This document shows positions 1-33,325 of a DNA stretch of 33,325 nt, one piece after another; the first letter of the stretch is position 1; every line of letters begins with the position of its first letter. The stretch is from NCBI GenBank assembly GCA_012034055.1, contig JAAUSG010000026.1:1-33325 (forward strand), in the 5' to 3' direction. This DNA comes from Leptolyngbyaceae cyanobacterium RU_5_1 (lineage in GTDB: Bacteria; Cyanobacteriota; Cyanobacteriia; Leptolyngbyales; Leptolyngbyaceae). Below the pieces are notes generated by a model. That model was not told where the DNA came from, searched no databases, and saw only the letters and a program-made list of their open reading frames with translations. Both the position numbers and the translations under genes were made by a program.

Positions 1-1897
1 TTTCCAGGTCTCGCCCGGTGAGGACGCGATCGCCCATGCCGAGCAAGCCCCAAATCCTCTGCGACAGCCTGCGCCGTGAGTTGATGGTCTCCCGTGATCA
101 TGACAGGGCGAATTCCGGCTGTCCGGCAACGAGCAACGGCTTCTCGGACTTCTGGACGAGGCGCATCCAGCATTCCCGCCAGCCCAACCAAACTAATTCG
201 CGTTCAGTTGCGTCGTCCGCCTCATCATCTGGAATCTCCGCCAACGGTTTGCAGGCAAAGCCAAGCACTCGCAATCCCCGACCTGCCATTTGGTCGTTGC
301 GCTCCAAAATTCGCTGGCGTTGCTCATCCGTAAGGGGTTGAGCTTCACTATCCACCTGAATCTGCGTGCAGCGCTCTAAAATTAGCTCCGGTGACCCTTT
401 GGTGAACATCACATAGGGACAGGGACCATCGGCGACGCCGTAAGCCTCGTCCACCACTTCTACGACGACGCTCATGCGTTTGCGTTCAGATGAGAAGGGA
501 AATTCAGTCTTACGGGGCAGCTTACTGGACCACTGATCTCTCTCAAACCCCGCTTTCGCCGCTAGCGAGAGCAAGGCTCCTTCGGTTGGGTCACCCAAAA
601 TAATCCACTCATCGTTGTCCTGTTGCAGAATGGCATCGTTACAGACCACACAAGCGGTGAGCAAATTCAGCAGCTCCGGATCATCCTCCGGTTCGATGGG
701 CAGTGCGGAATCAAACTGTTCGCCCATTGGGTAAAATTTGCCCAGCGGGTCATAGCCTTCGCCCGTGATCCGCATCGACTTTGTGGCGGTGTCTGCCAGC
801 TTCACCACCATCTTGTTTTGCGTTAGGGTACCGGTCTTGTCGGAACAGATGGTCGTTACAGACCCCAGTGTTTCTACGGCCGGGAGCTTACGGATCAGCG
901 CATTTCGCTTCACCATTCGCTGAGTTCCCAAGGCGAGTGTGACGGTGATCACGGCTGGAAGTCCCTCTGGAACGATCGCCACCGCCATACTCAGAGAAAC
1001 TTCCACCAGTTCCTTCCATGCCCCCCATCCCAAGACGAGAATGCCACCAATCACAACCAGTCCGACCAGCGTCATCGCGCCGGTAACCAGGGTTTTGCTG
1101 AGCTGCGCCATGCGCTGCTGCAGGGGCGTCGGCTCTGACTCTACCGACTGCAACAAGGTGGCAATCCGTCCCAGCTCGGTTTTCATGCCAGTATTGGTAA
1201 CGACGGCTGTGGCCCGCCCGTTGACAATATCCGTGCCTTGAAACACTAGATTGATGCGATCTCCCAGCGACGTATCATCCGGCAGTTCCAAATCTGCCTG
1301 TTTACTCACCGCATGGGCTTCCCCCGTCAATGCTGCTTCACGCACCTGTAAATTGGCTTCCTCCAGCAGGCGGGCATCGGCGGCAACCTGAACTCCTGCC
1401 TCCAGCAGCATGATGTCTCCAGGCACCAGATCCTTTGAGTCCACCTCAACGGCTCTGCCGCTCCGAACGACTCGCACCCGTGACGACGCCATTTTCTTGA
1501 GAGCCGCCAAATCTTTCTCTGCTTTGCTCTCCTGGAAGTAGCCCAGCAGCCCGTTCAGGATCACAATAGCCAGAATCGCGATCGTATCCTTAAACGGGAT
1601 CTCTCCCGGCTTTAGGGTTCCATTGCGCAGGTCAATGAAGTCAATGGTGCCGGACACCAGTGCAACTACAATCAACAGGATCAGCATGATATTGGTGAAC
1701 TGATCCAGCAAAATCTGCCAGGCGCTTCGTCCCCCGGTTTCCTCAATTTCATTGGGTCCAAAGCGCTCCAGATTGGCAGCGGCTTGCTCAGTCGTCAAAC
1801 CAGATTGGCGATCGCTCTGCAACGATTCCAGAGCTTCACTGGCACCCACAGAATGCCAGACAGTAGTGGAGTTTGAGGTGGAAGAAAGAAGAGTCAT
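1..1897 (-). CDS. P2A-type cation-transporting ATPase, N-terminal part, frameshifted, runs off the left edge
   Basis: Membrane P-type ATPase that would pump a cation (Ca2+/PMA1/PacL-like) using a phospho-aspartate intermediate. The N-terminal cation-ATPase domain is followed by paired membrane helices, the actuator motif [10 protein letters not shown], the M4 motif [17 protein letters not shown] typical of P2A pumps, and the phosphorylation loop [13 protein letters not shown]. The nucleotide-binding domain follows. ATG at 1897 is preferred over an in-frame TTG at 1912, although no clear Shine-Dalgarno is seen. The uninterrupted frame ends at a TGA at 98-100. Reading on in the next frame recovers the hinge motif MITGDH (about 85-102). 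The original frame then resumes near 48, giving [11 protein letters not shown]. So a C-run at 183-185 seems one base short and one at 48-51 one base long. The family is about 900 residues; roughly 630 are covered here. It may be a real pseudogene or two sequencing errors. The transported ion is not certain. Confidence 0.85.
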
Positions 1898-1915
1898 ACA
1901 AAGCGCAGGCAATAA

Positions 1916-1950
1916 GTGTTATAACACCAACAGCACTTAACTATAGTGCT
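1916..1950. promoter_or_regulatory. Two dyads in the divergent promoter region
   Basis: The 113-bp gap between the divergent ATPase and AAA-ATPase genes holds a perfect 12-bp palindrome, GTGTTATAACAC (1916-1927). It is followed by the inverted repeat AGCACT (1932-1937) / AGTGCT (1945-1950). Their placement just upstream of a cation pump suggests an operator, for example for a metal-responsive repressor. That role is inference; no regulator gene lies in the window. Confidence 0.35.
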
Positions 1951-2010
1951 TAGATTCTAACGATTGGCACTATTAAGCAGTATAAACTTCGCATAAATTG
2001 ATTTTGTCTC

Positions 2011-3204
2011 ATGGTCGCCAATCCATTCATCCCCGAAAATCTCGTCGGGCGGCAGGCAGAACGGTATCAGATCATCCAGGTTCTAGCCGCTGATGGTGAC
2101 CTGCTGGTTGCTGGCGTACCTGGAAGTGGGCGACGCACCCTGATTCGCTATGCGGCTCACGATGTAGGAGCCAAAGTGATTGAAATTGATTGCCTGCGGG
2201 CAACTGATAGCCGCCGATTTCTGCATTTGCTAGCAGAGGGCATCCTGTTCTGCTTTGAAACACCGGCTGAACTAGCTCTGATTCAGCGCTGGAGTACTCA
2301 TCAACCCATTGTGCTAGAAGAATCCGCGAGTGGACAAGCACGACTCGTGTGGCACGCCGCGTCTATCGATGAATGGCAACTGTTGCAAACCCTACTCGCC
2401 CTCCCGCAGGTAATGGCAGAGTGGCTCAACAGTCGCATCGTGATCGTTTTTCAAAACTTTACACACATTCGTTCCTGGGACCGTTCCGAGAAGTGGGAAA
2501 ACTACCTGCGCCAGGAAATTCAGCAGCAAAGTCGCGTCAGCTATGCCCTAATTACCACCGTTACCGAAAACTGGATGCAACAGAGTGATATGCAGGTCGT
2601 GTTTTTGGGACCGCTCAAGAATGAAGACCTGCAATCCTGGCTGATTGAAGCAATGGCAACTCACGGGTTGAAGTTTGAACCGCAAGCCCTGGAGCTGTTT
2701 CTGAACTATGTGCAAGGCAGTTTTGGAGACGCGATCGCCCTTGCCCGTCGCCTCTGGCTCGACCATCAAGCTTTTGAGAATTTTAGATTTCAGATTGCCG
2801 ATTTTGGATTGGGCAAACCGGAAGACGATCCCTTTGGTAAAACAAGTCCAGATGAACAAGTTCAATCCAAAATCCAAAATCTAAAATCTAAAATCGGACT
2901 CATTCAGGCTCACCAGGTTCACCGCAGCACCCTCGCCCTGATTGAAGACCTCTCCCTTACCTTTGAGTCGTTGCTCTTGCTGCTCCCTCCCAGCCAGGTT
3001 CGCGTCCTGGAAAGCCTTGCCCTTGATCCCACCGACAGTCCCCATTCGCGAGAGTACATTCAAAAGCACCACCTTTCCAGAGGCGGTGGACTCCAGGGCG
3101 CACTAGCCAGCCTACAGCAGAAGGGGCTGGTCTACGGCCCAGAGCACGGCTACCGAATCACAATGCCGCTGCTGGCATTTTGGCTCAAGCACCGGTTGAC
3201 GTGA
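2011..3204 (+). CDS. AAA-like ATP-binding protein with an in-frame repeat insertion
   Basis: A 397-residue protein that begins NPFIPENLVGRQAE and then has a P-loop, GVPGSGRRTL, at about residues 35-44. This resembles AAA/STAND-type ATPases found as single genes in cyanobacteria. The usual P-loop lysine is replaced by arginine, so ATP hydrolysis may be weak or absent. A hydrophobic strand, RIVIVFQNF, near residue 147 could be the Walker B position but lacks the usual acidic pair. The C-terminal third resembles a winged helix (DSPHSREYIQKHHLSRGGG, then QGALASLQQKGLVY). Residues about 256-296 are encoded by a palindromic repeat and read like the low-complexity FRFQIADFGLG/SKIQNLKSKI insertions seen in other cyanobacterial proteins. 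ATG at 2011 is the first in-frame start. It may be transcribed from the shared region with the divergent ATPase. The cellular role is unknown. Confidence 0.7.
   Translation: MVANPFIPENLVGRQAERYQIIQVLAADGDLLVAGVPGSGRRTLIRYAAHDVGAKVIEIDCLRATDSRRFLHLLAEGILFCFETPAELALIQRWSTHQPIVLEESASGQARLVWHAASIDEWQLLQTLLALPQVMAEWLNSRIVIVFQNFTHIRSWDRSEKWENYLRQEIQQQSRVSYALITTVTENWMQQSDMQVVFLGPLKNEDLQSWLIEAMATHGLKFEPQALELFLNYVQGSFGDAIALARRLWLDHQAFENFRFQIADFGLGKPEDDPFGKTSPDEQVQSKIQNLKSKIGLIQAHQVHRSTLALIEDLSLTFESLLLLLPPSQVRVLESLALDPTDSPHSREYIQKHHLSRGGGLQGALASLQQKGLVYGPEHGYRITMPLLAFWLKHRLT
2778..2897. repeat. Palindromic heptad-type repeat inserted in frame in a gene
   Basis: A left arm (2778-2811) and a right arm (2863-2897) are near-perfect inverted copies built from units like ATTTTAGATT and TTTTGGATTG, separated by about 50 bp. 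The reading frame passes through without a stop, adding roughly 40 codons to the AAA-like ATPase gene. Both strands translate to the same kind of SKI(Q/G)NLKSKI peptide, as expected for a palindrome. Such MITE-like elements are known from filamentous cyanobacteria. Confidence 0.7.
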
Positions 3205-3206
3205 AC

Positions 3207-3295
3207 GTAAAAGGATGAAGGATTAAAAGGAAAGAACAAGCAGTTCGCTTCATCTCTCTACTCTTTATCCCTTTATCTCCCCACCTCCCCCAAGA
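3207..3295. repeat. Purine-arm/pyrimidine-arm degenerate repeat
   Basis: Directly after the AAA-ATPase stop codon comes a purine-rich run (AAAGGATGAAGGATTAAAAG), then a complementary pyrimidine-rich run (CTCTTTATCCCTTTATCTCC). Together they form a long imperfect inverted repeat. The same layout recurs after thiG and after the MAPEG gene. The 124-bp gap holds no gene; the thiG ribosome site (AGAGGATATCACC) lies at its right end. Confidence 0.5.
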
Positions 3296-3328
3296 ACGCT
3301 ACTCTAAGGATGAGTAGAGGATATCACC

Positions 3329-4153
3329 ATGCAGACATTAGAAAAACCTTTAGAGCGCCCGCTAGAAGAGCCACTCGTGATTGCAGGGCGCACCTTTCAG
3401 TCTCGCTTAATGACTGGAACGGGCAAATACCACACCTTTGACCAAATGCGGCAGAGTATCGCCACGAGCGGTAGCCAGATCGTAACCGTTGCAGTCCGCC
3501 GTGTTCAGACCCATGCACCGGGACACGAGGGACTGGCTGAAGCGTTGGATTGGTCAAAGCTGTGGATGCTGCCCAACACGGCGGGTTGTCAGGCGGCAGA
3601 GGAAGCCATCCGGGTGGCTCGGTTAGGACGAGAGATGGCAAAGCTGCTGGGTCAAGAGGACAACAACTTCGTCAAACTGGAAGTCATTCCCGATGCCAAA
3701 TATCTCCTCCCCGACCCAATTGGCACCTTAGAAGCGGCAGAAACACTGATTCAGGAAGGTTTTGCAGTTCTGCCGTACATCAACGCCGATCCGCTGCTGG
3801 CAAAACGGTTGGAAGAAGCCGGATGCGTGACCGTGATGCCGCTTGGGTCACCCATTGGCTCTGGGCAAGGCTTGAAAAATGCTGCCAATATCCAGATCAT
3901 TATTGAAAATGCCAGGGTGCCGGTGGTGGTGGATGCTGGCATTGGGGTACCCAGTGAAGCCGCTCAGGCAATGGAAATGGGAGCGGATGCGCTGCTGATT
4001 AACACCGCGATCGCCCAAGCCCAAAACCCGATTGCAATGGCCCACGCCATGAAGCTGGCAACTGAAGCTGGCCGATTCGCCTATCAAGCTGGACGCATTC
4101 CGATCAAAGTCTACGCCAGTGCCAGTTCACCCACGACGGGGACGCTTCAGTAG
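3329..4153 (+). CDS. thiG: Thiazole synthase ThiG
   Basis: ThiG makes the thiazole phosphate half of thiamine in the cytoplasm from deoxyxylulose phosphate, dehydroglycine and ThiS thiocarboxylate. The 274-residue protein shows the family signatures: [13 protein letters not shown] near residue 22, the Schiff-base lysine in [16 protein letters not shown] (K116), [11 protein letters not shown], and [15 protein letters not shown] with the phosphate-binding [10 protein letters not shown]. It is close to the usual 255-270 residues but has an N-terminal extension of proline/leucine/glutamate repeats ([13 protein letters not shown]), probably disordered. The ATG follows a good Shine-Dalgarno, AGAGG. 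It is not fused to ThiO and no other thi gene adjoins it. No TPP riboswitch was recognised upstream. Confidence 0.96.
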
Positions 4154-4154
4154 G

Positions 4155-4395
4155 GAGTGGGGGATGAAGGGATGAAGGGATGAAGGGATGCATTTGGCTC
4201 ACTTCACTTGCCTTAATCTTCTTTCTTTGTTCTTTAACCCATCATCTTCTTACTCTTCACTCTCCACCCTTTACCTCTTCATCGCTTCATCGCTTTACTT
4301 CTTACTTCTCGCCTCGCACCTTGTACTTTCTTCACTCTTTATCCCATCATCCCATCATCCCTTTACCTCTTGCCTCGTCGCACCTCTCGTCTTTC
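4155..4395. repeat. 8-bp tandem repeat (GGGATGAA) with downstream complementary pyrimidine tract
   Basis: Nearly four copies of GGGATGAA stand at 4161-4190, right after the thiG stop. A long T/C-rich stretch follows, containing the complementary ATCCCATCATCCCATCATCC at 4341-4360. The two ends could pair over about 150 nt. The 472-bp gap from thiG to psb34 holds no convincing gene: the small ORFs here encode only Ser/Leu/His-rich translations of the pyrimidine tract. From about 4400 to 4625 the DNA is ordinary AT-rich sequence that probably carries the psb34 promoter. Confidence 0.6.
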
Positions 4396-4625
4396 GCCTA
4401 CAAAGTATTTCAAAGTGTCAATAAATTTACTAAACTTAACGCTAGTAAGTAGTAGGCAGGCATGATTAAACCGAAGACTCGACTGACCAGGTATTCGGTG
4501 GCAGGTGGCAGGAAAATGACTGGTTCTGACACCTGGAACCTAAACCTGAAAGATCTTGCATTTAAATGAGTTATTCTACTTACTCGTGTGATCCAGTTAA
4601 CGTCAATAAAAATTGAGGATAGTTC

Positions 4626-4811
4626 ATGGAATATAAAGGTAGGGGATACACGGTTGAAGATGGCGGACGCTTAAATAACTTTGCAGTCGAGCCAAAAATG
4701 TACAAGGCTGAACCTCCAACCAAAAATCAGCAGCGCACCTATGTCGTTCTTGGCGTTATTGGAGCAGGGTTGGTCGGCATGTTGGTCTTCGTTGCAGCAT
4801 CTGTGTCTTGA
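4626..4811 (+). CDS. psb34: Psb34 / ssl1498-family light-harvesting-like photosystem II assembly protein
   Basis: Small single-helix thylakoid membrane protein of 61 residues. The N-terminal half carries the hallmark stretch TVEDGGRLNNFAVEPKMY (residues about 9-26). It is followed by PPTKNQQRTY and one transmembrane helix (VVLGVIGAGLVGMLVFVAA, about 41-59). Psb34 is known to bind photosystem II assembly intermediates near CP47, at the site also used by high-light-inducible proteins. The length fits the family. ATG is preceded by TTGAGGATAGTTC, giving a plausible GAGG ribosome site. It is a single-gene unit with a strong hairpin terminator about 115 bp downstream. No clear light-response box was recognised upstream. 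Confidence 0.85.
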   Translation: MEYKGRGYTVEDGGRLNNFAVEPKMYKAEPPTKNQQRTYVVLGVIGAGLVGMLVFVAASVS

Positions 4812-4925
4812 TGAGAGTAAGGGGGGTTGGTGACCTAATGGGACGTTGCTCTGACAGCAGTACCAACAACCCGTTACTTCTCAAGCTTATCGATAACTGT
4901 TTGAAACTGACATGATTTTCAACCT

Positions 4926-4957
4926 GGTGGTTGCGCTAGTGCGACCACCTGTTTTTT
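4926..4957 (+). terminator. Rho-independent terminator of psb34, overlapping the opposing gene's stop
   Basis: An 11-bp stem GGTGGTTGCGC / GTGCGACCACC (two G-T pairs) closes a CTAG-centred loop at 4926-4949. TTTTTT follows at 4952-4957. The orientation fits the + strand psb34 transcript. The stop codon of the convergent minus-strand gene (4936-4938) lies inside the stem loop. Confidence 0.75.
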
Positions 4958-6384
4958 GTGGGTTGCTCCAGTTGCTCTATTAAGCAATGGGCAATGCGCT
5001 CAGCAGCACCGGGGCGTCCCATTCGGCGGTGGCCGTTTTCGGCAATCCGGTGAAGCTGTTCCGGGTCTTGGAGGAGGGTTTGCAGCGCGATCGCGGCTTG
5101 TGCGGGTTTAGCAACCAACGTTACCGATGGGCCCAACAGTCGAGTTTGTGACTCGGCAAACTTGAGCGTGAACTGAGGTCCTTTGCCGGGAAAGATGACT
5201 GCTGGTTTGCCCAATCCCACAAATTGTTCTGTGCCAGTTCCAGTCATGGCGATCGCACAATCAGCCCCGTGCAAACAATCTCCAAAGGCATGTTGCGTCA
5301 ACACTAAGGTTGCCTGTTTGTAGCTGAACCAGTGGGCGATTGAATCAGGGAATTGTTGCAGCGCCGGATCTGCCGATTTTGAGGGACTGTCTACAGGCTG
5401 CCAACCTTGAGCTTGCAGCATATAGAAAAGCGGTTCTAAATTCAGATTTGGGGCGATCGCGCCGAAAAATGTCAGCGATCGTGTCGAAAAAGTTTCAACC
5501 ACTCCATCCATGGCTTGCAAAATTTGCTGCCAGTTCTCGTAGGCTTCAGGTGGACGAGAACCCGGTAGTAACACAACCCGTAGATAACCTGATTCCATCA
5601 AGGATTGGTACGACAGAGAATTTTCTGGGGAGGATTGAGCGGCTGCAAGTGGACTATTTTCAGGACTTGCCCGATTTTGCCTGCCCACCGCAACCAGTTC
5701 ATGTAGAGCCAATTGAGTGGACCTGGGTTCCAACCCATCCATCATTGGATTGCCTAAGTCAAAGGCAGGAATTGACCATCGTTTCAAGATTCTGGTCGTT
5801 AGACTGTCTCTGGGAAAAACGGCTCGACATCGAGGATGACTCATTAACCAGCGTTCCCAAGGAACGTACACCGATCCTGACCACCCCTCCCAAATTGCCC
5901 GGCGCAGGGGGTGGCCAGTATCATCCCGCAAGTAGTATTCCGATTTGGCGGTTCCAACAAACGCATAGGGAGCACCACTCAACCAAGCCAGCAGTAGGGG
6001 AACAATATCACCGACCGCTAGAATGCTGCCTCCCTGTTTAGACCAGTGCCGAATAGCGCGAAACTGAGCCAGTGTAAGCTGTAACAAGCCACTTTGAACA
6101 TCTCGTGCAAATTGCCGTCCATCCATGTGAATAAAACCACCAGAAGGCATGGCTTTCACAGGGCCAATAATTGGAATTCCCAGTTGGGTATACGCTCGTC
6201 CTTCACCCACTAATGGTAGGGCCGCCAGCTTCAATGAACTGAAGTTCTGCTGTAGAGTTTGCAGAATGCGAATCGCAATCACGTCCTCCCCATGACCGTT
6301 GCTGAGACAGAGTAGTCTTTCGTTCGCCGAGTAGTGTGGCAGTTGAGACGGCAGCAATGGTACAAGCCCCCCTTTGTAACACAA
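4936..6384 (-). CDS. Lipid-A-disaccharide synthase-related glycosyltransferase-like protein
   Basis: A conserved cyanobacterial protein related to LpxB (GT-B fold) but of unproven substrate. Recognisable stretches are LLCLSNGHGEDVIAIRIL at the N-terminus, ALPLVGEGRAY, and GDIVPLLLAW followed by the FVGTAKSEYYLRDD segment. Near the C-terminus come DCAIAMTGTGTEQFVGLGKP and VIFPGKGPQF, the nucleotide-sugar half. At up to 482 residues it is longer than LpxB (about 380), with an extra low-complexity insert near residues 235-260 (SPENSPLAAAQSSPENSL). No ATG precedes the conserved N-terminus. Candidate starts are TTG at 6384 or TTG at 6357, so the start is uncertain. It is convergent with psb34 and shares that gene's terminator region. 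True cyanobacterial LpxB is a separate gene, so a role in envelope glycolipid synthesis is only inferred. Confidence 0.82.
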   Translation of the reverse strand: MCYKGGLVPLLPSQLPHYSANERLLCLSNGHGEDVIAIRILQTLQQNFSSLKLAALPLVGEGRAYTQLGIPIIGPVKAMPSGGFIHMDGRQFARDVQSGLLQLTLAQFRAIRHWSKQGGSILAVGDIVPLLLAWLSGAPYAFVGTAKSEYYLRDDTGHPLRRAIWEGWSGSVYVPWERWLMSHPRCRAVFPRDSLTTRILKRWSIPAFDLGNPMMDGLEPRSTQLALHELVAVGRQNRASPENSPLAAAQSSPENSLSYQSLMESGYLRVVLLPGSRPPEAYENWQQILQAMDGVVETFSTRSLTFFGAIAPNLNLEPLFYMLQAQGWQPVDSPSKSADPALQQFPDSIAHWFSYKQATLVLTQHAFGDCLHGADCAIAMTGTGTEQFVGLGKPAVIFPGKGPQFTLKFAESQTRLLGPSVTLVAKPAQAAIALQTLLQDPEQLHRIAENGHRRMGRPGAAERIAHCLIEQLEQPTKNRWSH

Positions 6385-6585
6385 TTGAGATAATTCTTAT
6401 GGATAAAGCCTACATCAGAGTCTAAGCAAAAGCTCACACGGCAAGATGATATACATCAGATAGAATCGCTTATGCCACTCATCATCTCAGACTCTTGCGC
6501 GTCATCAATGGTTCCAATGACCCAGTTAGGGGCTAGACGCAGGGGGGAACTTTGATAATGTGCATCTGTTAGGAATCAGCAACCC

Positions 6586-8820
6586 ATGACAGCTAGTTTT
6601 CCCTCCCAATCGTTTTCCTCATTAGAGCAAGCGCTGAAGCACTACTTTGGATACGACAGCTTTCGCTCTGGACAGCGTCAGGTGGTTGAGAAAGCGCTTC
6701 AGAATCAGGATTTGCTGGTTGTCATGCCGACCGGGGGCGGAAAATCGCTCTGCTATCAACTGCCAGCGCTGCTCAAGCCCGGGTTGGCGATCGTCGTTTC
6801 GCCGTTGATTGCGCTGATGCAGGATCAGGTGCAGGCATTGCGGGATAACGGAATTGCAGCGACGTTCCTGAACAGCAGTTTGAGTGGAGCAGAGCTGCGA
6901 TCGCGCGAACAGTCCGTGATCAATGGGGAAATTAAGCTACTCTACATTGCTCCAGAGCGACTGTTGGGAGAGGGAAGGCTGGTGGCGTGGCTGTCTCAGG
7001 TGTATGTCTCGGCGATCGCGATCGATGAAGCCCACTGTGTCTCCGAATGGGGACACGACTTCCGCCCGGAATATCGCCAACTCCGCCAGTTGCGCCAGTC
7101 GTACCCCAAAGTACCCATGATGGCCCTGACGGCGACAGCAACCGAGCGAGTTCGGCAAGACATCATCCAGCAGCTTGACCTGCAAGATCCGGTTGTTCAC
7201 CTCGCCACCTTCAACCGTCCTAACCTGTACTACGAAGTTCGCCCCAAGCACAAACGCTCCTACGAGGAGCTGGTACAACGGATTCGACAAAGCCAAAAGG
7301 GTGCTGGCATCATCTACTGCCTGAGTCGGCGGCGGGTGGATGAACTAACGGCAAGATTGCAAATGGATGGCATCCAGGCCCTTCCCTACCACGCTGGACT
7401 GGACAGCAAAACGCGCACCGAAAACCAGACTCGCTTCATTCGGGATGATGTGCAGGTGATGGTAGCGACGATCGCCTTTGGCATGGGCATTAACAAACCT
7501 GATGTTCGCCTGGTGATTCATTACGACTTGCCCCGCAACATCGAAGGCTATTACCAGGAATCCGGGCGGGCTGGGCGCGATGGAGAGCCTGCCCGTTGTA
7601 TTCTGTTTTTTGGCGCTGGCGATATTAAAACTGTCGAGTATCTGATTAGCCAGAAAATAGACCCCAGTACGGGTGCGCCCTTAGAGGATGAGCAACGAAT
7701 TGCCACCCAGCAACTGCGCCGGGTAATTGACTATGCCGAAGCCACCGAATGCCGTCGCATTATTCAATTGGGCTACTTTGGCGAGTATTTTGCGGGCAAC
7801 TGCGGCACCTGTGACAACTGCCGCCATCCCAAACCCGTGCAAGACCGAACGATTGAAGCCCAAAAGTTCCTGTCCTGCGTGGCACGAGTCCAGGAGCGGT
7901 TTGGCATGAATTACATCATCGATGTGCTGCGCGGCTCCAAAAGCCAACGCATTTTGCAGAACGGGCATGACAAACTTTCCACCTACGGGATTGGGAAAGA
8001 CCGGAGTGGGGACGACTGGAAAATGCTGGGGCGATCGCTGATCCATCAGGGACTGGTGGATGAAACCACGGATGGCTACTCGGTACTCAGATTGAATAGC
8101 TTAAGCTGGGAAATTTTGCGCAAACAGCGGGCTGTGGCGATCGCGGTTGAACCCAGTCGCACTCAAGACTCTGCTCCCCAAAGCGACTTCGATAGCGAAG
8201 ACGTTGAAGAACTGCTCGATCGGCTCAAGGATCTGCGCAAGCGGCTTGCCGATCAACAGTCCGTGCCCCCGTATGTCGTCTTTGCCAACGCCAGCCTGCG
8301 GTTAATGGCGCAGCAACAACCGCTTACCCGTACCCAGTTTGCCCAAATTTCGGGTGTCGGCAGTCGCAAGCTGTCGCAATACGGCGATACCTTCTTAGCC
8401 GAAATTCGCGAGTTTCGCGAGGAGAAAGGGTTACCCGTACAACCCAGCTCTTCTGCAGCAGAGGACTCTGCTTTCGACAATGCTCCAATTCCATCCACGC
8501 GCCCAACTTCGCTCTATCCATCGGATACACGGATGCTTACCTTCAAGCTGTACCAGCAAGGACTGAAGCCATTTGAAATTGCTGAACAACGGAATCTTCG
8601 TCTCAGCACGATTACCAGCCATTTGGCAGAGTTGATTGAACTGGGCTATGAGATTGCGATCGATGCCCTAGTGCCGTGCGATCGTCAGGAAAAAATTCGG
8701 GAAGCCATTCAAGCCGTCGGTGCTGAATCTCGCCGCCGCATTCGAGACTACCTGGGTGAAGTCTACGGTTATGACGAAATCCACCTCGTTCAGGCGCAAT
8801 GGCAACGAGAACAGCTCTAG
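6586..8820 (+). CDS. recQ: ATP-dependent DNA helicase RecQ
   Basis: A 3'-to-5' DNA helicase for recombination repair and replication-fork processing. The N-terminal helicase lobe has Walker A MPTGGGKSLCYQLPAL (K53) and the DEAH box IDEAHC (147-150) followed by SEWGHDFRPEY, the aromatic-rich loop. The second lobe has IAFGMGINKPDVR and the arginine-finger motif QESGRAGRDG. The RecQ zinc motif lies around residues 388-411 (C...CGTCDNC), then the RQC winged helix, an HRDC domain (about 548-610) and a C-terminal helix-turn-helix extension (about 650-740, FEIAEQRNLRLSTITSHLAEL). At 744 residues it is longer than the 609-residue E. coli protein because of that extension. ATG is preceded by AGGAATC. 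It is a single gene, divergent from the LpxB-related gene. Confidence 0.96.
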   Translation: MTASFPSQSFSSLEQALKHYFGYDSFRSGQRQVVEKALQNQDLLVVMPTGGGKSLCYQLPALLKPGLAIVVSPLIALMQDQVQALRDNGIAATFLNSSLSGAELRSREQSVINGEIKLLYIAPERLLGEGRLVAWLSQVYVSAIAIDEAHCVSEWGHDFRPEYRQLRQLRQSYPKVPMMALTATATERVRQDIIQQLDLQDPVVHLATFNRPNLYYEVRPKHKRSYEELVQRIRQSQKGAGIIYCLSRRRVDELTARLQMDGIQALPYHAGLDSKTRTENQTRFIRDDVQVMVATIAFGMGINKPDVRLVIHYDLPRNIEGYYQESGRAGRDGEPARCILFFGAGDIKTVEYLISQKIDPSTGAPLEDEQRIATQQLRRVIDYAEATECRRIIQLGYFGEYFAGNCGTCDNCRHPKPVQDRTIEAQKFLSCVARVQERFGMNYIIDVLRGSKSQRILQNGHDKLSTYGIGKDRSGDDWKMLGRSLIHQGLVDETTDGYSVLRLNSLSWEILRKQRAVAIAVEPSRTQDSAPQSDFDSEDVEELLDRLKDLRKRLADQQSVPPYVVFANASLRLMAQQQPLTRTQFAQISGVGSRKLSQYGDTFLAEIREFREEKGLPVQPSSSAAEDSAFDNAPIPSTRPTSLYPSDTRMLTFKLYQQGLKPFEIAEQRNLRLSTITSHLAELIELGYEIAIDALVPCDRQEKIREAIQAVGAESRRRIRDYLGEVYGYDEIHLVQAQWQREQL

Positions 8821-8904
8821 AGAAGCTTTATCCGCCTTGGCTTAATTACACCGCACCGAGCAGGATGCGATCGCTGACTCTAAGCTTGATTCAGCATTAA
8901 AGTG

Positions 8905-9696
8905 CTAATCAATGTTGATCGAAGTTGGACCCGATTCCCCAGTTCCATAGGTGCCTAGAGGTTTGCGGTAGTCAGCGTAAAGCTTGTCGCGCCAGGTGAA
9001 AAAGGGTTCAAAGGTGCCAATATCGGCAATTCCAGTCACTCCCTTGCCTTTCAATGAGTTCGGAATATTCAAGTAGTTTCCAGCGGGAAACTTCACGTAC
9101 ATGGTCAGTCCTGCCACGGCAAAATCTGCCAGGGTAGGGTGATCGGTGACCAGATAGGGCTGCTCCATCAAGATAAAACACAGGGATGCCAGGTCGCGCT
9201 TCATGGAACTTTGTGCCGCACTGACGGTATCAGGCCCCATACCCACGCCAAGTCCTAAAACGTTAAACAGTTCCGTTGGCACAGAACTAACAATGGTTTT
9301 CAGGAGATCTGGGGTATCGCTCGGCAGTACAGCCGCACGAAAGCCTTGATCTTGACTCAGCGCACCAACTAAACACTTGCGGGCATTCAATCCAATTGAT
9401 TCATCCGCCCATTGTTCGATCAACAGGCATAAACCCCGTAGTTTAGGATCGCTGGGAATGATCGGTGTCTCAGGATAGTGTTTGTCCAGGTATTCCGCGA
9501 TCGCCGTCGAATCCGCAATCACCTGGTTACCGTCTTTTAACACGGGCACCTGCCGCTGTCCCGACATGCGAACCAGCTCAAGTTGTCCAATTCCCGGAGT
9601 GACATCAATCTTGCGGTACTCCAGTCCCTTGTAATCTAAAATTAACTTCACTTTTTCCGCATAGTGGGACATCTCGAATTGATATAACTCCAGCAT
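8905..9696 (-). CDS. Glutathione S-transferase family protein
   Basis: A soluble GST-fold protein of 263 residues. The N-terminal thioredoxin-like domain starts MLELYQFEMSHYAEKVKL and contains RQVPVLKDGNQVIADSTAI, the cis-Pro and glutathione-binding SxAI region (D-S-T-A-I). The helical C-terminal domain (from about residue 85) has ITMYVKF-like packing and the conserved N-capping box THPTLADFAVAGL. An upstream in-frame TTG at 9732 would add 12 residues. ATG at 9696 is chosen because AGGAGA stands 5 nt before it. The position that is a catalytic Ser/Cys in many GSTs reads S10-H-Y. The substrate is unknown. The gene stands alone, convergent with recQ across 84 bp that hold no clear terminator. 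Confidence 0.9.
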   Translation of the reverse strand: MLELYQFEMSHYAEKVKLILDYKGLEYRKIDVTPGIGQLELVRMSGQRQVPVLKDGNQVIADSTAIAEYLDKHYPETPIIPSDPKLRGLCLLIEQWADESIGLNARKCLVGALSQDQGFRAAVLPSDTPDLLKTIVSSVPTELFNVLGLGVGMGPDTVSAAQSSMKRDLASLCFILMEQPYLVTDHPTLADFAVAGLTMYVKFPAGNYLNIPNSLKGKGVTGIADIGTFEPFFTWRDKLYADYRKPLGTYGTGESGPTSINID

Positions 9697-9924
9697 GAAT
9701 CTCTCCTGTAATGCAAATGGGAACAGTCCCAAACCCGCTAGCCTTGGGTTGCCCTCCGTAAGCCTAACTTAGTCGTTTTAAAATGACAAACAGAATGTCC
9801 TGGTCACTACTCGTAAGTCCTGTCTTGCTTTCTGTGGGCAGAATACAGCAGATTTTTAATTCAATGCGATACACCGTGGGTAGAGGAGGTGAGAGGATGA
9901 GGAGGAAGGGGAAATGGAAAAATT

Positions 9925-10188
9925 ATGGTTGAGCCTAAGATTACGGTTACGGTTAAACTGTTTGCGGCTTATCAGGAAGCGTATGGGTTGCCGGAGCTAC
10001 GATTGGAGTTGCCAATGGGAACGTCAGTTGTGGCAGTGCGCGATCGCCTGATTGCCGATCAACCTCAACTTGCTCAATGGCGTGACTTAACCCGCTTCGG
10101 CATCAATTTACAATTTGTCGAACCAGACACCATTCTGCAAGATGGAGATGAAATCGTGCTCATTCCACCCGTCAGCGGAGGACAATAA
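9925..10188 (+). CDS. moaD: MoaD/ThiS-family ubiquitin-like sulfur carrier (molybdopterin synthase small subunit-like)
   Basis: An 87-residue beta-grasp protein. It has the N-terminal strand ITVTVKLFAAYQEAYG, a middle helix VVAVRDRLI, and the C-terminal DGDEIVLIPPVSGGQ. MoaD carries sulfur as a thiocarboxylate on its terminal glycine and gives it to the molybdopterin precursor together with MoaE. Here the diglycine is not terminal: a glutamine codon (CAA) separates it from the TAA stop. That would block normal activation unless trimmed, so a ThiS-like or other carrier role cannot be excluded. The GGAGGA encoding the two glycines doubles as the ribosome site of the next gene. The upstream region is purine-rich (GGAGGAAGGGG), giving several possible ribosome sites; ATG at 9925 fits the family's start. 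Confidence 0.85.
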   Translation: MVEPKITVTVKLFAAYQEAYGLPELRLELPMGTSVVAVRDRLIADQPQLAQWRDLTRFGINLQFVEPDTILQDGDEIVLIPPVSGGQ

Positions 10189-10190
10189 CC

Positions 10191-10616
10191 TTGCCCACTT
10201 TGCCACCGCCCACATCAACCATCCTTCTTTACTGCGTTACAGCAGCGGCTGTGTTGATTTATCTTCCCTTTCTAATCGTGATCTACGGACGAATTCAAGT
10301 GGGTCCTCAAGCCTTGGTGACTCCTCGTGCCGTGTTTGACAAACTACCACCCGTCGCTCAACGAGCAACCTGGGCCCATCAAAACGCCTTTGAAACCTTC
10401 ACTATTTTTGCAACAGCCGCATTGATGGGCTATGTGACTGGGCTAGAGTCTCCCTTAGCCGCATGGGCCGCGATCGCCTTTGTGACCGCACGCTTCTTTT
10501 ACCCCTTCTTTTACATTTTGAACATTCCCCTGGGGCGATCGCTAATGTTCGGCATCGGTTCCCTCAGTACTGCCACGTTGTTTGCATTGAGCCTGATTCA
10601 GGTCAGCAGTAGGTAA
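10191..10616 (+). CDS. MAPEG family membrane protein
   Basis: A 141-residue integral membrane protein of the MAPEG (membrane-associated eicosanoid/glutathione metabolism) family. Four hydrophobic helices are visible: about 10-32 (ILLYCVTAAAVLIYLPFLIV), 68-85, 88-110 and 115-138. Between helices 1 and 2 lies the signature RATWAHQNAFETFTIFATA (R-x3-A-x2-N-x2-E), matching the glutathione-contacting helix of the family. The start is TTG at 10191, 2 bp after the moaD-like stop. A full GGAGGA stands 8 nt upstream, inside the moaD-like gene, so translation is probably coupled. The substrate is unknown; bacterial members are often uncharacterised or glutathione-transferase-like. Confidence 0.88.
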   Translation: MPTLPPPTSTILLYCVTAAAVLIYLPFLIVIYGRIQVGPQALVTPRAVFDKLPPVAQRATWAHQNAFETFTIFATAALMGYVTGLESPLAAWAAIAFVTARFFYPFFYILNIPLGRSLMFGIGSLSTATLFALSLIQVSSR

Positions 10617-10700
10617 TGAGATACGAGGTGTGGGGCAAGAGGCAAGAGGTGAAAAGTTAAAACAATCTCCAAGCCTTCATCTTTATCCTTTATCGCCTCA
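10617..10700. repeat. Purine-arm/pyrimidine-arm degenerate repeat, third copy
   Basis: Directly after the MAPEG stop, a purine-rich arm (GAGGTGTGGGGCAAGAGGCA) is followed by a pyrimidine arm (CTTCATCTTTATCCTTTATC, then CCTCATTGCCCTACCCC). The two ends are largely complementary. The architecture matches 3207-3295 and 4155-4395. Confidence 0.45.
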
Positions 10701-10705
10701 TTGCC

Positions 10706-11095
10706 CTACCCCATCAACGGGCTACCATGATGATGCACCAAGTACCACTTTTGGGCCATGCACTCAAAAACATTAGTCGCTATTGACTTTGCTCGACCCC
10801 GTCTGCCCCCAGATACCTGCAACACTTCCTCAACCAGCACCACATAGGCCAGATTGCCGCTGACTTCCACTTGAATAATCTCGGTGTCAATTTCCAGGTA
10901 GCTGGTGTTGCGAAAAATCTTTTCCCAGGAAGTGCGAATGGCGTCCCATCCTCGTAAAGCATCACGTCCGGGATGAATGCACAGACTAGCAGTTCCCTGT
11001 GAGCAAACGGCTGCCATCGCCTCAATGTCTTTCTTCTCAAAGGCGCGGTAAAAGGCTTCGTTGACATCAAGTACGGCTTGTTGTTCGGCGGTCAT
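10706..11095 (-). CDS. Nuclear transport factor 2 (NTF2/SnoaL)-like family protein
   Basis: A 129-residue single-domain cone-shaped NTF2-fold protein of the SnoaL/DUF4440-like kind. It begins with the typical helix EQQAVLDVNEAFYRAFEKKD, then IEAMAAVCSQ and the strand containing CIHPGRDALRGWDAIRTSWE, common to this cyanobacterial/plant subgroup. It ends with WYLVHHHGSPLM, the terminal strand with conserved histidines. No catalytic activity can be assigned; members bind small hydrophobic molecules or act as enzyme subunits. ATG at 11095 sits in a region divergent from hemB, and no strong Shine-Dalgarno is visible (upstream is ATCCT on the minus strand). Confidence 0.87.
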   Translation of the reverse strand: MTAEQQAVLDVNEAFYRAFEKKDIEAMAAVCSQGTASLCIHPGRDALRGWDAIRTSWEKIFRNTSYLEIDTEIIQVEVSGNLAYVVLVEEVLQVSGGRRGRAKSIATNVFECMAQKWYLVHHHGSPLMG

Positions 11096-11099
11096 AGGA

Positions 11100-11190
11100 T
11101 GAAGGGGCTAGGGATTAGGGGTTAGGGTCTAGGGTACAGGATTGGAGAACCTCTGAAGCCTGACACCTGACACCTGACACCTGCAACAGA
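11100..11190. repeat. Short tandemly repeated heptamers between divergent genes
   Basis: Degenerate TAGGG-type heptamers occupy 11105-11140. Three perfect copies of TGACACC follow at 11161-11181. The two parts are partly complementary (AGGGT.. against ..ACCTG), like the repeat at 29861-30042. The remaining 80 bp to the hemB start show no repeats. Confidence 0.6.
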
Positions 11191-11268
11191 ACGTAACGTC
11201 ACCCCTGTATGGAAGGGACACGGAACGTCTTAGACTTTTAAGAATCGAAACAGCATTTGAATAATCCT

Positions 11269-12252
11269 ATGTTTCCAGTCCATCGTCCTCGTCGCCTCCG
11301 TAGTCATCCTCAACTCCGTCGCATGGTGCGTGAAACAGTGTTGACCACCAGCGATCTTATCTATCCATTATTTGCTGTACCGGGTGACGCGATCGCCAAC
11401 GAAGTTCGCTCGATGCCCGGTGTTTTCCAACTCTCCATTGACAAGATTGTGGAAGAGGCAAAGGAAGTTTATGACCTGGGCATTCCGGCAATCATTCTGT
11501 TTGGGATTCCTGAAGATAAGGATCTGGATGCAACAGGTGCCTGGCACGATTGCGGGATCGTGCAAAAGGCATCAACAGCTGTCAAGGAAGCGGTTCCCGA
11601 TTTAATTGTGATTGCTGACACTTGCCTGTGTGAATACACTTCTCACGGACACTGCGGCTATTTGCAAGTGGGTGATTTAACGGGACGGGTACTGAATGAT
11701 CCAACGCTCGATTTGCTCAAGAAAACGGCGGTTTCTCAGGCAAAAGCAGGAGCTGACATTATTGCGCCCTCCGGCATGATGGATGGATTCGTGCAAGCAA
11801 TCCGGGAAGGGCTGGATGAAGCCGGATTCCAGGACACCCCGATCCTCTCCTACGCGGCCAAGTATGCTTCAGCCTACTACGGGCCATTTCGAGATGCAGC
11901 AGATTCCGCACCTCAGTTTGGCGATCGCCGCACCTACCAGATGGATCCCGGCAACGCCCGCGAAGCCCTCAAAGAAATTGCCCTCGATATGTCTGAAGGG
12001 GCAGACATGCTGATGGTGAAGCCTGCCCTGTCCTACATGGATGTGATCTGGCGCGTCAAGGAAGCCACCAATCTACCCGTTGCGGCCTACAACGTCTCTG
12101 GCGAGTACTCGATGGTCAAAGCCGCTGCGCTAAACGGCTGGATTGACGAGCAAAAAGTAGTCTTAGAAACAATGACCAGCTTCAAGCGATCGGGTGCTGA
12201 TTTGATTCTTACCTATCACGCCAAAGACGTTGCCCGCTGGTTGGCAGCTTAG
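11269..12252 (+). CDS. hemB: Porphobilinogen synthase (5-aminolevulinate dehydratase)
   Basis: Condenses two 5-aminolevulinate molecules to porphobilinogen, the second committed step of haem and chlorophyll synthesis, in the cytoplasm. The 327-residue protein has [10 protein letters not shown] at the N-terminus and the metal-binding cysteines in [14 protein letters not shown] (C119, C121, C129), the zinc-type signature. Both active-site lysines are present: K198 in [17 protein letters not shown] and K251 in [21 protein letters not shown] is the conserved flap-proximal segment. ATG at 11269 is preferred over an in-frame TTG at 11257 because family members begin MFP-(V/I)-HRPRR. It is a single gene, divergent from the NTF2-like gene. 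Confidence 0.97.
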
Positions 12253-12293
12253 TACAACGCATTACAAAAACGGGTAGGGAAATTAGCTTTAGC

Positions 12294-12347
12294 AACCACC
12301 AAGGCACCAAGACACAAAGCACAGAACTTCTTGGTGTCTTAGTGGTT
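12294..12347. repeat. 20-bp inverted repeat between convergent genes, possible bidirectional terminator
   Basis: AACCACCAAGGCACCAAGAC (12294-12313) pairs with TTCTTGGTGTCTTAGTGGTT (12328-12347) at about 17 of 20 positions around a 14-nt loop. It lies in the short gap between hemB (+) and the radical SAM gene (-). Placement suggests transcription termination from both sides, but no T-run follows on the plus side. Similar ACCAAGACAC-type palindromes are dispersed in bacterial genomes. Confidence 0.5.
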
Positions 12348-12363
12348 CATTTAACTCAATTCG

Positions 12364-13944
12364 TTAACGCGCGATCGCAGTCATAGCATCTACTTGAGTC
12401 TCGCGCACCGCTTGAGTTGCCAAATGCTCCGCTAGTTGAGTTTCAATCTGATCTCGTACAATTTGTCGATATTCTAGGAAATGTTCGCCAAGGGCACAGA
12501 CAGAAAGGTAATGCTCCCAGACGCGCGGATTGTGGTACAAAACGCCCAGCAGATTCAACCAGAATTTCCAGCGAGTCTTGCGCACAACTCCCTGTCGCCA
12601 GCAGATGGTCAGAAGCGCACGGATACTGGCCCAGCTTACCTTTCTGTGTGAACTGGAACATTTGGGTGCTCCTAGCCTACGAAAGTGGCGGTAGGTTCGC
12701 TCTAAATAGCACAACGGGTCATACAGCTCCCAAAACGCCTCAACATACTCGTGGGCAATCTCTTCTAGAGGACGGGTAGGGACAAAATTCATCAGGGTGG
12801 TCTGGTTCATGCCGGTCAACCGGCTGTATAGTCGCCCTTCTTTCTCTAATCGATGCCACAATGCCGTGTCGGGCAGCGCCTGCAACATGCTGAACAGGGC
12901 AACGGGAATCGTGGTTTGCTCCACAAAGCGAACGATGCGATCGCCTGCTCCCGCTGCTTCACCATCAAAGCCAATGATGAAACCCGCCATCACCCTCAGT
13001 CCGGATCGGGTAATGGAGTCCACAGCATCACTCAACGAATCTCGCGTATTTTGAAACTTCTGAGTTAGCATCAGGCTGCTTTCATCAGGCGTTTCGATAC
13101 CCAGAAACACAGCCGTGAAGTTACACTCCACCATCAAATCCATTAATTCTTGGTCTTGGGCCAGATCAACCGAAGCCTCGGTGTTGAAACGAAACGGATA
13201 GCCGTGTTCAGCCATCCAGGGCTTAAGTTCTTTCAGCAAGCGCTTGACGTTGCGCTTATTGCCAATAAAATTGTCGTCCACCATAAAAATAGCGCCCTGC
13301 CAACCCAACTCGTAGAGGCGCTCCAACTCTGCCAAAATCTGCCCTGGATCCTTGGTTCGGGGTTTGCGACCATACAGCACAATAATGTCGCAAAACTCGC
13401 ACTGGAACGGACATCCCCGTGAAAACTGAACGGACATGCTGTCATAAGCATCAAATTCCAACAGATCGAAGCGCGGAATTGGCGTTGTGGTCACATCTGG
13501 CTTGTCACCATTGGACCGGAAAATACCCTGTGGCTCTCCTCGCTGAACCGCCTCCACAAATAACGGCAGCGTCATTTCCCCTTCATCCAGAATCAGGTAA
13601 TCAGCTCTGGCAGCTTGTGCTTCCTGGGGCAGAGCCGTCGGATAAGGTCCACCTACAGCAACTCGCTTGCCATGCTGTTTTGCCTCACGAATCAGGTGTA
13701 GAAAATCCTCTTTCTGCACAATCATTGCCGAGAGCACAACCAACTCTGCCCACTCCCACTCTGCCTCGCTAATACCGCGAACATTGCGATCGACCAGCTT
13801 AAACTCCCAATCTTGCGGTAAGATTGCCGCAACTGTTGCCAGCCCCAGCGGCGGCAGCATGGCTTTGCGATCCACCAACTCTAAGGCTTTCTCAAACGAC
13901 CAAAAGCTTTTAGGAAACAGGGGGTAGAGGAGTAAAACACGCAT
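12364..13944 (-). CDS. B12-binding domain-containing radical SAM protein (DUF4070-type)
   Basis: A 526-residue radical S-adenosylmethionine enzyme. The N-terminal Rossmann-like cobalamin-binding domain (1-150) shows RVLLLYPLFPKSFWSFEKAL and VAVGGPYPTALP. The radical SAM barrel follows with the iron-sulfur motif RGCPFQCEFCDI (C178, C182, C185). Then come FMVDDNFIGNKRNVKRLL, TEASVDLAQD and FIIGFDGE. The C-terminal 150 residues match the helical DUF4070 region, with YRHFRRLG. Family members include methylases such as the hopanoid C-2 methylase HpnP, but several paralogues of unknown role exist and no hopanoid gene lies here, so no symbol is given. ATG at 13944 is preferred over an in-frame TTG at 13971 because MRVLLLYP is the usual start. 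Confidence 0.9.
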   Translation of the reverse strand: MRVLLLYPLFPKSFWSFEKALELVDRKAMLPPLGLATVAAILPQDWEFKLVDRNVRGISEAEWEWAELVVLSAMIVQKEDFLHLIREAKQHGKRVAVGGPYPTALPQEAQAARADYLILDEGEMTLPLFVEAVQRGEPQGIFRSNGDKPDVTTTPIPRFDLLEFDAYDSMSVQFSRGCPFQCEFCDIIVLYGRKPRTKDPGQILAELERLYELGWQGAIFMVDDNFIGNKRNVKRLLKELKPWMAEHGYPFRFNTEASVDLAQDQELMDLMVECNFTAVFLGIETPDESSLMLTQKFQNTRDSLSDAVDSITRSGLRVMAGFIIGFDGEAAGAGDRIVRFVEQTTIPVALFSMLQALPDTALWHRLEKEGRLYSRLTGMNQTTLMNFVPTRPLEEIAHEYVEAFWELYDPLCYLERTYRHFRRLGAPKCSSSHRKVSWASIRALLTICWRQGVVRKTRWKFWLNLLGVLYHNPRVWEHYLSVCALGEHFLEYRQIVRDQIETQLAEHLATQAVRETQVDAMTAIAR

Positions 13945-14065
13945 GATGTAGCTCTCAGCGAAACGATTCAACGAAAACGCGACTTAAACTTACCTGCATT
14001 TACAGTTGCGTTTTCTAGAAGACTGACAGATTGTTTTCGCCATTGCAAGGCAGAATAGTTTTTTT

Positions 14066-15001
14066 ATGAAGTCCATTTCATCAAGACTTAAACCCCTTCT
14101 ACGTTGGAGCGTTTTGGGTGGGACGCTGTTTTTCCTTGGGAAGATACTTAGCGATCATTGGCAAAGTGTGATCGCAATTCGTGTGGATGCGGCTGGTTGG
14201 GCCTGTTTAGCGATCGCTCTCGGCATCACCCTACTGGCGCATATTTGTGCAGGCTGGGTGTGGAGCCAAATGTTGCAGCGAGACTTCCGGCAACCTGTTC
14301 AGGGAACCTGGATGATTCAGGCATACCTGCAAGCCACGATCGCCAAATATTTACCTGGAAATATTTGGCACTACTATGGTCGAATTTCCGCTGCCACTCA
14401 GTCCGGTGCATCCTTAGAAACTGCAGCAGTGAGTGTTCTGCTAGAACCATTACTGATGGCAGCAGCGGCACTCCTAGTAGCCTTGTTGAGCAGTCAGGTC
14501 ATTGCTGCACGCTATGGGTTTCCAGCATTAGCACTGCAGTGGCTGGTATTGGTAGGCGTGCTGATGTCCATACATCCCAGGGTGCTGAACCCTCTCATTC
14601 AGGTTGTTGCCAAGTTGAAGCAGACGGCCCAGCCTGGACTGGCAACCTCCAACCCCGTTCACTTGACTCGGTATCCTCTCATTCCTTTATTGGGAGAGCT
14701 AGGTTTCCTGGTGCTGCGCAGCGGCGGATTCCTGCTCACGTTCCTGGCGATCGCCTCATTTACATCTGATCAACTACCCATGCTGATCAGTGCATTTAGT
14801 CTGGCATGGTTGCTTGGGTTAGTTGTTCCAGGAGCACCGGGTGGGGTTGGGGTGTTTGAAGCAACCGCGATCGCCCTGTTAGGTCCACAGTTCTCACCCG
14901 GATTGCTGCTGGGCGTGGTTGCGTTGTATCGCTTAGTGAGCGTTTTAGCAGAAGCGTGCGGTGCCGGGCTAGCCTGGCTAGATCAACGAATCCCTTCCTG
15001 A
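14066..15001 (+). CDS. YbhN/lysylphosphatidylglycerol synthase-like transmembrane protein (UPF0104)
   Basis: A polytopic inner-membrane protein of 311 residues with about eight hydrophobic helices. It resembles the flippase-like membrane domain of MprF (lysyl-PG synthase) without the aminoacyl-transfer domain. Supporting features are AYLQATIAKYLPGNIWHYYGR near residues 89-109, the family signature that normally reads KYLPG(N/K)xW. Near the C-terminus stands LAWLLGLVVPGAPGGVGVFEA, the PGGxGxxE motif. The substrate is unknown; a lipid or glycolipid is the usual guess. ATG at 14066 fits. Its last 19 bp overlap the end of the convergent downstream gene. Confidence 0.87.
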   Translation: MKSISSRLKPLLRWSVLGGTLFFLGKILSDHWQSVIAIRVDAAGWACLAIALGITLLAHICAGWVWSQMLQRDFRQPVQGTWMIQAYLQATIAKYLPGNIWHYYGRISAATQSGASLETAAVSVLLEPLLMAAAALLVALLSSQVIAARYGFPALALQWLVLVGVLMSIHPRVLNPLIQVVAKLKQTAQPGLATSNPVHLTRYPLIPLLGELGFLVLRSGGFLLTFLAIASFTSDQLPMLISAFSLAWLLGLVVPGAPGGVGVFEATAIALLGPQFSPGLLLGVVALYRLVSVLAEACGAGLAWLDQRIPS

Positions 15002-16374
15002 CTCTCTTCGTCCAGCAGCAACTCTTCAGGTGTCAGCAGTTCTGGAAAGAGTTCTAGCCTTTCTTCGTATTTCAATTGAGAAAAAATTCGGTAAGTGTCT
15101 GGATCAAACACCTGAGGTTCTTGAGGTTGATCTGGATCCATTCTGATTAAGTTGTACTGGACGTTCTCTGCATAAATAGCAAACGTTAAGTTGAAGATTT
15201 CCAGGAAGTTAACAACCCATGAGCATTCATCTTCCGGCTCATTTTGATAATTTTTAATCAACTCAGCAATGCGGGCTTCTAAGTGAGTCCGTGCATACTT
15301 ACAAACCAAGATGATTTTAAGTAGAGTAACCACTAACGCAATCGGACTTCCCTGTGAAAGAAGCAGAATAAATAGCGATGATGGCTGTTCGTTCTCCTCA
15401 CAGGTCAAAAAATCAATAATACGATTGCACGTCCTCAGAACTAACGCACTAGTGACAATCTCATAATCATGGCTAATGTAAAGATCTTTCAGTCTTTCGC
15501 CAAGCTTTGTTCTCAGAATATCCGCAAACCTTTTGTTTCCAATTGAAAATGACAAATAACTCTGTAAACTTTGCTTGAACTCCCGGTAGGTGGTATTTTG
15601 AACTTGATTTAGAAAAATATTGGCTAAACTAACATAGTTAAACTGTCCGCGTTTAGCCACAATCATTTTGACCAGTCGAAGGGCATCATCACCCAATACA
15701 GTTGGATTTTTGGGCGGTTGGTTCTCGGCAGCACTGGTTTGCGATCGCGCAATGTACATTGCCAGATCAAACTTAAACCGTTCCTTTAGCTGTCTAGAGA
15801 AGGCTCTTGCTGCTTCTCGCTGCTCAATCGGATTTCTAAGATCAATATATTGAGGAACCAGCAGGTAGGAAGTATATCGGGAAGTCCACGGCCCCCGTAT
15901 CTGCTCTTCATACCTGGATGTAAATAGCTTCAATTCTTCAAAATCTTTGCTATTTACAAAAGCATTAATCCAAGTTCGTAACTTCTTTAAGCTTGGAGAA
16001 TGAGTATGGCGAGAGGAGGGGGGATCGGAAAAAACTTCAATTAATTCTCGAATAGGCTTGTAATTTCTGCTAGCGTCCCAGTTGTTGACTAGAATGTAAC
16101 AGGATCGCTTCAGGGTATTTTTGAACTCTTCATGATTATTGGAGATGATGATTTCATAGACTGCCTGCACCGCGCTAGAACTAATTGAATCAACGTGGTA
16201 AATAAACAGGCGTTTGAATTCTAGTAACACCTCTTCAGGCGGCCATTTTTTAACGATTTCCAGTAGAAAGCTGTAGACGATTTCCTGAGCTTGGCGAATG
16301 TTCTGCCCCGGTCTAGCGAACCTGTAGGGCTGTTCATTCGATTGCAAATCCTGGATAGACTCCCCGATCATCAT
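14983..16374 (-). CDS. Uncharacterised protein (about 464 residues)
   Basis: Not recognised. The protein is rich in predicted helices, charged, lacks a signal peptide or membrane segment, and has no P-loop, HTH or metal motif I can see. It starts MMIGESIQDLQSNEQPYRFA and includes EIVKKWPPEEVLLEFKRLFI, a segment LKKLRTWINAFVNSKDFEEL and an acidic tail PELLTPEELLLDEESQEG. The sequence has a regular alternation of amphipathic helices like an alpha-helical repeat or a cyanobacterial conserved hypothetical. Starts are ATG 16374, ATG 16371 or GTG 16380, with no clear ribosome site. It is convergent with, and overlaps by 19 bp, the YbhN-like gene. Its codon use is more AT-rich than that of its neighbours. 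Confidence 0.8.
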   Translation of the reverse strand: MMIGESIQDLQSNEQPYRFARPGQNIRQAQEIVYSFLLEIVKKWPPEEVLLEFKRLFIYHVDSISSSAVQAVYEIIISNNHEEFKNTLKRSCYILVNNWDASRNYKPIRELIEVFSDPPSSRHTHSPSLKKLRTWINAFVNSKDFEELKLFTSRYEEQIRGPWTSRYTSYLLVPQYIDLRNPIEQREAARAFSRQLKERFKFDLAMYIARSQTSAAENQPPKNPTVLGDDALRLVKMIVAKRGQFNYVSLANIFLNQVQNTTYREFKQSLQSYLSFSIGNKRFADILRTKLGERLKDLYISHDYEIVTSALVLRTCNRIIDFLTCEENEQPSSLFILLLSQGSPIALVVTLLKIILVCKYARTHLEARIAELIKNYQNEPEDECSWVVNFLEIFNLTFAIYAENVQYNLIRMDPDQPQEPQVFDPDTYRIFSQLKYEERLELFPELLTPEELLLDEESQEGIR

Positions 16375-17010
16375 AAACACTGAGAATGCATAAGGTGCTA
16401 GCTACTCATGGGTGGCTTGAAAACAAAACTCAGCTCGTATGGAAGAGTCAATCCTAAACTGTTTCCCAGTTCAAGGAAACAGGGTCGTGTTAAGCCACAC
16501 ATGCTCCGTCTTTGATATGAAATATTATTCTCTAGTCACATCTAGTCACACTGAGAATACCAAGTATGGCTATGAAACAGGAATGAAATTGAGTCCATTT
16601 GTAACTCACTGCCGTCTGGGCTTAGGTGTCTGGGCTTACAAAATAAACTACCTTTGCTAGGGTCTTTGCGGAGGACTTCCGAACCTTGCTCTTAGGAAAG
16701 CCACCGTTCACATCTCAACATGGAGCAGAAATACACAAACGCTCAATAACTGGAGCAGTCCTCACTATGAATACTGAGGTTATGTGACTATATTCTAGTT
16801 GGTATTTAAGTGAAATCCCTAGTTACATATTTAGGGATAAGCGTTACCGCTCTCTAAGGGGGACAGAGTGAGGGAGGCAAATCCGTCACCTCATAAGAGA
16901 CGTTATAGCAAATCTCTAACACATCAGAATCCTGGCTATCCGTTTAGCTGGGACATTTGGGTTAGGTATTTACACTAAACATCTACACGGTGATCAGCAG
17001 GCATTTCTGA
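16375..17010. other. Gene-free stretch with a 10-bp tandem duplication
   Basis: A 636-bp gap with no convincing gene. A 73-codon ORF at 16439-16660 has no recognisable domain and no ribosome site. TCTAGTCACA is perfectly duplicated at 16531-16550. Around 16850-16910 there are overlapping GAGG/CCTC pairings (GTGAGG with CCTCAT), but I recognise no known RNA. It presumably includes the promoter of the minus-strand 464-residue protein. Confidence 0.4.
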
Positions 17011-17093
17011 TGGGGGCAGAGGGACTTGAACCCTCACGACCTTGCAGTCAACGGATTTTAAGTCCGTAGCGTCTACCATTCCGCCATGCCCCC
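17011..17093 (-). tRNA. tRNA-Leu(UAA), without intron
   Basis: The 83-nt minus-strand sequence folds as a class II (long variable arm) tRNA. The acceptor stem GGGGGCA/TGCCCCC is followed by discriminator A at 17011. The anticodon stem ACGGA/TCCGT holds loop CTTAAAA with anticodon TAA, and the T arm is GAGGGTTCAAGTCCCTC. CCA is not encoded (TCA follows). The anticodon loop is continuous, so the group I intron that many cyanobacteria carry in this tRNA is absent. Confidence 0.96.
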
Positions 17094-17226
17094 GCAAGTT
17101 AATCATTTACTACTACAGCTGTAATTGGCTGCTAAAGCCCGAAGAAATAGTTTACTAGGATTTTTGCCAGAATTGTATCTGTTGAATTTATCGGGTGAAT
17201 AAAAATTTCTGCGCTCAAATTGCTCC

Positions 17227-17320
17227 TGTCATTCTGAGCGTAACGCAGTGTAGCGAAGAATCTCAACAATGACCATAGACTGAGATTCTTCCCGACGCGA
17301 TCGCATTGTCCAAAATGACA
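17227..17320. repeat. 94-bp palindromic MITE/REP-like element
   Basis: Outer ends TGTCATT (17227-17233) and AATGACA (17314-17320) are inverted. Inside, GAAGAATCTCA (17255-17265) and TGAGATTCTTC (17281-17291) are perfectly complementary. The start TGTCATTCTGAGCG matches a palindromic repeat type dispersed in many bacteria. It fills most of the gap between the tRNA gene and ndhL; the remaining ~120 bp before ndhL hold a small CCCTA/TAGGG hairpin near 17399-17415. Confidence 0.65.
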
Positions 17321-17446
17321 ACCCCACGCTTTTTTCGTTCACTTGACCATTGATGATTTCCTTGCTTTGCGGTGTGTAGGCGATAGAATAGGGTTGTTGC
17401 CCTAAAACTAGGGCTGTTTATAGGGATTCACTTTAATCTTGGAACG

Positions 17447-17659
17447 ATGGTCATTGCACTTCTTTATCTGGTTTTAGCTGGGGCTTTTCTGGTGGTCATA
17501 CCATCGATCTTGTATTTCTATCTGCAGGCTCGTTGGTACGTTGCTAGCTCGATTGAGCGCGGTTTCATGTATTTCATGGTGTTCTTTTTCTTTCCTGGTC
17601 TGCTGCTGCTCTCTCCATTTTTGAACTTCCGCCCCAGGCGTCGTAATGTGGAAGGCTAA
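17447..17659 (+). CDS. ndhL: NAD(P)H-quinone oxidoreductase subunit L
   Basis: Small thylakoid-membrane subunit of the cyanobacterial NDH-1 complex (photosynthetic complex I), needed for cyclic electron flow and CO2 uptake. The 70-residue protein shows two hydrophobic helices ([20 protein letters not shown], then [18 protein letters not shown]) joined by the highly conserved [15 protein letters not shown]. It ends with [11 protein letters not shown], a basic tail typical of NdhL. The length matches the family. ATG follows TTGGAACG, a weak ribosome site. Its stop codon directly adjoins the ATG of the next gene, the conserved ndhL-DUF3007-trpA arrangement in cyanobacteria. Confidence 0.96.
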
Positions 17660-17980
17660 ATGCGACGAATTGATATCATCGGTATTGGAATAGGCGTCTT
17701 TGCCTTAAGTGGGCTGGTTTTCGTTGTTTTGCAGTTTGCGGGGTTAGATGCAACTAATGCTGGAATCTGGACACAGGCGGTTCTGGTTGCTGGTTTGCTA
17801 GGTTGGTTGGCAACGTATATATTACGAGCGGCAACGGGTTCAATGACGTATCACCAACAGCGGCGAGATTATGAGGAAGCCGTTTTGCAGAAGCGCCTGG
17901 AGGAGCTGACACCAGAGGAGTTGGCGAAATTGCAGGCTGAAATTGAGCCGGGGAAGCAGTCTGCAGATCCGAAAAATTAA
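17660..17980 (+). CDS. DUF3007 family membrane protein
   Basis: A 106-residue cyanobacterial/plastid-lineage protein. Two transmembrane helices are visible (IDIIGIGIGVFALSGLVFVV and QAVLVAGLLGWLATYILRAA), followed by the conserved GSMTYHQQRRDYEEAVLQKR and a charged helical tail EELTPEELAKLQAEIEP. The function is unknown. It starts with no spacer after the ndhL stop (TAA then ATG), so it is almost certainly co-transcribed and translationally coupled. A link to the NDH-1 complex is suggested by conserved neighbourhood only. Confidence 0.9.
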   Translation: MRRIDIIGIGIGVFALSGLVFVVLQFAGLDATNAGIWTQAVLVAGLLGWLATYILRAATGSMTYHQQRRDYEEAVLQKRLEELTPEELAKLQAEIEPGKQSADPKN

Positions 17981-18011
17981 GAATTATTTACAGTATCTAC
18001 ACATCTACTAA

Positions 18012-18812
18012 ATGACTTCAGTTTCCCAATGCTTTGAGCATCTGCGAAGCCGTGCCCGGTGTGCTTTAATCCCGTTTATTACGGCTGGCGATCCAGATTT
18101 GGAAACCACTGAGCAGGCGTTGCAGGTTCTAGACCAAAATGGCGCTGACTTGATTGAGCTGGGTGTTCCTTATTCTGATCCGTTGGCAGATGGACCTGTA
18201 ATTCAAGCGGCGGCTACCCGATCGCTGCAACGGGGCACAAAGCTGGAACAGGTACTGGAGCTTGTGCAACGGGTGAGTCCGACGTTGCGATCGCCAATTA
18301 TTCTATTTACGTACTACAACCCAATTTTGAATCGGGGAATTGAGCGGTTTTTACAGGAAATCGCGGCGGCAGGTGTAAAGGGGGTAGTCGTGCCGGATCT
18401 GCCCCTGGAAGAGGCTGAAATCTTGCTGCGTCCGGCGACGGCTCATGGAATTGAACTCATTTTGCTGGTGGCTCCAACGACGCCAAAAGAGCGAATTAGC
18501 GCGATCGCGGCACACTCGCAGGGGTTTATTTATCTAGTCAGTACGACCGGTGTAACGGGAATCCGCAGCCAGATGGAATCGCGTGTGAAGGACATGCTGC
18601 TGGAGTTACGGGGGGTTACAGATAAACCGGTAGGAGTTGGGTTTGGCATCTCGCAGCCAGAGCACGCCCGCCAGGTCATGAACTGGGGTTCTGATGCGGT
18701 GATTGTCGGCAGTGCCTTTGTGAAGCGACTGGCAGATGTCCCGGCGGACAAGGGACTCAGAGAGATTGCGGAATTTTGTCGCAGTCTCAAACGAGCGATC
18801 GCGTCGGTTTAA
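18012..18812 (+). CDS. trpA: Tryptophan synthase alpha chain
   Basis: Cleaves indole-3-glycerol phosphate to indole and glyceraldehyde 3-phosphate, channelling indole to the beta subunit. The 266-residue TIM barrel has [10 protein letters not shown] and [19 protein letters not shown], with catalytic E49 and D60 at exactly the positions known from Salmonella TrpA. STTGVTG supplies phosphate-loop residues and [11 protein letters not shown] the second phosphate site. ATG at 18012 begins directly before SVSQCFEHL, the normal N-terminus. It lies 31 bp after DUF3007 in the same direction and probably belongs to that operon. No terminator was found after it. Confidence 0.97.
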
Positions 18813-18902
18813 TTTCTCACAAACGCTTGACTCTGGTACAACAGAGACGTTACCTTCTGACTATCAAAAGGGGGCATCAAAGAGGAGCATCGCCTTATAC
18901 CG

Positions 18903-18922
18903 TTAAGCTTACGTAAACTTAA
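18903..18922. promoter_or_regulatory. Near-perfect 20-bp palindrome, candidate operator
   Basis: TTAAGCTTACGTAAACTTAA differs from its own reverse complement at only one symmetric pair. It lies 90 bp after trpA and about 280 bp before the surface-protein cluster. There is no T-run, so it is not a terminator. It could be a dimeric regulator site for the 19206 operon; the regulator is unknown. Confidence 0.3.
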
Positions 18923-19037
18923 TGTGATTGTCAGGCGATTGCTCATGAATTCGGTGTTTTGTAAGCTTGCAAGGCTCATATAATCGAGGTCAAATCGAAA
19001 CCACATTTTATCCGTGTTAGTGGTTCGAGTTTTCATC

Positions 19038-19114
19038 ATTAAACCTTGTTCACGTCCAGACCTGGAGTTTTTCTTAAGGGAAAACTCCAGATTCCGAGCT
19101 GGATGTGGTTAGAA
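19038..19114. repeat. 77-nt structured repeat, copy 1 (upstream of surface cluster)
   Basis: An outer stem CACGTCCAG (19051-19059) / CTGGATGTG encloses a strong inner hairpin, CTGGAGTTTTTC / GGGAAAACTCCAG (19062-19090). The same unit, with about five substitutions and one indel, recurs at 27393-27470 in the same orientation. Copy 1 ends about 90 bp before the first gene of the surface cluster. The rest of the 393-bp gap after trpA holds the palindrome at 18903 and otherwise nothing recognised. Confidence 0.75.
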
Positions 19115-19205
19115 ATCAATTGGTAATGCTGGTTGTTGATTTCATCTTTCTCATAAAAACGCTCCACTCACTGTTTGTAACATTTGAATACTGTTGAGCT
19201 TTTGG

Positions 19206-20174
19206 ATGAGTTTTCCAACATCACCGTTGGGACTCAAGCATCTGCCTGTCCTTCTGTTTGGACTGGTGGCAGGTGGCTTGGGTTGCCACGGGCTAGTGGC
19301 GTATGCCCAGACAACGCTAATCCCGAATACGGCGACCGCCAACTTCCGTAACACGCCGGGTGGTCCTCTGCAAAATGTCCGCTCCAATACCGTCACCGTA
19401 CCGCTGCTCAATGAGCGTCTGGAGATTGTCAAGGTGGGCGATCGCGGCGCGGCTGAACCTGGAGACAGCGTTATCTACCGCTTACTGGTGAAGAATTCTG
19501 GCAGCAGCACTGTAACGGACTTGACGGTTACAGATACCCTGCCCCGTGGTTTAAAGCTGGTTTCCAACTCACCCCGCGCCGCGTTGAGTACGGCTGGAGG
19601 TTCTGAATCTCCTGTCCCGTTGTCCAATGTCAGCGTGAATGGGCAAGTGGTTAGCTTCACCTATCCTAGTCTGGCTCCCCAGCAAACCCTGACGATTGTC
19701 TATGCAGCGCTCCTAACGCCGGATTCAGTACGAGGTTCGGGGCGCAACCTGGCCGTTGCATCGGGTAGAAATCCGGCAGGCGGGGAGGTGCGCAGTAATC
19801 AGGCTTCCCACCTGCTGCGGATTCGCCCTGGCATTCTGTCGGACTGCGGCACGATTTTGGGTCGGGTGTTTGTGGATAAGAACTTTGATGGCGAACAGCA
19901 ACCCGGAGAACCCGGTGTTCCCAATTCGGTGATTTTCATGGACGACGGAAATCGGGTGACCACAGATGCCAATGGACTCTTCTCACTGCCCTACGCGATC
20001 GCGGGGTACCGAACCGGAACCCTGGATCTGACCAGTCTACCCGGATACACGCTGGCTCCCAACCTGTACCGGATTGAAGCAAACAGTCCATCTCGCTTAG
20101 TGAAATTGGCTCCAGGGGGCATGGCGCGAATGAATTTCGCGGTAACGCCGAGCTTTAAGGAAGGGCAGCAGTAA
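19206..20174 (+). CDS. Secreted DUF11/SdrD-like domain protein, first gene of a surface cluster
   Basis: A 322-residue exported protein. The signal peptide has a hydrophobic core PVLLFGLVAGGLGCHGLV and a probable cleavage after AYA (residue 34). A short linker, TTLIPNTATANF, typical of DUF11 surface proteins, precedes a DUF11 domain (about 75-190) with VKVGDRGAAEPGDSVIYRLL, TVTDTLPRGLKLV and QTLTIVYAALL. A C-terminal SdrD_B/CNA_B-like domain (about 210-305) starts CGTILGRVFVDKNFDGEQQP and includes FSLPYAIAGY. Such domains form rigid extracellular stalks. ATG at 19206 is preferred to TTG 19194. The gene lies 1 bp from the next one, which encodes an outer-membrane barrel. The specific role is unknown; surface presentation is inferred. 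Confidence 0.88.
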   Translation: MSFPTSPLGLKHLPVLLFGLVAGGLGCHGLVAYAQTTLIPNTATANFRNTPGGPLQNVRSNTVTVPLLNERLEIVKVGDRGAAEPGDSVIYRLLVKNSGSSTVTDLTVTDTLPRGLKLVSNSPRAALSTAGGSESPVPLSNVSVNGQVVSFTYPSLAPQQTLTIVYAALLTPDSVRGSGRNLAVASGRNPAGGEVRSNQASHLLRIRPGILSDCGTILGRVFVDKNFDGEQQPGEPGVPNSVIFMDDGNRVTTDANGLFSLPYAIAGYRTGTLDLTSLPGYTLAPNLYRIEANSPSRLVKLAPGGMARMNFAVTPSFKEGQQ

Positions 20175-20175
20175 T

Positions 20176-23100
20176 ATGCATCACACAATCACGGGTTTAA
20201 GCATTCTCACCACATTGGTTGGGACCGTTGGTCTGGTTGCAGTGGCGAATGCGAGTGAAGTGCCCAACCTGCTTTCGATTCAACCGGTTGCCCAACTTGC
20301 TCAGGTTCCAGAACCGGTATCATCTCCAACGCCATCGGTTGCGCCAACAGCTTCTGAAGTTCGCATTCTGAGTCCGCAAAGCACCGTGACCTCGGAGCGA
20401 TCGACGAATTTGGTGGTGCAGTATCCGACGGGTACTAAGGTTCAGATAACCGTGAATCAGACGGCGATCGCGTCCACGATTGCAACCCAGACTCAGCCGA
20501 ATGCCGCCACCAATTCGACAACTCAAGTGTGGTACGGGATTCCGCTTAAATCGGGTGACAATGTGCTGACGGTGCAGTCCGATGGATCTGCTCCAGTCAG
20601 CGTGACGATTACAGTCAAGGAACTGGCGGCTCGGATTGAGTTTGCACTGTTCAAAGAGCCGAAGGTGCCCGCCGATGGGCGATCGGCGCTGACGGTGGAA
20701 GGGCAAGTGTTGGACGAAACGGGTCAGCCGATTAAGAAGGATGTGGTAGTAACGTTAACAGCCAGCGCCGGTCAGTTTGTCGGTTCAGACTACAACAAAG
20801 ACCGCCCTGGGTTTCAAGTCCTGGCGCGGCAGGGGGCATTTAGGGCACAACTCAAATCCAGCCTGGATCCACAGGTCGTGCGCGTTCGAGCGGCAGTCGA
20901 TCGCCACGCCCTGGTCACTGCGATCGAAAAGCAAAAACCAACCAATCTGCCCTTTCCCGATACCAATACGCCGCCTTACCTGCTGGCACCGAATCCGAAC
21001 GACAAAATTCTGGAGGCCTACACGCAAGCCGAGTTCATTACCAACCTGCGCCCGTTCATCGTGTCTGGGGTGGTGAACCTGCGCTTTGGTCGGGCTGGAC
21101 TGGACTTCTACAACACCTACAAGGACTTTTTGCGCCCCAGCCAATTGGAGCAGGGCTATCGGGTGGACTTTGACACGGCAGTCTTTGCCACAGGACGGAT
21201 TGGCGAATGGTTGTTCACCGGAGCGTTCAACAACCAGCGGCCGTTGAATGAAGACTGCTCCGGCGGCACTCGCCTGTTCCGTGACCCCCAGTTTTGCGAC
21301 CAGGTGTATCCAGTCTATGGAGACAGCTCCACGGTTGATTATCTGACGCCCTCGATCGACAGCGTCTATTTCAAATTTGAGCGCACCTCGCCGGTGTTTG
21401 GGGCTGGTTCCGACTACGCCATGTGGGGCGACTACACCACCTCAGAATTCGCCAGAGCCTCCCAGCTCTATACCGCCACAACCCGCCAACTGCATGGCTT
21501 CAAAGCCAACTACAACCTGGGCGACCTGCAAATCACCGCTGCCTATGCCAACAACGTCAGTGGCTTCCAACGCGATACGGTGGTTCCCAACGGCACCAGC
21601 GGTTACTACTACCTGTCGCGCCGCCTGGTGATTGCAGGCAGCGAAAATGTCTTCCTGGAAACCGAAGAGCTGAACCGCCCCGGCACCGTGATTGAGCGGA
21701 AGCCGATGTATCGCACGACGGACTACGAGATTGACTACGATCGCGGCGCTATCCTGTTCCGCCGGGCGCTCAACGCGCTGGAGTTTGACCCCTTCGGCCG
21801 CACCAGGGTGCGGCGGATTGTGACAACCTACCAATTTGATGGGGTGGACGATAGCGGCAAGCTTTATAGCGGACGGGTGCAGTACAACTTTGGGCGCGAT
21901 CTCGGCCGCGAAACCTGGGCTGGATTCACCTACCTGCGCGAAGACCAGGGCGATCGCCGCTTAGAGCTGTATGGCGGGGATGTGCTGGTTTCCCTCGGCA
22001 AGGATGCCCAGTTCATCGGCGAGGTGGCCCGCTCCAACTACGACTCGGTTTTCCAGGGCGAGACGGGCGGCTATGCCTACCGATTTGAGCTATTCGGTAC
22101 CATCCTGCCGGGCTTCTTCGGGCGGGCATTCTACCGCTCCGTGGAAGCAGGGTTTACCAACAACGCCGCCACCAGCTTCACCCCCGGACAAACGCGCTAC
22201 GGAGCCGATCTCTCCGCCCGCCTGACGCCCACTACTCAGGCATTGGTGCAATTTGACCGCGAAATTAACTTCGGGATTGCGCCCGCCGCTCGCGGCATTA
22301 CCGCCATCTCCCGTGTTGGTATTGGCGACCTGTTCAATCCGTCCATCGACCCGGTTCCCGGTAGTCGCGTAGATAACAGCCTCACCAACTTCCGCGCTGG
22401 CGTGCTCCAGAAGATTGGACCCGTCGAAGTGGGACTGGACTACGTGCGGCGATCGCGCCAGGATCGGATTAACCCTGGACTCTTAGAAGGCGACACCAAC
22501 CAGATCGTCTCGCGACTCACCTATCCAATCACCAAAGCCTTCACCTTCCGGGCCCAGAATGAGCAAAACCTGGGCGATCCCGACGCGATTTACCCCAACC
22601 GCACCACGCTAGCCCTCGACTGGACGGTCTCCCCGGATGTCACTCTGCGATTGGCCCAGCAGTTCATCGGCAGCACCAACCAGTACGACAGCAACTCCTT
22701 CACCAGCTTTGACATCCTCTCCGACAAGCGGTTGTCCGACGACACCAGCTTCACCAGCCGCTATTCGATCATCAACGGCATCAACGGCTGGTCGAGTCAG
22801 GCCGCAATGGGACTCACCCATCGGGTGGTGCTGGCTCCCGGATTGCGGCTCAACTTGGGCTATGAGCGTATCGCAGGCGATCTGTTCGTCTACACCGGAG
22901 CAGGACAACAGTTCGCTCAACCGGTTGCCGTTGGGCAAAGCGCGTCTTCGTTGGGACTCACCGCCGCTGACAGTTACAGCATCGGCTTAGATTACACCGA
23001 CAACCCCAACTTCAAAGCCAGTGGTCGCTTTGAGTACCGGGACAGCGATGATGGCGACTCGATGGTGATTTCGGCCGCGGCGGCGGGCAAGCTGTCACCC

Positions 23101-23868
23101 TCGCTCACCCTGCTGGGCCGCTACCAGCAGGGTAACTTCGCCAACCAACTGCTCACCGATACCGGACTCGCCGACACGATCAACTTCAAAGCCGGGTTGG
23201 CTTACCGCAACCCGACCGACGATAAATTCAACGCCCTGCTGCGCTATGAATACCGCCAAAACCCAGGTCTGACGCCCGATACCATCCTGGTCGGCAGCGG
23301 CACCGGCAGCAACGTTCATTTGTTTGCTCTGGAAGGAATTTACGCCCCCAACTACCGCTGGGAGTTCTACGGCAAATTTGCCCTGCGCAGCACCAAATCC
23401 TATCTGTCCAGGGATCTACTCGGCACCAACGCCATCACCCTGGGGCAATTTAGAACCACATACCGGCTCGGCTACCGAACCGACATTGCTGGAGAGGTGC
23501 GCTGGATTAGTCAGTCTGTGGTTGGCTTTGACGAGGTTGGCTTTGCGATCGAAGCTGGATACTACCTGACCCCCAATCTACGGGTGGCGCTGGGATACAA
23601 CTTTGGCGAGGCCAACGATCGCGACCTCGATCGCAGCAAAGGCGGCGTTTATGTAACTCTAACCCTGAAGCTCGATCAACTCCTCAGCGGGTTCGGCATT
23701 AAGCTGCCAGACCGCAAAGTTGCACCCCCGCAGCAGCAAGAATCTGTCGTCAAACCTGTCGCTAGCGGTCAGTCCACGGCACCCACCTCCTCACCCACAC
23801 CCCCATCCAGTGAATCCACCCACCCATCTACGGCAACCCAGCCAGTTTCAGGGAGCACCACGCCATGA
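20176..23868 (+). CDS. Large Ig-domain outer-membrane beta-barrel protein, second gene of the cluster
   Basis: A 1230-residue exported protein. A signal peptide (about 1-27, cleavage near ANA|SE) is followed by a Pro/Ser/Thr linker and a bacterial Ig-like domain (about 60-150, EVRILSPQSTVTSERSTNLV to VSVTITV). Next comes an invasin-type Ig domain (about 150-245, ADGRSALTVEGQVLDETGQP, VVVTLTASAGQF). From about 275 to 1165 the sequence alternates short polar and aromatic strands ending in phrases such as YEIDYDRGAILFRRAL and YRFELFGTILPGF, as in a large outer-membrane barrel. A final ~60-residue Pro/Ser/Thr tail follows. No TonB box or plug domain is obvious. A ribosome site, AAGGAAGGG, lies in the end of the preceding gene. 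The DNA is visibly richer in G+C at third positions than its neighbours. It might be a surface translocator or scaffold; the function is not known. Confidence 0.85.
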   Translation: MHHTITGLSILTTLVGTVGLVAVANASEVPNLLSIQPVAQLAQVPEPVSSPTPSVAPTASEVRILSPQSTVTSERSTNLVVQYPTGTKVQITVNQTAIASTIATQTQPNAATNSTTQVWYGIPLKSGDNVLTVQSDGSAPVSVTITVKELAARIEFALFKEPKVPADGRSALTVEGQVLDETGQPIKKDVVVTLTASAGQFVGSDYNKDRPGFQVLARQGAFRAQLKSSLDPQVVRVRAAVDRHALVTAIEKQKPTNLPFPDTNTPPYLLAPNPNDKILEAYTQAEFITNLRPFIVSGVVNLRFGRAGLDFYNTYKDFLRPSQLEQGYRVDFDTAVFATGRIGEWLFTGAFNNQRPLNEDCSGGTRLFRDPQFCDQVYPVYGDSSTVDYLTPSIDSVYFKFERTSPVFGAGSDYAMWGDYTTSEFARASQLYTATTRQLHGFKANYNLGDLQITAAYANNVSGFQRDTVVPNGTSGYYYLSRRLVIAGSENVFLETEELNRPGTVIERKPMYRTTDYEIDYDRGAILFRRALNALEFDPFGRTRVRRIVTTYQFDGVDDSGKLYSGRVQYNFGRDLGRETWAGFTYLREDQGDRRLELYGGDVLVSLGKDAQFIGEVARSNYDSVFQGETGGYAYRFELFGTILPGFFGRAFYRSVEAGFTNNAATSFTPGQTRYGADLSARLTPTTQALVQFDREINFGIAPAARGITAISRVGIGDLFNPSIDPVPGSRVDNSLTNFRAGVLQKIGPVEVGLDYVRRSRQDRINPGLLEGDTNQIVSRLTYPITKAFTFRAQNEQNLGDPDAIYPNRTTLALDWTVSPDVTLRLAQQFIGSTNQYDSNSFTSFDILSDKRLSDDTSFTSRYSIINGINGWSSQAAMGLTHRVVLAPGLRLNLGYERIAGDLFVYTGAGQQFAQPVAVGQSASSLGLTAADSYSIGLDYTDNPNFKASGRFEYRDSDDGDSMVISAAAAGKLSPSLTLLGRYQQGNFANQLLTDTGLADTINFKAGLAYRNPTDDKFNALLRYEYRQNPGLTPDTILVGSGTGSNVHLFALEGIYAPNYRWEFYGKFALRSTKSYLSRDLLGTNAITLGQFRTTYRLGYRTDIAGEVRWISQSVVGFDEVGFAIEAGYYLTPNLRVALGYNFGEANDRDLDRSKGGVYVTLTLKLDQLLSGFGIKLPDRKVAPPQQQESVVKPVASGQSTAPTSSPTPPSSESTHPSTATQPVSGSTTP

Positions 23869-25979
23869 AGGAGAGAGGAGTGAACCGGCTGATTTTTACA
23901 TCTCTGCTGCTTTTAACAACTACCAGTAGCACTCTCGCCCAAACACCTACGACTTCCCCACGGCTGCGGGCGATCGTCAACAGCAGCCAGGACGGCCCCA
24001 TTCAGCCAGATGCCGAGTTAACCTTGCGCGAGGCCATCTCCCTCGTGAACGGGACGTTAGCGACCGATCAGCTCTCGGATGCGGAGAAACAGCAGGTTTC
24101 CGCCAGTGGTGAATCCTTCCGGATTGAATTCAACTTACCCAGCGGGCAAACCACCATTCGCCTCGCCGACGTGTTACCCGCCCTGGCCAGTCCGGGATTG
24201 GTAATCGACGGCACGACGCAACCGGGATATAACAGCCGTTCGATCATTAACGAGCTGCCGATGTCGGTTCCGGTGGTGGCGATCGCGCCCGCAGACGGCA
24301 AAGAAGTCTGGCGCGGGTTAACCGTAGTCGCCGACAACATCACGATTCGCGGTCTCAGCCTCTACGGATTCACCTCCAATCACCAAAACACCGCCAGCAC
24401 CCCGCCAGCGGATATTTTCATTGCTCATCGCCTGCCTCCACCCGATATTTCCAAGCATCCGACGCCCGCCAATTTCTCCCCCTTCTATGCCGACGATGTT
24501 CCACCCAAGAATACGGTGATTGAGAACAACTGGCTGGGGATTCCCCCCTCTGCCGATGGGTCTGCCCGGATTCAAACCGGTGCTCGGTCTGCCTTTGGCG
24601 TCTCCGTGTTTAACGGCGGCGGCACCGTGATTCGCCGCAACTGGATTGCGGATCATGACGGCAGCGCCATCATTACCTCGGTAAAAGCGGAAGATCTTCA
24701 GGTCACAGAAAACGTGATCATCGGCAACGGGGTGGCAGGGATGCCCGATGCGATTCGCTTAGAGGGAGAGATCAACCAGACCCAGGTGACCGGTAACCTG
24801 ATTTGCGCCAATGATGGCAGTGGCGTTTACCTGTTCAAGCCAGCGGGTGCTGCCCAGATCCGTGACAACCAAATCACCTATAACGGCAGACGCCTGCGAC
24901 GAGCCGCCGTTTACCTGATGGGTCGCAACCATCAGGTGACGGGCAACCAGATCAGCTATCAGGCTGGATCAGGTGTGGTCGTAGCCGCCTACCCGACCAG
25001 TGAGCGGACGACGATCCAATCAAACCGCTTCACGAATTTGGAAGGACTTAGCATCGATTTGGTGAGTCAGCAAAACGTGGGCGTCTTTGACTACCAGAAG
25101 GGCGACGGACCCAATCCACCCCGCAACTCCTTCTTTCGCCGATTGGAAAGCGGCGATGCGGCGATTAATGCGCCTCAGTTTGTGACGCAAGAATTTGTCG
25201 CATTGGGCAAATCTGACACCGATCCGACCCAAGCGCTTCCCGTTCAGGTATCTGGCAAAGCCGATCCGGGTTCACAAATCGAACTGTATCGGGTCACAGA
25301 CGATGACTATGGCTATGGAGAGCTGAACCAACCGATCGCCACCACCGAAGCCAACAGCCAGGGCGAGTTTACGGCCACCCTCAACGACTTGCGAGTGGGC
25401 GACCGAATCAGCGCGATCGCCACTCTGCCCAACTACGGCACCTCCGAGCCGGCCGCCAGCGCTCAAATCCGTTCCCTCGATAACACAGCCGCAAACGCTC
25501 CACCTTCCCAGCCCCCGTCCTCAATTCCTCAATGCGTCACCCTTGCTCAGGAACCGCCCCCCGTCGTCCCGTCTACACCTGAACCGATTCGGCTGACGGT
25601 GCCCAAGAACGTCCACTTTGCCCTCGATAAAGACTTTGTTAGCACCCGAAGTGCCAGAGTCTTGAATCGAATCGCCCAGGTACTCCTGGAAAATCCCACG
25701 ATCATCATCGAAATTCAGGGTCATGCCGATCCCCGTGCCAGCGATGCCTACAACCTAAATTTGGCGTCAAGACGGGCACGGAACGTCCGCAACTACTTAT
25801 TGCGCCAAGGAATCGCCAATCAACGGATGACGATCCGCTCCTTTGGTGAACGGCGACGGCGCACTCAAGGATCAACCAAGCTTGACTATGCCCGCGATCG
25901 CCGCGTCGAAATTAACTACCAGGACGCCCGCAATATCGAAGTCATCGTTCAAGAAGAAGACCTCCAGCCTGAACCCTGA
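23865..25979 (+). CDS. Beta-helix protein with C-terminal OmpA peptidoglycan-binding domain, third gene of the cluster
   Basis: A 704-residue exported protein. The signal peptide RLIFTSLLLLTTTSSTLA cleaves before QTP (after residue 25). From about 110 to 400, repeated short turns such as VIENNWLGI, VIRRNWIADHDGSAI, VTENVIIGNGVAGM, VTGNLICANDGSGVYL and VTGNQISYQAGSGVVV are typical of a right-handed parallel beta-helix. A carboxypeptidase-regulatory/bacterial Ig-like stretch (PVQVSGKADPGSQIELYRV, about 465-535) follows, then a proline linker. The C-terminal OmpA domain (about 595-690) has NVHFALDKDFV, IEIQGHADPRASDAYNLNLA and SRRARNVRNYL, which anchor to peptidoglycan. ATG overlaps the preceding stop by 4 bp (ATGA), so it is translationally coupled. 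The combination suggests a periplasm-anchored partner for the barrel. Confidence 0.88.
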   Translation: MKERGVNRLIFTSLLLLTTTSSTLAQTPTTSPRLRAIVNSSQDGPIQPDAELTLREAISLVNGTLATDQLSDAEKQQVSASGESFRIEFNLPSGQTTIRLADVLPALASPGLVIDGTTQPGYNSRSIINELPMSVPVVAIAPADGKEVWRGLTVVADNITIRGLSLYGFTSNHQNTASTPPADIFIAHRLPPPDISKHPTPANFSPFYADDVPPKNTVIENNWLGIPPSADGSARIQTGARSAFGVSVFNGGGTVIRRNWIADHDGSAIITSVKAEDLQVTENVIIGNGVAGMPDAIRLEGEINQTQVTGNLICANDGSGVYLFKPAGAAQIRDNQITYNGRRLRRAAVYLMGRNHQVTGNQISYQAGSGVVVAAYPTSERTTIQSNRFTNLEGLSIDLVSQQNVGVFDYQKGDGPNPPRNSFFRRLESGDAAINAPQFVTQEFVALGKSDTDPTQALPVQVSGKADPGSQIELYRVTDDDYGYGELNQPIATTEANSQGEFTATLNDLRVGDRISAIATLPNYGTSEPAASAQIRSLDNTAANAPPSQPPSSIPQCVTLAQEPPPVVPSTPEPIRLTVPKNVHFALDKDFVSTRSARVLNRIAQVLLENPTIIIEIQGHADPRASDAYNLNLASRRARNVRNYLLRQGIANQRMTIRSFGERRRRTQGSTKLDYARDRRVEINYQDARNIEVIVQEEDLQPEP

Positions 25980-26134
25980 CAAACGGATCAATGATAAGGT
26001 TCGTATCCCTAGAGAATTTTCTTGTCTGCTCTCTGTTTGATTTTCATGCTTTCTCAATTTCCCGCTTCCTCTACCAATTCTTACGTTAAGTGAAGTAGGG
26101 GACAATGTTACTTGGTTAGTGTTGTCAGTCCAGG

Positions 26135-26211
26135 GATCCCCCCAACCCCCCTTATTAAGGGGGGCTTTCAAACCAAGGCTAGGTAAAGTTCCCCGGGGGG
26201 CTAGGGGGGAG
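26135..26211. repeat. C/G-run palindromic repeat (MITE-like)
   Basis: TCCCCCCAACCCCCC (26137-26151) is inverted at GGGGGGCTAGGGGGGA (26195-26210). An inner hairpin, CCCCCC TTATTAA GGGGGG, lies at 26146-26164. This resembles palindromic repeats dispersed in filamentous cyanobacteria. It lies between the OmpA gene and the DUF11 relic and may mark an insertion or deletion. Confidence 0.65.
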
Positions 26212-26337
26212 AGCGCAGAGCGCACGCTTCGCGAACGATGCAGAGTCTTCAGATTCTTAACCAAAAGGTATTGGAAGATAGGAAAACATCTGTTCATTCG
26301 TACAAGGGTGCATTCTCCGCGAACGAGAGCCGCCATA

Positions 26338-26598
26338 GTTCCAACGCTGGGGACAACGGTTTGTGATCTGATTCCAGCCGGAACCACCTTAATTCCCAAT
26401 ACCCCGCAAGTTAAAATTGGCAGTGGGTCTGCGAACCCCAGTGGAGAGACGTTCACCCCGTTGGCTCCGTTGCCAGACAACAATTCTTGCTTAGATCAGC
26501 GCAATCCAGATGGTGCCGTCATTTTTAATCTGGGAGATGTAACCAATACTCCCAGCAGTAATGTTGGCTTTGTCCGCCTTCGAGTCAGAGTTAATTAA
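26338..26598 (+). pseudogene. 5'-truncated DUF11-domain relic
   Basis: The open frame 26119-26598 reads nonsense-like, repeat-derived protein for its first ~75 codons. It then continues as a clear DUF11-type terminus: TTVCDLIPAGTTLIPN, PLAPLPDNNSCLDQRN, GAVIFNLGDV and a final VGFVRLRVRVN. The signal peptide and the bulk of the domain are missing, and no start or ribosome site precedes the homologous part. Its place directly after the surface cluster suggests it was once another DUF11 gene of that cluster, cut down by deletion near the adjoining palindromic repeat. Confidence 0.65.
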
Positions 26599-26622
26599 TT
26601 TTGTGCTATCAAATGCCGAAGT

Positions 26623-27255
26623 ATGGGCCGCAAGCAACAACACACCAATACTGAAGTATTTCATGCCTATCGTTATCTACTGTTCTATAAGCCCTACAAC
26701 GTCCTCTGTCAGTTCACCAACGAGGATTTAGAAGGCTCTCAGCGGCAAACGCTCAAGGACTACATTCCTGTTTCAGGAGTCTACCCAGTCGGACGGCTTG
26801 ATCAAGACAGTGAGGGATTGCTGCTGCTCACCAATCATGGACAGTTGCAACATCGTCTGATTAATCCAACCTTTCACCATCCTCGTACCTATTGGGTGCA
26901 GGTTGAACGCATTCCAACCGAGGAAGCTCTGCAACAACTTCGTCAGGGGGTGGTGATTCAGGGCGATCGCACCCGTCCGGCCCAAGTCAGGCGATTGGAG
27001 GAAGAACCCCCGTTTCCTCCCCGCGATCCACCCATTCGCTTTCGTAAAACCGTGCCGACCGCCTGGATCGAGATGACTCTAATGGAGGGACGCAATCGTC
27101 AAGTGCGCCGTATGACTGCCGTTATCGGTTTTCCAACGCTGCGGTTGATCCGAGTTAAAATTGCGAACCTGAGTCTGACGGGGTTAGAGCCAGGAGAGTG
27201 GCGAGACATTACACCGGTAGAATTAGAAAACTTACGGGTACTTTGTGGAATCTAG
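26623..27255 (+). CDS. rRNA pseudouridine synthase, RsuA/RluB/E/F family (RluE-like)
   Basis: Isomerises a uridine to pseudouridine in ribosomal RNA. The 210-residue protein lacks the N-terminal S4 domain, as in RluE. Motifs are [14 protein letters not shown] at the N-terminus, the catalytic aspartate loop [28 protein letters not shown], and the C-terminal [29 protein letters not shown]. The family's RluE modifies 23S U2457, but the target here is not proven. ATG at 26623 adds a short basic head ([16 protein letters not shown]); no obvious Shine-Dalgarno is seen. It sits between the surface cluster and a structured repeat, with no coupled neighbour. Confidence 0.93.
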
Positions 27256-27822
27256 TGCTTTTTGATCAATGAGTCGGATGAAAGTTTTTTATTTTTACCT
27301 AAAAAATCCTGAGATTCATATTAAATGAAGTGTTCACTAAGGTAGGGGTACTTTTATGGATAGTTGGGTGCTTATGATGGGAAAAATAACTAATTAAACC
27401 TTGTCCACATCCAGACCTGGAGTTTTTCTTAAGGGAAAGCTACAGATTCCGAGCTGGACGTGGTTTAGAAGCATTGCTCTTTTCAATCTTCTGAAGATTC
27501 AAATAACCTGTAACAAGAGATTTGCTTGGCAATCTCCGATCAAATAGGCTAGACTCGCTTTCCAAAGCGTGTCCTCAAAAACTAGGTGCATACCCAGACT
27601 CTCTCAATGCAACTGTGAACGGCTCAATGCGTAGGATTAGAGTGTGTTTCTACGAACTGCTCTCAGGGCAAAAGCCTGAGCTGCAGGACACTGTTTTGCA
27701 ATCTCTGTTCACCGATAGTTTAGTGCAAGCAGTTCTGCTTACTTGCTCTCACGCCGTTTGCGTTGCCACTAGGTCTAAATTTACACAGCTCTGACCGGAC
27801 AGGAATTAGAGGAAAATTCATC
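27256..27822. other. Intergenic stretch with the second 77-nt repeat
   Basis: This 567-bp gap contains the repeat at 27393-27470 and a purine-rich ribosome site (AGAGGAAAATTC) for the phosphatase at its end. A 90-codon ORF at 27522-27794 has no family resemblance, no ribosome site and ordinary composition; I treat it as spurious. No small RNA was recognised. Confidence 0.5.
27393..27470. repeat. 77-nt structured repeat, copy 2
   Basis: Same unit and orientation as 19038-19114: ATTAAACCTTGT, CCAGACCTGGAGTTTTTCTT, then ATTCCGAGCTGGA and GTGGTT. The loop region is identical. The differences fall in the stems: T/C, G/A, A/G, C/A and T/C substitutions plus one extra T. The two copies are about 8.3 kb apart and bracket the surface cluster, the DUF11 relic and the pseudouridine synthase gene. 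Confidence 0.75.
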
Positions 27823-29847
27823 ATGCTCGTTTGTCCTCGATGTCAGTTTGAAAATCCCACGGCAAACAAGTTTTGTCAGAAGTGTGGCACTTCACTGACA
27901 TATAACACCTGCCCTGACTGTGACAGCCCTGTTCTATTTGAGCAAATGCATTGTCAGGAATGTGGCGCGATCGCTGGAGTGATGTGGTGGGCAATTATCG
28001 TAACAAATCAGCCAGCCCCTGTAGACATACACGTCCCTGATAACTCCTTGGCAACGGTACTGCATGGGTATTTAGATTTGCAGCAACGGTATCAGCTTTT
28101 GGAACCGCTGCCTCCACCCAATGAATTGGGGGAGCAACAGACTAAAGTTTTGGACTGCCAGCCATTTCAGTTATCACTGCTAGAAACATTGGTACTTCCT
28201 CAGCAAACGTCTGAGGAGATGGAATTTGACTTTGACCGTTCAGCCGTGGAAGAGGACGCTGAAATAAAAGGTTGGTCGGAATCGATGGATGCGATGGCGG
28301 TTCCTGCGATCGCCAAACCCTACGTTGCCCTTAGAAATCAGTTCTATCACGCGCTTCCGGCGATTCACAACGCCTGGCAATGGAACGAGCGATCCATTTT
28401 TCTAGTGGAAGATCGGTCTGAGTTCCCCTTTTTGATGGATTTTTGGTGTACTGAGCAGCCTCCGTTGCCGTTACTTCAGGTGTTGCAATGGCTTTACAAT
28501 ATGGCGGAACTTTGGGAGGCGTTAGCACCCTGGGACTGTCAGCAGAGCTTGCTGGTTATCTCTAATTTGCGGATTGATACTGACGAAGAGACCCTCTGCT
28601 TGCAGCGCTTATACCCAAATCCACCGGATAGGACTCCCACGTTGCAAGATTTGGGATGCATGTGGCAAGCCATGTTTGCAGAGTCTCAAAAGATTCACCT
28701 GAAGTCTATCTCTCAAATCTTGACAGACATAGATAATAAAACACTGGTGTCCGCAGAGGCAGTGCGATCGCGAATTGAGGCGATCGCGCAAGCTCTTCAA
28801 CCTGATTTACCCAATCCCAATGAGGAAGCACCTACTGAAATGAATCCAGACAACGGTTTGAGCCAACCGAACAACAGCCAGGAGTCCGATTCAGCGACTC
28901 CAACTCGTATTGAACCTCCCTCAAATGCAGCTGGATCAACCAGCGAAGACAGCCAGTTTGATAATGATGAAATACCAACCATCGTGCTGCCCATGCAGCT
29001 TTTTAACCTGGAGGAAATTGGTCGTACCGATGTGGGTCGGCAGCGGGATCACAACGAAGACTATTTTGGAATTGAAACCCAGGTGACTAAGGTGGAAAGT
29101 CCTTCTGGCAAAACGATCCATGCTCGTAACCTTTACATTCTGTGTGACGGGATGGGAGGGCACGCGGGAGGCGAGGTTGCGAGTGCCTTAGCGGTTGATA
29201 CGGTTCGGAAGTTCTTCAAAGAGAAATGGCAGGAAACTCCCTTTCCCAACACTGGAGCGAACCGCTTACCGGACGTTGCGACGCTGAGTCAGGCAGTGTT
29301 GCTCGCCAATCAAGCCATTTACGATGTGAACCAGCAGAATGCTCGTTCTGGAAGTGGACGGATGGGCACAACCCTGGTCATGCTATTGATTTACGATACT
29401 GAGGTCGCGGTTGCGCATGTTGGCGACAGCCGTCTGTACCGCTATACCCGCAAGCGAGGGATGGAGCAAATCACGGTTGACCATGAAGTCGGGCAGCGAG
29501 AAATTCAGCGGGGAGTCGATCCGGAGGTTGCCTATGCCCGTCCTGATGCCTATCAACTTACTCAGGCGTTGGGCCCCCGTGATGAGCACTTTGTCAAACC
29601 GGATGTGCAGTTTTTTGAGCTGAACGAGGATATGCTCTTGCTGCTGTGCTCGGATGGACTCTCAGACAACGATTTGCTGGAAAAGCACTGGGAAAGCCAT
29701 GTGCAACCGTTGTTAAGCTCTCAAACCAATCTGGATAAAGGGGTCAGTCAACTGATTGAGTTAGCGAATCGGTACAATGGCCACGATAACGTGACGGCGA
29801 TCGCGATCCGTGCCAAAGTTCGCCCCAGTCTAGATCATCTTAGATAA
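27823..29847 (+). CDS. Zinc-ribbon PP2C-type serine/threonine protein phosphatase
   Basis: A 674-residue cytoplasmic protein. Two zinc ribbons open it: C4-x2-C7 / C18-x2-C21 and C30-x2-C33 / C44-x2-C47. A middle region of about 330 residues has the hydrophobic pattern of a degenerate kinase-like fold (SLLVISNLRIDTDEETLCLQRL, then LGCMWQAMF). A Ser/Asn-rich linker leads to the PP2C domain (about 395-665). Its metal-binding motifs are DVGRQRDHNEDYF, LCDGMGGHAGGE, VAHVGDSRLYR, LLLCSDGLSDNDLL and GHDNVTAIAI, which would make it an active Mn/Mg-dependent phosphatase. ATG at 27823 follows AGAGGAAA; an in-frame TTG at 27763 is less likely. It lies upstream of an FHA-kinase on the same strand, probably its signalling counterpart. 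Confidence 0.93.
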   Translation: MLVCPRCQFENPTANKFCQKCGTSLTYNTCPDCDSPVLFEQMHCQECGAIAGVMWWAIIVTNQPAPVDIHVPDNSLATVLHGYLDLQQRYQLLEPLPPPNELGEQQTKVLDCQPFQLSLLETLVLPQQTSEEMEFDFDRSAVEEDAEIKGWSESMDAMAVPAIAKPYVALRNQFYHALPAIHNAWQWNERSIFLVEDRSEFPFLMDFWCTEQPPLPLLQVLQWLYNMAELWEALAPWDCQQSLLVISNLRIDTDEETLCLQRLYPNPPDRTPTLQDLGCMWQAMFAESQKIHLKSISQILTDIDNKTLVSAEAVRSRIEAIAQALQPDLPNPNEEAPTEMNPDNGLSQPNNSQESDSATPTRIEPPSNAAGSTSEDSQFDNDEIPTIVLPMQLFNLEEIGRTDVGRQRDHNEDYFGIETQVTKVESPSGKTIHARNLYILCDGMGGHAGGEVASALAVDTVRKFFKEKWQETPFPNTGANRLPDVATLSQAVLLANQAIYDVNQQNARSGSGRMGTTLVMLLIYDTEVAVAHVGDSRLYRYTRKRGMEQITVDHEVGQREIQRGVDPEVAYARPDAYQLTQALGPRDEHFVKPDVQFFELNEDMLLLLCSDGLSDNDLLEKHWESHVQPLLSSQTNLDKGVSQLIELANRYNGHDNVTAIAIRAKVRPSLDHLR

Positions 29848-29860
29848 AACCATTTGTCGA

Positions 29861-29900
29861 GGTTTCAGGTTCCAGGTTTCAGGTTTCAGGTTTCAGGGTT
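29861..29900. repeat. Heptamer tandem repeat GGTTTCA
   Basis: Five copies of GGTTTCA (second copy GGTTCCA) run from 29861 to 29895, ending in GGG. They lie 14 bp after the phosphatase stop. They are partly complementary to the ACCTGA-type heptamers at 29981-30030, so a hairpin spanning the gap to the kinase gene is possible. This is a short tandemly repeated repetitive sequence of the cyanobacterial kind. Confidence 0.7.
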
Positions 29901-29990
29901 TTTAATCATAGGCTTCTAGCTGCAGGTGATAGGTTTGGAGTTTAAGGCTTTACCAACTTCTCTTAGGCTCAATACCTGGCACCCGACACC

Positions 29991-30042
29991 TGATACCTGA
30001 CCCCTAATTGTTCGCCTGACACCTGACCCCTAATTGTTTGCC
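29991..30042. repeat. 26-bp tandem duplication abutting the kinase start
   Basis: Two head-to-tail 26-bp units, 29991-30016 and 30017-30042, share ACCTGACCCCTAATTGTT and differ at only two positions. The second copy ends one base before the kinase ATG (30044). No Shine-Dalgarno is visible in it, so translation starts from duplicated repeat DNA. Confidence 0.75.
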
Positions 30043-30043
30043 C

Positions 30044-31348
30044 ATGGTCATTCTGACCCTTCTGCATCCCCAAGAGCATACTCCGCTTAAGGAATGGCAC
30101 TTTGAGCACGAAACCCTGATCCGGATTGGTCGTGCCCTGGAGAATCAGGTTGTTCTCAGTCATTCTGTAGTTTCCCGCTTTCATGTTGAACTGCGCAAGG
30201 TTGACCTAGCCAACTCACCTGGCAGCAATGTTCAAACGCCACCTTGCTGGCAACTGATCAATCACAGCGTCAATGGAACCTTTATTGAAGGCCAAGCCGT
30301 TGCTCAGGAATTGATTACCGATGGCATGTTGATTCAACTTGCCTCGGAAGGTCCCATTCTCCGATTTCAGACTGTAACCCGTTCAATGACGACACCAGAG
30401 TCCGTTGTTGAACAATCAATGTCTGAGACAACAGTACCCAATCAGGCACTCTCTAAACAATCTGCGCCAACTCGCTGCACCCATAGTGGAAATCCATCTG
30501 AAAATTTATTCTGTATTCATTGCGGGCAACCTGTTCGAGTTGAAAAAACCATTCGCCACTATCAGGTGTTACGGGTCCTCGGTCGGGGAGGTATGGGGAC
30601 AACCTATCTCGTATGGAACCCTATCGATGCTCCAAGGCTGGGTAGACCCCCTCAAGGCAAGTTACAGGTACTCAAGGAAATGAATGCCGATATTGCCCAA
30701 ATTCCTAAGGCTCAGGAGTTGTTTGTGCGAGAAGCCCGAACGCTCAAATCACTCAGCCATCCTGGAATTCCTCAGTACTACGATTTCTTTATCGAAGAAG
30801 ACAAGAAATACCTGGTCATGGAACTGATCCATGGTCAGGATTTAGAAAAGCAAGTTCGTCAAAACGGAGCAGTGCCGCCTGAGCAAGCGATTCACTGGAT
30901 GATTCAAGTCTGTGAAGTGCTGGATTACTTACATAGCCGTCCGGCTCCAATCATCCACCGCGATATTAAGCCAGGGAATTTGCTGGTGCGGACGGTGGAC
31001 AACCGAATTGTGGTGCTAGATTTTGGAGCCGTGAAAGCGGTTGGTATGCCACCAGGTACGCGGATTGGGGCTGAAGGCTACAGTGCCCCTGAGCAAGTTC
31101 AGGGACGGGCTGTGATCCAATCGGATCTGTATGCGATCGGCCCCTGTTTGGTCTTCCTTTTAGCTGCTGCAAGTCCACAACGCTTTTACCGAAGGCGTGG
31201 ACAGACACTCCGGTTTTCGTTGGAAGGGATTGAGGATATCCCGCGCAACTTACAACTGGTGATTCAACGAGTGACGGAACCGCACCCAGACAACCGTTAC
31301 CAAACGGCAAAAGAGCTAATTCAGGCACTCAAGGACTGCTTGATTTGA
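30044..31348 (+). CDS. FHA-domain, zinc-knuckle serine/threonine protein kinase
   Basis: A 434-residue cytoplasmic Hanks-type kinase. An N-terminal FHA domain (about 5-110) has the phosphothreonine-binding core IRIGR (26-30), SVVSRFH (41-47) and INHSVNGTFIEG (72-83). A zinc-knuckle remnant, CTHSGNPSENLFCIHCGQPV, spans 145-164. The kinase domain (about 172-434) keeps GRGGMGTTYLV (glycine loop), VLKEM with K211, HRDIKPGN (D307), DFG (326-328) and SAPE (347-350), so it should be catalytic. There is no transmembrane segment. ATG at 30044 is preferred to TTG 30038; no ribosome site is seen. It is downstream of the PP2C gene and ends 1 bp before the convergent DUF4327 stop. FHA binding to its own phosphosites or to a partner's is an expected control but unproven. 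Confidence 0.93.
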   Translation: MVILTLLHPQEHTPLKEWHFEHETLIRIGRALENQVVLSHSVVSRFHVELRKVDLANSPGSNVQTPPCWQLINHSVNGTFIEGQAVAQELITDGMLIQLASEGPILRFQTVTRSMTTPESVVEQSMSETTVPNQALSKQSAPTRCTHSGNPSENLFCIHCGQPVRVEKTIRHYQVLRVLGRGGMGTTYLVWNPIDAPRLGRPPQGKLQVLKEMNADIAQIPKAQELFVREARTLKSLSHPGIPQYYDFFIEEDKKYLVMELIHGQDLEKQVRQNGAVPPEQAIHWMIQVCEVLDYLHSRPAPIIHRDIKPGNLLVRTVDNRIVVLDFGAVKAVGMPPGTRIGAEGYSAPEQVQGRAVIQSDLYAIGPCLVFLLAAASPQRFYRRRGQTLRFSLEGIEDIPRNLQLVIQRVTEPHPDNRYQTAKELIQALKDCLI

Positions 31349-31349
31349 A

Positions 31350-31586
31350 TTACTCGTCATCGTCCCAGCTTTCTACTGCTAGCAATTCGCTCACTGGATC
31401 TTGCATGGTGAAGTCATAGGCTAACAATTCTTGTTTCCAAAATGCCCATTCATCACCATATAAAAGCGCAATTTTCCAAATACTATCGTTCCCCTTCAGG
31501 AGCTTTGACTCCACGAGCGATCGCACTTGGCGTTGCAGCTTAACCATCGGATGAATAACCTGCTGGTCCATACCGGTTCCAATCAT
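31350..31586 (-). CDS. DUF4327 family protein
   Basis: A 78-residue cyanobacteria-restricted small soluble protein. The conserved core reads HPMVKLQRQVRSLVESKLL, then DSIWKIALLYGDEWAFWKQEL, ending in the acidic tail VESWDDDE. The function is unknown. ATG at 31586 gives a short head (MIGTGMDQQ); the internal ATG at 31571 would also be acceptable, and no strong ribosome site settles it. The stop codon is separated from the convergent kinase stop by a single base. The gene lies about 250 bp from purK on the same strand. Confidence 0.88.
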   Translation of the reverse strand: MIGTGMDQQVIHPMVKLQRQVRSLVESKLLKGNDSIWKIALLYGDEWAFWKQELLAYDFTMQDPVSELLAVESWDDDE

Positions 31587-31837
31587 GTACTGAATTTCTT
31601 CAAATCTCTAACTACAGGACTGCCAGAAGCATGTCTGAATGTTCAATGAGTAGAATGCATTTTGCAATTTCTAAGGCTCTTCAGTCAGCTTCTGCTAACA
31701 TCATTCGTCACTGGTTCAGTTGTTGTGATGCAGCCACACTAGCAGGAAGCAACAATCCTAGCTATCGATGTTAACACGTTTCGATTGTATAGCAAGTGTT
31801 TTCAGAGGAAGCCGTCCAGAATGGGAAGATAACCGAA

Positions 31838-33085
31838 CTATGATCGGGTGTACCAAATCGATTCAATCTCTTGAGCACGGGCGATCGCGCGTTGATGCAA
31901 CGAAACTCCAACCCCATCATTCAGTAAAGCGGTGACGTGTCCAAGTTTCCGGCCGGGACGAGATTCGGTTTTGCCGTACCAATGCACATGGGCATCAGGA
32001 CGTGCTGCAAGCTGTTGTCGCTTTGCCTGATAGGTGCTGTGGGAATGCTCGTAACCGAGTAGATTAACCATAACAGCTCCGGCAGACTGCATAGCCGGAC
32101 TCCCCAGCGGCAGTCCACACACGGCTCTCAGGTGCTGTTCAAACTGAGAGGTTGGGCAAGCATCCAGGGTAAAGTGACCGGAGTTGTGGGTGCGGGGTGC
32201 AATTTCGTTGACCAACACGGTGCCGTTTGGGGTCAGAAACAGCTCGATGCCGAAAAGTCCAATTGCCTGTAGTCCAGTCAGGAGTGTGTGGGCGATCGCC
32301 TCCACCTGCTCCATCACCGACTGGCTTAACTGAGCAGGCGCAATCACCCGCCGACACACCTGATTTTCCTGCTGCGTTTCCACAATTGGATACACGGTGA
32401 TGGTGCCATCAACGGCACGAGCCGCGATCACCGCCAATTCCCGCTCAAACGGGATGAACTCTTCGAGCAGCACAGGTTGATGTCCCAGGTTTGCCCAGGT
32501 TGACTGCAAGGTAGTCCAATCTTTAATGATGAACGTACCCTGTCCGTCGTATCCGTGCCGCCGCGTTTTCAGAGCCACGGGAAAATTGGGGTCAGTGAAC
32601 CCCGCCGCGGAAGGAGTCTTCAGCAAAAACTGACCTACCTCCTCTCGCGTGCTCTCCGGCGTCAACGAACAGAACCTGGGAGTCGGTAGTCCTAAAGCGG
32701 CTGTGTAACAGCGCTGGTCGTACTTGTCTAACAATGGCTTCAGCGTTGCCAGACCCGGACGAAAGCAAACTCCTTGATTTTCCAGGAGGGAAAGCGCTGC
32801 CAAATCGACGAACTCATTCTCAAACGTGATCAGATCACACTGAGTCGCGAGTTGAGCCGTTGCGGTGGCGTCGTCTACGGCAGCCAGGACGATATCGCTG
32901 GCGATCGCGGCAGCCGGGTCGGTTTCGTTGGGTGTTTGAATCACCAACTCAACGCCCAGTTTCTGGGCAGCACCTGCCATCATCCAGGCAAGCTGCCCAC
33001 CACCAATCACACCAACCCGTTTAATTAGACTGGAAGCATCTGAAGCTATTGTGGTGAATGGATTGAATCCCTGAATGTTTGGCAT
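31838..33085 (-). CDS. purK: 5-(carboxyamino)imidazole ribonucleotide synthase PurK
   Basis: ATP-grasp enzyme that carboxylates aminoimidazole ribonucleotide with bicarbonate in de novo purine synthesis. The 415-residue protein opens with an IKRVGVIGGGQLAWMM P-loop-like Rossmann motif. DLITFENEFVD follows, then KYDQRCYTAALGLPTP, and the ATP-grasp segments VALKTRRHGYDGQGT and VLLEEFIPFERELAVI. Near the C-terminus comes VLVNEIAPRTHNSGHFTLDAC, the metal/ATP site and substrate-binding signature. The length is slightly above the E. coli protein (355), matching cyanobacterial PurK. ATG at 33085 gives an N-terminal extension of about 20 residues before the Rossmann strand; later starts are possible. 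No terminator was found. Confidence 0.96.
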   Translation of the reverse strand: MPNIQGFNPFTTIASDASSLIKRVGVIGGGQLAWMMAGAAQKLGVELVIQTPNETDPAAAIASDIVLAAVDDATATAQLATQCDLITFENEFVDLAALSLLENQGVCFRPGLATLKPLLDKYDQRCYTAALGLPTPRFCSLTPESTREEVGQFLLKTPSAAGFTDPNFPVALKTRRHGYDGQGTFIIKDWTTLQSTWANLGHQPVLLEEFIPFERELAVIAARAVDGTITVYPIVETQQENQVCRRVIAPAQLSQSVMEQVEAIAHTLLTGLQAIGLFGIELFLTPNGTVLVNEIAPRTHNSGHFTLDACPTSQFEQHLRAVCGLPLGSPAMQSAGAVMVNLLGYEHSHSTYQAKRQQLAARPDAHVHWYGKTESRPGRKLGHVTALLNDGVGVSLHQRAIARAQEIESIWYTRS

Positions 33086-33115
33086 TCTAGTTAAACAATG
33101 AACGATTAGAAATGC

Positions 33116-33160
33116 AAAATTAAAAATTGGGAACCCCTGCTGGTAACCATTTTTAATTTT
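33116..33160. repeat. AT-rich inverted repeat upstream of purK
   Basis: AAAATTAAAAATTGGGAACC (33116-33135) is inverted at GGTAACCATTTTTAATTTT (33142-33160) around a 6-nt loop. It is followed by more TTTTTAA-type units up to 33180. It sits in the divergent promoter region of purK and a possible gene at the right edge. Confidence 0.6.
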
Positions 33161-33180
33161 TAACTTTTAATTTTTAATTA

Positions 33181-33325
33181 ATGAACAGACTGTTTTGTTT
33201 AGCGTTACAGATTATCGTACGGGCGATCGCTCGTCTGACGGGGCGGGCGGGGCGGATTGGCCAATTGCATACCGACGGACAAATCGTTCATGCCTCTAGT
33301 CGACCTGACCACCATGACGATAGAG
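33181..33325 (+). CDS. Possible gene start, truncated by the window edge
   Basis: An ATG-initiated frame stays open for 48 codons to the end of the window. It starts MNRLFCLALQIIVRAIARLT, followed by a basic, glycine-rich stretch and then a His/Asp-rich stretch. No family is recognised, no ribosome site is evident, and the AT-rich repeat lies directly upstream. A chance ORF of this length is quite possible, so the call is weak. Confidence 0.25.
   Translation, partial: MNRLFCLALQIIVRAIARLTGRAGRIGQLHTDGQIVHASSRPDHHDDR

Follow-up and report, generated by a model that had tools for sequence, protein, structure and literature searches.

Among the closest described relatives of the locus considered here are neighbouring genes for a protein kinase and a protein phosphatase. 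PrpA and PknE of Anabaena form such a gene pair, with PrpA being a PPP-type phosphatase. In Synechocystis the gene for SpkI lies upstream of pphA (PMC11863333) and in Pseudomonas Stk1 adjoins Stp1 (PMC1262709). The individual parts of the locus also have precedents, the Cys-rich N-terminal extension of SpkB is a target of thioredoxin (PMC10651672), and the CP1 pseudokinase is found mainly in cyanobacteria and proteobacteria, always with a link to COG3899 (PMC12599244). A null mutant of fraH is missing the honeycomb thylakoids from its heterocysts (PMC11500504). For most cyanobacterial phosphorylation events the kinase is unknown, and a 2025 review calls for the identification of the kinases and phosphatases concerned (PMC11863333).

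The locus lies in a stretch of 33,325 nucleotides from Leptolyngbyaceae cyanobacterium RU_5_1 (the window), where a gene encoding a zinc-ribbon phosphatase is followed by one encoding a kinase with a forkhead-associated (FHA) domain. The analysis suggests that the two enzymes act as a single regulatory unit.

Layout and linkage of the gene pair

The phosphatase gene (27823..29847, forward strand) starts at ATG 27823 and encodes a double-zinc-ribbon, predicted pseudokinase and PP2C protein of 674 aa, which belongs to NCBIfam NF011149 (PRK14559), matching the model over residues 1-671 of 674 with 836.4 bits against a cut-off of 374. The kinase gene (30044..31348, forward strand) encodes an FHA domain, a C-x-H ribbon and a Ser/Thr kinase domain in 434 aa counted from ATG 30044; its reading frame is already open from TTG 30038, 5' of this ATG, and most of the relatives compared have a start codon at the matching place. 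The spacer between the genes (29848..30043) carries short direct repeats and is long compared with the gaps separating the matches in relatives, whose median is 121 bp. Promoter and terminator scans found sites no more numerous than in shuffles, which neither backs nor excludes an operon, and the two genes are probably co-transcribed. The next open reading frame of at least 80 aa after the kinase is purK, on the opposite strand.

The linkage of the two genes is widely conserved. Within the best 80 of 471 phosphatase loci, a sample that therefore leans to near relatives, the kinase follows on the same strand at 63, starting no more than 590 bp behind the phosphatase. The linkage is also found in 58 of 74 genomes with a kinase orthologue (rows with E ≤1e-90 from kinase searches of relatives' genomes), spread over 14 families and with the same median gap. 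Because several of the 80 loci come from records that also count among the genomes of the order, the two samples overlap and do not give independent counts. After the kinase the most constant neighbours occur at 38 and 29 of the 80 loci, and none is nearly so constant as the kinase. The original prediction had depended on the two genes being regularly rather than seldom linked, and on this point it was borne out.

The phosphatase is also found on its own, with 16 of the best 80 full-length loci having no kinase behind them, and one genus (10 genomes) keeps both genes in non-adjacent positions, far apart on one contig in eight genomes and on separate contigs in two. At the same threshold a PP2C-level match is present in 218 of 291 genomes of the class, compared with 103 for the kinase, and within the order 42 of 42 genomes have a phosphatase match and 21 of 42 a kinase orthologue, both phosphatase counts including matches to the PP2C domain only. 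When the N-terminal half of the phosphatase was searched for by profile it was found in 138 of 292 genomes of the phylum at E 1e-5 and in 82 at E 1e-30, with second and third matches coming from PP2C paralogues.

A paralogous pair shows a similar coupling. A second FHA-ribbon-kinase is directly preceded by a double-ribbon-FHA protein in at least 47 of 55 genomes among the matches listed (kinase rows with E of about 1e-113 or less; seven of the eight not counted are undecidable among these matches). This protein has the layout DZR plus FHA, which we take to be the layout of FraH, and the likeness to FraH is one of layout only. In 17 paralogous neighbourhoods, picked by hand from the kinase search rows, the ribbon of the kinase is eroded in three with the gene pair still present. 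At least four genomes have the phosphatase, double-ribbon-FHA and kinase families side by side as a three-gene cluster, one cluster having been read directly. The coupling at both loci supports a functional link of double-ribbon proteins with FHA-ribbon-kinases. That double-ribbon proteins recur next to such kinases points to a small, modular system of signalling whose parts have been shuffled in evolution.

Domain make-up of the two proteins

The phosphatase opens with a double zinc ribbon at residues 4-48 (27832..27966, forward strand; Pfam DZR, 39.3 bits, cut-off 27.3), a classical ribbon with CxxC knuckles whose eight cysteines are all kept in 81 of 81 phosphatase sequences. It ends with a PP2C catalytic domain at about residues 395-672 (29005..29838, forward strand), which places it in the PP2C (PPM) family by Pfam PP2C_2 (42.9 bits, cut-off 24) and by Pfam PP2C, also above its cut-off. 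The metal-binding Asp 413, 442, 611 and 655 are present in 81 of 81 sequences, and judged from its sequence the product is an active PP2C phosphatase. Two intact ribbons ahead of PP2C were claimed in the original prediction, which was right as regards the ribbons, but it skipped some 340 residues containing a predicted pseudokinase fold.

This fold spans about residues 84-328 (28072..28806, forward strand) and was identified using AlphaFold, Foldseek, VIA, hhalign and residue counts. The AlphaFold model of the region has a pLDDT of 88.4 and a pTM of 0.83. All 50 among the Foldseek matches listed are protein kinases, with query TM-scores of only 0.31-0.37, and for the range 84-328 all 50 among the VIA matches listed are likewise protein kinases, the top Z being 12.8 (175 residues, rmsd 3.3) and Z reaching 8 or more for all 1000 chains. 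With hhalign the region gives a collinear match to the neighbouring kinase at E 0.0005 to 0.001 (probability 22-32%), compared with E values of 0.3, 0.54, 0.013 and 0.035 for unrelated domain pairs in the same test. Because this profile-profile match is weak alone, the claim comes mainly from the predicted structure. A Pfam search of the phosphatase did not find a kinase domain, and a sequence search of the PDB with the phosphatase alignment gave 13 weak matches, mostly zinc-ribbon proteins and none of them kinases.

The catalytic motifs were placed by the hhalign alignment to the kinase together with the strands of the model; a global-mode hhalign alignment, which located the loop motifs badly, was left out. 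HRD is replaced by Q241-S242-L243, with the catalytic-loop Asn248 retained, and DFG probably by Q261-R262-L263. In 81 of 81 phosphatases the HRD Asp gives way to L, V or I, and at the position of the DFG Asp no Asp occurs among the residues listed, which cover 80 of the 81 sequences. The phosphatase is therefore predicted, on the strength of the model, to be a ribbon-pseudokinase-PP2C protein in which residues 84-328 adopt a kinase fold that has lost HRD and DFG. In the same genome, two more PP2C proteins have a match to the pseudokinase region together with a ribbon-like Cys motif.

An acidic linker ahead of PP2C (D-D/E-x-P-T-V/I-V-L) contains Thr386 (28978..28980, forward strand), invariant in 81 of 81 sequences, and it could be speculated that this is a putative site for an FHA ligand. 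It is equally conserved where there is no adjacent kinase (17 of 17), therefore it gives no sign of partner-specific docking, and a role as partner-specific FHA ligand was rejected.

The kinase carries an FHA domain at residues 28-101 (30119..30340, forward strand; Pfam FHA, 37.6 bits, cut-off 20.7), in which the phosphothreonine-binding G-R, S-R-x-H and N-G are kept in 65 of 65 kinases. Its Hanks-type Ser/Thr kinase domain at residues 175-431 (30560..31330, forward strand; Pfam Pkinase, 122 bits, above the cut-off) has the VAIK Lys (as VLK), the Glu of helix C, HRDIKPxN with the catalytic Asn and DFG intact in 65 of 65. On these residues the product is an active Ser/Thr kinase with an FHA domain that should be able to read phosphothreonine. 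A structure model of the protein has a pLDDT of 83.5 and a pTM of 0.62.

Between these domains lies the ribbon head (C145, H147, C157 and C160 from the ATG; 30476..30523, forward strand), with C-T-H-S as its first knuckle. The ribbon strings of the original prediction, NPTANKFCQKCG and NPSENLFCIHCG, are both present, and the two reading frames are where it had put them. Its central claim, that both proteins carry the same type of ribbon, did not survive; the orthologues have the pattern C-x-H...FC-x-x-C-G in 65 of 65 kinases and the canonical CxxC...CxxC in none of them, and against Pfam Zn_Ribbon_1 and DZR the head scores 12.1 bits, below the cut-offs of 25 and 27.3, so it is not a classical ribbon. 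The head does sit between FHA and kinase as proposed, but it does not repeat the phosphatase's ribbon type intact, and the idea of one intact ribbon in both proteins was rejected. The likeness of the two heads comes down to half a ribbon, 18 columns with the pattern NPxxNxFCxxCG, aligned by hhalign with 90% probability. Nor is a ribbon head private to the pair, as one lies immediately before the kinase domain in 7 of the genome's 30 other kinases (counted by eye over the preceding 60 residues, one of the seven being the second FHA-kinase). The combination of a ribbon with a kinase or pseudokinase is a more telling common architecture than the ribbon alone.

How the pair may work

It is proposed here, with moderate confidence, that the genes encode a conserved writer-eraser pair in which the ribbon-pseudokinase half of the phosphatase addresses it to complexes or substrates marked by the kinase. 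The kinase would mark these, with its FHA domain reading phosphothreonine and its C-x-H ribbon immediately before the kinase domain. The N-terminal half of the phosphatase would follow the plan of the kinase, a zinc ribbon then a kinase fold, in a catalytically dead form, and would imitate or bind the kinase or its scaffold. One location would thereby hold both the activity that adds phosphate and the one that removes it. The pseudokinase is likely to be the docking part of the phosphatase, and the two enzymes may have substrates in common with the ribbons as binding surfaces; recruitment via the ribbon is plausible. The basis for this is sequence or model throughout, namely the active sites, the FHA residues, the ribbon types, the predicted fold with its lost motifs, the linkage and the paralogous pair. 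With 16 of 80 phosphatase loci lacking the kinase, the pseudokinase therefore does not serve this kinase alone.

A wider scheme is rather doubtful and is offered only tentatively. Cyanobacteria might have a modular system addressed by ribbons, in which a DZR-pseudokinase-PP2C eraser and a DZR-FHA reader of FraH layout are matched gene by gene with FHA-C-x-H-ribbon kinase writers, the dead kinase attaching the eraser to the writer or to the writer's scaffold. All would meet in one common complex, which might possibly organise thylakoids or other internal membranes.

Alternatively the ribbons may be sensors in a thiol or zinc redox switch, with Cys oxidation or zinc loss raising the activity of one enzyme and lowering that of the other by analogy with SpkB, a possible explanation albeit on the unlikely side. 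The ribbon directly before the kinase domain, with its C/H/C/C invariant in 65 of 65, would suit such a switch. Other kinases of this genome have CxNPxC...FCxxCG-like heads, which we take to resemble that of SpkB. The activity of SpkB is redox-modulated through its Cys-rich extension (PMC10651672). However, the head of the pair's kinase is one Cys short of CxxC...CxxC, and the loss of the ribbon in 3 of 17 paralogues with the gene pair persisting also argues against a redox role.

It could also be that both ribbons bind one partner, so that ribbon identity is the address, and this too seems improbable rather than otherwise. The coupling of double-ribbon proteins to FHA-ribbon-kinases at two paralogous loci and the similar half-ribbon would be expected from a common partner, yet the heads differ in type, other kinases of the genome carry heads as well, the kinase is often missing behind the phosphatase, and the eroded paralogous ribbons leave the pair in place.

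Fairly unlikely is that the genes are simply co-regulated neighbours, a general-purpose PP2C and one kinase out of many, held together for balanced dosage and coupled neither physically nor through substrates. The many phosphatases without a kinase, at the locus and over the class, and the genus that keeps both genes apart are in line with this, but the kinase stays as neighbour while others vary, and the paralogous coupling and three-gene clusters are hard to explain through dosage alone.

Finally, an antiphage defence kinase module of the KKP or PD-T4-6 kind is very improbable: the kinase does match many PADLOC PD-T4-6 kinase models (top 233.8 bits), three of which align from just ahead of the ribbon head, and a PP2C and an FHA kinase are also part of KKP (PMC11341870), but kinase-domain models match Hanks kinases generally, a PP2C followed by two kinase genes is not found here, with a single kinase and then purK on the other strand, the distribution over the order is stable and chromosomal rather than patchy and mobile, and the gene pair has no nucleotide match among 72,556 plasmids, thus a KKP-like or plasmid-borne module was rejected.

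Comparison with known systems

In having adjacent kinase and phosphatase genes the locus resembles SpkI/PphA and Stk1/Stp1, although the available parts of their accounts (PMC11863333, PMC1262709) have neither a ribbon-pseudokinase phosphatase nor an FHA-ribbon-kinase partner. Kept together over 14 families, the kinase and phosphatase here are a directly named candidate for a cognate pair. Synechocystis SpkB and other kinases with Cys-rich heads likewise have a Cys motif right before the Hanks kinase domain, but the pair's kinase differs from the SpkB type by its extra N-terminal FHA domain and its C-x-H first knuckle. A FraH-type protein has FHA where the phosphatase has pseudokinase-PP2C.

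The bacterial pseudokinase families ActPs, GLW, CP1, DYD and DLHK have a degenerate Hanks fold in a multidomain protein, as is predicted here. No sign of the link of CP1 to a COG3899 ATPase domain is seen in the phosphatase, in which Pfam matches up to E 1 include no ATPase family, and the main text of the account of these families, in the part available, does not mention PP2C (PMC12599244). No description of the PRK14559 pseudokinase or of this gene pair was found in the literature covered, which takes in few of the subscription journals. The description of NF011149 (PRK14559) has neither a pseudokinase nor a linked kinase, both being new from this analysis, and a pseudokinase concealed in a widespread phosphatase family, as the model predicts, would provide a targeting mechanism open to test.

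Conserved order of the phosphatase and kinase genes

The phosphatase gene runs from an ATG at 27823 to 29847 on the + strand and encodes 674 aa, with the kinase gene behind it from an ATG at 30044 to 31348 on the same strand (434 aa, the frame being open from a TTG at 30038), both just where the original prediction had placed them. In the phosphatase a double zinc ribbon (residues 4-48) precedes the PP2C domains, all of them above the Pfam cut-offs, and the protein is a member of NF011149/PRK14559 at 836 bits against an NCBIfam cut-off of 374; the kinase protein has FHA and Pkinase domains, both above the Pfam cut-offs. Judged by their residues the active sites of kinase and phosphatase are intact, as are the phosphothreonine residues of the FHA domain. 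The spacer at 29848-30043 is longer than the median gap of relatives, and has short direct repeats of an AGGTTTC type and a CACCTGACCCCTAATTGTTxG type.

It had been proposed that adjacency of the two genes reflects a common partner, with rare linkage as the finding that would speak against it; linkage is not rare. Amongst 80 named loci, which are the best 80 of 471 phosphatase-family loci and hence tilted to near relatives, 63 have an orthologous kinase behind the phosphatase on the same strand and starting no more than 590 bp away, one has it at 5.4 kb and in 16 none was found behind the phosphatase; in one of these the sequence ends 52 bases after that gene. A second sample, overlapping partly with the first, covered the order (42 genomes) and the class (291 genomes), with 33 genomes searched again, and gave 74 kinase orthologues at E <=1e-90. 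Of these, 58, spread over 14 families, adjoin the phosphatase in the same order and strand, the gap having a median of 121 bp. Ten of the 16 non-adjacent cases belong to one genus that has both genes, far apart on one contig in eight and on different contigs in two; four more have the genes split between contigs, and in one of the four each gene sits at a contig end, so that the two may be adjacent; one has them 5.5 kb apart and in the last no phosphatase orthologue was found. In one genome of the same order (locus L050) the kinase orthologue has one in-frame stop and is on another contig than the phosphatase.

When neighbours around the 80 loci are clustered the kinase cluster occurs in 64, the next commonest, phosphatase aside, being a small protein in which a membrane segment and TPR-like sequence can be made out by eye (38/80), and a pseudouridine synthase (29/80). 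In 37 of its 38 loci (between L101 and L169), mainly in Nostocales, the gene of this TPR-like protein, mostly ~130 aa, stands ~2.6 kb past the phosphatase, and in L101 a longer version is placed upstream. A different fixed context is found where the kinase is missing, as eight kinase-less loci (L104, L106, L107, L111, L113, L114, L118 and L120) have a 202-aa gene behind the phosphatase that by eye is like ribosomal protein S4.

A paralogous pair and three-gene rows

The same genome has a second FHA-ribbon-kinase gene, on contig C140 (L208:680-3202), directly behind the gene of a double-ribbon-FHA protein, the layout of which we take to be that of Anabaena FraH. This order recurs in 16 of 17 hand-picked neighbourhoods, the 17th starting too near its contig end, and across the class the matches listed put the double-ribbon-FHA gene directly upstream of at least 47 of 55 second-kinase genes, and on another contig for one. 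The second kinase of the window's own genome has lost the Lys and DFG, with motifs VLR, HQD and GLT, and is probably itself a pseudokinase. Decay of this second kinase is frequent, the ribbon being eroded in 3 of the 17 neighbourhoods. At least four genomes have the double-ribbon-FHA, phosphatase and first kinase genes lined up in a row, as at locus L084, where on one strand (171-4457) a double-ribbon-FHA gene (171-860) is followed by a double-ribbon-pseudokinase-PP2C gene (976-3147) and an FHA-C-x-H-kinase gene (3225-4457).

Ribbon heads and the predicted pseudokinase

The suggestion that both proteins carry one ribbon type is not borne out: the phosphatase has a true double ribbon, with all eight Cys in 81/81 sequences (the window and 80 loci), but the kinase head is of another type. 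None of 65 kinase heads (the window kinase and 64 extracted relatives) has CxxC...CxxC, whilst all 65 have C-x-H...FC-x-x-C-G, the invariant His of which suggests a C/H/C/C metal site, and at 12.1 bits the window head is well under the Pfam cut-offs of 25 and 27.3. A half-ribbon of 18 columns is common to both heads (hhalign, probability 90%). Of 30 other kinases, taken from the kinase matches in the window's genome and classed by eye, 7 likewise have a Cys motif just ahead of the kinase domain, which makes the head a recurrent cyanobacterial kinase module and rules it out as a private badge of the pair.

Behind the ribbon, phosphatase residues 53-436 have no Pfam family match up to E 1 and by eye are kinase-like without kinase motifs. 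Set against the kinase domain in a profile comparison, the region aligned collinearly but weakly (E of 0.0009 and of 0.0005; probability 22-32%), and controls of the same region with FHA and PP2C came out at 0.3-0.6; as values of 0.013 and 0.035 were also seen between domains that are not related, this match alone is only suggestive. An AlphaFold2 model of residues 1-352 from 56 sequences (pLDDT 88.4, pTM 0.83) returned protein kinases in 50 of 50 listed Foldseek matches, with query-normalised TM-scores that are modest (0.31-0.37), in line with expectation for a degenerate fold that forms a single domain of the model; VIA-align gave Z up to 12.8 over 84-328, with 1000/1000 compared chains at Z >=8 and kinases in all 50 listed rows. 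The window phosphatase has QSL at the expected HRD place and QRL at that of DFG, the latter placed from model strand positions and spacing and thus less certain. Where HRD should have its Asp, 81/81 phosphatases have L, V or I, and all 81 retain the catalytic-loop Asn (N248); a dead kinase domain is predicted behind the ribbon.

Two more PP2C proteins of the genome (C55 and C115) match this region by profile. By eye the N-terminus of each has a ribbon-like Cys motif, which scores under the Pfam cut-offs, and the ribbon-pseudokinase-PP2C architecture thus probably recurs. The genes of these two proteins are at L177:3211-4947 (-) and L211:1171-3186 (+), the former near a CHAT-FHA protein (L177:811-2475).

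Possible roles of the pair and relation to known systems

With kinase, phosphatase and FHA residues all intact, the two proteins may act on the same marks, one as writer and the other as eraser. The order of parts is alike, ribbon then dead kinase in the phosphatase and ribbon then kinase in its neighbour, and the most likely role of the ribbon-pseudokinase half is targeting, whereby it would direct the phosphatase through mimicry of, or binding to, the kinase or the kinase's scaffold. Of 291 class genomes, 218 have a PP2C-level match, in part to the catalytic domain only, and 103 have a kinase match; together with the 16 loci that have no kinase this means that a targeting half must also serve kinase-less phosphatases, where it perhaps works with other ribbon kinases. 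Linker Thr386 is invariant and, followed by a Leu at position +3, could make a fitting FHA ligand, but being equally invariant in 17/17 phosphatases with no adjacent kinase it lends no specific support to FHA docking.

A serious alternative to targeting is that the ribbons are a redox switch, for which there is a precedent in the Synechocystis kinase SpkB, with its Cys-rich N-terminus (PMC10651672). It is also possible that adjacency is plain dosage coupling of the two genes. A defence module like KKP or PD-T4-6 is disfavoured, as the arrangement and distribution of the pair are unlike those of KKP, even though PD-T4-6 models do recognise the kinase, with a best score of 233.8 bits.

A literature search, mainly of open-access articles, found no description of this phosphatase-kinase gene pair, of the phosphatase's pseudokinase region or of the repeated pairing of double-ribbon proteins with FHA-kinases. 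The components are more familiar: the phosphatase family itself is already described, as are FHA-kinases in cyanobacteria (PMC1262709) and zinc-ribbon PP2Cs in Cyanobacteriota (PMC12088040).
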